Under the pieces are notes generated by a model. It did not search any database, was not told the DNA's origin, and saw nothing but the letters and a program-made list of their open reading frames with translations. The position numbers and the translations under genes were made by a program. From Zetaproteobacteria bacterium CG06_land_8_20_14_3_00_59_53 (GTDB lineage Bacteria; Pseudomonadota; Zetaproteobacteria; Mariprofundales; Mariprofundaceae), in NCBI GenBank assembly GCA_002779605.1, contig PEWE01000013.1, positions 1 to 64,000 of the forward strand: DNA of 64,000 nucleotides, in the 5' to 3' direction. Shown piece after piece: positions 1 through 64,000 of this stretch. The number at the start of each line of letters is the position of its first letter. Position 1 is the stretch's first letter.

Positions 1-68
1 GGGCGACGGATTCAGGCTCTAAACTTCTCGCGAAAATGACTTGGCGCGACAACCCTGAGAGGTGTGGG

Positions 69-722
69 TTACCCGCTCACTGATTCAGGTATCAGCTTAT
101 CGCCTTTGATCTTCTCGCCGCTGTCGTTGCGGTAGTAGAAGCAGCGCTCGAATCCCTTGTTGTTGTACAGCATCTTCCAGTAGGCATCGGGGTAGGCAAT
201 TCCTGAACTGCCCATGCGCCGGGGATGGATGCCGTACACCACGCCGTTGATGACGCTCACACTGCCCAGTTTCGAGGCGATCAGGCGCTCGTAGCGTTCG
301 GCCTTCACCCAGGTCTTGCGGTTGATCTGGCCGTACTGCGGGATGATATTGGCCATCGAATACACCGAGTTCAATGCGGCTGCGGAGTAGTCGAAGGAGG
401 CATCGGGGGCCAGATGCCCGCGATCGGCTTGGAATTCGTTTTTCGTGTAATCGGAGGATGAGGTGCGGTATTGCGCCGGAATGTCGCGGTCCGCATAGAA
501 CCTCGGGCGTTTTCTGATATCGCCCGCGTTCACCTTCTTCCCGTCCAGCGTGTAGGCGACAAATCTGGCGCCCTTTTCGCGGTAGCCGTAACAGATCTGG
601 TAAAAGCCTTTATCGAGCACCTGGTCGCAGTTGCGCGCATTGATGACATCGCTGGACTGCGAGGCACAGGCCTGCTGGCTCCAGACCAGCAGACTGAAGA
701 TGGCGACGAGCAAAGACTTCAT
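69..722 (-). CDS. Secreted DNA/RNA non-specific endonuclease (NUC1 family)
   Basis: Predicted exported sugar-non-specific nuclease that would cut DNA and RNA outside the cytoplasm. The 217-residue product starts with a clear signal peptide (MKSLLVAIFSLLVWSQQACA, cleavage near residue 20). The beta-beta-alpha-metal catalytic motif D-R-G-H lies at about residues 100-103, in the context ADRGHLAPDASF, with the metal-binding Asn in the downstream NIIPQYGQINRKTW segment. Two Cys pairs may form disulfides, fitting a periplasmic or extracellular enzyme. The gene ends the same run as the ABC-F gene next door (15-bp gap, same strand). Family assignment is firm; the biological role (nutrient DNA use or competition) is inference. 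Confidence 0.9.
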   Translation of the reverse strand: MKSLLVAIFSLLVWSQQACASQSSDVINARNCDQVLDKGFYQICYGYREKGARFVAYTLDGKKVNAGDIRKRPRFYADRDIPAQYRTSSSDYTKNEFQADRGHLAPDASFDYSAAALNSVYSMANIIPQYGQINRKTWVKAERYERLIASKLGSVSVINGVVYGIHPRRMGSSGIAYPDAYWKMLYNNKGFERCFYYRNDSGEKIKGDKLIPESVSG

Positions 723-736
723 GACCGGATTCCTTT

Positions 737-2329
737 TCAGGCGATGCCCTGACGCTCCAGATATTCCTCGTAGGTGCCGTGGTAATCGACGATGCCCTCA
801 GGGGTCAGTTCGATGATGCGGGTGGCCAGCGAGGAAACGAACTCGCGATCGTGACTGACGAAGATCAGCGTGCCCGGATAATGCTCCAGCGCGGTGTTCA
901 GCGATTCGATGAACTCCATGTCCATGTGGTTGGTCGGCTCGTCCAGCATCAGAACGTTCGGGTTCATGAACATGAACTTACCGAACAGCATGCGGCCCTG
1001 TTCGCCGCCGGAGAGTTTCTTCACCGATTTTTTGATGTCGTTCTGCGAGAACAGCATGCGTCCGAGGTTGCCGCGCACCTCTTGCTCGCCGTGCTCCTTC
1101 TTCTTCCACTGCGCCATCCAGTCGAACAGGTTGAGATCCTCGGCGAAGTCCGCGGAGTGATCCTGTGCGTAGTAGCCCAGTGTGACATTCTCCGACCATT
1201 TGATGCTGCCGCTGTCTGCCTCAAGGTCGCCGGCCAGGCAGCGCAGCAGCGTGGTCTTGCCGATGCCGTTCGGGCCGATCACGGCCACGCGTTCGCCGAC
1301 CGGGATCATCAGATTCAGATTCTTGAACAACTGCTGCTTGCCGAAGCCCTTGCTCAGGCCCTTCAGTTCGAGGGCCACGCGATACAGCTTTTTGTCCTGC
1401 GTGAAGCGCATGAACGGGCTCACCCGGCTGGACGGCTTGACCTCCTCCAGCTTGATCTTCTCGATCTGCCTGGCGCGCGAGGTGGCCTGGCTGGACTTGG
1501 ATGCATTGGCCGAGAAGCGGCTGACGAAGGCCTGCAATTCGGCGATCTGGGTCTTCTTCTTGGCATTCTCGGAGAGCAGGCGCTGCTGCACCTGCGAGGC
1601 TGCGGTCATGTAGTCGTCGTAGTTGCCCGGATAGATGCGCAACTCGCCGTAATCCAGATCGGCCATATGCGTGCACACGCTGTTCAGGAAATGGCGGTCA
1701 TGCGAGATGATGATCATCGTCGAGTTGCGCGCGTTGATCACGCCTTCCAGCCAGCGGATGGCATTGATGTCCAGGTTGTTGGTCGGTTCGTCCAGCAAGA
1801 TGATCTCGGGATCACCGAACAGGGCCTGTGCCAGCAGCACGCGCAGCTTCCAGCCCGGGGCGATGGCCTTCATCAGCCCGTGGTGCGATTCCACCGGAAT
1901 ACCCATGCTGATCAGCAGATCGCCGGCATTGGCCTCGGCACTGTAGCCGTCGAGATCGGCGAAATGGCTTTCCAGCTCGCCGGCGCGCATGCCGTCTTCC
2001 TCGTTAAAATCGGGCTTGGCGTACAGGATGTCGCGCTCCTGCTTGATCTTCCACAGCGCTTCATGCCCCATCATCACGGTATCCAGCACCGTGCGTTCCT
2101 CGAAGGCGAAATGATCCTGGCGCAGCTTGCCCAGCCGCTCGTTCCTGTCGATGTTCACCGTGCCGGATGTGGGCACAAGATCGCCGCCGAGGATCTTCAT
2201 CAGCGTGGATTTGCCGCAGCCGTTGGCGCCGATCAGGCCGTAGCGGTTGCCGTCGCCGAATTTGACGGAGATGTTTTCGAACAGCGGCTTGTCGCCGAAT
2301 TGCATGGTGATGCCGGATGTGGAGATCAA
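737..2329 (-). CDS. ybiT: ABC-F family ATPase, YbiT type
   Basis: Soluble tandem ABC ATPase of the ABC-F class, proteins that bind the ribosomal E-site region and act on stalled translation. The 530-residue length equals that of E. coli YbiT, and the N-terminus ([19 protein letters not shown]) and linker ([22 protein letters not shown]) match it closely. Walker A motifs are GANGCGKST (about residue 36) and GPNGIGKTT (about 353); Walker B segments read [12 protein letters not shown] and [12 protein letters not shown]. No membrane segment is present. Family identity is secure from the sequence; the substrate ribosome state is not known from sequence. Confidence 0.95.
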
Positions 2330-2495
2330 TGGATTGCCCTTGGAACGTTAGGATGTCTGGAAAGGCGCGCATGGTAGGGCGAAAGCAGGCAAATGGCGAG
2401 ACAGGGCTTGCCGCTGCCGGAGCATGTGACAATTATCCTGTCTTTCGCCGGCATATCTGCTGAAATGCGCCGAATTTGGCCATCAAGGAGGGCAT

Positions 2496-2963
2496 ATGAG
2501 TATTGTTAAAGAGTTCAAGGAATTTGCGGTCAAGGGCAATGTCGTGGACATGGCCGTGGGTATTATCATCGGAGGTGCGTTCGGCACCATCGTGAAGAGC
2601 ATGGTGTCGGACATCCTGATGCCGCCGATCGGTCTGTTGCTGGGCGGTGTGGATTTCTCCGATATCTTCATCACCCTGAAGGACGGCGCCAAGGCTGCGG
2701 CTCCGTATGCCACGCTGGCCGACGCGCAGGCGGCCGGTGCGGTGACCATGAATATCGGTCTGTTCGTCAATGGTATGATCAGCTTCACCATTGTCGCCTT
2801 CGCCGTGTTCATGCTCATCAAGGGTATCAACCAGCTTAAGCGCGAGGATGCAGCTCCGGTCGAGGCGCCCAAGGAGCCGACCACCAAGGAATGCCCGCAT
2901 TGCTTCAGCACCATCGCCATCAAGGCGACGCGCTGCCCCCAGTGCACCAGCACTGTCGAATGA
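2496..2963 (+). CDS. mscL: Large-conductance mechanosensitive channel MscL with C-terminal zinc ribbon
   Basis: Inner-membrane osmotic safety valve that opens under membrane tension. The 155-residue protein has the N-terminal amphipathic helix ([23 protein letters not shown]), TM1 with the conserved GIIIGGAFG pore segment, a periplasmic loop and TM2 ([18 protein letters not shown]). After TM2 it carries a CPHC...CPQC tetracysteine ribbon (about residues 132-150), a tail seen in many proteobacterial MscL proteins but absent from E. coli. A Shine-Dalgarno-like AAGGAGGG lies 5-12 bases upstream. It is monocistronic, closed by the hairpin at 3011-3043. Confidence 0.97.
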
Positions 2964-3010
2964 GTTGCACCAGCACGATCAATTAATCACCCATTTTGAC
3001 GCGCATCAAG

Positions 3011-3043
3011 AAGGGCCGGGCTTTTGTCCGGCCCTTTGTTTTG
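3011..3043 (+). terminator. Rho-independent terminator after mscL
   Basis: Perfect 9-bp stem AAGGGCCGG / CCGGCCCTT with an 8-nt loop, followed by TGTTTTGTG. It lies 48 bases after the mscL stop and before cvfB. Confidence 0.85.
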
Positions 3044-3090
3044 TGTCCGGCTATATGAACATCGCCGCGAAGCATGCAGGATTGCCCGCT

Positions 3091-3969
3091 ATGAGTGCTG
3101 TGACGATTGCAATGGGAAAGATGAACCGCCTGAGCGTGGTCAAGGAGGTCGATTTCGGCCTGTATCTGGACGGTGGTGAACTACCCGACGGCAGGAAGAA
3201 CGAGATTCTTTTGCCCACCCGCTATGTGCCGAGAGGCACGAAGATCGGCGACGAGATCGAGGTGTTCATCTATCGCGATTCGGAAGACCGCATCATCGCC
3301 ACCACCGAACAGCCCTATGTGATGGTCGGCGATTTCGCCTGCCTGAAGGTGGTGTCGGTGAACAAGACCGGCGCCTTTCTCGACTGGGGACTGCCCAAGG
3401 ACCTGCTGGTGCCGTTCGACGAGATGGAGCACCGCATGGAGGAGGGCAAGCGCTATGTGGTCGGCGTGTATGTCGATGAGGAGACCGACCGCATCACCGC
3501 CTCGGCCCGGCTCGATGCGCTGCTCTACGACGAATCCGAGGACGATTTCGAGGAGGGCGAAGAGGTGGACCTGTTCGTCGCCAACAAGAGCGAGCTGGGC
3601 TACAAGGTGATCGTCAACACCTCGCACTGGGGCCTGCTGCATTTCCATGAGGTGGTGCGCCCGCTCAAGCGCGGCGAGCGCATGCGAGGCTTCATCAAGC
3701 GCATCCGTCCGGACGGCAAAATTGATATCGCGCTGCACAGTCGCGGCCGCGACAAGACCGACGAGGGTGTGGAGAGCGTGCTGCGCGAACTGAAAAATGC
3801 CGGCGGCTTCCTGCCGGTGACCGACAAGAGCACTCCCGAGACCATCAACGGGCTGTTCGGGCTGAGCAAGGGCATGTACAAGAAGGCGGTCGGCTCGCTG
3901 TACAAGCGCAAGCTGATTGTCATCAGTAACGACGGTATCCTGCTGGTCGCAGAGCAAAAGAAGGCCTGA
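3091..3969 (+). CDS. cvfB: S1-domain RNA-binding protein, CvfB/YitL family
   Basis: Predicted cytoplasmic RNA-binding regulator built of consecutive S1-like OB folds and a C-terminal winged helix. The family signature is clear at the C-terminus, where DKSTPETINGLFGLSKGMYKKAVGSLYK resembles the end of Staphylococcus CvfB. Acidic linkers (DESEDDFEEGEE) separate the S1 units. I chose ATG 3091 because AGGA lies 9 bases upstream; ATG 3055 and ATG 3112 are alternatives in the same frame. The frame stays open back into mscL, but those codons cross the mscL terminator and are not credible. RNA target unknown. Confidence 0.85.
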   Translation: MSAVTIAMGKMNRLSVVKEVDFGLYLDGGELPDGRKNEILLPTRYVPRGTKIGDEIEVFIYRDSEDRIIATTEQPYVMVGDFACLKVVSVNKTGAFLDWGLPKDLLVPFDEMEHRMEEGKRYVVGVYVDEETDRITASARLDALLYDESEDDFEEGEEVDLFVANKSELGYKVIVNTSHWGLLHFHEVVRPLKRGERMRGFIKRIRPDGKIDIALHSRGRDKTDEGVESVLRELKNAGGFLPVTDKSTPETINGLFGLSKGMYKKAVGSLYKRKLIVISNDGILLVAEQKKA

Positions 3970-4062
3970 ACCCGCGGTTGAGATACCGCGCTGAATGGGT
4001 ACATTCCCCGACCCTGTATTTCCCGTAAGCCATCCCGACAACAGAACAAAAGGACACCCCCC

Positions 4063-4968
4063 ATGTGGTTCAGAAATATCCAGTTTTATCGCTTCGAGCA
4101 GCCCTTCACCATGGGCGGAGATGCACTCAACGCTGCGCTTGAGAAGCATCAGGCGCGCGGCTGCGGACAGATGGAGCTGGCCTGCGAGGGCTGGGCTGCG
4201 CCACTGGGACTGCAAGGCGAGATGCTGGTGCACGAGGTGGACGGGCGTTTGATGTTCTGCCTGCGCCGCGAGGACAAGGTGCTGCCCGCATCCCTGGTGC
4301 GCGAACTGCTGGATGCCAAGGCCTTCGAGATCGAGCAGCAGGCGGGCAGGCCGGTGGGCCGCAAGGAGCGCGCCGAGCTCAAGGATCAGCTGATGAACGA
4401 GTTGCTGCCGCGCGCGCTGGTCAAGGCCAGCCACACCTTTGCCTACATCGACCCGAAGGGCGGCTGGCTGGTGGTCAATGCCGCATCCTCCAAAAAATCC
4501 GAAGAGCTGATCATGCTGCTGCGAAAGTCGGTGGGTACCCTGAATGTTGTACTGCCGCAGACCAAGGCCTCACCGGAAGCCGCGATGACACAGTGGCTGA
4601 TGGACGAAGCCACACTTCCCGAAGGCTTCGTGCTGGAAGACGAATGCGAGCTGCGCTCGGTCGGCGAGGTGACCAGCACGGTGCGCTGCAAGTATGTGGA
4701 TGTGGCCTCATCGGAGGTGCGCGCGCATGTGCTGTCGGGCAAACGGGTATTCAAGATGGGCATGGGCTGGCAGGGCAAGGTGAGTTTTGTGTTAAGCGAC
4801 GACACCTCCATCCGCCGCATCCGCTTTGATTCAGAACTGGTCGAGCAGGCCGATGCCGATGGTGATGCATCTGCACAATTCGACGCCGATTTCGCCATCA
4901 TGGGCGCCGAGCTCGGCATGCTGATTCCGGAATTGCTCTCCGCACTGGATGCATCCGCGGACGAATAG
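4063..4968 (+). CDS. rdgC: Recombination-associated protein RdgC
   Basis: Nucleoid-associated, ring-shaped DNA-binding protein that in other bacteria restrains RecA. The 301-residue length and N-terminus (MWFRNIQFYRF) are typical; conserved blocks include the RKERAELKDQ and LLPRAL segments around residues 105-125 and the C-terminal GAELG segment. An AAAAGGACA ribosome-binding site precedes the ATG. It is flanked by a plus-strand S1 protein gene and a convergent ABC-F gene, so it is probably transcribed alone or with cvfB (93-bp gap). Confidence 0.93.
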   Translation: MWFRNIQFYRFEQPFTMGGDALNAALEKHQARGCGQMELACEGWAAPLGLQGEMLVHEVDGRLMFCLRREDKVLPASLVRELLDAKAFEIEQQAGRPVGRKERAELKDQLMNELLPRALVKASHTFAYIDPKGGWLVVNAASSKKSEELIMLLRKSVGTLNVVLPQTKASPEAAMTQWLMDEATLPEGFVLEDECELRSVGEVTSTVRCKYVDVASSEVRAHVLSGKRVFKMGMGWQGKVSFVLSDDTSIRRIRFDSELVEQADADGDASAQFDADFAIMGAELGMLIPELLSALDASADE

Positions 4969-5069
4969 AAAGACCTGAAATCAGAGGCTCACCACAGAGG
5001 AAAATCAGTTATTCATAGTTATGCCAATGACCGAAGTTAGCCGAACCATGCCGGTCAGCTACCAGCCTC

Positions 5070-6965
5070 TCAGGCTGACAACGCTTCGGCGGCCTCCAGT
5101 TCTTCACAGGCCATCAGCCACTGGCCTTCGATGTCTTCTAGTTTGCTGGCGAGTTCGGCGCTTTGCAGGCCGAGGGATTGTTGCAGCTCGTGCTGCGAGC
5201 TGTCGTAGAGCGCCGGGTCGGCCAGCTGTTCGTCCACCGCTGACTTTTGGGCATGCAGGGTCTCCATCTCGCTTTCCAGCTTCTTGATGCGGTTGCGCAG
5301 CGGTTGCAGCGCCTTGCGCTGATCGGCGCGTTGCTTGCGCTCTTCCTGCCTTGAGGGTTGGGCGGTGGTCGTTGCTGCCGGTGCATCCACCGCGTCGCGC
5401 GCGGCCAATAGCCAATCCGCATAATCGTCCAGGTCGCCGTTGAACGGCTCGGCCTTGCCGCCGGAGACCAGCACCAGTTCGTCGCACACAGTGCGCAGCA
5501 GGTGTCGATCATGGGAGACCAGCACCAATGCCCCCTCGAAATCCTGCAGGGCCATGCACAGCGCATGTCGCATATCCAGATCGAGATGGTTGGTCGGCTC
5601 GTCGAGCAGCAGCAGATTGGGCTGCTGATACACAATCAGGGCCAGCACCAGCCGCGCGCGTTCTCCGCCTGATAGCGGGGCAACTGGACCGGTTGCCATA
5701 TCGCCATGGAAAGCGAAACCGCCGAGGAAGGTGCGAGCCGCTTTTTCCGACAGCTTGTCATCCAGCATCATGATGTGTTGCAGCGGGGAGAGTTCGTCGT
5801 GCAGTTGTTCGAGCTGGTGCTGGGCGAAATAGCCGATGGAGAGGTCGCGCGCGGTGTCACGTGTGCCGGATGCGGGGGCGAGCTCACCGGCCAGCAGTTT
5901 GATGAGCGTGGATTTGCCTGCGCCATTGGGGCCGAGCAGGCCGATGCGTTCGCCAGGAAGCAGGCTGAATGAGATGCTACTCAGAATGGTTTTATCGGCA
6001 TAGCTCGCCGAGGCCTTGTGCAGACGTAGCAAAGGGTTGGGTACCACACCGGGATGCGTAAAGCCGAAGGAGAAAGGCGAATCGATATGCGCAGGCGCAA
6101 TCAGTTGCATGCGTTCCAGTGCCTTGATACGGCTCTGTGCCTGCCGGGCTTTGGTGGCCTTGGCTCGGAAACGGGTGATGAAGCTGTTCATATGCTCGAT
6201 CTCGGCCTGTTGCCTGACATGCGCCGCCTGCTGCTGCGCCAGCTTCTCGGCGCGAATCCGTTCGAATGCTGAATAATTGCCGGAGTAGAGATGGAATGCT
6301 TGCTGCTCGATATGTGCGATATGCGTCACGCAGCGATCCAGAAAGTCGCGGTCATGCGAGATCAGCAACATCGCCCCCGCATAGGCCCGTAACCATTTCT
6401 CCAGCCAGATCACAGCTTCCAGATCGAGATGGTTGGTGGGCTCATCAAGTAGCAGAAGATCGGAGCGGCACATCAGTGCGCGTGCCAGATTCAGCCGCAT
6501 GCGCCAGCCGCCGGAGAAGCTGGCCACGCTGTTTTCCTCTTCGCCGACCGCAAATCCCAGGCCGTGCATCAGCCGCGCCGCACGCGATCTTGCCGCATAT
6601 CCGTCAATGGCGGCCATGCGGTCGTGCAGTCGGGCCAGTGCATGGCCGTCACCGCTGAGCTCTGCTGGCGCGAGCTGGGTCTCTATTTCGGTGAGTTCGG
6701 TATCGCCCTGCATGACAAACTCGATGGCCGGAACCGGGAGTCCCGGGGTTTCCTGTGCCACATGCGCGATCACCATGCCGCTGTTCATGCGGAACGAGCC
6801 CGCATCCTCTTCAAGCTGGCCGAGAATCAGTCCGAACAGGGATGATTTGCCGCAGCCGTTGGCGCCGGTCACGCCAAGCTTGTCACCGGCATGGATGGTG
6901 CAGGAGGCGTTCTCGAACAGCAGCTTGCTGCCGCGGCGCAGGGAGAGTCGGTCGAAATAAAGCAT
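5070..6965 (-). CDS. yheS: ABC-F family ATPase, YheS type
   Basis: Second ABC-F protein of the window, 631 residues, matching E. coli YheS (637) in length and order: ABC domain 1 with Walker [10 protein letters not shown] (about residue 34) and Walker B LLLLDEPTNHLD, a charged linker (FRAKATKARQAQSRIKALERM), ABC domain 2 with GPNGAGKST (about 344), and a C-terminal coiled-coil extension rich in Gln, Glu and Lys from about residue 520. It lacks membrane segments. The role in ribosome rescue or protection is inferred from the family. The start ATG is at 6965. Confidence 0.94.
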   Translation of the reverse strand: MLYFDRLSLRRGSKLLFENASCTIHAGDKLGVTGANGCGKSSLFGLILGQLEEDAGSFRMNSGMVIAHVAQETPGLPVPAIEFVMQGDTELTEIETQLAPAELSGDGHALARLHDRMAAIDGYAARSRAARLMHGLGFAVGEEENSVASFSGGWRMRLNLARALMCRSDLLLLDEPTNHLDLEAVIWLEKWLRAYAGAMLLISHDRDFLDRCVTHIAHIEQQAFHLYSGNYSAFERIRAEKLAQQQAAHVRQQAEIEHMNSFITRFRAKATKARQAQSRIKALERMQLIAPAHIDSPFSFGFTHPGVVPNPLLRLHKASASYADKTILSSISFSLLPGERIGLLGPNGAGKSTLIKLLAGELAPASGTRDTARDLSIGYFAQHQLEQLHDELSPLQHIMMLDDKLSEKAARTFLGGFAFHGDMATGPVAPLSGGERARLVLALIVYQQPNLLLLDEPTNHLDLDMRHALCMALQDFEGALVLVSHDRHLLRTVCDELVLVSGGKAEPFNGDLDDYADWLLAARDAVDAPAATTTAQPSRQEERKQRADQRKALQPLRNRIKKLESEMETLHAQKSAVDEQLADPALYDSSQHELQQSLGLQSAELASKLEDIEGQWLMACEELEAAEALSA

Positions 6966-7023
6966 GCCGCAGTCTATGCGGACGGAGGCTATTGAACAGC
7001 GGAGAAAGGCACGGGAAAGACTT

Positions 7024-7776
7024 TCAGGTCGAGGGCAGGGTGAGGATGTCCACGCCGGTTTCGGTGACTGCCAGAGTATGCTCGAACTGGGCGGAGAGGG
7101 ACTTGTCGCGCGTCACAACGGTCCAGCCATCGCCGAGCAGTTTGATGGACTTCTTGCCCAGATTGACCATCGGCTCAATGGTGAACACCAGACCGGGTTG
7201 CAGCCTCAAGCCGCTGCCGGCATTTCCGAAGTGCAGAACCTGCGGTTCTTCGTGGAAATTCCGACCGATGCCGTGGCCGCAGTATTCGCGAACCACAGAG
7301 CACTTTTCCGACTCGACATATAGCTGAATCGCATGCCCGATATCACCAAGCGTGATTCCGGGGCGCACCATGGCGATGCCGATCTCCAGCGCCTTGCGCG
7401 CCACCTCGGTGACCTTGCGCGCCTTGATGGAGGGTTCGCCGACGTAGAACGTCTTGCTGGTGTCGCCGTGCCAGCCGTCGATGATGCTGGTGACATCCAC
7501 ATTGACGATATCGCCGTCCTTCAGGACCTTGTTCGTCGGGATGCCGTGGCAGACCACATGGTTCACCGAGGTGCACACCGACTTCGGAAAACCGTGGTAG
7601 TTCAGCGGTGCCGGGATGGCACCGGCCTTGATGGTGAAGTCATGCACCAGATCGTTGATGTCGTCCGTGCTGATGCCGGGCCGGATATGCGCCTCGATCA
7701 TCACCAGCGTATCCGCCGCGTGCCGGCAGGCCGGACGCATGGCTTCGATGTCCGCGGGAGTCTTGATATTCACCAT
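7024..7776 (-). CDS. map: Methionine aminopeptidase, type I
   Basis: Removes the initiator methionine from nascent proteins, using two metal ions. All five metal ligands are visible: Asp in DVTSIIDGWHGD, Asp in HGDTSKTF, His in GHGIGRNFHEEPQ, Glu in FTIEPM and Glu in QFEHTLAV. The true start is the ATG ending at 7776 (MVNIKTPADIEAM), which gives the usual 250 residues; a longer reading frame upstream would antisense-overlap aat and is rejected. It is divergent from aat with only 45 bp between the two starts. Confidence 0.96.
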   Translation of the reverse strand: MVNIKTPADIEAMRPACRHAADTLVMIEAHIRPGISTDDINDLVHDFTIKAGAIPAPLNYHGFPKSVCTSVNHVVCHGIPTNKVLKDGDIVNVDVTSIIDGWHGDTSKTFYVGEPSIKARKVTEVARKALEIGIAMVRPGITLGDIGHAIQLYVESEKCSVVREYCGHGIGRNFHEEPQVLHFGNAGSGLRLQPGLVFTIEPMVNLGKKSIKLLGDGWTVVTRDKSLSAQFEHTLAVTETGVDILTLPST

Positions 7777-7821
7777 GCGCGCATGCTTGATGGCGGGGCG
7801 CAGGATTGCAAGGCTTGGCGC

Positions 7822-8451
7822 ATGACCTCCGAAGACCAGCTCATTGTTTTCCCCGATCCCATGCAGGCGGAGGACGATGGCCTGCTCGCAGGTGGCGGAG
7901 ACCTTGAGCCGCAGACCCTGCTGGCGGCCTATCGTTGCGGCATCTTTCCGTGGTACGAGCAGGGTGGGCCGATCCTTTGGTGGAGCCCCGATCCTCGCAT
8001 GGTGCTGTTTCCCGGCGAGTTCCATTGCTCACGGCGACTGGCAAGACGCATGCGGCAGGCATGCTTTGAGGTTACCCGCGACACGGCGTTCGCGGCGGTG
8101 ATGCGCGGTTGCGCCGGGCGTGCCGAGGGAACATGGATACATCCGGAGATGATGGAGGCTTACCAGCGGCTGTTTGATATGGGGTATGCCGCGTCGATCG
8201 AGGTCTGGCAGCAGGGGGAACTCGTCGGCGGCTTGTACGGGGTGCATCTTGGCCGCATTTTTTTCGCCGAATCGATGTTTTCGCGGGTGACGGATGCATC
8301 CAAGGTGGCGCTCGCCGAGCTTGTCACGCAGGGCTGGCTGATGATCGATTGTCAGTTCCACACCGGGCATCTGCAATCACTGGGGGCACGCGAGATCGCG
8401 CGCGCGGAGTTTCTGGCGCTGCTCGCAGAGGGCGTCGATGCTGCCGGGTGA
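7822..8451 (+). CDS. aat: Leucyl/phenylalanyl-tRNA-protein transferase
   Basis: Adds Leu or Phe to proteins with N-terminal Arg or Lys, marking them for ClpS/ClpAP. The family hallmark GIFPWY....ILWWSPDPR is at about residues 37-57, followed by ESMFSRVTDASKVAL. ATG 7822 gives 209 residues, slightly shorter than E. coli Aat (234). Its functional partners clpS and clpA are in the same window at 20-22.5 kb, so the whole Leu/N-degron branch is encoded here. Confidence 0.95.
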   Translation: MTSEDQLIVFPDPMQAEDDGLLAGGGDLEPQTLLAAYRCGIFPWYEQGGPILWWSPDPRMVLFPGEFHCSRRLARRMRQACFEVTRDTAFAAVMRGCAGRAEGTWIHPEMMEAYQRLFDMGYAASIEVWQQGELVGGLYGVHLGRIFFAESMFSRVTDASKVALAELVTQGWLMIDCQFHTGHLQSLGAREIARAEFLALLAEGVDAAG

Positions 8452-8554
8452 TTTCAGCGCGTTGCGAAGGCATGGAGCAGGCGTTAGCAATAGCCCACAC
8501 TTTGCATCAGCGACTGAATGCATTGTCGCAAGTGGTTCACGAAAGGAGAACGGT

Positions 8555-9000
8555 ATGTCGAAACACACCATCGAAGTCAGTGTTGATATCTGCAGGAACT
8601 TTGAGGATGTGCACGACTTTCTGGACGACAGCGATAACGATCCTTTGTGGCAATCCTCGGTGGTCGAGTCGCGGCGTTCCTCCGCAGGACCTGTGCATGT
8701 GGGCACCATCTACCATGTGAAATCGAAGTTCCTCGGTCGTCTGTGGGAGCAGGACTGGGAGGTGATCGAGCAGTCGGCCAACGACCACTACTGGAAATCC
8801 CGCACCACATCCGGACCGCTGACGATGGAGGCGGAGATGCGCTACACCGAGATCAGCGGGGATGTCACGCGTGTTTCGCGTTCGCTGAAGGTGGATGTAG
8901 GGCATTTCTTCAAGCTGGCGGCCCCGTGGTGGAGCGTACCCTTAAACGCGAGTTCGAAAACGATTTCGCCGTCCTCAAGGATATTCTGGAAAACGATTGA
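8555..9000 (+). pseudogene. SRPBCC/polyketide-cyclase-like protein, frameshifted near the 3' end
   Basis: START/SRPBCC-fold lipid- or hydrophobe-binding protein, function unknown. It starts at ATG 8555 behind AAAGGAGAA and runs about 120 residues (MSKHTIEVSVDICRNFEDV...). At about 8922-8925 (run of C) the frame appears to slip: the annotated frame ends in an unnatural tail to 9004, while the +1 alternative reads PVVERTLKREFENDFAVLK, a C-terminus typical of the family, and stops at 9000. One extra C would restore a continuous gene. Either a real frameshift or a sequence error; the fold assignment rests on the overall pattern. Confidence 0.6.
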
Positions 9001-9155
9001 TTGAATCTGGCATGCTTGAAACAGCCCGCCTGCAACGTGTTCATCATCATCCTTGCTGACCGGCATAATCCGTCCGGTTCGAGCCCGTCGACACGGGCGA
9101 ATCCTGGTTGGCTTTAGCTATTTGGCTCCTTGGTTGAGCCGCCCGGCTCGCAACG

Positions 9156-9210
9156 ATGAGTTATAACCCATCATTATATGCATCATTTATTCTTGATATA
9201 TGAGTTATAA
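9156..9210. repeat. Direct repeat upstream of the Fic gene
   Basis: The 11-mer ATGAGTTATAA occurs at 9156-9166 and again at 9200-9210, in a locally AT-rich stretch just ahead of the Fic gene start (9229). It could be a repressor-binding pair or coincidental promoter sequence; the Fic protein itself has a winged-helix C-terminus that might bind here. Confidence 0.4.
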
Positions 9211-9228
9211 AGTGCCAACTTATGCCTC

Positions 9229-10335
9229 ATGACATGGAATTGGCAACAGAATGGATGGCCTGCATTCGTTTGGGATGCGGCTCTGCTGACAAGGCTGGAA
9301 GACCGGTTCCTGCATGAATCCGGGTTGCTGCTTGGCGCGTTCACGCATTTCGGCGACACGGACAAGGCGGAAATGAGCGTCGGCATTATCAGCGATGAAG
9401 CGATGCAAAGCGCTCGCATCGAGGGGGAAATGCTGAATCGGGATAGCCTGCAATCCTCTGTCCGTCGCAATTTCGGACTAGCGACCGATGATGCGCGCCA
9501 GGTTCCGGCGGCCGAGAAGGGTATGGCCGAGATGATGACCCTGCTCTACCGGCAGTTTGCCGAACCTCTCAGCCAGGCAACCCTGTTCGACTGGCATGCT
9601 CAATTGATGCTGGGGCGCAGGGATATGTCCGATATCGGATGCTATCGCACCGGTGAGGAACCGATGCAGGTGATTTCCGGCCCACTCCACAAGCCACGCA
9701 TCCATTTTGAAGCACCTCCTGCGGCCAGACTGGAAAGGGAAATGGATGGTTTTATTACATGGTTCAATAACTCGGCCCCCGATGGTGCCGCACCACTACC
9801 CCAACTGACCCGCGCCGGTATCGCTCACCTGTATTTCGTGTCGATTCATCCGTTTGAGGACGGCAACGGCAGGATTGCCCGAGCCCTTGCTGCCAAGGCA
9901 TTGTCGCAGGGCATGCGGCAACCGCTGCTGCTTGCTCTGTCGCAGGTGATTGAATCCGGAAGAAAGACCTATTACGACCAGTTGGAGGTAAATAACAAAG
10001 AGCTGGAAATCACCCCATGGCTGCTGTATTTCGCCGAAACGACGCTCGCCGCCAATGCCTGGTCGCAGCGCCTGTTCGATTTCCTGCTGGCCAAGACCCG
10101 ACTCTTCGACCGGCTACGCGGCAGCGTCAATGCGCGCCAGCAAAAGGCGCTTGAGCGTATGTTCAGGGAAGGACCCGCCGGCTTCCAGGGAGGGCTTTCG
10201 GCGGAGAACTACATTAATCTCACCGGCACCTCGCGGGCTACGGCAACGCGCGATCTGCAGCAGTTAATCGAAATGGGCGCGTTGACGAGGACCGGCGAGC
10301 GCAAAGGCACGCGCTACTGGTTGAATCTGGCTTAG
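9229..10335 (+). CDS. Fic-domain protein with N-terminal inhibitory helix and C-terminal winged helix
   Basis: Predicted AMP-transferase (AMPylator) of 368 residues. An N-terminal DUF4172-like segment (WQQNGWPAFVWD) leads to the inhibitory motif SARIEGE (S-x-x-x-E-G, about residue 64), which in Fic class II proteins blocks ATP binding. The catalytic motif HPFEDGNGRIAR is complete at about residues 205-216. The last 60 residues form a wHTH-like region (INLTGTSRATATRDLQQLIEMGAL). No antitoxin gene is adjacent; autoinhibition is internal. The upstream 220 bp is AT-rich with an 11-bp direct repeat. Host target unknown. Confidence 0.93.
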   Translation: MTWNWQQNGWPAFVWDAALLTRLEDRFLHESGLLLGAFTHFGDTDKAEMSVGIISDEAMQSARIEGEMLNRDSLQSSVRRNFGLATDDARQVPAAEKGMAEMMTLLYRQFAEPLSQATLFDWHAQLMLGRRDMSDIGCYRTGEEPMQVISGPLHKPRIHFEAPPAARLEREMDGFITWFNNSAPDGAAPLPQLTRAGIAHLYFVSIHPFEDGNGRIARALAAKALSQGMRQPLLLALSQVIESGRKTYYDQLEVNNKELEITPWLLYFAETTLAANAWSQRLFDFLLAKTRLFDRLRGSVNARQQKALERMFREGPAGFQGGLSAENYINLTGTSRATATRDLQQLIEMGALTRTGERKGTRYWLNLA

Positions 10336-10381
10336 ACCGGAAAGAAGAAGGGTGGTGTCCTTCACTCGTCCGGGAAGGGCT

Positions 10382-11089
10382 CTACAGGCAGAACTCTCCG
10401 GCGAACACGAAGCTGACCGGGCCTTCGAGACGGACGTCGTCCGGCGTGCCGGATACCGTGACCATACCGCCCGGCATGTGGATGTGCTGCGGGCGCGCAT
10501 GTCCGTCCTGATGCCAGATGGCGACTGCAGTGGCACAGGCACCGCTGCCGCAGGAAGGGGTGCGGCCTGCACCGCGCTCGATGATGTCGACAAAGGCATC
10601 ATCTGCCACCTGACCGCTGACGATCTCCACATTGCGGTCATCCGGAAAGTCCCCGATGGCTTCAAAGAACACCCGATGTGTATTGCCGATATCGATATCG
10701 ACATGCGCGCCCGTGGAGTCCGTCACTCTGGCCTTGCCCATATGCACGCGGACGCCGTTTTCGATGTGTTCGGCGCGCACGATACGATCGCGCAGGCGAA
10801 TGCTGGTTGATTCCGTGCCGCTTTCGCCAAGCAGTAAAGAGCCGATGCAGCGCAGGCCGTTGCCGCAGTTTCCGGCCTCGCTTCCATCATTGTTGAAGAT
10901 TCGCAGCGCGGCATCGCAGCCATCATCGGCAAGCAATACCAGCACCTGATCGCAGCCGATGCCGGTTCGCCTGTCGGCCAGAGAGACCATCAGTTCCGCA
11001 TCCAGTTCGGGCAGTTCGCAGTTGCGTCCGTCGAGGATGACGAAGTCGTTGCCCTGGGCATGCATCTTGCGGAACGGAAGGAATCTCAC
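10382..11089 (-). CDS. dapF: Diaminopimelate epimerase (short form)
   Basis: Interconverts LL- and meso-diaminopimelate for lysine and peptidoglycan. Both catalytic Cys are present, in [12 protein letters not shown] (about residue 76) and [17 protein letters not shown] (about 185), plus substrate-binding Asn residues (GNDF, GNTH). At 235 residues it is about 40 shorter than E. coli DapF, mainly between the two half-domains. The GTG start overlaps the queF stop by 4 bp (GTGA). It is the last gene of the rlmN-to-dapF operon, together with dapE. Confidence 0.93.
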
Positions 11090-11445
11090 GATTTTTTGCC
11101 GTGCTCCACCACCACATTGGTGTAGATACCGCCGCGCACATTGAATTTCGCTTCCAGACGCAGCCAGCGGGGCTTGATGGCCGCGATGATGTCGTCGGCG
11201 ATCATATTGCTCACCTTTTCGTGGAAATGACCTTCATCGCGGAAGCTCCAGTAATACTGCTTCAGGGATTTCAGCTCCACACACAGCGCATCCGGGGTGT
11301 AGTTCAGGGTGATGACGGCGAAGTCCGGCTGGCCGGTTTTCGGGCACAGGCAGGTGAACTCCGGGCACTCGATCTGGATGGTGTAATCCCGCTCGGGGTT
11401 GGGATTCTCAAAGGTTTCCAATTGCTTGCTGGCTGTCAGGGGCAT
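11086..11445 (-). CDS. queF: NADPH-dependent 7-cyano-7-deazaguanine reductase (preQ0 reductase)
   Basis: Reduces preQ0 to preQ1 in queuosine biosynthesis. It is the short, unimodular type (119 residues). The nucleophilic Cys lies in the [17 protein letters not shown] block (about residues 27-43); the catalytic Asp is the D of PDF. The specificity motif [20 protein letters not shown] is intact. The gene overlaps dapE by 10 bp and dapF by 4 bp, indicating translational coupling. Other queuosine genes are not in the window. Confidence 0.97.
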
Positions 11446-12587
11446 GTCGTTCCTTCAAAATGGGTGATGATTTCGGTGTAGATGCGGGTCAGTTCATCCA
11501 GTTCGGATACTGCCACACGTTCACCGATCTGGTGAATGGTATCGTTGGTCAGGCCGAGTTCCACCACCGGAATGCCGGCTGCGGCAATAAATCGGCCGTC
11601 GGAGGTGCCACCGCCGGTATCGCGCAGCGTCTGTACACCGTTGACCCGCTTGATGCTGCGCTCGACAAGATCGAGCAGCGCACAGTCCGGTGTATAGAAG
11701 GCTGCGGCCTCGTGGCGGATATCCAGACGCACCGCACCACTGATCGAACAGGCACCTTCGATGCGCTGTTTGATAGCGGCGAAATCCAGCCCGGGGTTGT
11801 AGCGGATGTCGGCAAAGGCCGATGCGCGGCCGGGAATGACATTGCTCGCACCTTCGCCACCCGCAAGATTGGTGAACTGGCAGGTGGTCGGCGGGAAATC
11901 GGCGGCTGGGGTGCCCCAGTCGATATGCAGGATACGATGCAGGGCTTCCACGGCATGATGGATGGCATTGTCGGCATCCTGCGGGTAGGCCGAATGCCCC
12001 TGCTTGCCCTCGACCTGCACATACACATGGACCACCCCGCGCCGGCCGCGCCGGATGGTGTCGCCCACCAGTTTCGAGGAGGAGGGTTCGCCGACCACGG
12101 CGGCATCGGGGATGAGACCCTGCTGCGTGATGTATTCGACCAGACGAATGGTACCGTCCACCGAGTCGCCTTCTTCATCCGAGGTGATCAGCAGTTGCAG
12201 ACCCGGCAGCGGGATGCCGCGGGCGCAACAATCCTCAAGGGCTGCCAGCCAGCAGGCGATACCGCCTTTCATGTCCTGTGCCCCGCGTCCATGCAGCATG
12301 CCGTCCTCGACAACGGCGGCGAACGGCGGATGCGGCCAGCGTTCTGCAGGCCCTGTCGGCACCACATCGGTGTGTCCGGCATAGGCAAGCACGCCCGGTC
12401 TCTCACCGGGACGGCTGTACAGGCTATTGGTCACGCCGCCGGCATCCACCCGGGTGCGGGTGAAGCCGAGCGGGGCAAGCAGGGCTTCGATGTAATCCTG
12501 ACATTCGCCGTCCCCGGGGGTCGGCGAGGGGCGGTGAATCAGTTCGATGGCATGCGTAAGCGCAGCAGACATGGAAGCAGACGACAT
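11436..12587 (-). CDS. dapE: Succinyl-diaminopimelate desuccinylase
   Basis: Di-zinc M20-family hydrolase of the succinylase lysine/DAP pathway. Metal ligands and catalytic residues are visible: GHTDVVP (His and Asp), [10 protein letters not shown] (bridging Asp), TSDEEGDS (catalytic Glu pair), GEPSSS, and the C-terminal NDTIHQIGE His. Length 383 residues is normal. The ATG overlaps the rodZ stop by one base (TGATG). An internal ATG (MSAALTHAI, five codons on) is possible. Pairing with dapF in one operon supports the assignment. Confidence 0.96.
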
Positions 12588-13651
12588 CAGCGGGCGCTGC
12601 CGCTGTCTGTCGGGGTCAGATGATAGTCATGCAGGACCTTTTCTTTTTCGCCCAGCGTGCCGGCCTCGGCAATGATCCGGTCATCGATGCTGATGCTGAG
12701 CGCCAGCGGATTGCCTGCGGTGAGCAGCAGGTATGCCGCGTCGCTGCTCAATCGCATGCTCTGTCCGCTGCGCAGCAGGGCTTCCTTGACCAGATTGCCG
12801 TCGGGGTCATGCACCTGCAGCCAGACATCTTCACTCACCGCGCTGATCTGATAGCTGTGGCCGCCTCCGGACGCAGTGGCGGATTGATCCGCGTCATGCT
12901 CGATGACGGCGACCACGGATGGTTTGGTTGCCGGGGCCTGTGCGACAGCAGGCGCTGGTGTTTCCTTCGCGGGTGCGACTGCTTCGACAGCCGAAGGGGC
13001 CTGTGGTGCAACAGGCAGGTTTGGATTCATTTCGACCGGTTCGGCCACAGCAGCTTGCGCAGCGGATTCGGCTACCGGCAAGGAGGCCGTGTCCACGGTG
13101 GGCTGAGCGGCATCGGATGGCGTAGTGGAATCAGCTTCAGGCATCGTCTGTGGCAGGGATGTGTCGGGTATACTGTCGGGGCTGGCAAGTTGCAGCGTTC
13201 CGGGTGGCATGGCCGGTTCCTTTTCGCCCTCATCGACGACATTGAACAGGATCAGCAGCAGCACGAAGCACGCGCCTGCTGCGATGGCCCAGGTGCGGTT
13301 CATCGCAATGGGCGGATCGGGCATGGTGAAAGGTTTGGTGAGCTGGTATTCGCCGGTCTTCAGGGCTTCGATATCGCTGCTGATGTCCACACCGAGCAGA
13401 CTGGCATACTGACGCAGGAAGCCCATCACATAGACCTCCTCCGGAAGGGGCGCCCAGTCGCCGGATTCAAGCGCTTCCAGATAGTTGCTGCGAATCCTCA
13501 GGCGTTCGGAGGCTTCGGCGATGCTTATCTCACGCTTCTGGCGGGCCTGCGACAGGCGCTCACCGAGACGCCCCCTCGGATGCTGGGTGGCAACATCAAC
13601 GGGTGCCTCCGGCTGGGTGGTTTGGTGCTTGTCTTCCGGCTTTTTCGTCAT
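12587..13651 (-). CDS. rodZ: RodZ-like cytoskeletal/morphology protein
   Basis: Bitopic inner-membrane protein that anchors MreB in rod-shaped cells. Order: N-terminal helix-turn-helix (RLGERLSQARQKREISIAEASERLRI... starting about residue 27), a single TM helix (TWAIAAGACFVLLLILFNVV, about 118-137), a long Ala/Pro-rich periplasmic linker, and a C-terminal DUF4115 domain (VSEDVWLQVHDPDGNLV onward). It overlaps pilW by 4 bp (ATGA); the rlmN-pilF-rodZ grouping is common in proteobacteria, which supports the call. Confidence 0.92.
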   Translation of the reverse strand: MTKKPEDKHQTTQPEAPVDVATQHPRGRLGERLSQARQKREISIAEASERLRIRSNYLEALESGDWAPLPEEVYVMGFLRQYASLLGVDISSDIEALKTGEYQLTKPFTMPDPPIAMNRTWAIAAGACFVLLLILFNVVDEGEKEPAMPPGTLQLASPDSIPDTSLPQTMPEADSTTPSDAAQPTVDTASLPVAESAAQAAVAEPVEMNPNLPVAPQAPSAVEAVAPAKETPAPAVAQAPATKPSVVAVIEHDADQSATASGGGHSYQISAVSEDVWLQVHDPDGNLVKEALLRSGQSMRLSSDAAYLLLTAGNPLALSISIDDRIIAEAGTLGEKEKVLHDYHLTPTDSGSAR

Positions 13652-14412
13652 CGCTGCATCGCCTTGAGTGCTTCTTCCGCCCAGGCCCGGTCCAGCGGCT
13701 CCTGAGTGATTTTAATGAATTTCTGCAACTGGTTTTTCGCCTCGCCCTCATCCTGCTGCATGGCAAGCAGGCCTTCCAGTGCCTGCCTGTTGGCGGGACT
13801 GTTGCGCAGGATGGTTTCATACATGGCCCTGGCGAACTCCGGCCGGTTATGCTCACGATAGGCCTGAGCCTCTTTCATGAGAGAAACATCCTGCAGGGGA
13901 TTGAGCAAGCGGGCCTGCCGGTAGGCTGCGATGGCATCGTCGAAGCGGTTCTGCATCAACAGGGCATCGCCGAGGTTGATATAGGCAAAGTCGGGGTGCG
14001 GGTAACGCGGGTCTTCAAGGGCTTTGCGGAAGGCGGTTTCGGCTTCCACGGGCTTCTTCATGGTCAGCAGAAGTGCGCCGTAGTTGTTCCAGGTGCGCGC
14101 TGCAGGCTCGATGGCCAGGGCGTGCTTGTAGTAGCTGCTCGACTTCTCCAGATCGCCGCGCACGCGCCATGCATAGCCCAGCGCGTCGAGCACTTCGGCG
14201 TGTCCGGGTCCCAGTTGTTCGGCGATCAGAAGCTCGTCGAAGGCCTTCGGCAAATTGTTCTTTTCCAGAGCATCCAGACCGAGGCGATAATGTGATTCCA
14301 CTTTCTTGACCCGGACCTCAGGGCTGTCCGGTACCGGCCTGTTGCCTGCACAGGCACCGAGCAGAAGGCTTGAGCCCATCAGCATGATCATCAACAAGCG
14401 TGAACTAATCAC
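13648..14412 (-). CDS. pilW: Type IV pilus biogenesis lipoprotein PilW/PilF (TPR)
   Basis: Outer-membrane pilotin-type lipoprotein required for secretin assembly in type IV pili. The lipobox is LLLGAC at about residues 16-21. About six TPR helical pairs follow (for example SHYRLGLDALEKNNLPKAF and WNNYGALLLTMKKPVEAE). The start is GTG at 14412, overlapping the mtnP stop (GTGA). Length 254 is typical. No other pilus gene lies in the window, which is normal because pilW usually travels with rlmN and rodZ. Confidence 0.92.
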   Translation of the reverse strand: MISSRLLMIMLMGSSLLLGACAGNRPVPDSPEVRVKKVESHYRLGLDALEKNNLPKAFDELLIAEQLGPGHAEVLDALGYAWRVRGDLEKSSSYYKHALAIEPAARTWNNYGALLLTMKKPVEAETAFRKALEDPRYPHPDFAYINLGDALLMQNRFDDAIAAYRQARLLNPLQDVSLMKEAQAYREHNRPEFARAMYETILRNSPANRQALEGLLAMQQDEGEAKNQLQKFIKITQEPLDRAWAEEALKAMQR

Positions 14413-15275
14413 AGTAACCTCTCGATCAATGCGTGCACCGGCCTGAGCGCGGCATCATTGTGTCCGGAAACCCCGCCGATGAGCGCCGTGTCCAGTACAT
14501 GCCGGCAGCCGGAATGGCACTCATGCAGCCCTTCGCCTGCGGAAAACAGTGCGGTCAGCATGGCCTTTGCCCTGATGCCGTTGCCGTGCATGACTTCCAG
14601 CAGGCCTTCGACACTCACATCCGCTTCTTCGGCATGCCAGCAATCGTAATCGGTGCTCATGGCGACAGTGGCGTAACAAATCTCCGCCTCTCTCGCCAGT
14701 TTCGCTTCCGGCATATTGGTCATGCCGATCACATCCATGCCCCAACTGCGATACAGCTCGGATTCGGCGCGTGTGGAGAACTGCGGTCCCTGCATGCACA
14801 GATAGGTGCCGCCATCGTGGACCGTGATCCCGCCGGCTGACTTGCAGGCGGAGAGCAGGCGGTTGCGCAGGGCGGCACACACCGGATCGGCCATCGAGGC
14901 ATGGGTCACCAGCGGACCTTCGAAAAAGGTGGAATCGCGACCGTTGGTGCGATCCACGAACTGATCGACGATCACAAAATGCCCCGGCACGATGGCTTCG
15001 CGCAGTGAGCCGACAGCCGATATCGAGATGATCTGCGATACACCGGCCAGCTTCATGGCATAGATGTTGGCGCGGTAATTGATGCGTTGCGGCGGGATGC
15101 TGTGCGTGCGACCGTGTCGCGGCAGGAAAACCACCTCCTGCTCCCCGATGCGGGCCAGCATCAATGCGTCGGAGGGTTTACCCCATGGGGTTTCAAGGCG
15201 CGGTTCGTCGAGGATCTGCATGCCTTCGATGTCATAAAGGCCGCTGCCGCCGATAATGCCGATACGTTGATTCAT
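14409..15275 (-). CDS. mtnP: S-methyl-5'-thioadenosine phosphorylase
   Basis: Phosphorolysis of methylthioadenosine in methionine salvage and polyamine metabolism. The N-terminus RIGIIGGSGLYD, the phosphate-binding FLPRHGRTHSIPP and the base-binding GMTNMPEAKLAREAEICYATVAMSTDYDCW are diagnostic. ATG 15275 is preferred over a longer frame because of GGAGATTG upstream and the standard 288-residue length. Located seven bases after rlmN and overlapping pilW. DYDCW (rather than an inosine-type signature) supports MTA, though related purine phosphorylases share much of this. Confidence 0.92.
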   Translation of the reverse strand: MNQRIGIIGGSGLYDIEGMQILDEPRLETPWGKPSDALMLARIGEQEVVFLPRHGRTHSIPPQRINYRANIYAMKLAGVSQIISISAVGSLREAIVPGHFVIVDQFVDRTNGRDSTFFEGPLVTHASMADPVCAALRNRLLSACKSAGGITVHDGGTYLCMQGPQFSTRAESELYRSWGMDVIGMTNMPEAKLAREAEICYATVAMSTDYDCWHAEEADVSVEGLLEVMHGNGIRAKAMLTALFSAGEGLHECHSGCRHVLDTALIGGVSGHNDAALRPVHALIERLL

Positions 15276-15282
15276 GTGCTGT

Positions 15283-16443
15283 TCAATCTCCTGAAACTGT
15301 GGTGTCTGAGTCGCGACTGTCCGCAGATGCTGCGCGCTGCTCAAGCTGCGATTTCAATTGGCCGCCCAGATGCGATTTCAATTGGCCGCAAGCAGCCATG
15401 ATATCGTCGCCGCGTGACCGCCTTACCGTCGCACGAAGCCCTTTGTTTATCAACAGCCCGGCAAAGCGGTGCATGTGTTGCTGGCTTGTTCCAGTGTACG
15501 GCGAGCCCGGCCAGGCATTGAAATGGATCAGGTTGACGCGTTCGCGTTGCGGATTCACGAAAGCGCACAGCGCATCCAGATCGGCGTCACGGTCATTGAC
15601 GCCTGCGAGCATCACATATTCCAGCGTGATGTGACGCTGTGCCGGCAGGGGATAGGCATCGAGGGCGGCGCGCAACTCTTGCAACGGGTATTTACGGTTG
15701 ATCGGTACCAGTTCGTCGCGCAGCGCATCGGATCCGGCATGCAGCGAGATGGCGAGATTCACCGGTGCGGCTTCCCCCAGACGCATGATCTGCGGAACCA
15801 GTCCGGAGGTGGATACGGTGATTCGGCGGCGCGAGATATTCAGGCCCTGCTCGCCCATCAGCAGGCTCAGGCTGTCGTGCACGCCGTCCTCGTTGGCCAG
15901 TGGCTCGCCCATGCCCATATAGACGATGTGCGTGACATCGGTGTGCAGACCCTCCGGCAGGGGGTCGTTGCGCAGGTCGTCCTTCACGGCCAGCACCTGG
16001 GCGACGATTTCCCCGGCGCTGAGGTTGCCGGAAAAGCGTTGTGTTCCGGTATGGCAGAAAGGGCAGTCGAGCACGCAGCCGAGTTGCGAGGATACGCATA
16101 CGGTGCCGCGTGAGGGCTCCGGAATCAGCACGGTTTCGATATTGCCGCCGCGCTCAAGGCCGAACAGATACTTGCGTGTGCCATCCGTGGACGTCTGCCG
16201 CTCGATCAGGGTCAGAGGCGAGCAGATCAGGCCTTCGTTCAAAGCCTGTTGTAACGCAGCGGGGAGATTGGCCATGCGGGCAGGATCGGTGATGCCTTTG
16301 TTCACCCAGTCGCACACCTGTTTTGCCCTGAATGCGGGCTGGCCGGCGGCTTTCATGAACTGCGTCAGTTCGGCAAGCGACAGGGCAGGAAGTTGCAGGC
16401 GCTGTTTTGGGGTATCGCTGGAACCGGTGGTTTCGACTGACAT
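15283..16443 (-). CDS. rlmN: 23S rRNA (A2503-C2)/tRNA (A37-C2) methyltransferase RlmN
   Basis: Radical-SAM dual-specificity RNA methyltransferase. The CxxxCxxC cluster motif reads CVLDCPFC (about residue 125); GMGEPLAN and the C-terminal catalytic Cys in GDDIMAACGQL are present. The start at 16443 (MSVETTGSSD) gives 386 residues. The last 30 residues contain a short internal duplication (QLKSHLGGQLKSQLEQ), matched by a 19-bp DNA repeat at 15347-15389. It is the first gene of the minus-strand operon running to dapF. Confidence 0.96.
   Translation of the reverse strand: MSVETTGSSDTPKQRLQLPALSLAELTQFMKAAGQPAFRAKQVCDWVNKGITDPARMANLPAALQQALNEGLICSPLTLIERQTSTDGTRKYLFGLERGGNIETVLIPEPSRGTVCVSSQLGCVLDCPFCHTGTQRFSGNLSAGEIVAQVLAVKDDLRNDPLPEGLHTDVTHIVYMGMGEPLANEDGVHDSLSLLMGEQGLNISRRRITVSTSGLVPQIMRLGEAAPVNLAISLHAGSDALRDELVPINRKYPLQELRAALDAYPLPAQRHITLEYVMLAGVNDRDADLDALCAFVNPQRERVNLIHFNAWPGSPYTGTSQQHMHRFAGLLINKGLRATVRRSRGDDIMAACGQLKSHLGGQLKSQLEQRAASADSRDSDTTVSGD
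15347..15389. repeat. 19-bp direct repeat inside the rlmN 3' end
   Basis: TGCGATTTCAATTGGCCGC occurs at 15347-15365 and 15371-15389, period 24 bp, so the duplication adds eight codons in frame (QLKSHLGG/QLKSQLEQ). Looks like a recent slippage duplication. Confidence 0.8.
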
Positions 16444-16518
16444 GGCGGCATTGTACAGCAGCAGGGCCATTCGGGTAGCTTTCACAGCCATGAACAAGAA
16501 CCCTATGGCAGGCCTTGC

Positions 16519-17583
16519 ATGAATCTGGCTTCGGACAAACCGGTTGCAATCGCCGTCGGCGATTTCGACACCATGCTGGACTTCGTTTATACCATGTGGA
16601 GGCTGAAACAGAATCCCGCCTATGCGCACGGCCTGCAGGGCATTCTGCCGTCGGCGGCGGGCATCGATCCCGGCGCTCCCGGTATCCTGATGGGATACGA
16701 TTTCCACCTCACGCCGGACGGCCCGAAGTTGATCGAAATCAATAACAATGCCGGTGGCCTGTATATGGGCGATCATCTGTGGTTACCGCAGCCCGATCTG
16801 CCGTGCTGGGATGATGTGCTGGTGAACCGGCTGTGCGGGATGTTCCCGGAGAACTGGCGGCAGATGGCCATCATGGACGAGGATATCACGCAGCAGTTCA
16901 TGTATCCCGAGATGCAGGCCTATGCGGAGATTCTCGCTATGCAGGGGCGCACGGTGCTGTTGCTCAGCCCGCAGGATATGCATCTTGAAGCCGACGGCTT
17001 GTATGCCGGAGACCTGCGCCTGGATGGTATCTACAACCGGCATACCGATTTTTATCTGGAAAGCCCCGGGTTGCAGCATATGCGCATAGCCTTCGAGCGC
17101 AGGCTTGTGCAACTCAATCCGCATCCGCGCAGCTATGCACTGCTGGGTGATAAAGGCCGCATGGTGGACTGGTGGCGCGACGGCTTCCTGGAAAGCCTGC
17201 TGCCGCCCGATGATATCGCTTTGATTCGCGGCATCGTTCCCGAAACCCGGCGCTTCAGCGATATGCATCCCGATACTGTCTGGGATGAACGCAATCGCTG
17301 GGTATTCAAGCCGGCAGCGCGGCACGGCGGTAAGGGTGTGTTGCTGGGCAAGGGCATCAGCCGCAAGCGTTTTGCCGAACTCGATCCGCTGGACACCGTG
17401 ATGCAACAGTATGTGCCGGCAAGCGAGATAGAACTCAACGGCGCAACCTTCAGGCTGGATATCCGCCTGTTCACGCATGGGCCTGAACTCATCGCACTGG
17501 CCGGTCGCGTCTGGCAGGGACAGATGACCAATTTCCGCGCCGAGGGAAGCGGCTGGGTGATGCTTGAACTTGCCGATTCCTGA
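16519..17583 (+). CDS. ATP-grasp-like protein of unknown function
   Basis: Conserved-looking 354-residue cytoplasmic protein that I cannot name. The C-terminal half has ATP-grasp features: RWVFKPAARHGGKGVLLG (a Gly-rich, Lys-containing ATP loop, about residues 258-275), QQYVPASEIELNG and LDIRLFTHGPELIALAGRVW. An N-terminal GPKLIEINNNAGG resembles the Mg-binding E-x-N signature of the same fold, suggesting a circularly permuted glutathionylspermidine-synthase-like arrangement. It overlaps the next glycosyltransferase-like gene by 20 bp. Divergent from rlmN with 75 bp between starts. It may ligate a peptide or amine in the pathway of its neighbours; that is inference. Confidence 0.6.
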   Translation: MNLASDKPVAIAVGDFDTMLDFVYTMWRLKQNPAYAHGLQGILPSAAGIDPGAPGILMGYDFHLTPDGPKLIEINNNAGGLYMGDHLWLPQPDLPCWDDVLVNRLCGMFPENWRQMAIMDEDITQQFMYPEMQAYAEILAMQGRTVLLLSPQDMHLEADGLYAGDLRLDGIYNRHTDFYLESPGLQHMRIAFERRLVQLNPHPRSYALLGDKGRMVDWWRDGFLESLLPPDDIALIRGIVPETRRFSDMHPDTVWDERNRWVFKPAARHGGKGVLLGKGISRKRFAELDPLDTVMQQYVPASEIELNGATFRLDIRLFTHGPELIALAGRVWQGQMTNFRAEGSGWVMLELADS

Positions 17584-18274
17584 TTCTGCGGCGTCATTAA
17601 AAATCAGTATCATTGTTCCGCTACTCAATGAGGCAGCCGGATTGCCGCATCTGCTCGACGGGCTCAGGCAAAGCGGTGCCGATGAATGTCTGGTCGTGGA
17701 TGGCGGTTCCACCGACGGGAGCCGGGATCTGCTTGCGCAAAGCGGCATCCGCTGGTTGACCTCGCCCGCCGGGCGCGCTGCCCAGATGAATGCGGGAGCG
17801 CAAGCGGCCGGCGGCGATGTCCTGTTGTTCCTGCATGCCGACACAAAGCTCGATGCATCACATATGCAGGCTGTGCGCAGAGTGATGCGCGATCCGCACA
17901 TTGCCGGCGGACGCTTTGATGTAAGCCTGACAGGCAGTCATCCCGCGCTGCGTGTGATTGCATGGTTCATCAACCTGCGTTCGCGCTTTACCCGTATCAG
18001 CACCGGCGATCAGGCTATCTTCGTGCGCCGTGAGGCCTTTGAATCCCTGAAGGGTTTTGCCGGTATCCAGTTGATGGAGGATATCGAGTTCTCCCGCCGC
18101 ATGAAGCGGCAGGGGGGGATCGCCTGTCTGAAGAAAAAAATCCTCACTTCCGGCAGACGCTGGGAGCAGCATGGCATCCTGCGCACCGTGCTGTTGATGT
18201 GGCGTCTTCGCCTGATGTTCTGGTTGGGCGTTTCCCCTGAAAAGCTTGCCGCCTTGTACCGGGAGGCGCGATGA
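17564..18274 (+). CDS. Family 2 glycosyltransferase, rSAM/selenodomain-associated transferase 2 (TIGR04283 type)
   Basis: GT-A fold transferase of 236 residues. The N-terminal ISIIVPLLNEAAGLPHLLDGL, ECLVVDGGSTDGS and FLHADTKL (D-x-D-like) motifs are typical of the TIGR04283 group, often linked to arsenosugar genes. The predicted start is TTG 17564; the neighbouring frames offer no ATG. It has no N-terminal TM. The stop overlaps the next start by 4 bp (ATGA), so the two transferases are translationally coupled. No ArsM or radical-SAM ArsS gene is next to it, so the sugar product is not known. Confidence 0.8.
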   Translation: MNLPIPDSAASLKISIIVPLLNEAAGLPHLLDGLRQSGADECLVVDGGSTDGSRDLLAQSGIRWLTSPAGRAAQMNAGAQAAGGDVLLFLHADTKLDASHMQAVRRVMRDPHIAGGRFDVSLTGSHPALRVIAWFINLRSRFTRISTGDQAIFVRREAFESLKGFAGIQLMEDIEFSRRMKRQGGIACLKKKILTSGRRWEQHGILRTVLLMWRLRLMFWLGVSPEKLAALYREAR

Positions 18275-18879
18275 AGCGCGGCCTGTTGATGCGGCCGGTG
18301 ATCATGTGCAAGGCGCCGGTGCCCGGGAAGGTGAAGACCCGTCTGACCCCGGCATTGAGTCCGCAGCAGGCTGCTGAGCTCTATATGGCAATGGCAGAGA
18401 TCGTCATTCGTCGCACGTTGCGATTGTTTCCCAATGCATGGATCGCCGCTGACGATGAGAACCACCCGTTTTTCCAGTCTTTCGGTGCGCCTGTCCTGCC
18501 GCAGGGAGCGGGGAATCTGGGCGAGCGCATGCAGCGTATGGTGCGGCGGGCGGTGGACTGTGGCGCGGATGCTGTCCTGCTGCTGGGCAGCGACAGCCCG
18601 CATATGCAGGATGCACGTCTGATAGCTGCACATCGGGCGCTGCAAACCTGCGATGTCGTGCTGGGGCCGGTGCAGGATGGCGGCTACGACCTGCTGGCGG
18701 TGCGCGGTTACCGGCCTGAATTGCTGCACGGTGTTGTCTGGAGTACCCCCGATGTGTTGCAGCAGACGCTGGGCAATGCGCGGCAACTGGGGCTGAGCGT
18801 GCGCTGCCTGAGCACGGCTTACGATCTGGATACGCTGGACGATGTGGAGCGGGCGCGCCGGGCGGGGCTGAGGATCTAG
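18271..18879 (+). CDS. DUF2064 transferase, rSAM/selenodomain-associated transferase 1 (TIGR04282 type)
   Basis: CofC/MobA-like nucleotidyl or glycosyl transferase fold, 202 residues. Motifs: PVPGKVKTRLTPALSP (about residues 14-29), VLLLGSDSPHM and VVLGPVQDGGYDLLAVR. These place it in the TIGR04282 family that normally partners TIGR04283, exactly as here. The pair is followed by convergent HDOD/clpA genes 15 bp downstream. Function inferred from family only. Confidence 0.82.
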   Translation: MKRGLLMRPVIMCKAPVPGKVKTRLTPALSPQQAAELYMAMAEIVIRRTLRLFPNAWIAADDENHPFFQSFGAPVLPQGAGNLGERMQRMVRRAVDCGADAVLLLGSDSPHMQDARLIAAHRALQTCDVVLGPVQDGGYDLLAVRGYRPELLHGVVWSTPDVLQQTLGNARQLGLSVRCLSTAYDLDTLDDVERARRAGLRI

Positions 18880-18894
18880 CCGGATATCCCCGGG

Positions 18895-19989
18895 TCAGTC
18901 TTTATCCGGCGGATAAAGCTCGGGAAACAGCAGCTTCAGGCGATCAATATCGTGTTGCAGATGCGCATACAGGGCCGTGTCGGTCAGCGGGATGTGGAGG
19001 CGATGGCGTAGCACGGCCTCGCTTTCATCCAGTCGCATGCGCACGGCTTTTTCCCATACACCGCCGGGCGGGGCCGTTTGCTGCATGCCGTGCAGCAGCA
19101 TATGCGCCGCATGCACCAGCATCACCGCATCATGCTCATCCTGAGGCCATTCATTCAGCGTATGCCAGCCGGCGTGGTGGTGGAAATAAATGAAGCGGTG
19201 CACCTCGCGCGGCAGATGCCAGTGCAGGGCGAGCATCATGCCGGCATCGATATGCGTGTAGCCGAGCACCTGCCATTCGGCTTGCAGATCCGGCATGCCG
19301 TCCTGCATGTGCGCATGAATGCGGCCCTGCGCCACATCATCCTCCAGATGCAGGATGATCAGCTTGCCGATGTCGTGCATCAGTCCATAGAGCGCACCGT
19401 GGTGAGCATCGATATGCGATGAAAAAGCCGCCAGCTGACGACAGAACATCGAGATGGCCTTGCTGTGAAACCAGATGTGTTGTGCTTCCAGCGAGGATTT
19501 TTTTCCGACTTCGCCGATTTGTGGTAACAGTGATTCAAGGATCAGGTTTTGTGCCTCGTCCATGCCCATGCGGGCCAGTGTATGGGCGACATCGGTGCTG
19601 GCATGTGCCCCGGTCGGGGCATAGATGGCGGAATTACCCCATTTCAGCACATGCGAGGTGAGTACCGGATCCTGCTCGACCAGCCTGGCCAGATCGCGCG
19701 GCGATGCCTCGTCGCTCTCCACCATTGCCCGCACCTTATGCCAGATCTCAGGCAGCGGCGGGATGACTGCAATGCAGGATTTCAGGCGGGCCAGGGTTTC
19801 AGGGGCAAGTTCAGGAGGGTGGCACAGGTCGTAGGGTGGTATTTCCGGTGCAGCCGGGGCCAGCACCTCGAAACACCAGCGCAGGCAATGCTCAGGGATC
19901 TCAGCGACTTCGTGCGCGTCCTGTCCGGATGCAGCCTGCGCGTCGTCGGGCAGGTTGTTTTCAGCGGGTGTCCCGGTTCCTTCGGTCAC
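18895..19989 (-). CDS. HDOD domain signalling protein
   Basis: Cytoplasmic protein of 364 residues with an HDOD domain (a degenerate HD-type fold used in signal output). The domain spans about residues 60-270, with IPPLPEIWHKVRAMVES, VEQDPVLTSHVLKWGNSAIY and HDIGKLIILH. An acidic N-terminal extension of about 45 residues lacks recognisable motifs. The GTG start overlaps the end of clpA by four bases, so its expression is tied to clpA. No GGDEF or receiver domain is fused. Role unknown. Confidence 0.85.
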   Translation of the reverse strand: MTEGTGTPAENNLPDDAQAASGQDAHEVAEIPEHCLRWCFEVLAPAAPEIPPYDLCHPPELAPETLARLKSCIAVIPPLPEIWHKVRAMVESDEASPRDLARLVEQDPVLTSHVLKWGNSAIYAPTGAHASTDVAHTLARMGMDEAQNLILESLLPQIGEVGKKSSLEAQHIWFHSKAISMFCRQLAAFSSHIDAHHGALYGLMHDIGKLIILHLEDDVAQGRIHAHMQDGMPDLQAEWQVLGYTHIDAGMMLALHWHLPREVHRFIYFHHHAGWHTLNEWPQDEHDAVMLVHAAHMLLHGMQQTAPPGGVWEKAVRMRLDESEAVLRHRLHIPLTDTALYAHLQHDIDRLKLLFPELYPPDKD

Positions 19990-22226
19990 ACCGTAACCGG
20001 GAATTCAATGCACAACTTGTCGTTTTCGACCACGAAACGAACCTTGCCACCCTTTTGCAGGCGACCGAACAGGATTTCATCGGCCAGCGGCTTCTTCATG
20101 TGATCCGCGATCAGTTTGGCCATGGGACGAGCGCCCATCTCCGCATCGAAACCGTGGCTGGCCAGCCATGCGCGGGCCTCGGCGCTGATATCAAGTTGCA
20201 CGCCCTTGCCCTCAAGCTGGGTTTCCAGCTGCATGATGAATTTATCGGTCACATGGCGGATGGATGCGCTGTTCAGCGGTGCAAACGGAATCATGGCATC
20301 CAGCCGGTTGCGGAATTCCGGCGAGAACATGCGCTTGATCGCTCCGGTATTGTCGCCGTGGGAAGATTGCGGCGCAAAGCCGATGCTCGACTTACTCATC
20401 TCGAAGCTGCCCGCGTTGCTGGTCATGATCAGAATCACATGCCGGAAATCGGCAGAACGCCCGGCGTTGTCGGTCAGCTTGCCATGATCCATCACCTGCA
20501 ACAGCACGTTGAAGATATCCGGATGCGCCTTCTCGAACTCGTCGAGCAACACGACCGCATGCGGATTCTTGCTCACGGCTTCGGTGAGTAAGCCGCCTTG
20601 ATCGAAGCCGACATAGCCTGGCGGGGAGCCGATCAGGCGGGATACCGCATGCGCCTCCATGTATTCCGACATATCGAAGCGGATCAGTTCCAGCCCCATC
20701 AGCATGGCCAGCTGGCGCGCCACCTCGGTCTTGCCGACGCCGGTGGGGCCGGTGAACAGGAAGGAACCGATGGGCTTCTCCGGATGCGACAGGCCGGCGC
20801 GCGACAGCTTGATCGCGCTGCCCAATGCCTCGATGGCATCGTCCTGCCCGAACACCGTCAGTTTCAGGTTGCGCTCCAGATGGCGCAGCGATTTTTTGTC
20901 GGAGGCCGATACGCTGCGCGGTGGAATGCGCGCGATGCGCGACACCACGGCTTCGATATCGGCCACGGTGATCTGTTTCTTGCGTTTATCCAGCGGCATC
21001 AGCTGCACAGCAGCGCCGGCCTCATCCAGCACGTCGATGGCCGAATCCGGCAGATTGCGTTCGTGCAGATGCCGGCTGGCCAGTTCCGCAGCAGATTTGA
21101 CTGCGGCTCGGGCGTAGCGCACACCATGGTGCTCTTCCAGCGTGGGCTTGAGCCCCAGCAGGATCTCGATGCACTCGCTCAGCGAAGGCGCCGGCACATC
21201 CACCTTCTGGAAACGGCGGGACAGAGCGCGGTCCTTCTCGAACAGCGAGCGGAACTCCTGATAGGTCGTGGCACCGATGCAGCGCAACTCGCCATTGGCC
21301 AGCGAAGGCTTGAGCAGATTCGAGGCATCCATGGTGCTTCCGCTGGCCGAGCCCGCGCCGATCACCGTGTGGATCTCGTCGATGAACAGGATGCCGCTGT
21401 CTTTCTTGCCGATCTCGACCAGCACGGCCTTCAGGCGTTCCTCGAAGTCACCGCGGTATTTGGTGCCGGCCAGCAGAGAGCCCATATCCAATGTGTAGAT
21501 CTCGGCATCGGCGATCACATCCGGCACCTGACCATCGACGATCTTTCCTGCCAGACCTTCGGCGATGGCCGTTTTGCCGACGCCTGCATCGCCCACAAGC
21601 AGCGGGTTGTTTTTGCGCCTGCGGCACAGGATGTTGATGCAGCGTTCGATCTCCGACTCGCGGCCGATCAGCCTGTCGATCTTGCCGGCTCTTGCCCGGG
21701 CATTGAGATCGATGGTGAAGCGTTCCAGCGCGGTCGGCTTTTTGGCCTTTTTCTCCTGCTCCTCGACCTGCATGCCTTCCAGTGCATCGAGCGGATCGGA
21801 AGCCGGCATGCCGTGCGAGATATAATTCACGATATCCAGCCGGGAGATGCCTCCTTCACGCATGATATGCACGGCATAGCATTCCTTCTCGGCGAAGATG
21901 GCGACCAGGATATAGGCACCGTTCACTTCGTCCTTGCCGGAGGATTGCGCCTGCATCACAGCACGCTGAATCACCCGTTGCAGGCCGACGCTGGCTGTGG
22001 TCTCACCGGCTCCTTCGGGCAGCACGGCGACATGTTCGGAGATGTAGGCCTGCAGTTTCTGCCGCATCGGCTGGAGTTTCGCGCCGCAGCCTTCCAGCAC
22101 CTTACGGGCCTCGCTGTTTTCCAGCAGGCCGAGCAGCAGGTGTTCGACGGTCACGAATTCGTTGCGGTGCAAGTGCGCCGAACGGAATACGTCGTTCAGG
22201 GTGCGTTCGAGTTCTTCATTCAGCAT
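19986..22226 (-). CDS. clpA: ATP-dependent Clp protease ATP-binding subunit ClpA
   Basis: AAA+ unfoldase that feeds substrates to ClpP. The N-domain (MLNEELERTLNDVFRSAHLHRNEFVTVEHLLLGLL) is followed by two AAA modules, with Walker A GDAGVGKTA (about residue 211) and GPTGVGKTE (about 490), sensor and Arg-finger regions intact. The start is ATG 22226, six bases after GGGAG; the ORF extends upstream but that region belongs to clpS. The 746-residue length and IGF-loop-like KSSIGFAP match ClpA. clpS lies directly upstream, overlapping by 11 bp. Confidence 0.97.
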   Translation of the reverse strand: MLNEELERTLNDVFRSAHLHRNEFVTVEHLLLGLLENSEARKVLEGCGAKLQPMRQKLQAYISEHVAVLPEGAGETTASVGLQRVIQRAVMQAQSSGKDEVNGAYILVAIFAEKECYAVHIMREGGISRLDIVNYISHGMPASDPLDALEGMQVEEQEKKAKKPTALERFTIDLNARARAGKIDRLIGRESEIERCINILCRRRKNNPLLVGDAGVGKTAIAEGLAGKIVDGQVPDVIADAEIYTLDMGSLLAGTKYRGDFEERLKAVLVEIGKKDSGILFIDEIHTVIGAGSASGSTMDASNLLKPSLANGELRCIGATTYQEFRSLFEKDRALSRRFQKVDVPAPSLSECIEILLGLKPTLEEHHGVRYARAAVKSAAELASRHLHERNLPDSAIDVLDEAGAAVQLMPLDKRKKQITVADIEAVVSRIARIPPRSVSASDKKSLRHLERNLKLTVFGQDDAIEALGSAIKLSRAGLSHPEKPIGSFLFTGPTGVGKTEVARQLAMLMGLELIRFDMSEYMEAHAVSRLIGSPPGYVGFDQGGLLTEAVSKNPHAVVLLDEFEKAHPDIFNVLLQVMDHGKLTDNAGRSADFRHVILIMTSNAGSFEMSKSSIGFAPQSSHGDNTGAIKRMFSPEFRNRLDAMIPFAPLNSASIRHVTDKFIMQLETQLEGKGVQLDISAEARAWLASHGFDAEMGARPMAKLIADHMKKPLADEILFGRLQKGGKVRFVVENDKLCIEFPVTV

Positions 22227-22548
22227 GGCCATCTCCCTTCTCTTTTCGCATAATGCATGCCAAGGGGTGATCATGCTTGCGGCTCACCTCCCGCACCAGC
22301 ACAACCTTGCTCTCTGCAATCTCGCGCGGATAGGTGCCGCACAGGGCCTTTCCCTCATGATGCACGGTGAACATGATGCGGGTGGCCTCCGGTTCCGATT
22401 TATGGAAATATTCACGCAGAATATCAACCACGAAATCCATGGGCGTAAAATCATCGTTGAGCAGCAACACCTGATACATCGGTGGCCGTTGCAGCCGGGG
22501 CTTGTCAGCCAGAGCCAGCGGATGTTCTTCGAAAAGACGGATACCCAT
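22216..22548 (-). CDS. clpS: ATP-dependent Clp protease adaptor ClpS
   Basis: N-degron adaptor that delivers proteins with bulky N-terminal residues to ClpAP. Conserved segments: PPMYQVLLLNDDFTPMDFVVDIL (N-degron pocket) and IMFTVHHEGKALCGTYPREIAE. I prefer ATG 22548 (MGIRLFEEHPL; 110 residues); an in-frame ATG 12 codons upstream is possible. The functional link to Aat at 7.8 kb is strong. Confidence 0.95.
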   Translation of the reverse strand: MGIRLFEEHPLALADKPRLQRPPMYQVLLLNDDFTPMDFVVDILREYFHKSEPEATRIMFTVHHEGKALCGTYPREIAESKVVLVREVSRKHDHPLACIMRKEKGDGHAE

Positions 22549-22598
22549 GCATGCAATATAGCCCACAGCGGGCGTAAATCTCAATCGGGAGTATAGGA

Positions 22599-23354
22599 AT
22601 GAGCGAACTGAAATGTCTTTTGTGGGATGTCGATGGCACCCTGGCCGACACCGAGCGCGATGGGCACCGCGTGGCTTTCAATATGGCCTTCGCCGAGGCC
22701 GGTCACGAGCGCGAATGGGATGTGCCAACCTATGGCGAGTTGCTGGCCGTGACCGGCGGCAAGGAACGCATCCGTTTTGACATCGATCGCGGCGGCATGC
22801 ACGAGATGCCGTATGAGGAGATCGCAGGCCTGCATGCGCGCAAGACCGCACACTACGAGTCGCTGATCGCCGAAGGCCGTATTCCTCTGCGTCCGGGCGT
22901 GCGTCGCCTGCTGGAGGAAGCATGGGCTGCCGGCATCACCCTCGGTGTAGCCACGACCACCACGCCGTCCGCACTGGATGCGCTGATCGAACATTCACTG
23001 GGTAAGGAATGGTTCGATCGCTTTGCCGTGCTGGCCGCAGGCGACATCGTGCCGGCCAAGAAGCCGGCCCCGGATATCTACAATTACGCGCTGGACAAGC
23101 TCGGCATGTCCGCAGCGAACACCGTGGCGCTGGAGGATTCGGAGAACGGCTGGAAGGCGGCGAATGCCGCCGGTATCAAGTGTGTGGTGACGGTGAACGA
23201 CTATACCTGTGATCACGATTTCGGCGGCGCCGATCTGGTGGTTTCCGAGTTTGGCGAAGCTGATCGCGATGCCGTCGAGGTGCTGGATAATCCGCATAAG
23301 CTTGGCGAACTGCATCATGTGACGCTGGCCCACCTCAAACAGCTGCTGGTCTGA
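22599..23354 (+). CDS. HAD-IA phosphatase, CbbY family
   Basis: Phosphatase of 251 residues with the HAD motifs LLWDVDGTLADTE (nucleophile Asp, about residue 10), TTTTPSALDAL and the C-terminal ALEDSENGWKAANAAG. Sequence pattern (DVDGTLADTERDGHRVAFNMAF) fits CbbY, the phosphatase that removes the Rubisco inhibitor xylulose-1,5-bisphosphate, suggesting a Calvin-cycle organism; cbb genes are not in the window. Good ribosome-binding site before ATG 22599 is weak (GGGAGTATAGGA). Confidence 0.85.
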   Translation: MSELKCLLWDVDGTLADTERDGHRVAFNMAFAEAGHEREWDVPTYGELLAVTGGKERIRFDIDRGGMHEMPYEEIAGLHARKTAHYESLIAEGRIPLRPGVRRLLEEAWAAGITLGVATTTTPSALDALIEHSLGKEWFDRFAVLAAGDIVPAKKPAPDIYNYALDKLGMSAANTVALEDSENGWKAANAAGIKCVVTVNDYTCDHDFGGADLVVSEFGEADRDAVEVLDNPHKLGELHHVTLAHLKQLLV

Positions 23355-23364
23355 GGTCTTTTGC

Positions 23365-24150
23365 ATGACTGCCGCCGGCCTGCCGCTTGTCGATACCCAC
23401 TGCCATGTGGATTTCGAGCATTTCGACGAGGATCGCGAGGCGATGTTCGAGCGATATCGGGCGGCAGGCGGGCAGTGGCTGGTGGCGGTGGCCGTCGATC
23501 TGGAGAACGTGCCGCGCCTGAGATCGCTTGCCGAGGTGCGGGATCATGTGCTTTTTAGTGTCGGTGTGCACCCCAATCACGAGGTGGAGGCCGAGCCGAC
23601 GTTTGAACAGTTGTGCGAACTTTCAGCACATCCGAAATGCGTGGCCATCGGTGAAACCGGCATGGATTTCTTCCGCCATCGTGTGGCCCCCGAATTGCAG
23701 GAGGCCCGTTTCCGTACCCATATCAGGGCGGCCATCGCCGTGGATAAACCGGTGATCGTACATATGCGCGATGCCGACGAGGCCACGCTGCGTGTAATGA
23801 AGGATGCGGGGGTCGAGGCCTGCGGCGGCATCATGCATTGCTTCTCATCAGGCATCGAAGCTGCCACGCAGGCCTTGGATATGGGCCTGTCCATCTCCTT
23901 CTCCGGCAATGTGACATACAAAGCCAACGAAGCCCTGCGCGCCGTGGCCGGTTTTGTGCCGGAAGAGGCGATCCTGATCGAAACCGACTCACCCTATCTG
24001 GCCCCGATGCCACATCGCGGCAAACGCAACGAACCGGCCTATGTGCAGCAGGTGGCCGAATGCATCGCCGCGGTGCGTGGTGTCTCTCCGGCTTATATCG
24101 CGGAACTGAGCTTCGAGAATGCCTGCCGGCGTTTTAGCGTGGATATGTAG
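23365..24150 (+). CDS. tatD: TatD family metal-dependent hydrolase/DNase
   Basis: TIM-barrel hydrolase; E. coli TatD and YcfH relatives have 3'-5' exonuclease activity. Metal-binding motifs: DTHCHVDFEHF (about residue 10-20), GETGMDFF, VIVHMRDAD, MHCFSSG and ETDSPYLAP. The 261-residue length is usual. It is 10 bases after the HAD gene and six bases before the cyclase gene, so a small operon is likely. Exact substrate not predictable. Confidence 0.92.
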   Translation: MTAAGLPLVDTHCHVDFEHFDEDREAMFERYRAAGGQWLVAVAVDLENVPRLRSLAEVRDHVLFSVGVHPNHEVEAEPTFEQLCELSAHPKCVAIGETGMDFFRHRVAPELQEARFRTHIRAAIAVDKPVIVHMRDADEATLRVMKDAGVEACGGIMHCFSSGIEAATQALDMGLSISFSGNVTYKANEALRAVAGFVPEEAILIETDSPYLAPMPHRGKRNEPAYVQQVAECIAAVRGVSPAYIAELSFENACRRFSVDM

Positions 24151-24155
24151 GCCCT

Positions 24156-25064
24156 TTGCATCGCATCTACTCAGAAACCGACGATCTGGATTTTGCTGCT
24201 GCCGATGATCAGTCGGTACTCGCTTCCTCTTTGCATGCAGGTATCCGCCATACGCATGTCTGCGGCGGAAACGCACGTTGTTCAACCTGCCGGGTTCGGG
24301 TGACTGCGGGTTTGGAATTCTGCCGTCCGAGGAATGATGCAGAAGCGGCGATGAGCCTGCGACTTGGGCTTCCCGGCGACATTCGACTGGCCTGCCAGAC
24401 ATGCATCGATGGTGATATCCGCATGCGCCGTCTGGCGGTGGATGATCTGGATACTCAGATTATCCGGCATCAATTGAGCCGGACCGGTGTCGGCGGCCTT
24501 GGCCAGGAACGCGACATCGCGGTGATGTTTGCCGACCTTGCAGACTACACGGCATTTGCCGAGTCACTTCCGGCCTTCGACGTGGTGCATGTTCTGAACC
24601 GCTACTACCTGACCATGAACCGGGTGATTGAGACGAACCATGGTGTGATCAGCGATGTGGCCGGTGATGGTATGCTGGTGTTGTTCGGTGCCTGTGGTAA
24701 GGCTTCGGGGCAGGTGATGGATGCGATTGAAACGGTGCGCGCCATGCATCGGGAACTGCTCGGATTCAATGCGTATTTGCAGCAGATGTACGGGCGACAG
24801 CTCGGCATGCGCGCCGGCATTCACTTCGGTTCGGCGATTGTCGGTGATTTCAGTACCGGTCCGATGAGCAAGGTGGCCGCGATTGGCGATACCGTGAATA
24901 TGGCCAGCCGCATCGAGCAGGCCAATAAGCTTTTCGGGTCGAATCTGTTGATTTCGCAATCGGCCTATGATCAGGTGAAAACAGAGGTTGAGGTGTCTGC
25001 GTCGCATAACTGTGAGCTGAAGGGTAAAGCTGGCATCTACAGTTTATACGAGGTCGGTATTTAG
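24156..25064 (+). CDS. Class III nucleotidyl cyclase fused to an N-terminal 2Fe-2S ferredoxin domain
   Basis: Predicted redox-sensing adenylate/guanylate cyclase, 302 residues, no membrane segment. The N-terminal 100 residues are ferredoxin-like, with C-x5-C-x2-C (CGGNARCSTC, about residue 35-44) and a fourth Cys in LACQTC, the ligands of a [2Fe-2S] cluster. The rest is a class III catalytic domain: FADLADYTAFAE (metal Asp), SDVAGDGMLVLFG, and IGDTVNMASRIE (transition-state Asn/Arg). TTG at 24156 is the likely start. Just downstream (100 bp) is a CRP-type operator, so cAMP is a plausible product, but GTP cyclase cannot be excluded by eye. Confidence 0.85.
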   Translation: MHRIYSETDDLDFAAADDQSVLASSLHAGIRHTHVCGGNARCSTCRVRVTAGLEFCRPRNDAEAAMSLRLGLPGDIRLACQTCIDGDIRMRRLAVDDLDTQIIRHQLSRTGVGGLGQERDIAVMFADLADYTAFAESLPAFDVVHVLNRYYLTMNRVIETNHGVISDVAGDGMLVLFGACGKASGQVMDAIETVRAMHRELLGFNAYLQQMYGRQLGMRAGIHFGSAIVGDFSTGPMSKVAAIGDTVNMASRIEQANKLFGSNLLISQSAYDQVKTEVEVSASHNCELKGKAGIYSLYEVGI

Positions 25065-25164
25065 CCGGGTTATCGTCAGCGGGTTGTGTTCGGCGAGGGC
25101 ACTATGCGGAAAGCCCTTCTCAATGACGATGTTTTTTAACGCGCAGGATAAATAGCTCCCTGCC

Positions 25165-25234
25165 TGTGACGGGCGTCACGAATCAAAAAAATATAACAGG
25201 TATACATTCATTTCATCCTGGCGGACACAGGTGC
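25165..25234 (+). promoter_or_regulatory. CRP/FNR-type operator and class II-like promoter, copy 1
   Basis: TGTGACGGGCGTCACG at 25165-25180 is a near-perfect TGTGA-N6-TCAC(G) palindrome centred at 25172.5. A TACATT hexamer at 25203-25208 lies at the spacing expected for a class II CRP promoter (start near 25214, operator near -41.5). The 70-bp segment aligns without gaps with 27621-27690. It precedes the frameshifted secreted-protein gene. Confidence 0.65.
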
Positions 25235-25275
25235 ATTGTCAGCATACACCCGATAGCGTCAGCAGAGGTGTCAGG

Positions 25276-25817
25276 ATGAATACTTCAAGAAGAACGATCC
25301 AGATGAAAAGCCATTTCCTTCCAGTCACGATTGCAGGCATCACTTGCTTGTTCTGCATCGTTGCGATGCCGCTGGATGGAATCCATGCCGGGGAGATTTA
25401 TGTCTCAGGCTGTGCAACTCTTGTTTGTGGAGACCGCGATCAGGTGTTGAACTCGCTGATAACGCATGATGAAGAGGGCAAGGAGCCCACTCAGGTGACG
25501 CTTTGCCATGTCGAGAGCAACAAGAAAAACGGGACGATGCACACCATCAGAGTGGATCAGTCGTTCGAAGATGCGCATATGAAACACGGCGATACGCTTG
25601 GCGAATGTGTTGATACCGTCATGCAGGCCTTTGTGGCATCACTTCCTACCTGCGAGCCATTTCCGGAGGCACAACGGTGACGGGTATCTGGGCTCCGGAT
25701 ACCGCAGTCGGTCACGGGACCGGCCTGAATGTCTATTTCTTCCAGCTGCAGGATGGTACCTGCTCCGGAGTGCCGGATAGTACTCAACAAGCCTATCGGG
25801 AAATCCGCGGCCAGTGA
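25276..25817 (+). pseudogene. Secreted CHxPPGN/HGD-core protein, paralog of 27737-28336, frameshifted
   Basis: Exported small protein (signal peptide MNTSRRTIQMKSHFL....AMPLDGIHAGE). Core motif LCHVESNKKNGTMHTIRV....AHMKHGDTLGEC matches the CHVPPGN...HGDTMGAC core of its paralog. ATG 25276 follows AGAGGTG. The initial frame stops at 25680 after EPFPEAQR, but a frame shifted near 25660-25663 (TTT) continues SGGTTVTGIWAPDTAV to YREIRGQ at 25815-25817, the same tail as the paralog. So a single-base indel breaks the gene, or the sequence has an error. Function unknown. Confidence 0.7.
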
Positions 25818-25825
25818 TCGCCGCT

Positions 25826-25850
25826 CCGGGGCCTGCTGTGAGGGCCCCGG
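25826..25850. terminator. Hairpin between secreted-protein remnant and DUF47 gene
   Basis: CCGGGGCC / GGCCCCGG arms at 25826-25833 and 25843-25850, between convergent genes. No T run follows, so termination is only suggested. Confidence 0.4.
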
Positions 25851-25852
25851 GC

Positions 25853-26548
25853 CTACTCGTATTTCACACTGATATCCCTGAGTGCCTCGCCGGCATGATC
25901 GAGGCGGTCGGCGGCGTTGGACAGGTGCCGGTACACTTCGCGGCGCTTGATGCGGCTGATGACAAACTGCAGGCATTCCCGCCCCGAGGGATCGCTGGAC
26001 GATTCGCTGAGCAGCCGGTATTCCTCCCCGCCGAACATTTCGGCCAGCGCATCGCGATAAAGTGCCTCGATATGTCTTTCCTGATGATGCGTGGTCATCG
26101 AGGATGGTACCTGATCGGCCATCCCGTCCTGCAGCAGCTTCAGTCCCTGACGCAGCACGCCGGCGCCGATACTCAACTGTTCGGCCATCTTCTGCATCCA
26201 GTGATCCGGTTCCACCTGCAACACCTCGACCTCGCGCACGGTGTTCTTCAGGTAGTCGAGGATGTGATCGATGTTCATGGCCAGCGTATAGATATCTTCG
26301 CGGTCGATCGGCGTGATGAAGTTTTTGTGCAGCAGGGCCAGATTGCGCTGGCGCAGCTGATGCCCGGCCCGGACATGTTCCTTGACCGGCGCGGCCAGTG
26401 CCGGATCGTTTTCTTCCAGATATTCCTGCAGCGCTTTTGATGCAGCCTCAAGGTTTTCAGCCTGTTCTCCGAGCAGGGCATGAAAATCGGTCATCGGCGG
26501 GACGATCATCTCCCATGCTTTCAGCCACCACGGTTTTCTTTGCTTCAT
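25853..26548 (-). CDS. DUF47/PhoU-like protein, Pit-associated
   Basis: Helical protein of 231 residues in the DUF47 (TIGR00153) family, usually partnered with Pit phosphate transporters as a regulator. Predicted all-helical, with blocks such as NIDHILDYLKN and SNAADRLDHAGEALRD. Start chosen at ATG 26548 because it overlaps the pit stop as TGATG, giving translational coupling; a GTG nine bases upstream is an alternative. No membrane segment. Its metal-binding or regulatory role is known only for the family. Confidence 0.9.
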   Translation of the reverse strand: MKQRKPWWLKAWEMIVPPMTDFHALLGEQAENLEAASKALQEYLEENDPALAAPVKEHVRAGHQLRQRNLALLHKNFITPIDREDIYTLAMNIDHILDYLKNTVREVEVLQVEPDHWMQKMAEQLSIGAGVLRQGLKLLQDGMADQVPSSMTTHHQERHIEALYRDALAEMFGGEEYRLLSESSSDPSGRECLQFVISRIKRREVYRHLSNAADRLDHAGEALRDISVKYE

Positions 26549-27573
26549 CACAACCACCTCGCCAGAACAGTATGGTACAGCATGGCCAGCAGCGCTGCCG
26601 CCGGCAGTGTGATCAGCCAGGTGAAGGCGATCTCGGCGGCCTTGCTCCAGCGTACGGCGCGCGGCTTATCCGCTGCCCCCACACCCATGATGGCCGAGGA
26701 GACCACATGCGTGGTCGAGACCGGACCGCCGAACATGGCGGCGAAGAAGATCACCGAGGAGGCCGCCAGTTGACTGTTGAAGGCATGGATCGGGCGCATC
26801 CTGTATATTCCGAAACCGACGGTGCGCACGATGCGCCAGCCGCCGGAGGCCGTGCCCAGCGTGATGCTGGCAGCACACAGCAGAATCACCCAGAAGGGCA
26901 CAGAGAAACTTTCGATCGAGCCGCCGAGCAGCAGCACCAGCGTGATGATGCCCATGGTTTTCTGGGCATCGTTGGCACCGTGCGAAAAAGCCAGTGCAGC
27001 AGCCCCGATCCATTGCAGGCGGCGCAATGTCCGGTTGGCAGCCGGTGAGGCGCGTCGCAAAGCCAGCCGTGCCAGAAGATGCAGGGACCAGCCGATTGCA
27101 AGACCCAGCAGCGGCGAGAACAACAGCGCGGCGGCGATCAGCATGATGCCGTGTACCCCGCCATGCGAGACAAGCTGTGCCCATCCCCAATGCACATGAT
27201 CGGCGCCTGCGGAGAGAATGACGCTGCCGGCCAGTCCGCCGACCAGCGCATGCGAGGAGGAGGAGGGAAGCCCGCGCCACCAGGTCAGGAAATTCAGTGT
27301 CACGGCACCCGCAGCGCCGCAGAGAATGATCAGCACGGCATCTCTCGCCGGCAGATCGCCGAGTGCTACGAATCCTCCCAGTGTATCGGCGACGGCAGTT
27401 CCACCCAGAATCGGGCCGAGGAAGGTGAATACGGAAACCACGATGATGGCCTGTGTCGGTGTCATGGCATGAGAGGCGATAACGCATGCAACCATATTGG
27501 CGGTGTCATGGAAGCCGTTGGTGTAATCGAAGACCACCAGCAGCACGATGCAGATCAGGGCGATGCTCAACAT
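26548..27573 (-). CDS. pit: Low-affinity inorganic phosphate transporter, Pit family
   Basis: Inner-membrane cation-coupled phosphate permease. The two Pit signature repeats FDYTNGFHDTAN (about residue 14-25) and FSHGANDAQKTMG (about 200-212) are intact, with about 10 predicted TM helices. ATG 27573 (MLSIALICIVLLVVF) is favoured; an upstream start adds six residues. The gene precedes and overlaps the DUF47 partner. A CRP-type operator for the next, divergent gene lies 48 bases from this start and could influence both. Confidence 0.93.
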   Translation of the reverse strand: MLSIALICIVLLVVFDYTNGFHDTANMVACVIASHAMTPTQAIIVVSVFTFLGPILGGTAVADTLGGFVALGDLPARDAVLIILCGAAGAVTLNFLTWWRGLPSSSSHALVGGLAGSVILSAGADHVHWGWAQLVSHGGVHGIMLIAAALLFSPLLGLAIGWSLHLLARLALRRASPAANRTLRRLQWIGAAALAFSHGANDAQKTMGIITLVLLLGGSIESFSVPFWVILLCAASITLGTASGGWRIVRTVGFGIYRMRPIHAFNSQLAASSVIFFAAMFGGPVSTTHVVSSAIMGVGAADKPRAVRWSKAAEIAFTWLITLPAAALLAMLYHTVLARWL

Positions 27574-27620
27574 AGTCCCACTGTAGATCAAAACTCAGGC
27601 GACCATACACCGGATATCAG

Positions 27621-27690
27621 TGTGAATGGCGTCACATCTAAAAAAATCCGTTCCGGACTACCTTGGCATCTACCCGACGGATACAGGTGC
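27621..27690 (+). promoter_or_regulatory. CRP/FNR-type operator and class II-like promoter, copy 2
   Basis: TGTGAATGGCGTCACA at 27621-27636 is an exact TGTGA-N6-TCACA palindrome. TACCTT lies at 27659-27664, the same offset (38 bp) as TACATT in copy 1, and ATACAGGTGC at 27681-27690 matches ACACAGGTGC there. It drives the intact paralog at 27737. Confidence 0.7.
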
Positions 27691-27712
27691 TCCCGCAAGG
27701 TGCGGGAGCACC
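27686..27712 (+). promoter_or_regulatory. Strong stem-loop in the 5' leader of the secreted-protein gene
   Basis: GGTGCTCCCGCA-AGG-TGCGGGAGCACC: a perfect 12-bp stem with a three-base loop, ending 24 bases before the ATG and 16 bases before GGAGG. No U run follows, so it is more likely an mRNA stability or translation-control element than a terminator. Copy 1 has only a weak hairpin at the same place (GGTG...CACC at 25230-25250). Confidence 0.6.
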
Positions 27713-27736
27713 CAAGGGCGCCGGGTGGAGGTTGAT

Positions 27737-28336
27737 ATGAACGTGAAAGCAATACGTATGCTGAATCGCGGTATTTCCCTGACGATAATCGCGGGAGCCG
27801 CGTGGTTGACCGGATCGCTGGCTATGCCGATGGATTCGCACGCTGGCGCCTGCAGCAAGAGCAGCGCAGGCATGAGTGGCACGGTAAATGGCAAAAACGC
27901 CTCGTCGCAGACTTCCGCAACGGGGGCATTTGTGTGCATCAGCCGAAGCGAGGCGCTGAGTACCCTCGGCCTGAATGCCGATGAGGAAGCGGGAAACGGA
28001 ATATCGAGGGCCACCATCTGCCATGTCCCGCCGGGTAATGCGGAGGCTCAGCATACCATCACGGTGGGCCAGCCATCGGTGTATGCGCATCTGGCACATG
28101 GGGACACGATGGGTGCATGCGCTGGCTGGGTGAGCAGTTTGTATATTGCATCGCTGCCCTCCTGTGCAGCCATCGATGCATCCGGCACTTCACTGGTCAG
28201 CGGTGTGTGGTTGCCGGATACCGCGGCCGCCGATGGTGCCGCGATGAACAGCTACTTTGCCGGAGTAAAGGGCGGTACGCTGGCGGGCCATCCGGACAGC
28301 GCATCGTATTCCTATCGTGAAATCTACGGTCAGTAA
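27737..28336 (+). CDS. Secreted protein with CHxPPGN...HGDxxGxC core and GVWxPD...YREIYGQ tail
   Basis: Exported protein of 199 residues, function unknown. The signal peptide (ISLTIIAGAAWLTGSLAMPMDSHAG, cleavage near residue 38) resembles that of copy 1. Core: VCISRSEAL, ATICHVPPGNAEAQHTITV and AHLAHGDTMGAC (about residues 92-128), a Cys/His-rich module found in many bacterial exported proteins. The C-terminus IDASG..LVSGVWLPD...YREIYGQ recurs in copy 1 and at 53396-53725. GGAGG lies six bases before ATG 27737. A 16-bp-stem terminator closes the gene. Confidence 0.75.
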   Translation: MNVKAIRMLNRGISLTIIAGAAWLTGSLAMPMDSHAGACSKSSAGMSGTVNGKNASSQTSATGAFVCISRSEALSTLGLNADEEAGNGISRATICHVPPGNAEAQHTITVGQPSVYAHLAHGDTMGACAGWVSSLYIASLPSCAAIDASGTSLVSGVWLPDTAAADGAAMNSYFAGVKGGTLAGHPDSASYSYREIYGQ

Positions 28337-28352
28337 TACCGTTCGCTACGCA

Positions 28353-28390
28353 CAACAAGAGCGCCTCCTTCGGGAGGCGCTCTTGTTGTT
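28353..28390 (+). terminator. Terminator with 16-bp stem and TTCG loop
   Basis: CAACAAGAGCGCCTCC-TTCG-GGAGGCGCTCTTGTTG; perfect 16-bp stem. It lies between the convergent secreted-protein and ppk2 genes and may serve both. Confidence 0.85.
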
Positions 28391-28413
28391 GCTGCGGGGC
28401 CGCTGCTACAGTT

Positions 28414-29214
28414 TCAATACTTCTCCGGGATGAAGTGCTGATCGTTGATGTCCGGGCGTTTGTAATCGGGCTGTTGCTTCCTCGGTGGCAGCGGCTCGGG
28501 GGCGGGCATGACATCCTTGTAGGGAATGGAGTGCAGGATGTGGCTGATGCAATTCAGGCGGGAGCGCTTCTTGTCGTCGGCATGCACGACATACCAGGGG
28601 GCCTCTTCGATATCGGTGTAGAAGAACATCTCATCCTTGGCCTTGGAGTATTCCATCCAGCGATCGCGCGACTCCAGATCCATCGGGCTGAGTTTCCAGT
28701 GTTTGCTTTTATCGGTCGCACGCTTCTGGAAGCGGTGCTCCTGCTCTTCATCGCTCACCGAGAACCAGTATTTCTGCAGGATGATACCGGAGCGCACCAG
28801 CATGCGCTCGAATTCGGGGCAGGAACGCATGAATTCGCGGTATTCCTTGTCCGTGCAGAAGCCCATCACACGTTCCACGCCGGCGCGGTTGTACCAGCTG
28901 CGGTCGAAGATGGCGATCTCGCCTGCTGCAGGCAGATGCTGCACATAGCGCTGGAAATACCATTGGGTCTTTTCCCGGTCTGAAGGGGCGGGCAGGGCAA
29001 CCACATTGCATCCGCGCGGGTTCAGCGGCTCCGTCAGACGCTTGATGGTGCCGCCCTTTCCTGCGGCATCCCGGCCCTCGAAAATCAGCACGACCCGCAG
29101 CCCCTGTTCCTTGATCCAGTGCTGCCACTTCACCAGTTCGATATCGAGTTTTGCGAGAGCCTTGTGGTAATCTTTCGACGGCATTTTTTCAGCTTTCTCT
29201 GCCTGTCCGGTCAT
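28414..29214 (-). CDS. ppk2: Polyphosphate kinase 2 (PPK2)
   Basis: Phosphorylates nucleotides from polyphosphate or makes polyP. Walker A GRDAAGKGG is at about residue 47; the lid/Walker B block FDRSWYNRAGVERVMGF at about 107. ATG 29214 is preferred because GGAGG lies five bases upstream; this gives 266 residues, a class I PPK2 length. It sits near the pit/DUF47 phosphate genes, fitting a phosphate-storage context. Preferred nucleotide (ADP or GDP) is not clear. Confidence 0.95.
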   Translation of the reverse strand: MTGQAEKAEKMPSKDYHKALAKLDIELVKWQHWIKEQGLRVVLIFEGRDAAGKGGTIKRLTEPLNPRGCNVVALPAPSDREKTQWYFQRYVQHLPAAGEIAIFDRSWYNRAGVERVMGFCTDKEYREFMRSCPEFERMLVRSGIILQKYWFSVSDEEQEHRFQKRATDKSKHWKLSPMDLESRDRWMEYSKAKDEMFFYTDIEEAPWYVVHADDKKRSRLNCISHILHSIPYKDVMPAPEPLPPRKQQPDYKRPDINDQHFIPEKY

Positions 29215-29370
29215 CGAACCCTCCATTGAGGATACCCGGCTTCAGCCATCATCCGGGCAAACGGTTTGTACCCCTAGGATGCTGCAATTAAAGCTGTTCC
29301 GCAATCGCACGAGGCCGACAAGCAGCTTGCAAGCTTTGCCGGTAGGCCTGCCGCATGCGAGCATCCGCGC

Positions 29371-30564
29371 ATGCCACACAACGACTCTGACCTTGCCCGG
29401 ATGCGCTGGGATATCTTCTGCAACGTCGTGGATAACTATGGCGATATCGGCGTGTGCTGGCGGCTGGCGCGGCAACTGGCCGGCGAACACCGTCTTGCTG
29501 TCCGGTTGTGGGTGGATGATGTGCAGAGCTTTGTGCGTCTGTGCCCCGAAGCTGATGCGCGACTTGATATGCAGCAGTGCCTCGGGGTTGAGGTGCGGCG
29601 CTGGGCGGAGCCGTTTGCAGATGTTGTCCCCGCCGATGTGGTGATCGACGGTTTCGGCTGCGCGCTGCCGTCCGTGTATCTGACAGCCATGGCGCGGCAA
29701 ACTCCGCGGCCTGTGTGGTTCAATCTGGAATATCTCAGCGCGGAGCCATGGGTGAACGATTGCCATGGTCTGCCCTCACCACGACCGGAGCCCGGGCTGG
29801 TCAGGTACTTCTTCTTTCCGGGATTCACCGCTGGTACCGGCGGGCTGCTGCGCGAAGCCGGGCTGCTTGAGCGGCGCGATGCCCTGCGCGCCGATGGCGC
29901 TGCGCAGACCGCTTTCTGGGCTGCTTTCGGCATGCCGGTGCCGCAGCCGTCGGCCCTCAAAGTATCGCTGTTCTGTTATGAGAACGACAATATCCCGCCC
30001 CTGCTGGATGGCTGGGCGGGCGGGGAACGGGATGTGCTGTGCATGGTGCCGGAGGGCAGGGTGCTACCGCAGGTGTCGGCATGGTCGGGCAGATGCCTTG
30101 TCGCAGGCGATGTGTATATGCGCGGCAGGCTGGAGATTCGAGTTCTGCCCTTCGTGGAGCAGACGTGCTACGACGAGCTACTGTGGCTGTGCGATATCAA
30201 TGTGGTGCGCGGCGAGGATTCTTTCGTGCGCGCGCAGTGGGCGGCGACGCCGATGGTCTGGCATATCTATCCGCAGGACGATATGGCGCACATCGGGAAG
30301 CTTTCGGCCTTTCTCGATCTGTATGAAAGCGGTCTTGAGCCAGCCGACGCGCTGATGCTGCGCCGGTTCTGGGAGGCGTGGAACCACGGTGAGGGTGCCG
30401 CAGACATATGGCCTGCGTTTGCGGCCATGCTGGGCAGGCTCTCCAGCCATGCTGAGCAATGGTGCACGGCTTTGAGTGCGGGGGTCGGCGGCAGCCTGAG
30501 TGCGAATCTGGTGGATTTTTCCGGCAGAATAAGGGAAAGTTCGGACCCTAATTTTGAGAGGTAA
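29371..30564 (+). CDS. earP: EF-P arginine rhamnosyltransferase EarP
   Basis: Inverting GT-B enzyme that transfers rhamnose from dTDP-rhamnose to Arg32 of EF-P. The N-terminus WDIFCNVVDNYGDIGVCWRLARQL holds the catalytic Asp (DNYGDIG) and the C-terminal half has the nucleotide-binding EDSFVRAQWA motif (about residue 282). Length 397. ATG 29371 is used; ATG 29401 (MRWDIFC) is a credible shorter start, and both lack a good Shine-Dalgarno. efp starts six bases after the stop, and rmlD/rmlC (dTDP-rhamnose synthesis) are just beyond. Confidence 0.95.
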   Translation: MPHNDSDLARMRWDIFCNVVDNYGDIGVCWRLARQLAGEHRLAVRLWVDDVQSFVRLCPEADARLDMQQCLGVEVRRWAEPFADVVPADVVIDGFGCALPSVYLTAMARQTPRPVWFNLEYLSAEPWVNDCHGLPSPRPEPGLVRYFFFPGFTAGTGGLLREAGLLERRDALRADGAAQTAFWAAFGMPVPQPSALKVSLFCYENDNIPPLLDGWAGGERDVLCMVPEGRVLPQVSAWSGRCLVAGDVYMRGRLEIRVLPFVEQTCYDELLWLCDINVVRGEDSFVRAQWAATPMVWHIYPQDDMAHIGKLSAFLDLYESGLEPADALMLRRFWEAWNHGEGAADIWPAFAAMLGRLSSHAEQWCTALSAGVGGSLSANLVDFSGRIRESSDPNFER

Positions 30565-30570
30565 GTACAG

Positions 30571-31125
30571 ATGAAAACAGCACAGGAAATTCGCGCAGGC
30601 AACGTCATCATGGTGGGCAGTGATCCGATGGTCGTGCAGAAGGCCGAATTCAGTAAATCCGGTCGCAATGCGTCTGTGGTGAAGATGAAACTGAAAAACC
30701 TGCTCACCGATACCGGCACGGAAACCGTGTTCCGCGCCGACGACAAGTTCGAGATGGTGGTGCTCGACAATAAGGCTGTGAGCTACTCCTACTACGCCGA
30801 TCCGATGTATGTGTTCATGGACAGCGAGTACAACCAGTATGAAGTCGAAAAGGACAGCATGGGCGACGCGCTGAACTACCTCGAAGACGGCATGGAGTGC
30901 GAGGTTGTGTTCTACAACGGCAAGGCCATCACGGTGAACATGCCGAACATCGTGGTGCGCGAGATCGTTTACACCGAGCCTTCCGCTCGTGGCGACACCT
31001 CCGGCAAGGTCATGAAGATGGCCAAGATCAACACCGGCATGGAGCTTTCGGTCGCCGATTTCTGCAACGTCGGCGACAGGATCGAGATCGATACCCGCAC
31101 CGGTGAATACCGCAAGCGCGCCTGA
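30571..31125 (+). CDS. efp: Elongation factor P, arginine-rhamnosylated type
   Basis: Relieves ribosome stalling at polyproline. KOW/OB domains in the standard 184-residue arrangement; the loop [11 protein letters not shown] places Arg at position 32, the residue modified by EarP (rather than Lys34 of the EpmA type). C-terminus [13 protein letters not shown] is canonical. GAGGTAAG precedes the ATG. The pair earP-efp is one transcription unit. Confidence 0.97.
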
Positions 31126-31152
31126 TCGCGTCCAGCATTTGGAACATCCAAT

Positions 31153-31185
31153 ACCGCCGGCCTAGTGCCGGCGGTGTCGTTTAGA
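31153..31185. terminator. Hairpin between efp and rmlD
   Basis: ACCGCCGGC-CTAGT-GCCGGCGGT, 9-bp stem, followed by TGTCGTTT on the plus strand. The two genes converge here, so it may stop both, though the T run is weak. Confidence 0.6.
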
Positions 31186-32059
31186 TCACACGGGAAGCTC
31201 CGCGCAGATCCCGTATCACCGTGTCCAGAGAAGCTGACCAGGCCGGTATGGTATAGCAGAAGGTGGTCTCGAAGTCAGTGCAATCCAGTACTGAATTGGC
31301 CGGACGCTTGGCTGGCAGGCCCAATTCCCGTGCGCTCACCTGCAGAATGCGAACACTACGAAGCGGCCAGTCCTGTCGCCCGGCTTCGGCCACGATCGCC
31401 CCGGCGAAAGCGTGCCATGTGGTCGGAGAGGGTTGGCAGAAGTGGTATGTCCCCCACGCCTCCACCCCGCTTTCCAGCGCATGCAGGATGCCTGAAGCAA
31501 GCTCACCGGCGCATGTCGGACAGCCGCGCTGGTCGTTCACCACGCGCAGTTCCTCTTGAGTACAAGATAGTTCGAGTATCTTTTTTACGAAATTGCTGCC
31601 GTGCGGCGAGAACACCCAGCTTGTGCGCAGGATCAGGTGTCGCTCGCAGAGCGAGCGAACCGCTTGCTCGCCGGCCAGTTTGCTTGCGCCATATACGCCG
31701 AGTGGTCCGGTCGCGTCATAGGTTGAGTATGCGCTCTGTTTGCTGCCGTCGAACACACAATCCGTGGATAGATGGATCAATGGGATACCGGCTGCGTGGC
31801 ATGCTCCGGCCAGATTGGCAGCCCCGTCTCGATTCACCGAGAAGGCAGCGCCGGGTTCGGATTCAGCCCTGTCCACGAAACGGTAGGCGGCCGCATTGAT
31901 GACGGCATCCGGCCTGAACGCCAGAACTGCCCGCTTTACCGCATCGGCATCGGTGATATCCATGCGAGAGGAATCCGCGGCAAGCAGGGTGTGATGCGAG
32001 GTCAGGCGCGAGATTTCCCGACCGAGTTGGCCGTTCGCCCCCGCAATCAGCAGCCGCAT
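31181..32059 (-). CDS. rmlD: dTDP-4-dehydrorhamnose reductase
   Basis: Last step of dTDP-L-rhamnose synthesis. SDR fold: GANGQLGREI near the N-terminus, YGASKLAGE (catalytic Tyr-x3-Lys) at about residue 126, and the ILRTSWVFS block. ATG 32059 gives 292 residues. It follows rmlC by 10 bases in the same direction. Nearby EarP needs exactly this donor; the rmlA and rmlB genes were not found here. Confidence 0.94.
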   Translation of the reverse strand: MRLLIAGANGQLGREISRLTSHHTLLAADSSRMDITDADAVKRAVLAFRPDAVINAAAYRFVDRAESEPGAAFSVNRDGAANLAGACHAAGIPLIHLSTDCVFDGSKQSAYSTYDATGPLGVYGASKLAGEQAVRSLCERHLILRTSWVFSPHGSNFVKKILELSCTQEELRVVNDQRGCPTCAGELASGILHALESGVEAWGTYHFCQPSPTTWHAFAGAIVAEAGRQDWPLRSVRILQVSARELGLPAKRPANSVLDCTDFETTFCYTIPAWSASLDTVIRDLRGASRVI

Positions 32060-32069
32060 TCCGGTTCTT

Positions 32070-32627
32070 TCACTGCGGCAATCGCCAGCGCCGGGTACTT
32101 GCAATACTTGTCAGCGCCCTGTCTCTATCGGAGAGCAACGGTTCGACGACCGGCCACCCGATGGCAAGTTGTGCATCATCCCATGCCACGCCACCTGAAT
32201 CCTGTGCATCGAAATAGTCGGTGCAGCGGTAGTGCACATCAGCTGTTTCCGAGAGCACACAGAAGCCGTGCGCATAGCCCGGCGGCACCCAGACCTGACG
32301 ATGATTGTCATCAGAGAGCTCCATGCTGATCCATTGCAGGAAATTCTGTGAATCAGGATTCACATCGGCGATGACATCGAACACGCGACCTGCACTCACA
32401 CTGAATAATTTGCCCTGTGGATGGTTGATCTGGAAATGCAGGCCGCGCAGTACGCCGTGATGCGAGCGGGTGGCATTCTCCTGCACAAAGCCATGGCCTT
32501 CACCGGGAATGCCGTACCGGGCATATCGGGCCGCATTGAAACCCTCCAGAAAAAAGCCGCGACTATCCGGAAACACGTCCGGTTCGATGATCAGCACGCC
32601 GGGCAGGGCGGTTTCGATGATATTCAC
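32070..32627 (-). CDS. rmlC: dTDP-4-dehydrorhamnose 3,5-epimerase
   Basis: Cupin-type epimerase of dTDP-rhamnose synthesis, 185 residues. Diagnostic segments: VFPDSRGFFLEGFN, RSHHGVLRGLHFQ (catalytic His-Asp area), VWVPPGYAHGFCVLSE and YRCTDYF. The start is GTG at 32627 with TAGGA upstream; the residue sequence NIIETALPGVLII then matches other RmlC N-termini. It lies immediately after the EamA gene. Confidence 0.94.
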   Translation of the reverse strand: MNIIETALPGVLIIEPDVFPDSRGFFLEGFNAARYARYGIPGEGHGFVQENATRSHHGVLRGLHFQINHPQGKLFSVSAGRVFDVIADVNPDSQNFLQWISMELSDDNHRQVWVPPGYAHGFCVLSETADVHYRCTDYFDAQDSGGVAWDDAQLAIGWPVVEPLLSDRDRALTSIASTRRWRLPQ

Positions 32628-32637
32628 CGGAGCATTC

Positions 32638-33075
32638 CTAACGTTTGAGCGCCAGCAGCAGTACACCGCCGGCAATCAGCCCGATGCCTGTCCAGTCCTT
32701 TGCTGTGGGACGTTCGCCAAGGAAGATGACAGCAAAGATCGCCACCAGTACCAGGCTGAATTTGTCCACGGGGGCGACCTTCGAGGCATCGCCGATCTGC
32801 AGGGCGCGGAAGTAGCACAGCCATGAGGCACCGGTGGCCAGCGCTGAAAGGGTGAGAAACACGATGGTGTTGCCGGAAAGGGCGCGCGGGTCGGTCCATT
32901 TGCCTGCGTACCACACGAAACCGGCCAGCACGAACAGGATGATGAAGGTGCGGAACAGGGTGGCGAAATCGGAATCCACGCCCTGAATGCCGACCTTGGC
33001 GAAGATGGCCGTGAGTGCTGCAAACACCGCCGACAATACCGCCCAGAAAAACCAGCTTTCCGTCGTGCCTAGCAT
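32638..33075 (-). CDS. Small EamA/DMT-family membrane protein
   Basis: Hydrophobic protein of 145 residues with about four to five TM helices and one EamA repeat (conserved AVFAALTAIFAKVGIQGVDS and DWTGIGLIAGGVLLL). Half-length DMT proteins act as dimers. Substrate unknown. The rmlC start follows 10 bases after its stop, so the three minus-strand genes 33075-31181 look like one transcription unit. Confidence 0.85.
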   Translation of the reverse strand: MLGTTESWFFWAVLSAVFAALTAIFAKVGIQGVDSDFATLFRTFIILFVLAGFVWYAGKWTDPRALSGNTIVFLTLSALATGASWLCYFRALQIGDASKVAPVDKFSLVLVAIFAVIFLGERPTAKDWTGIGLIAGGVLLLALKR

Positions 33076-33267
33076 GTCGTGCCTGTCTGCCTTGTCGTCC
33101 GGCTCATTTCACCCCGTTTCCGCTTCACAGAATTGTCTGCAAACAATGCTGCAACTTCGAAGAGCTGGCAATCACTTGCCGTGGATGGCAGGCCTGCAAA
33201 TACATGCTACTGTCAAAGGGAAAACGCCGCAGTATCAATAAGCATTGTCGCAGCCGGAGGTGGAACC

Positions 33268-34680
33268 ATGAAGCAGCAAGTCCAGCCGGAGGTCCAGACG
33301 GAGGTCCAGACGGAGGTCCAGACGGCTCCGGAGCAGAAGTCCCGTGATGTGCTGCGCTTGCTGGCGGCAGCGGATGATGCCGACGGGCTGAGGCGATACG
33401 TTAAATCCATCGGTGTGAACGAAACCTTCAGTGCCATCCTGCGGCTGTCCGTGGATGATCGCGAGAAGGTGTTGACCACGCTGTCGGCCGAGGATGCTGC
33501 TGATTTCATCGAGGAGCTTCCCAACCAGCATGCAGCCGAGATGATCGGCAAGCTGTCCGCATCCGACGCCGCTTCGATCCTGAGTGAAATGGAGAGCCAG
33601 GATCAGGCGGATCTGATCAGTGAATTGAAGGCCGAGAGTGCCAAAGCCGTGCTCGCCGAGATGCATCCCGAGGCGGCGGCCAATGTGGAACGTCTGAGCA
33701 GTTATGCCGCGGATTCGGCAGGCGGTCTGATGATGAGCGAGGTGATCGCCTATCGGGATGATATGACGGTGGGGGAGGTGCTGGCCAAGCTCGGCGAGCG
33801 GGAGTCGCAGCCCTCAACCCTTGGAATGTATATCTATGTCACCTCCAGATCGGGCAAGATCAGCGGTGTCGTGGAGCTGCGCAGCATGGTTCTATCCAGC
33901 CACAGTTCGCCCATGGCGTTTATCAGCAAGCCTTGCCTTTCGGTCCGGGACGATGCCACGTTAAGCGAGCTGGACGAATTCTTCGATCAGCACCCGTTTC
34001 TGGCTGTTCCGGTGGTGGGTGCGGACCGGCAGCTGGTCGGTGTGGTGCATCGCCAGCATGTCGCCGAGGCTCTGGCGGACAATGCAGCCGCCACCTACCG
34101 CAAATCGCAGGGCATCATCGGCGCTGATGAGATCCGCTCGCAGCCTCTGCTGCTGCGCTCGGGCCGGCGCGTGTCGTGGCTTAGCCTGAATATCGTGCTG
34201 AACATCATTTCCGCCAGCGTGATCGCCATGTATCAGGACACCCTGAGCGCGGTCATCGCACTGGCCGTGTTCCTGCCGATCGTATCGGATATGAGTGGAT
34301 GTTCGGGAAACCAGGCCGTGGCGGTGAGTATGCGCGAACTGGCGCTGGGCATCATCAAGCCTTATGAGATCATGCGTGTGTGGCTCAAAGAGGTGTCGGT
34401 GGGCTGCATCAACGGGGTGATTCTCGGCCTGCTGCTGGCCGGTGTGGCGATGCTGTGGAAGGGCAATCCCTATCTCGGTCTGGTGGTCGGCGTGGCGCTG
34501 GCTGTGAACACCGTGATCGCCGTATCCATCGGCGGCACGGTGCCGCTGATTCTCAAGCATTTCGGCAAAGACCCGGCGGTGGCTTCCGGCCCGATTCTCA
34601 CCACGGTGACCGATATGTGCGGCTTCTTCCTGATCCTGAGCCTTGCCGCCATGCTGCTGCCGCATCTGACCGTAGGCTAG
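33268..34680 (+). CDS. mgtE: Magnesium transporter MgtE
   Basis: Mg2+ channel/transporter with cytoplasmic MgtE_N and CBS gating domains and a C-terminal TM domain. The N-domain (DVLRLLAAADDADGLRRYV) begins at about residue 26, two CBS motifs occupy about 150-270, and five TM helices follow (NIVLNIISASVIAMY, SDMSGCSGNQAVAVSMRELALG, VVGVALAVNTVIAV). ATG 33268 follows GGAGGTGGAA. An odd Val-Gln-Thr-Glu repeat in the first 20 residues comes from 12-bp tandem repeats at 33288-33325. No M-box-like leader was recognised. Confidence 0.93.
   Translation: MKQQVQPEVQTEVQTEVQTAPEQKSRDVLRLLAAADDADGLRRYVKSIGVNETFSAILRLSVDDREKVLTTLSAEDAADFIEELPNQHAAEMIGKLSASDAASILSEMESQDQADLISELKAESAKAVLAEMHPEAAANVERLSSYAADSAGGLMMSEVIAYRDDMTVGEVLAKLGERESQPSTLGMYIYVTSRSGKISGVVELRSMVLSSHSSPMAFISKPCLSVRDDATLSELDEFFDQHPFLAVPVVGADRQLVGVVHRQHVAEALADNAAATYRKSQGIIGADEIRSQPLLLRSGRRVSWLSLNIVLNIISASVIAMYQDTLSAVIALAVFLPIVSDMSGCSGNQAVAVSMRELALGIIKPYEIMRVWLKEVSVGCINGVILGLLLAGVAMLWKGNPYLGLVVGVALAVNTVIAVSIGGTVPLILKHFGKDPAVASGPILTTVTDMCGFFLILSLAAMLLPHLTVG
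33288..33325. repeat. 12-bp tandem repeats in the mgtE N-terminal coding region
   Basis: GAGGTCCAGACG repeated about three times, encoding (E)VQT repeats at residues 7-18 of MgtE. Copy number may differ between strains. Confidence 0.75.
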
Positions 34681-34719
34681 GCTGAATGCTGCGCCCGATT
34701 CATTCGCAAATCTTCGTCC

Positions 34720-35871
34720 TTACATGGTAACCCTGAACTGTTTCCAGATTGTCAGGATGTTATTGTCTTCATGGTGCTCGGTGATTTCCTGGTCCGAATC
34801 GATTTTCAGAATCGCGTAATAATTTCCGGTTGGCAGGTCGCTTGGAACCTGAATAGTCGTGCTGGCGCTTAATGTTGAGTATTCGTTCACGCGGCCTTGA
34901 TGAACCCATGATTTTACGAGCCTGTCGGACGAGTCGAGGGTTTCATTGCGTGATAGGTATACATGTGTGTGATATTTCTTTTTGACCGGGCCGCCGGCAT
35001 TCATCCGGGTCCACGTCATATTAAAGCTTCTTCCCCTTGGAACAAACGTTGCCGATATCCCGTCGTTCAGAGCCAGTTCAAATGACATATGTGGAATTCC
35101 CGAGCTGACGGGCAGGTCAGAGCGCGGAATTGTTTTGTAGTTGGAAAGCAGGAGGTCGGGGCGTTTTCCTGTGTTGCGTTTTGCATAATGGAACAGGATA
35201 TGTCCCTGGTCGAAGGCTTTAAGACCTACCTGCTTGTTGGCGATCCATTTACCAGTCTTGAACCCCATGATTGAAACAGCTGCGTGCCTTGTCTCTGTGT
35301 GCTGGAAACCAAGACCATGACCGATCTCATGAAGCAGGACTGACTGATAATAGGTGCGAGCTCTTCCCGCAGTGTCGTACCCGGTTAGATCCCACTCCTG
35401 CGGGGGGCCGTAGTCCCAGTTTCTGGAAGCATCAAAAACGAGATCAAATTCCTGGATTGCTCCTGCGGAAGGCTTCGGAAGAGTTCTTCCATCAAAGGAG
35501 CAATCACCACCCGCATTACAGCATGTAGTGTCGGTACAGGAGACCATGTCGATTTTATTGACGCCATTCTGGATACCCGTTGAGGCGTAGCTTGTATGGG
35601 GTTCGTATCCCTTGATGTAAAAATGGATGTCGCTTCCCTGAACGTCGTTAAGGATGTCAATGACATGCTGGACAGCGGCACGTTGTGTTGATCCTTCAGG
35701 GAAGTGAGTCTCGCACAGGGTAAACCCGATATTATGAAAATTTTCGCTTAGTATGCGGTGGTTGGAATGATAATCGTAAGTGCAGTCTTCTGCCGCCGCA
35801 TTTCCCTGAAATAGACAGCATATGATGGCGGCTGGCAGCAAACGCCACGCGCTGGAAAACATCCATCTCAT
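34720..35871 (-). CDS. Secreted metzincin protease with C-terminal CARDB-like domain
   Basis: Exported zinc protease of 383 residues. Signal peptide MRWMFSSAWRLLPAAIICCLFQGNAAA; catalytic motif HEIGHGLGFQHT (HExxHxxGxxH, about residue 181-192) with a following Met-turn (VSIMGF, about 200). Six Cys in the catalytic domain suggest disulfides. The C-terminal 90 residues (YSTLSASTTIQVPSDLPTGNYYAILKIDS...EDNN) resemble CARDB, an Ig-like adhesion or binding domain. More AT-rich than its neighbours. Substrate unknown; perhaps an accessory gene. Confidence 0.87.
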   Translation of the reverse strand: MRWMFSSAWRLLPAAIICCLFQGNAAAEDCTYDYHSNHRILSENFHNIGFTLCETHFPEGSTQRAAVQHVIDILNDVQGSDIHFYIKGYEPHTSYASTGIQNGVNKIDMVSCTDTTCCNAGGDCSFDGRTLPKPSAGAIQEFDLVFDASRNWDYGPPQEWDLTGYDTAGRARTYYQSVLLHEIGHGLGFQHTETRHAAVSIMGFKTGKWIANKQVGLKAFDQGHILFHYAKRNTGKRPDLLLSNYKTIPRSDLPVSSGIPHMSFELALNDGISATFVPRGRSFNMTWTRMNAGGPVKKKYHTHVYLSRNETLDSSDRLVKSWVHQGRVNEYSTLSASTTIQVPSDLPTGNYYAILKIDSDQEITEHHEDNNILTIWKQFRVTM

Positions 35872-35957
35872 ACATCCTCCCTGATGTAAATTCAGATGTT
35901 TGGATTATCCGTATATTCAGGATGGGCACAATGATTTCGTCTGACTGAACGGTGCAA

Positions 35958-36529
35958 TCAGTTGGTGACTTCCTGAACGATCATCAACCCATCGCCATTG
36001 TTTCTGAGCCGGAGCATCTTCATGTCGTCGCTGTTGTATGCGCCTGAACGATAGTGCTGCAGGAAGAACACCTTGATTGAGCCATCCGGCAGCGCATAGG
36101 GCTTGGCATTCTCGATCTTCACCTCGATCCTCGCCTTTTTACCGAGCACCTTGCGCTTGTAGTCCTGCCATGCCGCCAGCGACGGGTACTTGTCACCCGG
36201 ATCGAAATCCGCTGCATAGGCAGAAAAATAGGCATCCATATCCTTGCCGCTCCATGCCTTGCGCCAGCTTTCCACGGTATCCAGCGCCTGCCGGGCAGGA
36301 TCGGTGGTTTCGATGTCATGCGGTGCGCTCGCCACGGAAGATGGTCCGGCTATCGGGCTGGCGACGTTGCCGGTATCTGGTATTCGGGCCATACGTTGCT
36401 GCACAGCGCGCAATTCGGGTGGTTGCTGCGGATAGCCAGTCTGGCGTACACATTCTCCAGCCCTTCGGTGGAAACCCCCGGTTCCAGCTCGAGACCCTTG
36501 GCGATCTCGATCTCGCGCACTGCTTTGAT
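35958..36529 (-). pseudogene. 3' part of a gene split by an IS: NTF2-like (Cds6-type) domain
   Basis: Encodes ESWRKAWSGKDMDAYFSAYAADFDPGDKYPSLAAWQDYK...IKVFFLQHYRSG, the NTF2-like fold seen at the C-terminus of L,D-transpeptidase Cds6 and TPR proteins. The clean NTF2 frame begins near 36413, but the natural-looking upstream frame (EIEIAKGLELEPG...LENVYARLAIRSNHP, 36350-36529) joins it only with one extra base in the CCC run near 36413. Joining through the IS target repeat continues in frame into the piece at 37349-37621. Function unknown; broken at least by the IS. Confidence 0.55.
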
Positions 36530-37348
36530 CAGGGCGTGTTCACACTACGGCTGACATCATGTAGTATGAATGCATGGAACTTAGCGAACAGCAATACAAC
36601 CAGATAGCGCATTGCCTACCGGTACAGCGGGGCAATGTATCGATGAGCAATCTGCAATTACTGAATGCCATTCTTTATGTTGCAGAGCATGGCTGTAAAT
36701 GGCGCGGCCTTCCGAAGCGGTTTGGGCGCTGGCATACGGTCTACATGCGAATGAGCCGTTGGGCGAAGGGCGGTGTCCTTGATCGCGTTTTCGAGGAACT
36801 TCAGCGCCAGCAGATCATCAAAATCACCGTCGATGCCATTTCCCTGGATAGCACGAGTATCAAGGTGCACCCCGATGGAACAGGTGCGTTAAAAAAAACG
36901 GCCCTCAATCCATCGGAAAGTCCTGGGGTGGCTGGACTACCAAAATTCATCTGGCTGCAGCCGACGCAAGAACAGCCATAACCTTCGCGCTAACCCCCGG
37001 CAACACACATGATGCTCCCGCTGGAAGACAGTTGCTTCTTTCACTCGAAAAAGCTGGCCAGCCCACTCATTTGCTCATGGGCAGGGCTTATGAAGGCAAC
37101 GAAACCCGGCAGTTGGCTCATGAACTTGGTTATATTCCGGTTGTCCCCCCCAAGAGTAATCGCCTCGATCCCTGGGAATATGACCGGGCTATGTATCGCA
37201 GACGAAACGAGGTGGAAAGATTATTCAGGAGAATCAAGGGCTTCAGACGCATCTTTTCCCGATTCGAAAAGCTCGACGTCGTGTTTATCACCTTCATCAA
37301 TTTCGCCCTGATTGTCGATAGCCTCAGGTTAGTGTGGACACGCCCTGG
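36530..37348 (+). mobile_element. IS5-like insertion sequence with imperfect 18-bp terminal inverted repeats
   Basis: About 819 bp bounded by CAGGGCGTGTTCACACTA (36530-36547) and TAGTGTGGACACGCCCTG (37330-37347), complementary except one base. TTTGAT (36524-36529 and 37349-37354) flanks it directly and may be a target duplication. It carries one transposase split over two frames. It interrupts a minus-strand gene. Confidence 0.8.
36574..37328 (+). pseudogene. IS5-family transposase, two frames joined at an A8 run, catalytic Asp altered
   Basis: The first frame reads MELSEQQYNQIAHCLPVQRG... to DSTSIKVHPDGTGALKK, then needs a -1 shift at AAAAAAAA (36891-36898) to continue NGPQSIGKSWGGWTTKIHLAAADARTA...RRRNEVERLFRRIKGFRRIFSR. 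Frameshift control at an A run is normal for IS427-like elements. The expected second DDE Asp in LLMDRAYEG is Gly (LLMGRAYEG, codon GGC 37080-37082), so the enzyme is probably inactive. No stop occurs before the right repeat. Confidence 0.75.
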
Positions 37349-37621
37349 TTTGATCTGTTCAGCCATGATTTCCGCTCGTGCTCGGACAACAGCAAAAGCA
37401 GCGCCAGCTTCAGCTTTAGCTTGTTCAATTTCGGCATCAGCTTGTTTTTGCTTTGCTTCGATAAGCCGGGATTGAAGCGTCGATAGCTCCTTGATTAAAT
37501 ACCATGATCCGACAGCGATAAGGGTGAGCACAATAACTACCGGCGGCCAGCGACCAAAAGACCTGGCAATGAAAAGTGCCAAATCCATAGAGCCTTGAGG
37601 AGTATTTGATTCAGAAGGCAT
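37349..37621 (-). pseudogene. 5' part of the IS-split gene: TM anchor and coiled coil
   Basis: Starts at ATG 37621 (MPSESNTPQGSMDLALFIARS) with an upstream GGGAGAA. One TM helix (WPPVVIVLTLIAVGSWYLI, residues about 25-43) and a coiled coil (KQKQADAEIEQAKAEAGAAFAVVRARAEIM). At ATCAAA (37354-37349) the IS begins; the other copy of ATCAAA is at 36529-36524, and removing the element keeps the frame into EIEIAKGLELEPG. Probably a single membrane-anchored protein with an NTF2-like end. Confidence 0.55.
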
Positions 37622-37764
37622 GACGTTCTCCCTTTGGTAGGGAATAAGGCGGTGCTGAGTTGTCTGAAGTCAAAAGAGGTTTGTACATTTCTCCACCCCC
37701 AGATCCCTATTGCTTATTGCAGGATGATGCAACGGGCTCAGTTTCGCAGGAATTTCAAAAAAAA

Positions 37765-37801
37765 CGGCGGCCATCTGGAAGGATGACCGCCGGCTTTTGT
37801 T
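37765..37801. terminator. Terminator downstream of gltD
   Basis: CGGCGGCCATC...GATGACCGCCG stem with a mismatch, A8 before it (T8 for minus-strand transcripts) and TTTTGTTT after it, so it can work in both directions. It lies about 16 bases beyond gltD. Confidence 0.75.
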
Positions 37802-37816
37802 TGGCGAGCTGCCTGT

Positions 37817-39245
37817 TTAGCGGGGCAGGGTGGTATGCCCCATCAGGAATTCATCCACGGAGGCGGCACAACGGCGGCCTTCGTTGATGGCCCAGACAAC
37901 CAGTGACTGGCCGCGGCGCATGTCGCCGGCGGCGAACACCTTGTCCAGGCTGGTGCGGTAGTCGCTGGAGTTGGTCGCCACGTTGCCGCGAGCATCCTTC
38001 TCCACTGCCAGCTCATCGATCATGCCTTCATGCACGGGATGCACAAAGCCCATGGCGAGCAGCACGAGATCGGCCTTGAGTTCAAACTCACTGCCTTCCA
38101 CCTCGCTCATCTTCCACTGGCCGTTTTCCTGCTTCCACTCGACGCGTACGCATTCGATGGCCTTCACATTGCCCTTGCCGTCGTCGATGAAGCGGCGGGT
38201 GTTCACTTCCCAGTCGCGGTCGCAACCTTCCTCCTGCGAGGTGGAGGTGCGCAGCTTCATCGGCCAGTTCGGCCAGGTGACCAGCTTGTCCGGCGTTGCG
38301 GTCGGCTTCGGCAGAATCTCGATCTGCGTGACCGAGGCTGCGCCATGGCGGTTGGAGGTGCCGATGCAGTCGGAACCGGTATCGCCGCCGCCGATCACCA
38401 CCACATGCTTGCCCTCGGCGGAAATCCACTGGTCGGCCGGAATCTTGTCGCCCAGCACACGCTTGGTGTTCATCGGCAGGAATTCCATGGCGAAATGGAT
38501 GCCCTTGAGCTCACGGCCCGGGGCCGGCAGGTCGCGCGACTTCTCGGAGCCGCCGGAAAGCACCACGGCATCGAAATCCGTAAGCAAGGATTTGGCCGGG
38601 ATGTCCACGCCGATATGTGCATTGACCTTGAATTCGACGCCCTCGGCGCGCATCTGTGCGAGCCTGCGGTCGATCACCTTCTTGTCGAACTTGAAGTTCG
38701 GGATGCCGTAGCGCATCAGGCCGCCGATGCGGTCGTTCTTCTCGAACACCACCACATCGTGGCCGGCGCGCGCCAGCTGCTGTGCCGCGGCCAGACCCGC
38801 GGGGCCGGAGCCGACCACGGCGACGCGCTTGCCGGTCTTGTGGTTGGCGATCTCAGGAACGATCCAGTCCTTCTCCCAGCCCTTCTCGATGATCGACAGC
38901 TCGATGTTCTTGATGGACACGGCATCGCCGATCAGATTCACCGTGCAGGCCTCCTCGCACGGGGCGGGGCAGATGCGACCGGTGAACTCCGGGAAGTTGT
39001 TGGTGGAATGCAGGATATCCAGTGCCTCGCGCCACTTGCCGCGATACACCGCATCGTTAAAATCCGGGATCAGGTTGTTGATCGGGCAGCCGTTATGGCA
39101 GAAGGGTATGCCGCAATCCATGCAACGCGCACCCTGACGGCTCATGTCCTCCGGCAGCGCGGAGAATTCCTTGAAATGGGTGAGACGGTCGGCGACCGGT
39201 GCATAGGACAGCCCCTCGCGCGCAAATTCCTTGAATCCGGTTGGC

Positions 39246-39253
<8 letters not shown>
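37817..39253 (-). CDS. gltD: Glutamate synthase small subunit
   Basis: NADPH-oxidising FAD flavoprotein of GOGAT; passes electrons to the large subunit. N-terminal 4Fe-4S Cys motifs ([14 protein letters not shown], about residue 44; [10 protein letters not shown], about 94), FAD motif [24 protein letters not shown] (about 145) and NADPH motif [14 protein letters not shown] (about 288). 478 residues. gltB overlaps it by 8 bp upstream, so the two are coupled. Confidence 0.97.
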
Positions 39254-43910
<4,657 letters not shown>

Positions 43911-44246
43911 GCAAACTCCCTTGATACTGGCGCGTTGGTCCGGCGACGCATCGTCGTGGCAGAACCTGCGCGGGTAAACCTGTTTTCCCTGCTCATTCGG
44001 GCGCATCGGCCCCCGACAGGGGGTGCGCAATATATATAAAACGGATGGCATTCTCCAGTCCGGCAAACATACGGTGTGAAGCTGTATTTTCAACAGGTTT
44101 TACAGCTGGTTGGCGGGGGCTCGCGACGAAACCCGCAGGAGAACAGTCAGGCTATGCAGAACAGCAGAAAAAGCGTTAGGCTTTGCCGCATCCTTTATGA
44201 CGCTACCGGCGCTGCATGCCATCCGGAGTGAAGCGGACAGGGAACG
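43911..44246. other. 336-bp divergent intergenic region between gltB and panB
   Basis: No gene was seen. It contains an AT-rich AATATATATAAAA at about 44028-44040, probably in the gltB promoter, and a run of mixed sequence up to panB. No riboswitch or hairpin was recognised. Confidence 0.5.
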
Positions 44247-45044
44247 ATGACGACCGATACGACTGTAAAACCGGTCACCGCAGCGACGCTCGCGCGCGCC
44301 AAGCGGGACGACCATAAAATGATCTGGCTGACCGCCTACGATGCTGCTTCGGCGCGTCTGGCCGACGAGGCCGGTGCGGATGTGCTGCTGGTCGGTGATT
44401 CGCTCGGCATGGTCTGTCTGGGCTACGATTCCACCATTCCCGTCACCCTCGAAGAGATGATCCATCATACCGCGGCCGTGGTGCGCGGCCGCCGTCGTGC
44501 ATGGGTGGTTTGCGACCTTCCCTTCGGCACCTACCAGTTATCCCCCGAACAGGCTTTCGGAAATGCCGTGCGCGTGTTGCAGCAGAGCGCCTGCGATGCT
44601 GTGAAGCTGGAAGGCGGCGAGCATATGGCTGCCACCATCCGCTTTCTGAGCGAGCGCGGCATCGCCGTGGTGGCGCATATCGGGCTGACCCCGCAATCGG
44701 TGAAGAAGTTCGGTAGTTACGGCAGGCGCGGCAAGAGTGCTGATGAACGGGCACAGTTGCTGAAAGATGCGCAGGCGGTTTGCGAAGCCGGAGCCGTGGC
44801 ACTGGTGCTGGAGAACATTCCGCACGATCTGGCCAGCGAGATCACGGCAAATGCGGGTGTGCCGACCGTCGGTATCGGTGCAGGGCCGGATTGCGATGCG
44901 CAGGTGCTGGTGTGGCACGATCTGCTCGGCCTCTCTGATACCAATCCGCCGTTCGCGCCGGCCTATACGAATGCGCGGCAGGTATTTGCCGATGCGATCA
45001 GCCGCTGGGGCGACGATGTGCGGCAGGGGAGGTTCCCCGGATGA
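44247..45044 (+). CDS. panB: 3-methyl-2-oxobutanoate hydroxymethyltransferase
   Basis: First committed step of pantothenate synthesis, TIM-barrel enzyme. Conserved segments: MIWLTAYDAASARLADEAGADVLLVGDSLGMV (Mg-binding Asp), VKLEGGEH, HIGLTPQS (catalytic), and PTVGIGAGPDCDAQVLVWHD. 265 residues. The panC ATG overlaps the panB stop by 4 bp. GGGAACG precedes the ATG. Confidence 0.97.
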   Translation: MTTDTTVKPVTAATLARAKRDDHKMIWLTAYDAASARLADEAGADVLLVGDSLGMVCLGYDSTIPVTLEEMIHHTAAVVRGRRRAWVVCDLPFGTYQLSPEQAFGNAVRVLQQSACDAVKLEGGEHMAATIRFLSERGIAVVAHIGLTPQSVKKFGSYGRRGKSADERAQLLKDAQAVCEAGAVALVLENIPHDLASEITANAGVPTVGIGAGPDCDAQVLVWHDLLGLSDTNPPFAPAYTNARQVFADAISRWGDDVRQGRFPG

Positions 45045-45910
45045 AGGTCGCAACAAGCACACCGCAGTTGCGCGCCATGCTGGCTGCAGAGCGCGGCAAG
45101 CGGCGCATCGTGCTGGTGCCGACCATGGGCTGCCTGCATGAGGGACATGCCACGCTGATCCGCGAGGCTCGCAAGCTGGGCGATCTTGTCGTGGTCAGCA
45201 TCTATGTGAACCCGCTGCAATTCGGCCCGAACGAGGATTTCGCGCGCTACCCCAGAAGCTTCGAAGCCGATGCCGGGGTATGCGACGAAGCCGGTGCGGA
45301 TGTGATCTTTCACCCTGAGAATCTGTATCCCGATGGTGCGCCGAAGGTCAGCCTGACGGTTCACGGCCTGAGCGATGTATTGTGCGGTGCATCCCGGCCC
45401 GGACATTTCGACGGCGTGGCCACGGTGGTGAACATCCTGTTCAATGCCGTGGGGCCTGATATCGCCGTGTTCGGCGAGAAGGACTGGCAGCAACTGGCCA
45501 TCATCCGCCGCATGGTGGCCGATTTGCATATGCCGGTGGAGATCGTCGGCGTGCCGACGGTGCGCGAGGCCGGCGGCCTGGCCATGAGTAGCCGTAACCG
45601 GTATCTCGACAAACAGCAGTTGCTGACCGGTCGCGCGCTGCACGCGGCGCTGGAGAGTATGCGCCTGCAGGCCCTCACCGGAGAGCATGATGCGGCCGTG
45701 TTGCTGGATGCCGGCAAAAGGGTGCTGGCTGCCGCCGGCATCAGCCCGGAGTACCTTGAGATACGGGTGGCCGATTCGCTCGAAAGCCTGACTGTTCTGG
45801 ACGGCAGCCCGGCGCGCGCCTTTGTGGCTGCGCGCATCGGACCGGCTCGTCTGATCGATAATATTCCCATTGCAAGAATGACGGAGACGCCATGCATATC
45901 ACCATGCTGA
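45041..45910 (+). CDS. panC: Pantothenate synthetase
   Basis: ATP-dependent ligation of pantoate and beta-alanine. The HIGH-like motif is in [14 protein letters not shown] (about residue 28-41), the pantoate/ATP sites in [16 protein letters not shown] and [17 protein letters not shown] (KMSKS-like). Length 289. panD starts 18 bp before its end, so the operon is panBCD. Confidence 0.97.
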
Positions 45911-46269
45911 AATCGAAGATCCACCGTGCCACGGTGACCCATGCCGAGTTGCACTACGAAGGCTCCTGCGCTATCGATACCGATCTGCTTGAGGCGGCCA
46001 ATATCCTGCCCTTCGAGCAGTTGCATATTTACAATGTGAACAACGGAGAACGCTTTACCACCTATGCCATCGAGGCCCCGCGCGGATCCGGCACCATCGG
46101 CGTGAACGGTGCTGCGGCGCACAAGGCCAGCGCAGGCGATCTGCTGATCATCTGCACCTATGCGGAGATGCCGCAGGCGCAGGCAGCCAGCTTCAAGCCG
46201 GAGCTGGTATATGTGGATGCGGCGAACCGCATTGTGCGGACAACTCAGGGAAAACTGGCGGCAGTTTGA
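45892..46269 (+). CDS. panD: Aspartate 1-decarboxylase
   Basis: Makes beta-alanine; pyruvoyl enzyme that self-cleaves between Gly24 and Ser25 in [12 protein letters not shown], visible here. The substrate Lys9 (MLKSKIHRA) and Tyr58-region residues are present; length 125 is standard. It overlaps both panC (18 bp) and apbE (4 bp). Confidence 0.97.
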
Positions 46270-47279
46270 CCCTGTCAGTGCAGCAGCACCGTCTGTCATT
46301 ATCGATGGCATTATGTCTGTTGCTTGCCGCATGCTCCGGCCCGCAGGATGTGCGCGAATCTCGCTTCATCATGGGCACACTGGTGCAGTTCACTGTTGCC
46401 GGGGTTGAAAAAGACAAGGCGCTGGACGCCATTCGTGCCGCCGCCGACGAGATGCAGCGCATCGAGGACGATTTCACCATCTACGGCACGCACGCCAATG
46501 CCGTGAAGGCCTTCAATGCCAGCACGCCCGGCCAGACGGTTTCCCTGCCTGCCGGGGTGGATGATCTGCTGCGCATGGCACGGGATGTGGCCCATCAAAG
46601 CGGGGGTGCCTTCTCACCTGTGATCGGCAGCCTGAGCCTGCTGTGGGGTTTCTCCCTGCCCGAAGCGCCGGCATCACCACCTTCGGATGATGCCATTGCC
46701 AGAGCACGCAGCGGTTCGGATATCGGAAAGCTGGTGATGGCACAGGCCGGCTGGAAACGGCTCTCCAATCAGACCATGCTGGATTTCGGTGCCATCGCCA
46801 AGGGTTATGCGATCGATCGCGGCATCGATGTTCTGAAAAAGCACGGTATTGCCAACGCCATCCTCGATGCGGGTGGCGATCTGCGTATGATCGGTGATCA
46901 TCAGGGCAAGCCTTGGCGCATCGGCCTGCGTCATCCGCGCAAGCCGGGAGCGACACTCGGCTGGTTCGAGGCAAGCGGCGATATCAGCATCGTCACCTCC
47001 GGCGATTACGAGCGCTTTTTCATCTATCAGGGCAGGCGCTACCAGCACATCCTCGATCCGGCTACCGGTATGCCGGCCGGTCTGAGCAGCAGCGCCACCG
47101 TGATTACCGCCGCCAATGCCACGCTGGCCGATGCCTGGAGCACGGCACTTTTCGTGCTCGGTGAAAAGGGCGTGCCGCTTGTCGGGGCGCAGGGCATGCA
47201 GGCCCTGCTGGTCGATGCCGATGGCGTGCTGCATCAAAGCAAACTCACGCTCCTGCCTTTTCATCCCTCTACGCAATAA
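46266..47279 (+). CDS. apbE: FAD:protein FMN transferase (ApbE)
   Basis: Periplasmic lipoprotein-type flavin transferase that attaches FMN to Thr/Ser of Rnf/Nqr or related proteins. Lipobox LLLAACSG (about residue 18-24); ApbE core [27 protein letters not shown] and [14 protein letters not shown] (conserved residues for Mg/FAD). The start is TTG 46266, overlapping panD; a GTG at 46278 is an alternative. 337 residues. FMN acceptor proteins were not seen nearby. Confidence 0.92.
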
Positions 47280-47295
47280 CAATCACCGACGACGA

Positions 47296-47366
47296 ACCAC
47301 GAAGACACAAAGTACACGAAGTTGGAACCAGAAAGTTTTCCTTTGCGTCCTTCGGGTCTTCGTGGT
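47296..47366. repeat. Imperfect inverted repeat of the ACCACGAAG type
   Basis: Left arm ACCACGAAGACACAAAG... at 47296-47321, right arm (reverse) at 47341-47366; 21 of 26 positions pair by my count. This resembles dispersed ACCACGAAGrACACGAAG intergenic repeats known from several proteobacteria. It sits in the gap between apbE and the PHP gene. Confidence 0.6.
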
Positions 47367-47421
47367 GAGTACTTGTAAAAAGCATCTGGCGAGAGGCGGG
47401 GGATTGGGCTACGTTTCAAGC

Positions 47422-48258
47422 ATGCGCTTTCAACCCGTTCCCGACTATCACATGCACACCCCGCGCTGCCATCATGCCGGTGGCACGGTGCTCGAATATG
47501 CCGAGGCGGCGATTGCTGCGGGGCTGAAGGAAATCGGCATGTCCGACCATTCGCCGATGCCGCGCGGCTATATGGACGACTGGCGCATGGGGCCTGAGGA
47601 GCTGCACAGTTATCTGACCGAGGTGGAACAGGTGCGCGACAAGCTGGCGAAGAAGCTGCGCCTGCGTGTCGGCATCGAGGCTGATTTCAGGCCGGGTAGC
47701 GAGGCGGGCATGAAGCGCCTGCTGGCGCTCTACGACTGGGATTATGTGATGGGCTCGGTGCATTACATCGGCGACTGGGATTTCGACAATCCGGCGAAGC
47801 TGGCGCATTGGGATGAGGTCGGGGTGGAAGAGGTGTATTGCGCCTACTTCGATCTGGTCGGGAAATCGGCCCAATCCGGTATGTTCGACATCATCGGGCA
47901 TCCCGATCTGATCAAGAAGTTCGGTTATCGTCCTCCTGCAGATAGTGAGCGTGTACTGCAGGCCGAGGAAGCCATGCTGCAGGCAGTGAAGAAGGCGGGT
48001 GTGGCGCTGGAAATAAGCTCGGCAGGTCTGCGCAAGCCGGTCGGCGAGATCTATCCGCATCCAAGGATCGTGGCACGAGCCGCCGAGCTCGGCATTCCCT
48101 TTGCCTATGGCTCTGATGCACACGGGCCGGATGCCGTGGGACACGGCATGAATGAATGTCTGGAGTTACTCGAATCCTGCGGTGTGAAAGAGGTGTGTTC
48201 CTTCAAGGCCCGCAAGCGCACCATGCAGCCCATCCGGCGTGCTGCCATGAAAGCCTGA
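47422..48258 (+). CDS. PHP-domain phosphatase, histidinol-phosphatase-like (HisJ)
   Basis: Metal-dependent phosphoesterase of 278 residues. PHP motifs: DYHMHTPRCHHAGG (H-x-H), GIEADF, MGSVHYIGDWDF, DIIGHPDLIKKFG and SDAHGPDAVGHG. Similar to histidinol-phosphatase HisJ, so it may act in histidine synthesis; broader phosphoesterase roles cannot be excluded. ATG 47422 is preferred over the longer frame that overlaps apbE. Confidence 0.85.
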   Translation: MRFQPVPDYHMHTPRCHHAGGTVLEYAEAAIAAGLKEIGMSDHSPMPRGYMDDWRMGPEELHSYLTEVEQVRDKLAKKLRLRVGIEADFRPGSEAGMKRLLALYDWDYVMGSVHYIGDWDFDNPAKLAHWDEVGVEEVYCAYFDLVGKSAQSGMFDIIGHPDLIKKFGYRPPADSERVLQAEEAMLQAVKKAGVALEISSAGLRKPVGEIYPHPRIVARAAELGIPFAYGSDAHGPDAVGHGMNECLELLESCGVKEVCSFKARKRTMQPIRRAAMKA

Positions 48259-48265
48259 GCCGGCG

Positions 48266-49045
48266 ATGGCAAAGAGTGAAAAAGCCGATACCCGCCCGGT
48301 TGTTCTGCTGACCGGTGCCTCCGGCGGTTTCGGTTGCGAGTTCGCCCGGCAACTGGAAGAGCGCGGCTATCGCCTGATCCTGCACGGACGCGACAGACCG
48401 CGCATGTTGATGACCCTGCATAATCTGCGCACGCCCGATTCGCATATCTGCATGTATGCCGATATTTCGGTGGATGCCGAGCGAGAGGCCTTCATCGACA
48501 AGGTGAAGGAATATCCCGGCCTGTACGGGCTGGTGAACAATGCCGGCTTCGGCATCTGGGGCGCGTTCGAGCAGCGCGAAATCAAGCCGCAGATGGGGGT
48601 TCTGCTTACCGATTTGGTCGCGCCTGTGGATATCGCCCATGCCCTGCTGCCCACGCTGCGCCGCAATATGGGGTTCATGATCAATGTCTCATCGCTGGCC
48701 GGCGAAAGCCCGTTGCCCTATATGAGTACCTATGCCGCCGCCAAGTCCGGCCTGACATACTGGAGCGAGGCGATACGTCTTGAACTGGAAAGCGAGGTGC
48801 GCGTCGTGACCCTTGCGCCGGGGCCGTCGCCGACCGGCTTCCGTGATGTGTCCGGCATGCCGGAAGGGCCGGGCAGCGGTTTCCGTACGCGCGCCCGGCT
48901 GATCGTAGCGGAGAGTCTGAAACAGCTGGACCGCGGCGGCGGCTTCTGCGTGCCCGGCAATCGCCATAAGCTGCTGTACCTGTTGCAACGCATCACCCCG
49001 CGCCGGCTCGCGCTGCGTCTGATGGCAAAATACCTGCGGCATTAA
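48266..49045 (+). CDS. Short-chain dehydrogenase/reductase
   Basis: NAD(P)-dependent oxidoreductase of 259 residues. TGASGGFG cofactor motif (about residue 16), NNAG at about 91, Ser-(Tyr-x3-Lys) catalytic residues in INVSSLAGESPLPYMSTYAAAKSG. Substrate unknown. It follows the PHP gene closely and precedes the GTPase gene by 33 bp on the same strand. Confidence 0.87.
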   Translation: MAKSEKADTRPVVLLTGASGGFGCEFARQLEERGYRLILHGRDRPRMLMTLHNLRTPDSHICMYADISVDAEREAFIDKVKEYPGLYGLVNNAGFGIWGAFEQREIKPQMGVLLTDLVAPVDIAHALLPTLRRNMGFMINVSSLAGESPLPYMSTYAAAKSGLTYWSEAIRLELESEVRVVTLAPGPSPTGFRDVSGMPEGPGSGFRTRARLIVAESLKQLDRGGGFCVPGNRHKLLYLLQRITPRRLALRLMAKYLRH

Positions 49046-49078
49046 GCCCGTGTTGCAGAGGTTCCCGGGAGGTAGCTC

Positions 49079-49693
49079 ATGATCAAGGCAAAACCCGTCA
49101 ATGCAGCAGCTGTGAAAGCCAATGCTGTCAAACGCCCCGTTTCATCCCGGCATACACAGCTGAGCAATGTGAAATGCGTGGTGGTGGGTGACGGGGCGGT
49201 CGGCAAGACCTGTCTGCTGATTTCCTACACCACCAATGCCTTTCCTGGCGAATACATTCCGACGGTGTTCGACAACTATAGCGCCAATGTGATGGTGGAC
49301 GGTTTACCTGTGAACATCGGATTCTGGGACACGGCGGGGCAGGAGGATTATGACCGCTTGCGGCCTCTGAGCTATCCGGCCACGAATGTGTTCCTTGTCT
49401 GTTTTTCGCTGATCTCAAGACCTTCCTTCGACAATATTGCCAGCAAATGGAAGCCGGAGCTGGCGCATCATCTGCCATTCGCACCGATCGTGCTGGTGGG
49501 TTGCAAGGCTGACCTTCGCAATGATCCGTATGTGCTGCAAAGGGTTAATGCGGGCCGTGGTGATCTGATCAGTCCTGCGGAGGCTGAAGATATGCGGCGC
49601 AGGATCGGTGCCGTGGCCTACAGGGAATGCTCCGCATTAACCCAGGACGGGCTCAAGGACGTTTTCGACACAGCGATCCGGGTTGCGATATAA
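49079..49693 (+). CDS. Rho/Rac-family small GTPase (eukaryote-like)
   Basis: A 204-residue small GTPase whose core (residues about 30-204) closely matches animal Rac/Cdc42. G1 GDGAVGKT; switch [18 protein letters not shown] and switch [19 protein letters not shown] are identical to Rac1 over those blocks; G5 [19 protein letters not shown]. The usual [T/N]KxD reads GCKADLRND (Cys in place of Thr). A Rho-type insert region follows. A 29-residue N-terminal extension is new, and there is no basic tail or CaaX prenylation motif. GGGAGGTAGCTC before the ATG and base composition are bacterial. No GEF, GAP or effector gene is adjacent. Confidence 0.9.
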
Positions 49694-49695
49694 AA

Positions 49696-49719
49696 CGCGC
49701 CCCGGTGAACCGGGGCGCG
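49696..49719. terminator. Terminator at the end of the GTPase / yqaE pair
   Basis: CGCGCCCCGG-TGAA-CCGGGGCGCG, 10-bp stem with tetraloop, just after the GTPase stop. On the minus strand it is followed by TTTTATA, so it ends the yqaE transcript. Confidence 0.75.
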
Positions 49720-49726
49720 CTGTGTA

Positions 49727-49894
49727 TCAGCCCTTCTGGTTGGTGACGACCAGCCAGACTGCATGCAGTACGCCCGGCAGCACTCCGCACAGGGTCAGCA
49801 CGATATTGATGAAAAAGTGCTTGCTTGCACCGACCTGCAGGAATGCGCCGACCGGCGGCAGGAAGATAGCAAGGATAAGGTTAAGAATACTCAT
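49727..49894 (-). CDS. YqaE/Pmp3-family small membrane protein
   Basis: 55-residue protein with two TM helices and the Pmp3 signature ILAIFLPPVGAFLQVG...FFINIVLTLCGVLPGVLHAVWLV. ATG 49894 follows GAGGAGAA. These proteins are often stress-induced and help membrane integrity in low-salt or osmotic stress. It is convergent with the GTPase gene and shares its terminator. Confidence 0.88.
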   Translation of the reverse strand: MSILNLILAIFLPPVGAFLQVGASKHFFINIVLTLCGVLPGVLHAVWLVVTNQKG

Positions 49895-50038
49895 GTTGAT
49901 TCTCCTCAATCAGTTGAATTTCCGACGCATCATCGTGTCGGCCCCATTGTTTGTCCATCATTCCAAATATGGATGTCCGGTAATTCCGTGAATAGATCAG
50001 TCACTGCCATTCTCAGGTCTTTCGTGTAAAATTTTCAT

Positions 50039-52366
50039 ATGCGTGTGATTCGTTGGATGCTCGGGGGTGTGCTGGTTTCGGCTTTGCTTGCTGCAGGCTT
50101 ATGGATATCGGCTCCGTGGTGGCTAGCCCGGTTGGCACAGTTTGAACTGGCAACCATGGGCTTTGAAACGCGAACCATCGATATTGAAGAGGTGGGCTCC
50201 GGCCGGTGCCTCATTTCTCAACTGCACATCAGGCGAAATGATGGTTCACTGGAGATCGAAGCCGGCCAAGCGATCCTTAGTTATACACTTCACGGACTGA
50301 TGCGTATGCAATTGGACAGCCTGACTCTGGAAACGCTGGATGTTGCTGTTCTTCCTGCACCACAAGCCAATGTGGATAATTCTTTCAGCCAGATCCCGCC
50401 GGCTGCTGCGTTCGCCGCAATTCCGGTTGATCGCATCGCTATTAATCGCATTACCCTGCGCAGACTGGATGCTGGGCATGCGATCGTGCAGCAACTGAAC
50501 GGACGAGTGAACTACGCGGAGAAATCCCTGCTACTGAGTATGGGAGAAGCTGATGCGCAGGGCTTACAGGCAGCGCTTTTCCTGAGCGAGTCGGGGAACT
50601 GCGCCGGGCGTATTTCACATGCGGGTATGGAGGTTGCACAGATGAATTGTCAGCTGATGCAATTGGAATCCGGTCCGGTTGTGCGAGGAAGTCTTCAAGT
50701 CGATCTCGGCAGGCTGGACAGCCAGCTTGGCATCTGGCTATCCATGCCCGAATACAAACTTTCCGGAAGCATGCAAGCAGGATGGAAACTCGATCTGGCA
50801 GGCGGGATAAGGCAGTTGAATTTCGAATCCACCTTCAATATCGATGCGCATCTGGATGCAATAAAGTTATCGTTGAAGGGCAGCGTTACATATACTGGTG
50901 GCAAGGGGGGGTGGGTGCTTGCTGATGATTCGCTTGCGCGTTTCGGTGATGATTTCCGTTCACGACTTTCCTTTGCAGGCTTGTCGGGCGGATTTTCAGT
51001 GGAGGATGCGCTCAGTCTGTCTTTGAATCATGGCGGTATTCTACAGCTGCAAGATATTAAATTTGATGAGATGAGTATTCCTCGACTGGATGTCCGGCTG
51101 CTAAACGCTTTTTCACTTACTTTTTCGGACGCACTTATGCTCAGCCAGCCGGCGGACCTCAGTATCCATATGAGCCGGCTGGCGTGGGGGGCGAACAAGC
51201 TGTCCATCCGTGGCATGCAACTGCATCTAAAGGCAGGGAGGTTGCTTGCCGCAACTGGATCGCTGCTGGTGGATGGACTGATGACTGACATCGACGGATT
51301 GACCCTGCCGATCGGCAGGCTGCTAGCAGATGTGCAATTTGATGGCACTTCCCTGACAGCGCAAGTCGGATTCGCTGCTGACGACAGCATCCTTAAACTC
51401 GACGGAAAACTCAGACACGACTCAGCGCATGGTTCCGGGCAACTGAATCTCAGCGCGGCTCCGATGATGTTTCCCGCAGCAATACCGTTTCTGAACAGGT
51501 TCGCAGGCAAAAATGATGATTTACTGCTTCAGGCAGGAAGCCTGACTGTGACGGGAAAGCTTACATGGAGCAAAAAGGCGTTCGCTGCATTTTTTCTTTT
51601 GCATCTGGCTGATGTGAAAGGAGCATACGCAGGAAATTCGTTTTCCGGCCTGAGTGGGGATGTGAGTGCTGTCGTGGATGCACGAAGGATTCGTCTGCAT
51701 TCGGAGAATATCAGTGCGCAAATGTTTGACCCGGGCTTGCCGCTGGCTGATGTGGGCATGCGGGCAAGCGTGAACTATCCGTTCAAAGGGAAGTTTCGCT
51801 TTGTGCTGCAGGATGTGCATGCGCAGGCATTTGGAGGGGGCGTTTCCAGCGGGTCCATCGATGTTGATACCGCGCGCAGGAGCAATCCGTTCGTACTCAG
51901 GCTAGAGCATGTGGATGTGAAACAACTGGTGGAATTCCGCAAGCAGGAAGGGCTTTTTGCCGATGGGTTACTGGATGGTACTTTACCATTCGACTGGACA
52001 GATAAGGGATTGAAAATGACCGCTGGAAGTCTCGATGCCCGTATGCCTGGCGGGCTGATTCGCTATCTGGGGACGGCCTCGATGCAGCAGATGGCCGCAT
52101 CTGACAAGGCATTCGGTATGGCCATGCAGGTGCTCAATAATTTTCATTTCAAGGTGCTGCATACGCAGGCCGACTATCAACCGGATGGACAACTAACCCT
52201 GCACATCGCGTTGAAAGGCAATAATCCCGGCTATGAAGACGGTCGGCCGATCGAACTGAATCTGAATATCGAGGAAAATATGCTCAAGCTGTTGCAGAGC
52301 CTGCGTGCGGCGGACGAGATCGGTGACAGAGTAGAGAAAAGTGTGAAAAAAAAGATGCAGGAGTAA
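50039..52366 (+). CDS. ydbH: YdbH-family AsmA-like periplasmic protein
   Basis: 775-residue single-TM protein (MRVIRWMLGGVLVSALLAAGLWISAPWWL) with a long beta-rich periplasmic part containing the repeated hydrophobic strands of the AsmA/TamB/YhdP group. In E. coli YdbH, with YnbE and YdbL, helps phospholipid transport between membranes. Diagnostic C-terminus: VKQLVEFRKQEGLFADGLLDGTLPFDWTDKG. Gene order ydbH-ynbE-ydbL is preserved directly downstream. Confidence 0.88.
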   Translation: MRVIRWMLGGVLVSALLAAGLWISAPWWLARLAQFELATMGFETRTIDIEEVGSGRCLISQLHIRRNDGSLEIEAGQAILSYTLHGLMRMQLDSLTLETLDVAVLPAPQANVDNSFSQIPPAAAFAAIPVDRIAINRITLRRLDAGHAIVQQLNGRVNYAEKSLLLSMGEADAQGLQAALFLSESGNCAGRISHAGMEVAQMNCQLMQLESGPVVRGSLQVDLGRLDSQLGIWLSMPEYKLSGSMQAGWKLDLAGGIRQLNFESTFNIDAHLDAIKLSLKGSVTYTGGKGGWVLADDSLARFGDDFRSRLSFAGLSGGFSVEDALSLSLNHGGILQLQDIKFDEMSIPRLDVRLLNAFSLTFSDALMLSQPADLSIHMSRLAWGANKLSIRGMQLHLKAGRLLAATGSLLVDGLMTDIDGLTLPIGRLLADVQFDGTSLTAQVGFAADDSILKLDGKLRHDSAHGSGQLNLSAAPMMFPAAIPFLNRFAGKNDDLLLQAGSLTVTGKLTWSKKAFAAFFLLHLADVKGAYAGNSFSGLSGDVSAVVDARRIRLHSENISAQMFDPGLPLADVGMRASVNYPFKGKFRFVLQDVHAQAFGGGVSSGSIDVDTARRSNPFVLRLEHVDVKQLVEFRKQEGLFADGLLDGTLPFDWTDKGLKMTAGSLDARMPGGLIRYLGTASMQQMAASDKAFGMAMQVLNNFHFKVLHTQADYQPDGQLTLHIALKGNNPGYEDGRPIELNLNIEENMLKLLQSLRAADEIGDRVEKSVKKKMQE

Positions 52367-52456
52367 TTCTTGCATCTGGACGGAAGGTGCGGATGCCTTT
52401 ATGTTGCAAAGCAATGACGTATCAGGGCAAAGATGCGGCTGACAGAGGTGGGGACC

Positions 52457-52648
52457 ATGATCAAAGCAAGCAGGTGTCAGTTGATGGTATTGGCGGCCCT
52501 TGTTTCACTATCGGCCTGCAATCCGACCATCAAGGTAGAAGCGCCCGACAAGCCCATTACCATCAATATGAATATCAAGCATGAAATCCGGGTTAAGGTC
52601 GAAAAGGATCTGGAGAATGTACTTTCCAAAGACAGCGGTCTGTTTTAA
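52457..52648 (+). CDS. ynbE: YnbE-family outer-membrane lipoprotein
   Basis: 63-residue lipoprotein; lipobox LAALVSLSAC, mature part CNPTIKVEAPDKPITINMNI typical of YnbE. ATG 52457 follows GAGGTGGGG and is favoured over ATG 52433. Works with YdbH in E. coli. Confidence 0.85.
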   Translation: MIKASRCQLMVLAALVSLSACNPTIKVEAPDKPITINMNIKHEIRVKVEKDLENVLSKDSGLF

Positions 52649-52669
52649 GCCATATCCAAGGAGCACAAA

Positions 52670-53023
52670 ATGAAAGCCAAATCCGTTCTGTTTTTCCTCT
52701 TGATCGCGTTGGCCTTGGGTTTTTCGCTGACCGGCCTGCACCTTGCCGAGGCATCAGCAGCCGATCTGCGCAGCGCAAAGGCGGCCGGTTATGTGGGTGA
52801 GCAACCCAACGGCTACCTCGGCATCGTACCCGGAGCGCCGGGTGATGTACCAGGTCTGGTCGCCGACATCAATCAGCAGCGTCGAGCTGCATATCAGAAC
52901 ATCGCACAGAGCAATGGCACCAGTCTGGGTACAGTCGAGCAGCTTGCCGGCCGGAAGGCCATCGAGAAAACCCCTGCCGGACAATTTGTCCAGTCGCCTT
53001 CGGGGCAATGGGTCAGAAAATAG
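52670..53023 (+). CDS. ydbL: YdbL-family periplasmic protein (DUF1318)
   Basis: 117 residues with a signal peptide (MKAKSVLFFLLIALALGFSL...AEA) and a small helical domain with DLRSAKAAGYVGEQPNGYLGIV and VNxINxxR-like ADINQQRRAAYQNIA. It is thought to act as a chaperone-like partner of YdbH/YnbE. AAGGAGCACAAA precedes its ATG. Confidence 0.9.
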   Translation: MKAKSVLFFLLIALALGFSLTGLHLAEASAADLRSAKAAGYVGEQPNGYLGIVPGAPGDVPGLVADINQQRRAAYQNIAQSNGTSLGTVEQLAGRKAIEKTPAGQFVQSPSGQWVRK

Positions 53024-53033
53024 GATGATTGTC

Positions 53034-53059
53034 GCCGTCCCGACATTCTTCGGGACGGC
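53034..53059 (+). terminator. Hairpin after ydbL
   Basis: GCCGTCCCGA-CATTCT-TCGGGACGGC, 10-bp stem shortly after the ydbL stop. No U run, so only a tentative terminator. Confidence 0.5.
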
Positions 53060-53162
53060 AGGTCGAAAGCTTGGCATAATGCGGCGCTGCCCGGAATTCA
53101 GGTTCCAATTCGCTATGATCTGATGGCCTCTGAAGGGTAGAATCGCGATTGGAGGCATTCCC

Positions 53163-53369
53163 TTGGCCAGAACAAATTTCAAATACGAGAAGCGTCAGAA
53201 GGAACTCGCCAAGCAGGCGAAGGCCGAAGAAAAGCGCCTACGCAAGCTGGAGAAGCGCAATCCGTCTGACGACGAGGTCAACGACCTGATTGATGGCGAA
53301 GAGCCGGCGGAATCGTTCGCTGACGAGGAAGCCACCTTTCCGGGTACGTCCGGGGATCGGCCGACCTAA
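53163..53369 (+). CDS. Small highly charged conserved protein
   Basis: 68 residues starting TTG at 53163 with GGAGG 10 bases upstream. The first half is Lys/Arg/Glu-rich (KYEKRQKELAKQAKAEEKRLRKLEKR), predicted helical, the second is acidic. Such proteins are found in many proteobacteria with no known function. Confidence 0.65.
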   Translation: MARTNFKYEKRQKELAKQAKAEEKRLRKLEKRNPSDDEVNDLIDGEEPAESFADEEATFPGTSGDRPT

Positions 53370-53395
53370 GGCTGCATAGCCCTTTTGTTGTTTCT

Positions 53396-53725
53396 CTACA
53401 TACCGTAGATATCGCGATAATTCTCTATTTTTTCAATTTCCGGTCTGTCGCCCTGAGCTGCTCCGCTGATGGTCATATTATTCTGTGGAACCCATACACC
53501 CGGTACCAGAGCGCCAGAAGCGTCGATGGTTCTGCAATTGGATTGAATAGACGAGGATGTGCTGACCGGGCTTGAATCGCTATTCGAATCAGAACTTTCG
53601 CCGGAATACTTGCTTGATTGTTCACTGGAATAGTCTCTCGAGTCTCCGCTTTGTCCAGTTTGCGGTAAGATCAGGGATAATGTCAGGAATAAGGACCCAC
53701 ACATACAGATTATTTTGATGTTCAT
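53396..53725 (-). CDS. Secreted Ser-rich protein with IDASG...GVWxP...YRDIYG tail
   Basis: 109-residue exported protein. Signal peptide MNIKIICMCGSLFLTLSLILPQTGQSG, then a Ser/Asp-rich stretch (DYSSEQSSKYSGESSDSNSDSSPVSTSSSIQ) and a C-terminus CRTIDASGALVPGVWVP...YRDIYGM that matches the tails of 27737-28336 and the 25276 pseudogene but lacks their CHxPPGN core. ATG 53725 follows TGGAGAAC. It is downstream of 53810-54184 on the same strand, with a similar leader (TGGAGAA before both starts), so both are likely co-expressed. Confidence 0.7.
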   Translation of the reverse strand: MNIKIICMCGSLFLTLSLILPQTGQSGDSRDYSSEQSSKYSGESSDSNSDSSPVSTSSSIQSNCRTIDASGALVPGVWVPQNNMTISGAAQGDRPEIEKIENYRDIYGM

Positions 53726-53809
53726 GGCGTTCTCCATTGTCTTACCCGTCTGGCATTAAGGGGTGTTTTGTCCATCTGCAGCTTGCTCGAATCGATCGTC
53801 ACCATCTGA

Positions 53810-54184
53810 CTATCTGGAACTCTTCGAAGATGTTTCGCCGGATGCTGTGGAAGATTCTGACGCGGTTAATTGGGCAATGCTGACGCAAACCATGGTTTGT
53901 CCTGCTGATCGTGTGGAACTTGTGTCCAAACTATCGTTTGAATCCTTGCTGGAGTTTTCGTTTGAATCCTTGCTGGAGTTTTCGTTTGAATCCTTGCTGG
54001 AGTTTTCGTTTGAATCCTTGCTGGAGTTTTCGTTTGAATCCTTACTGGAGTTTTCGTTTGAATCCTTACTGGAGTTTTCGTTTGAACTGTAGGACGAATT
54101 ATCTTCAGCGAGTCCGCACAGTGGGAATACAGCTGCGGATAGCAGAATTAGGGCAACGCTCAGGCCGAATGGAATCGATTTCAT
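53810..54184 (-). CDS. Secreted protein with six tandem NENSSKDS repeats
   Basis: 124-residue exported protein: signal peptide MKSIPFGLSVALILLSAAVFPLCGLA, six copies of an 8-residue Ser/Asn/Glu/Lys repeat, and a C-terminal segment with GQTMVCVSIAQLTASESSTAS that resembles the VCISRSEAL portion of 27737-28336, then SSR and a stop; the same frame stays open for 17 more codons after that TAG, so the end may be truncated. ATG 54184 follows TGGAGAA. Probably paralogous to its neighbours. Function unknown. Confidence 0.65.
   Translation of the reverse strand: MKSIPFGLSVALILLSAAVFPLCGLAEDNSSYSSNENSSKDSNENSSKDSNENSSKDSNENSSKDSNENSSKDSNENSSKDSNDSLDTSSTRSAGQTMVCVSIAQLTASESSTASGETSSKSSR
53941..54084. 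repeat. Six tandem 24-bp repeats in a secreted-protein gene
   Basis: Units start at 53941 every 24 bp; units 1-4 read AATCCTTGCTGGAG..., units 5-6 differ by one base (CTTACTGG). Each adds exactly one 8-residue block, so copy-number change keeps the frame. Confidence 0.95.
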
Positions 54185-54242
54185 AGGTTTCTCCATTCTT
54201 TTCCTATCGGCTGAAAGATGGCGGACTTTAGACGTGCAAAAC

Positions 54243-54284
54243 AAAGTGCCGCAACCGCCTGAAATCGGTTGCGGCACTTTTGCC
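54243..54284. terminator. Terminator after htpG
   Basis: AAAGTGCCGCAACCG / CGGTTGCGGCACTTT, 15-bp stem with 8-base loop (54243-54280), and T tracts on both sides (TTTTGCC on plus, TTTGTTTTGC on minus). It lies 19 bases past the htpG stop. Confidence 0.9.
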
Positions 54285-54302
54285 TGCTTTCTGTAACCCG
54301 TC

Positions 54303-56222
54303 TTACTGGATCAGTAAGGCGTTAATTCTGCGTACGAAGCCAGCAGGGTCTTCCGGCAGAGCGCCTTCGGCCAGCACTGCCTGATCGAAAAGGATGTCGG
54401 CAAAATCGGAGATTTTCTCCTCAGAACGCATTTTGGACAAGCGTTTGACCAGTTCATGCTCCGGATTGATCTCCAGAATCGGTTTTACCTGCGGCACATC
54501 CTGTCCGGCCTGACGCAGGATTCTCTCAAGGTTGCCGCTGATGTCGAACTTGTCGGACACCAGACATGCAGGTGATTCGGTCAGGCGGGTAGTGACGCGA
54601 ACATCCTTGACCCTTTCGCCAAGTGCTTTCTTGATCTTTTCCACTGCCGGCCCCGCCTGTTTGGCGGCTTCTTCCTCTGCCTTTTTCCCGGCTTCCTTTT
54701 CTTCCTCAGAGCCGATGGACGAAAGGTCGAGCTCGCCCTTGGCGATGGACTGTAGCTTCTTGCTGTCGAACTCGGTCAGGTGCGAGACCAGCCATTCGTC
54801 GATGCGGTCGTGCAGCAGCAGCACTTCGATACCCTTCTTACGGAATACCTCAAGATGCGGGCTGTGCGAGGCGGCGGCGAAGGTGTCGGCGGTGATGTAG
54901 TAAATTGTTTCCTGCCCGTCCTTCATGCGGCCGATGTACTCTCCCAGACTGATCGTTTGCTCATTGCTTTCAGTGGATGCAAAACGAAGCAGGCCCGCGA
55001 GTTTTTCGCGGTTGGCATGGTCTTCGACAACCCCTTCTTTCAGGCAGTTACCGAACTCGCCCCAGAAAACGGTGTAATCCTCGGGGTTGTCTTTTACCAT
55101 TTCTTCGAGCAGGCCGAGCACGCGTTTGGTCGCGCCCTTCTTCATGGCATCCATAGCGGGGGACTTCTGAAGGATTTCGCGCGATACGTTCAGCGGCAGA
55201 TCGGATGAATCCATCACACCGCGCACGAAGCGCAGATAACGCGGCATCAGATCCTCGCCGGCCTCCATGATGAACACGCGCTTCACATACAGCTTCACGG
55301 CATGACGCGATTCGGCCTGCCAGAGATCGAAGGGGGCGTTCTTCGGCAGATAGAGCAGCAGGGAGAACTCATACTTGCCCTCCAGCTTCTGATGGATCCA
55401 GCCGAGCGGGTCCTCGAAATCGTGCCCGATATGTTTGTAGAAATTGGTGTAGTCCTCATCCGTCAGCTCGGATTTCGGACGGGTCCACAGGGCCGAGGCC
55501 TGATTGACGGTCTCGACCTGTGCAGGCTTCTCCGCTTCGGTGACTTCGCCGTCCACCTCGACTGCCGGGTTGGATTCGCCGAGCATGCGGATGGGGAAGG
55601 GGATATGGTCGGCATATTTGTGGATGACAGAGCGGATGCGCCAGTCATCGAGGAACTCGTCGGCCTCCTCGCGCAGATGCAGCACGATCTCGGTGCCACG
55701 GGCCTCGCGCTCGACGGTCTCGATGCTGTATTCGCCGTCGCCTGCTGATTCCCAGTGCACGCCATGTTCCTTGCCCAGCCCGGCGCGTCGGGTGGTCAGC
55801 GTCACGCGGTCAGCGACCAGGAAAGAGGAATAGAAGCCGACGCCGAACTGGCCGATCAGGTGGGCATCCTTCTCTTTGTCGCCGGAAAGCTTGTCGAAGA
55901 ACTCACGCGTTCCGGAACGTGCGATGGTGCCGATATTATCCACCACCTCATCGCGGCTCATGCCGATGCCGTTGTCGCGGATGGTGATGGTGTGTGCATC
56001 CTTGTCCAGTCCGATGAACACGTTCAAATCGCTATCGCCTTCGAACAGCGCATCGTCGGTGGTGGCCTCGAAGCGCAGCTTGTCGGCGGCGTCGGAGGCA
56101 TTGGATATCAGTTCGCGCAGGAAGATTTCCTTGTTGGAATACAGCGAGTGGATCATCAGATCCAGCAGCTGTTTCACCTCGGTCTGAAAGGCGCGGGTTT
56201 CGGTATTGTTCTGGGTGCTCAT
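54303..56222 (-). CDS. htpG: Chaperone HtpG (Hsp90)
   Basis: Hsp90 family chaperone of 639 residues. GHKL ATPase motifs: [29 protein letters not shown] and [16 protein letters not shown]; the middle domain has NVSREILQ. A charged linker ([21 protein letters not shown]) precedes the C-terminal dimer domain. GAGGAGAA precedes the ATG. It ends at the terminator at 54243-54284. Confidence 0.97.
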
Positions 56223-56418
56223 GTTTTCTCCTCAGGCTTGTTCGTTCAGATTGTTCTGAACCTCATAGATAGGGGTCGGATCAGATCGTTTCAAGGGGCG
56301 CTGAAAAAAGGCTACTTCCCTTGTTTATGGGATAGACTGCGCAGGGCACTATAACTACGCTGGGACAACGAGGGGGTTTGCAGACCGGATAAGCCGCCGG
56401 TTCCTCTGGGGCGGAGAT

Positions 56419-58353
56419 ATGATCAAGCACGTTTTTTGCATTGGGATATACTTGGTTTGCTTCGCCTCGCCGTTTACGGCGCATTATCTGCCGTCAATCA
56501 TGGCATCGGGGAACATTACAACAGCGTACGCCGCCGAGGGGCATGAAGATAAGGCACATCAGCAAAAAAAGCATGCTCAGAAAGCACACAAGGACAAGGC
56601 TCGAGAGTCCTCTGATAAACACGATGATGCCGATGACGAGTCGAAGAATTGGGAAGGATCGGCAGAAGGCAAGGATGGCTCAGGCAACGGATCAGGCGGC
56701 GTAAGCCCACCTCCGCCAACGCCACCAGGGACACCAACGGATATAACACCTCCGGTTATTATTCCGCCGGCAAACATCACGCAGGAGGCGACATCCCTGC
56801 TTTCGCCGGTTGCGCTGGGCGCAGCCTCGGTGTCAGACAATGTTAGTACAGGTTTGAGAGCCATCGCTTCGCCTCCTGGCCCGTATCCCTTGGGAGTAAC
56901 AACCGTGATTTGGAGTGCTACGGATGCAGCGGGCAATGTCGGTACGGCCACACAAACAGTGTCGCTGGTGGATACCACGCCGCCGGTGATCACTGCGCCA
57001 GCGGCAGTCACGGCGAATTCTTCCGCAGGGCAGGCGATTGCCGTTGCCATTGGTCAGGCTACGGCCAGTGATGCCATCTTACCTGTTAGCATCAGCAGTA
57101 ATGCACCAACTGTATTCCCGATTGGCGTTACAACGGTGATTTGGACAGCCACGGATGCACATGGCAACAGTGCTACGACAAGCCAGCTTGTTACCGTGAC
57201 AGCGATAGATTCGACTGCTCCTGTGGTGACGTCTCCTGCGTCTGTGGCTGCTGAAGCTACAGCCGCTATCACGCCTGTGGCGTTGGGAACCGCCACCGCC
57301 ACGGATGCTGTTAGTGGCGCGCTCGCCGTTTCGAACAATGCACCACCAGCAGGTTTTCCTGTCGGCGTAACGACAGTTACATATACAGCCACCGATGCAG
57401 CGGGGAATGTTGGTACTGCGACGCAAACGGTGAGCATTACCGATACCACACCACCGTTGATTTCCATGCAGCAGCCAGCGGTTACGGTGGAGGCTGTGGC
57501 AGCGCAAAGCTCGGTGAATCTAGGGATTGTTAGCGCTAACGATATCGTGGACGGCTCCCTCACCCCTACCAGCAATGCCCCCTCAGCATTTCCTCTGGGT
57601 GTTACACAGGTGCTCTGGTCCGCAACCGATGCGGCGGGTAATTTGGCGACGGCAACGCAAAACGTCGTCGTGCAGGATACCACGCCTCCGCTTGTGACGG
57701 CTCCGGCAGCGGTGACAGTGGATTCGGCTACAGGTCAGCCGACTGCCGTCGCCATCGGAATTGCTACGGCGATGGATGCATTTATTCCCATCATCATCAG
57801 CAACAATGCGCCGGCATCCTTCCCGATTGGCATCACGACAGTGACGTGGACAGCCACCGATGCCAACGGCAACAGTGCCACGGTCATGCAGACGGTGACG
57901 GTGAATGACAGAAGTGTCCTCGCCGGACTGCCGCCCGATCCAGGCCTTGCGGGACAGGCGACGCTGGCCGGCATCGACTCCGACAACGATGGCGTGCGCG
58001 ACGATGTGCAGCGGTGGATTGCTCTGACCTATCCGAATTCTCAGAAGACAAGGGCTTCATTAACCCAAATGACAATTACGATGCAACAATTTATTTTGGA
58101 TGCGGTAGATCCCGCTAAATCGATGATGCATGCCATTCAAATGGGGAAGGACACTAGATGCTTGGCGTATATTCAAGGCGGAATATTTTCTACGATTAGT
58201 TCCGAGCATAAAGCGATATTCCTGAATTCAGCTTTGCGATCACAAGCGTGGCTGCAAGCTGATCATCAGTTGAGCGGGAGTATGTTCAAGGGAATGGATT
58301 ATGCAGACTGGAAAAAAGGCTGCAATTTTGATCCCGATGTAATGCCGAATTGA
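56419..58353 (+). CDS. Secreted HYR-repeat protein with C-terminal Ca-binding-like segment
   Basis: 644 residues. N-terminal signal region (MIKHVFCIGIYLVCFASPFTA) is followed by a Lys/His/Asp-rich low-complexity part and a Gly/Pro linker, then five hyalin-type (HYR) Ig-like repeats with motifs such as DTTPPVIT.P..VT and SNAPxxFPxGxTTVxWxATDAxGN. Near residue 530, GIDSDNDGVRDDVQRW looks like a thrombospondin-3/EF-hand-like Ca site. Likely cell-surface or extracellular. It is separated from the next gene only by 13 G. Confidence 0.83.
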   Translation: MIKHVFCIGIYLVCFASPFTAHYLPSIMASGNITTAYAAEGHEDKAHQQKKHAQKAHKDKARESSDKHDDADDESKNWEGSAEGKDGSGNGSGGVSPPPPTPPGTPTDITPPVIIPPANITQEATSLLSPVALGAASVSDNVSTGLRAIASPPGPYPLGVTTVIWSATDAAGNVGTATQTVSLVDTTPPVITAPAAVTANSSAGQAIAVAIGQATASDAILPVSISSNAPTVFPIGVTTVIWTATDAHGNSATTSQLVTVTAIDSTAPVVTSPASVAAEATAAITPVALGTATATDAVSGALAVSNNAPPAGFPVGVTTVTYTATDAAGNVGTATQTVSITDTTPPLISMQQPAVTVEAVAAQSSVNLGIVSANDIVDGSLTPTSNAPSAFPLGVTQVLWSATDAAGNLATATQNVVVQDTTPPLVTAPAAVTVDSATGQPTAVAIGIATAMDAFIPIIISNNAPASFPIGITTVTWTATDANGNSATVMQTVTVNDRSVLAGLPPDPGLAGQATLAGIDSDNDGVRDDVQRWIALTYPNSQKTRASLTQMTITMQQFILDAVDPAKSMMHAIQMGKDTRCLAYIQGGIFSTISSEHKAIFLNSALRSQAWLQADHQLSGSMFKGMDYADWKKGCNFDPDVMPN

Positions 58354-58366
58354 GGGGGGGGGGGGG
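58354..58366 (+). repeat. G13 homopolymer between two secreted-protein genes
   Basis: Thirteen consecutive G lie immediately after the HYR-gene TGA (58351-58353) and three bases before ATG 58370. They make up the Shine-Dalgarno of the next gene, so length changes would alter spacing and initiation; a candidate phase-variation site. Confidence 0.9.
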
Positions 58367-58369
58367 ATA

Positions 58370-60157
58370 ATGAAAATGTTTCGATCACTGATTTTATTCG
58401 CGCTATTGCTGCTCTCCATCCATGCATTGCCCACTCATGCGGAGGCTGGCGTTTGCCAGTCGAAGTCGGCGATTGTGTTCAGCAATGGAATGTACAATGA
58501 TAAAAAGGCCGCAGACGATTCGCTTGTAAAGTTAGAAATTACAATCAGAGGGTACTTCCAAGCATCCCAATACTTGTCTGAATTTGAGTTCTATTTGGCT
58601 TATGCCGATAATGGTGGTGCGGCGGGTCTGGGTTCTCTTTCCGGGCTGGCGCAGTTGCATGAGGCATTCGTGCAGAAGCAGGCGGCGACTTATGCCATGT
58701 TCTGGCGGTGGGCGGGAGGTTTGCCGGGCGCTCCGGCATGGTTTAGCACCTTGATGCAGGATATTGCGGTGGCAACGAATGCGACGGCTTATGTGAATGA
58801 TCCGGACCTTCAGAAGCAGCTATCCGGCGACCCAGCCAATCTGCAACAACAGCCCGGCTATAAGGCCTTGCTCAACAAGGGGATGCGGGTGGTGATCGTG
58901 GCTCATTCGCAGGGGAACTTCTATGCCAACAGGGCCTACGATGCGCTGGCGGCGCAGAAGCCTGAATGGGGGAACAGCGTGGGCATCGTGGCGGTAGCAT
59001 CGCCGGATATTCGAGTGGCGAGCATCAATGGTCTGCATGTTACAGCCATTGAAGATGTGGTGATTGCCGCTCTGTGGCCCAACACGCTTACGGCCAATGC
59101 GACAAACACCACGACCGGAGGAAATGCCGATACATGGGGTCATGACTTTGTCGGCAGCTATCTGAATGGCAATTCAACCCGACCATTGATTATGAATTAT
59201 ATTCTTGCGAGCAGGCAGCAACTTCAACCTTCGCCGTACAATATGGAGCCGCAGGTAATTATGAGCGGCATGGGGGTCGCGGCTGCACCTGATGGCTCCA
59301 TCTATATCAGTCTCAGCGCAGGAAGTTCCTGTACTCCAGTGAGGGGTGGCGGGACTGTATGCGTACTCATTCCCGGCGGAGGGGTGAAAAAACTGGTGTA
59401 TAAGACAGACGGCCCCTCAACGATCACCTCGGTGCCCGGCGTGCCGCAAGTGGAGCATGTTGGGCCGGATGGAAGCCTGTATTATGGTGACAGTGGGATG
59501 AATGGTTTCTCGTATGCCACCAACATCTTCAGAGTAAGTCCGCAAGGTCAAACAGGCGTTGTGTATTCGGCAGGCTCGTTTCCGAATCCTTATCGTCTAT
59601 ATCCATACATATATGATTTTGATGTTGCCTCTGATGGTGGGGTGTATATTGCCGAAGATGCCTTTATTTACAGGGTCGGTCCCGCAGGGGCTATCTCCCA
59701 TGTCGCAGGAAGGTCGCTTGGGCTTGGTCGAGGAGCGCCACCCACAGGGGTCTCGGCTCTGGATTGGGGGATAAATACTGCTTCAAACCTGAAAGCGGGA
59801 TTCAACGGAAACTTCTTTTTCGCTATTGGGGTACGTGATATTCAGAGCGGTGGAGATACTATTATCCATGTGGATCTAACCGGGAATGTCTGGATGCTTC
59901 CATCCGGTTGGTATCCTCCCTGGCCACCTCAAATTAGTCACAGCGTGGATGAGGGATACGATATTTGTCCAAACGGCGACATCCTGAATGCCATCGGAGG
60001 CAGCCTCCTGCGTTATAGCAACAGCGGAATAACATCGCAAATAGCTACTGGCGTAAATGCAAATTCGGTTTTCGAGTGGTCCGGGAAGGATGATACCGTG
60101 TATTACGCCGATCCTTTAAGCGGGACTGTGAACAAGTTGGTGCCAAGCCCGAATTAG
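58370..60157 (+). CDS. Secreted alpha/beta-hydrolase-like protein with NHL-like propeller
   Basis: 595 residues with a signal peptide (MKMFRSLILFALLLLSIHALPTHA). The N-terminal half has a lipase-like core: VVIVAHSQGNFYANRAYDAL (nucleophile elbow AHSQG, about residue 172-180), VAVASPDIRV (Asp) and NADTWGHDFVGSYL (His). From about residue 270 it has recurring DGSIYI/DGSLYYGDSG/DGGVYIAED blades typical of NHL/SMP-30-like beta propellers. Translation is set by the G13 tract. Activity and substrate unknown. Confidence 0.75.
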   Translation: MKMFRSLILFALLLLSIHALPTHAEAGVCQSKSAIVFSNGMYNDKKAADDSLVKLEITIRGYFQASQYLSEFEFYLAYADNGGAAGLGSLSGLAQLHEAFVQKQAATYAMFWRWAGGLPGAPAWFSTLMQDIAVATNATAYVNDPDLQKQLSGDPANLQQQPGYKALLNKGMRVVIVAHSQGNFYANRAYDALAAQKPEWGNSVGIVAVASPDIRVASINGLHVTAIEDVVIAALWPNTLTANATNTTTGGNADTWGHDFVGSYLNGNSTRPLIMNYILASRQQLQPSPYNMEPQVIMSGMGVAAAPDGSIYISLSAGSSCTPVRGGGTVCVLIPGGGVKKLVYKTDGPSTITSVPGVPQVEHVGPDGSLYYGDSGMNGFSYATNIFRVSPQGQTGVVYSAGSFPNPYRLYPYIYDFDVASDGGVYIAEDAFIYRVGPAGAISHVAGRSLGLGRGAPPTGVSALDWGINTASNLKAGFNGNFFFAIGVRDIQSGGDTIIHVDLTGNVWMLPSGWYPPWPPQISHSVDEGYDICPNGDILNAIGGSLLRYSNSGITSQIATGVNANSVFEWSGKDDTVYYADPLSGTVNKLVPSPN

Positions 60158-60462
60158 GTTGATGAAGGAGAGGTAAGGGATTCAATGCATGTACGTATGA
60201 TTTCCCATGCTTCGAGCTTTTTCTCGAAGGTGTACGCTGCATGCGCCGGGCTGGTGGAGGGGAGCAGATGCCGTTCGATATGCGGGTGTTGGTCAGCAAG
60301 GGATGGCAGCACGATGCTTCAGTTGCGGACGGAGCCATGCCTGCCGGAAACGCTCCGTTCAGGCCCTGAGTACATCGCGAATCATCGGGTGAGAAAAGTC
60401 ACTGGTCATCGTCAATGTTCTGCGTCACGCTTTGCACATCAGACTCACCAAGGAGGAAGAGA
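60158..60462 (+). other. 305-bp intergenic region
   Basis: No credible gene. It holds CTTCGAG-CTTTTT-CTCGAAG (60211-60231), possibly the end of the hydrolase transcript, and ACGGAGC...GCTCCGT further on; neither has a T run. The frame open at 60185-60466 looks random. Confidence 0.5.
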
Positions 60463-60729
60463 ATGAAATCAATCTTTATCGCATCCGGATTGTTTGCCGC
60501 AGTCCTGATGTCGTTTGCACCGTCGGCCTCGGCCGGCACCTTCGGCGATAGCATGGAAGAAAGGGCCGCCGCCGTACGTTCCCAGACCGAGGGGTTGAAT
60601 AACTACCACGCCTATCTGGCACGCGAACTGGCTATGATCGCAGGGGCTGAGAATTCCCAGCACGATGGTGCTGACCGTGTATTCATGAAAATGGCGGAAC
60701 AAGAAGCTGCCAAAGCAGGGGGTAAGTAA
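60463..60729 (+). CDS. Small periplasmic protein preceding OmpA-like lipoprotein
   Basis: 88 residues with a signal peptide (MKSIFIASGLFAAVLMSFAPSASA). The mature part (TFGDSMEERAAAVRSQTEGLNNYHAYLARELAMIAGAENSQHDG) is helical, without named family. AAGGAGGAAGAG precedes the ATG. Its stop (TAA) overlaps the OmpA-like start by one base (TAATG), so the two form an operon. Confidence 0.65.
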   Translation: MKSIFIASGLFAAVLMSFAPSASAGTFGDSMEERAAAVRSQTEGLNNYHAYLARELAMIAGAENSQHDGADRVFMKMAEQEAAKAGGK

Positions 60730-61370
60730 TGAACAGGAAACTTTTCACAGTATTGGCATGCAGCACCCTGCTTGGCGCATGTGCAACCCACGGTGGCATC
60801 AATGTCGACCGCAGCGAACTGGGCGAAGCCCGCAAGCATGTGGCTGCAGCGCGTGATGCAGGTGCCGAAACCTGCGCACCGAAGCACATGGCTCAGGCTC
60901 AGGCCAATCTTCTCTGGGCAGCGCATGAGCTGACCGAGGGTATCCACCCGGATGAGAATGCCCGACTGATCGGCGAAGCCATCAAGCATGCCGATCTGGC
61001 TGTCGAAGCCTGCAAGAAGCCGATGAAGGCCGAAACCATCGCCCTGACCGGTGTGAACTTCGAAACCAACAGCGATGCGCTGACACCTGCTTCGATCTCG
61101 ATTCTCGATGGCGCTGTCGCTACTCTGAAGAAGCGTGCTGACGTCCGTGTCGAGGTTGGTGCACACACCGATTCACGCGGCAAGGATAGCTACAACCAGC
61201 AGCTGTCCGAGAAGCGTGCAGCCAGCGTGCGTGCCTATCTGGTCGGGCACGGCATCGCCGGCGACCGCCTGACCTCGCGTGGTTACGGTGAAAGCAAGCC
61301 GGTCGCCGACAACGCCACAGCCGAGGGTCGTGCCAAGAACCGTCGTGTGGAACTGGTTGTCCTGAAGTAA
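60729..61370 (+). CDS. OmpA-family peptidoglycan-binding lipoprotein
   Basis: 213 residues; lipobox LACSTLLGAC near residue 15-18, a DUF4398-like helical part (EARKHVAAARDAGAETCAPKHMAQAQANL) and a C-terminal OmpA domain (VGAHTDSRGKDSYNQQLSEKRAASVRAYL, R...KNRRVEL). It should link the outer membrane to peptidoglycan. It ends in a strong terminator. Confidence 0.9.
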   Translation: MNRKLFTVLACSTLLGACATHGGINVDRSELGEARKHVAAARDAGAETCAPKHMAQAQANLLWAAHELTEGIHPDENARLIGEAIKHADLAVEACKKPMKAETIALTGVNFETNSDALTPASISILDGAVATLKKRADVRVEVGAHTDSRGKDSYNQQLSEKRAASVRAYLVGHGIAGDRLTSRGYGESKPVADNATAEGRAKNRRVELVVLK

Positions 61371-61396
61371 GGCTTCATCAGCAAGCAAGAAACCAG

Positions 61397-61431
61397 GAAG
61401 GGGGCGGATGATTCCGCCCTCTTCTTTTTTT
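61397..61431 (+). terminator. Terminator after the OmpA-like gene
   Basis: GAAGGGGGCGGA-TGAT-TCCGCCCTCTTC (one bulge-type mismatch), then a run of T (61425-61431). Confidence 0.9.
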
Positions 61432-61504
61432 GTCTGAACCCCGACTGACTTGAACCGGCAGCCGATTCGAGACCTTGGGGAAGGGGGTTGGGTGCAAGCA
61501 GAAT

Positions 61505-61529
61505 GGTCAGACAGGGGAGTTGTCTGACC
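61505..61529. repeat. Perfect 9-bp inverted repeat upstream of the PEPCK-like gene end
   Basis: GGTCAGACA-GGGGAGT-TGTCTGACC, 43 bases past the stop of the minus-strand gene. No U run; may be a weak terminator or a binding site. Confidence 0.6.
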
Positions 61530-61571
61530 TGATCTCAGCTGCTCGTTTGTATTCCGGGCAGGGCTTGCCGT

Positions 61572-64000
61572 TTATGCCAATCGGTGGATCCAGTCGGCGC
61601 CCAGTGTGCCGTGCAGGCGTTCCAGGTAGTCGGCGGCGGACACCCGTTCGATCATGCGGTCGGCTTCGGTGATGCGTTCGGCCAGGTCTTCCTGTCTGTC
61701 GGCTTCATCCTCGTCGAGTTCCTGAAGCTGGCTGCTCAGGTATTCGCGGTGCGACAGCCATAGCTGCCTGTCGCGCTGCTGTTTGATGACCAGACGCTCC
61801 CGATACCAGTCGCTTTGCAGCAGGTAGTCGCGGGTGAACATGCGGCGGATATCCGGATGATTCACATCCAGCCCCTCGTAGTTGCCATGCGCCATGATAT
61901 GCAGCAGGGCCTTGAGCGGCGGGCAGGCATTCTCGATGGAGCCGTCGGTGAAGTAGTCGAGGGCCACGCGTTGCTGCGCCTCGCAGATGTTGTTGATGCC
62001 GTCCACGAAGTCTTCCATGCCCTGGGTTTCGGGCTTCAGCATCGCCTCGTCGAAGACCGCCATCGGCCTGTCGAACATCTTGCCGAAATGGTCGTGCACG
62101 AAGCGTTCTGTCATGCGGTAGCCAAGCCGGCTGGCGAGCACGGTTTTACCCTCGTGTTCGAAATCATCCAGTTTTTCCAGATAGCCCTGCTTGATCATGT
62201 AGGACGGCTTCTGGAACTTCACGGGCATACGGCACCAGATCTCGGGGATCAGCATGCTGATATCGTGATCGATGCGCCGGTTGGCTCCGATATAGCCGGC
62301 AGCAGTGGAGAACCCGTCGTAACCGCACAGGATGAAGGACACCAGTGCATTGTTGAGATCGGCTGTGGCCGACAGCGAGTTGAACGGCCCCTTGGTCAGT
62401 GCCCCTTCCGAGCCCGCGCCGGTGGTCGAGGGCGATTTTCCGGTCAGGCTGCAAATGAAATCCATGAACAGTTCCGGCAGTTCCTGATAATGGATGGGAT
62501 TGAATACCGCCAGGGTTCTTGCGCCCGGACCGGGCGGGTTGTTGCGGCGACCGGTGAGCACGGCGTTGACCGGGAAATATACCGGCTGATGCGATGCAAG
62601 TCCGCGCTTCAGACGGGTGCTGATCTCCGCCAGATAGGCGGATCGCGGATCGGCCAGATCGGGTCTGTCCTGCAGGTAGCGCACATTCTGGCTCGGCTTG
62701 CCGTTCACGATACGCGGATGCGCTGAAGAAACGAAATACAGCGACTCATCCATGCCTGCGGCACCGGTGATCAGGCCCTGCATCGGCGCGCTGAATTCCT
62801 CGAAATGCACCACATCCTCGATCATCTCCTGCGCGTCTTGACGCTGCATGGGTTCGAAATTGGAGATGAAGCTGTTGCCGCATGACAGGTCGGATTCGGT
62901 TTGCAGATCCGCACCGCGATGGATGGCCTCGTCCGGTCTCTGGAACAGGCGGGTTTCGCAGTTATCGGTGATCTTGATGCTCGGATGATCGAATTCGGGA
63001 TTCAGTCCGTCCACATAGCCGGTCGGAATCACCGTCGAGGCGGTGATGTCGTCTTCCATCTGCAGTTTGTCGGCTGCGATATAGTCCTGACGCAGCTTGA
63101 ACAGCCGCCAGCTGCCGTCTTCACCGAAGCCGACGCGCAGGTAGCTTGCCATGAGCTTGCGGCCGTGGTGGCGCAGTTCGTGACCATCGTGGCCGTTCAC
63201 CTTGTCCACCGAGAAATGTTTATCCCAGTCGCTTCCCCATGCCGTTCTGTAGAAACGTTTGATCATGAAGGCCAGCGCCAGAATGTGCTGCGGGACGTTG
63301 TCCAGCCAGCGGTTGTAGGCATTGGTGTAATCGTCGGCCGAAGGGGTCAGCAGTTTGATCACCGAGCCCAGACTGCGCTCCCTGCTCAGCAGGCTGCGTG
63401 TGTCCGGTTCGTGGGTGCCCTTGTTGCGGAAGCGGGTGGAATAATCCTTTTCGAACAACGCCCTGACCCGTGCGATATCCTCTTCAAAATTGCCCACATA
63501 TACGGGACCCGAAATGACCGCACCGGCGATGGACTTGGATATCTCCGACTTTCCGCCGCCGGATACCGTGCTCGGCTTGTGGCAGAAGGTCCCCTCGCCG
63601 ATGGTGCCGATCAGTCGCCAGCTCGGCGCATCAGGATGACGCTCCAGATGTACCCTGAAACCGCTCGGATAGATATAGGTGTGCCTGGCCAGAAGCTTGA
63701 TCTGATTCGCGCCATCCTTGCCCTGCCAGCATACGCTCAGGTCGTGAATATTGATCTGCGTATCCTCCGGCACATAGATGATCTCGGGATAGCGCTTGTC
63801 GATGGCATAGCCTTCGGCCTGCAGCTCTATCCTGTCGGCAAGCCGCTGGCACAGATCTGCAAAGGCGCGCCCTTCGACCATATAGCTTGAGTGCGGCAGA
63901 TAGATCTCGCCGAGGTTGTAGCGCGGGAAGGCCAGTGCGCCACCGGCATGTTCCTCTTCGCAGCCGCCGAACAGGTTGGCCGAGTAGCTGATATGGGATT
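61572..64000 (-). CDS. Probable PPi-type phosphoenolpyruvate carboxykinase (partial)
   Basis: The frame is open to the window edge (about 809 residues visible; the N-terminus is outside, reading SHISYSANLFGGCEEEHAGG at the edge). Motifs that I associate with PPi-dependent PEPCK: SGGGKSEISKS (P-loop-like, about 170 residues into the visible part), YFPVNAVLTGRRNNPPGPGAR, and SPSTTGAGSEGALTKGPFNSL then RIDHDISMLIPEIWCRM. PPi-PEPCK converts oxaloacetate and PPi to PEP. Identity is from memory of the family, not a search. Confidence 0.55.
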   Translation of the reverse strand, partial: SHISYSANLFGGCEEEHAGGALAFPRYNLGEIYLPHSSYMVEGRAFADLCQRLADRIELQAEGYAIDKRYPEIIYVPEDTQINIHDLSVCWQGKDGANQIKLLARHTYIYPSGFRVHLERHPDAPSWRLIGTIGEGTFCHKPSTVSGGGKSEISKSIAGAVISGPVYVGNFEEDIARVRALFEKDYSTRFRNKGTHEPDTRSLLSRERSLGSVIKLLTPSADDYTNAYNRWLDNVPQHILALAFMIKRFYRTAWGSDWDKHFSVDKVNGHDGHELRHHGRKLMASYLRVGFGEDGSWRLFKLRQDYIAADKLQMEDDITASTVIPTGYVDGLNPEFDHPSIKITDNCETRLFQRPDEAIHRGADLQTESDLSCGNSFISNFEPMQRQDAQEMIEDVVHFEEFSAPMQGLITGAAGMDESLYFVSSAHPRIVNGKPSQNVRYLQDRPDLADPRSAYLAEISTRLKRGLASHQPVYFPVNAVLTGRRNNPPGPGARTLAVFNPIHYQELPELFMDFICSLTGKSPSTTGAGSEGALTKGPFNSLSATADLNNALVSFILCGYDGFSTAAGYIGANRRIDHDISMLIPEIWCRMPVKFQKPSYMIKQGYLEKLDDFEHEGKTVLASRLGYRMTERFVHDHFGKMFDRPMAVFDEAMLKPETQGMEDFVDGINNICEAQQRVALDYFTDGSIENACPPLKALLHIMAHGNYEGLDVNHPDIRRMFTRDYLLQSDWYRERLVIKQQRDRQLWLSHREYLSSQLQELDEDEADRQEDLAERITEADRMIERVSAADYLERLHGTLGADWIHRLA

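Follow-up and report, generated by a model that had tools for sequence, protein, structure and literature searches.

Elements A and B, two 70-bp stretches at 25165-25234 and 27621-27690 of the 64-kb window (the whole stretch of 64,000 nucleotides analysed here, located on contig 17 of a zetaproteobacterial genome of 2.37 Mb), are probably class II CRP-dependent promoters of a lineage-wide regulon of exported proteins that bear a common C-terminal tail. We put the probability of this reading at roughly 0.8; it draws on computed sites, a fixed -10 spacing, a second gene set in which the sites again go with the tail family, CRP-like proteins and cyclases. The regulon is taken to be lineage-wide and not a local pair because the same promoter type precedes most tail-protein genes across Zetaproteobacteria. 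In this reading TGTGA-N6-TCACA, centred near -41.5, would be bound by a CRP-like protein that probably carries cAMP and that touches RNA polymerase at a weak -10; the genes of exported proteins ending S-x-R-[ES]-[IV]-x-G-[QEN] would thereby be switched on. The exported proteins of iron-oxidizing Zetaproteobacteria and their control are poorly known, and open-licence literature linking Zetaproteobacteria and adenylate cyclase is sparse. The analysis yields a predicted regulon and a two-part signature, a class II CRP promoter and a C-terminal tail, with which members can be found class-wide.

Both elements and the genes that they precede are on the + strand. Element A begins with the CRP-like palindrome TGTGACGGGCGTCACG (25165-25180), which has 9 of 10 scored bases and stands 111 bp upstream of the gene A start codon (ATG); the palindrome of element B, TGTGAATGGCGTCACA (27621-27636), has 10 of 10 and stands 116 bp upstream of the ATG that opens gene B. 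Gene B (27737-28336) encodes a 199-aa exported protein, its signal peptide recognised by inspection, with a CHVPPGN...AHLAHGD module and the C-terminal tail SYREIYGQ. It matched no Pfam or NCBIfam family, and a structure prediction from two sequences gave a mean pLDDT of 48.5. Gene A (25276-25817) is an exported CHxxxxN/HGD paralog that is frameshifted; its open frame covers 25276-25680, and its homologous C-terminal part, ending AYREIRGQ, is in another frame from about 25662. The sequence-only reading had described two secreted paralogs, which holds for exported gene B and its paralog A, but gene A is not intact because its frame stops at 25680. The frameshift (25662-25817, with the REIRGQ tail readable in the other frame) reflects either recent decay or an assembly error, and promoter A may therefore serve a decaying gene. 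Gene A matched no NCBIfam family and, in Pfam, only PilA4, weakly and below threshold (E 0.059).

Two further features of this neighbourhood were observed. The 5' leader predicted for gene B contains a stable hairpin with a 12-bp stem (27686-27712, + strand), and the leader as a whole (27670-27740) folds at -39.7 kcal/mol (z -5.4); a stable leader hairpin is not conserved in gene A (folding z -1.4). Between genes A and B, a DUF47 protein and a PHO4-family phosphate transporter are encoded on the opposite strand. Site B (27621-27636) has gene B on one side and, on the other, the divergent transporter gene (27591), whose possible starts are 30-48 bp away; it could affect both genes.

The palindrome of a class II CRP promoter, TGTGA-N6-TCACA, is present at 10/10 in B and 9/10 in A, and it is enriched across the family of genes encoding the CHxPPGN module. 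On both strands of the genome, TGTGAN6TCAC had 26 matches compared to 2 for a reversed control pattern, and the perfect TGTGAN6TCACA had five sites compared to one for the control; 2 of these five precede CHxPPGN-family genes. By profile search, 20 of the 78 Zetaproteobacteria genomes contain family genes. When the region from -170 to -35 of the start codon was searched for the palindrome (10 scored bases), 26 of 54 CHxPPGN-family genes had a site of at least 9/10 compared to 0.31 expected, and 35 of 54 had a site of at least 8/10 compared to 4.2 expected, with the expected counts taken from composition-preserving shuffles, which ignore shared ancestry. Starts were picked by a simple ribosome-site rule, so the site-to-start distances are possibly off for some genes. 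All 7 family genes of two genus members (three here and four in the nearest relative, G070) had sites of at least 9/10, at -105 to -117. About half of the CHxPPGN-family genes are without a site of at least 9/10, and some of these are downstream genes in tandem clusters. As a control, 47 CHxPPGN genes from other phyla and classes outside Zetaproteobacteria were searched; one reached 9/10, and none had the C-terminal tail.

The third family gene of this genome, on contig 1, encodes 262 aa ending SYREIRGE and is preceded by TGTGAGGGCAGTCACA at a distance of 117 bp from its start. Directly downstream of it (G000:C1:281683-282700, L040) is a gene for a 345-aa Ser/Thr/Pro-rich repeat protein ending MNYREVHGQ, which has no CRP-like site of its own.

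The tail, S-x-R-[ES]-[IV]-x-G-[QEN] as the last residues, often follows a C-x-C-x-[DN]-G-x-x-G box and is common to proteins with wholly different middles, which consist of CHxPPGN modules or of NDN, KDS or HEDEA repeats. The proteins that bear it are exported and often of low complexity. As with sorting tails of the PEP-CTERM kind, the signature is shared by otherwise unrelated secreted proteins. Across 398 evenly sampled Pseudomonadota genomes, a 35-position tail profile had matches in 41 of 78 Zetaproteobacteria genomes and in 0 of 320 other Pseudomonadota genomes. Two closed genomes, G046 and G048, carry tail genes. The tail is unnamed in Pfam and NCBIfam; seven family proteins scanned against the CTERM/NCBIfam families gave no match over cut-off, and one weak PEP-CTERM match among them fell within a repeat region. 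These proteins make up a predicted exported-protein family with a common tail that is class-wide and previously unnamed. Genus g6 (G021-G036) is almost without tail proteins, having one weak match in G027, and perfect CRP-type palindromes do occur in g6 genomes.

A second set of genes was collected by the tail, with matches to the tail DNA pattern filtered for real stop codons, and is mostly without the CHxPPGN module. The palindrome was present at 9/10 or better in 18 of these 25 genes compared to 0.12 expected, and some of the non-matching genes are truncated or have probably misread starts. Since the tail, and not the palindrome, served to collect these genes, they provide a fair second test, although their genomes are related to those of the first set.

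Four CRP/FNR-family proteins are encoded in the genome. Two of them, L036 and L035, retain the R-E-T-x-x-R recognition helix (SRETISR and QRETVTR), so the CRP-like protein that the sequence-only reading presupposed is present. Aligned with E. coli CRP over 181-188 positions, each shows 29% identity, and L036 has the PRSA motif of cyclic-nucleotide pockets. L036 scored 97.5 bits and L035 58.3 bits against the CRP equivalog NF008732 of NCBIfam, below its curated cut-off of 266 bits. L036 and L035 may work like CRP yet lie outside that equivalog, and cAMP as the ligand is uncertain because of the scores below cut-off. Eight class III cyclase domains are encoded in the genome. Directly upstream of promoter A (24156-25064, + strand) is a 2Fe-2S ferredoxin domain fused to a class III adenylate/guanylate cyclase, possibly a redox-sensing cyclase. 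This Fer2 cyclase was considered as a dedicated source of cAMP and found unsupported; with eight cyclase domains in the genome it need not supply the signal, and the relative has another gene at that place.

The sites could instead be bound by a different CRP/FNR-family regulator, one that responds to redox, oxygen, NO or a ligand other than cAMP, or by a repressor. We regard this as unlikely but deserving of real weight, since all four CRP/FNR-family proteins fall below the CRP equivalog cut-off and the best match of L035 by sequence is DNR. However, the motif TGTGA-N6-TCACA is of the CRP type and not TTGAT-N4-ATCAA, the PRSA pocket motif is kept in L036, the eight class III cyclase domains would supply cyclic nucleotide, and a position of -41.5 is typical of activation. 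For the preferred reading, that of class II CRP-dependent promoters, we infer cAMP as the ligand, the identity of the CRP-like protein that binds, and activation rather than repression.

Beyond the palindrome itself, an alignment of promoters anchored on it showed most clearly an A at 39 and a T at 43, which correspond to -11 and -7 of a -10 element spanning 38-43. The A(-11)/T(-7) pair was found at one fixed offset in 24 of 38 non-redundant promoters, compared to 8 at the next offset (0/2000 shuffles); the counts were 17 of 28 in the CHxPPGN-family set and 11 of 17 in the tail-collected second set. The -10 hexamers themselves are poor. This fixed offset places the site near -41.5 relative to the -10 and gives computational support to the class II CRP geometry proposed earlier, with A and B one base off. 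The -10-like hexamer of element A, TACATT (25203-25208, + strand), is shifted by one base from its class-wide position relative to the site, as is that of element B, TACCTT (27659-27664, + strand). The best hexamer in A and B is at 39-44, as originally noted, but the class-wide register starts at 38.

TTGAC was observed 49-53 bp from the palindrome start in six promoters (e.g. L229, L288, L289 and L295), where it could possibly mark a second downstream promoter. That such a promoter, with a TTGAC-type -35 at 49-55, sets the transcript start, and that CRP thus acts from about -75 (class I) and not as in class II, is improbable. TTGAC is at position 49, 50 or 53 in only 6 of the 38 promoters, without -10 enrichment at matching offsets in the tested range, and offset 38 is the sole place with a -10 signal.

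The two elements of the window are more alike than the class-wide signals require. They are identical at 45 of 70 positions without a gap, exactly the number first counted by eye, and the next best places in the window reach 33-38. The best other match was 33/70 to element A and 38/70 to element B, and on the reverse strand the best match to element A was 34. Identity in the flanks is at chance level (17/70 upstream and 19/56 downstream). When the 16-bp palindrome is left out, 32 of 54 positions are identical, a match that a single given pair of unrelated 54-mers would reach with a probability of approximately 3e-7 (p=0.26). Only A and B have the extended match; what the nearest relative's promoters and the third one of this genome share with them is limited to the palindrome, the -10 region and some short pieces, and outside the palindrome they match at only 14-19 of 54 positions. 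The check that had been proposed showed the site before other family members; recurrence of the whole 70-bp composite is unsupported. The composite as a conserved unit was ruled out, with recurrence limited to the palindrome and the -10. Most of the A/B match reflects duplication ancestry. The nearest relative has two adjacent paralogs in the same neighbourhood with one palindrome each, and because they are in tandem there we take the A/B paralogs to have arisen by duplication; this agrees with the regulated, duplicated unit that had been suggested. Ancestry as the sole cause, with upstream DNA simply retained after gene duplication and a spacing that has no function, is about as improbable as a downstream promoter. 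It accounts for the tandem paralogs and for the extra A/B identity that the third and the relative's promoters do not share, but not for a palindrome and -10 offset found again in 38 non-redundant promoters whose genes have diverged, and also before tail genes with unrelated bodies.

Further CRP-like sites of the genome precede curlin-repeat genes and an OEP gene beside Big_13 Ig-like domains, and another is near an HlyD/CusB-type protein. At L044 (G000:C3:183100-186100), two curlin-repeat genes on one strand flank the site GTGATCTGGATCACA, which is upstream of the gene encoding 439 aa; at L046 (G000:C10:89500-92500), TGTGACTTATATCACT separates an OEP outer-membrane efflux gene from a Big_13 Ig-like protein. 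A second OEP-like gene (L045) also has an upstream site. The signal peptides, low-complexity repeats, fixed tail and company of these other sites hint that the tail-family products may be surface or matrix components. A bolder proposal, which we hold to be doubtful, is that the tail is a new lineage-specific export or anchoring signal, that its cargo is the protein scaffold of zetaproteobacterial iron-oxide stalks or dreads, and that all of it would be switched by cAMP-CRP, possibly through redox-sensing iron-sulphur cyclases. The tail genes would, however, be more than a set of genes for stalks. Stalk-forming (11) and stalk-less (5) isolates are covered in PMC8250860, and dreads are described in PMC5513912.

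Like the sfz candidate stalk cluster (PMC8250860), the tail family consists of candidate extracellular-structure genes in Zetaproteobacteria; in contrast, sfz comprises genes for polysaccharide synthesis and export, and that paper makes no mention of CRP. Gene B and many of its relatives share their module with the widespread CHxPPGN...AHLAHGD proteins, whereas the non-zetaproteobacterial carriers examined are without the C-terminal tail and, with one exception, without a CRP-type site. PEP-CTERM and GlyGly-CTERM are C-terminal sorting tails, and the present tail is likewise a short C-terminal signature on different protein bodies. However, its end has no transmembrane segment or basic patch by inspection, the zetaproteobacterial proteins terminate straight at R-E-I-x-G-Q, and no NCBIfam match was over cut-off. 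In enterobacteria, CRP controls curli and the biofilm matrix; CRP-type sites are similarly found here before exported, possibly matrix-forming proteins, including curlin-repeat genes, although the main targets are an unnamed, lineage-specific tail family for which a matrix role is inferred. The galP1 type of E. coli represents class II CRP-dependent promoters. Compared to these, the promoters described here have zetaproteobacterial targets, a candidate regulator that is just 29% identical, and a description from sequence; they have in common with them TGTGA-N6-TCACA centred near -41.5 and a weak -10.
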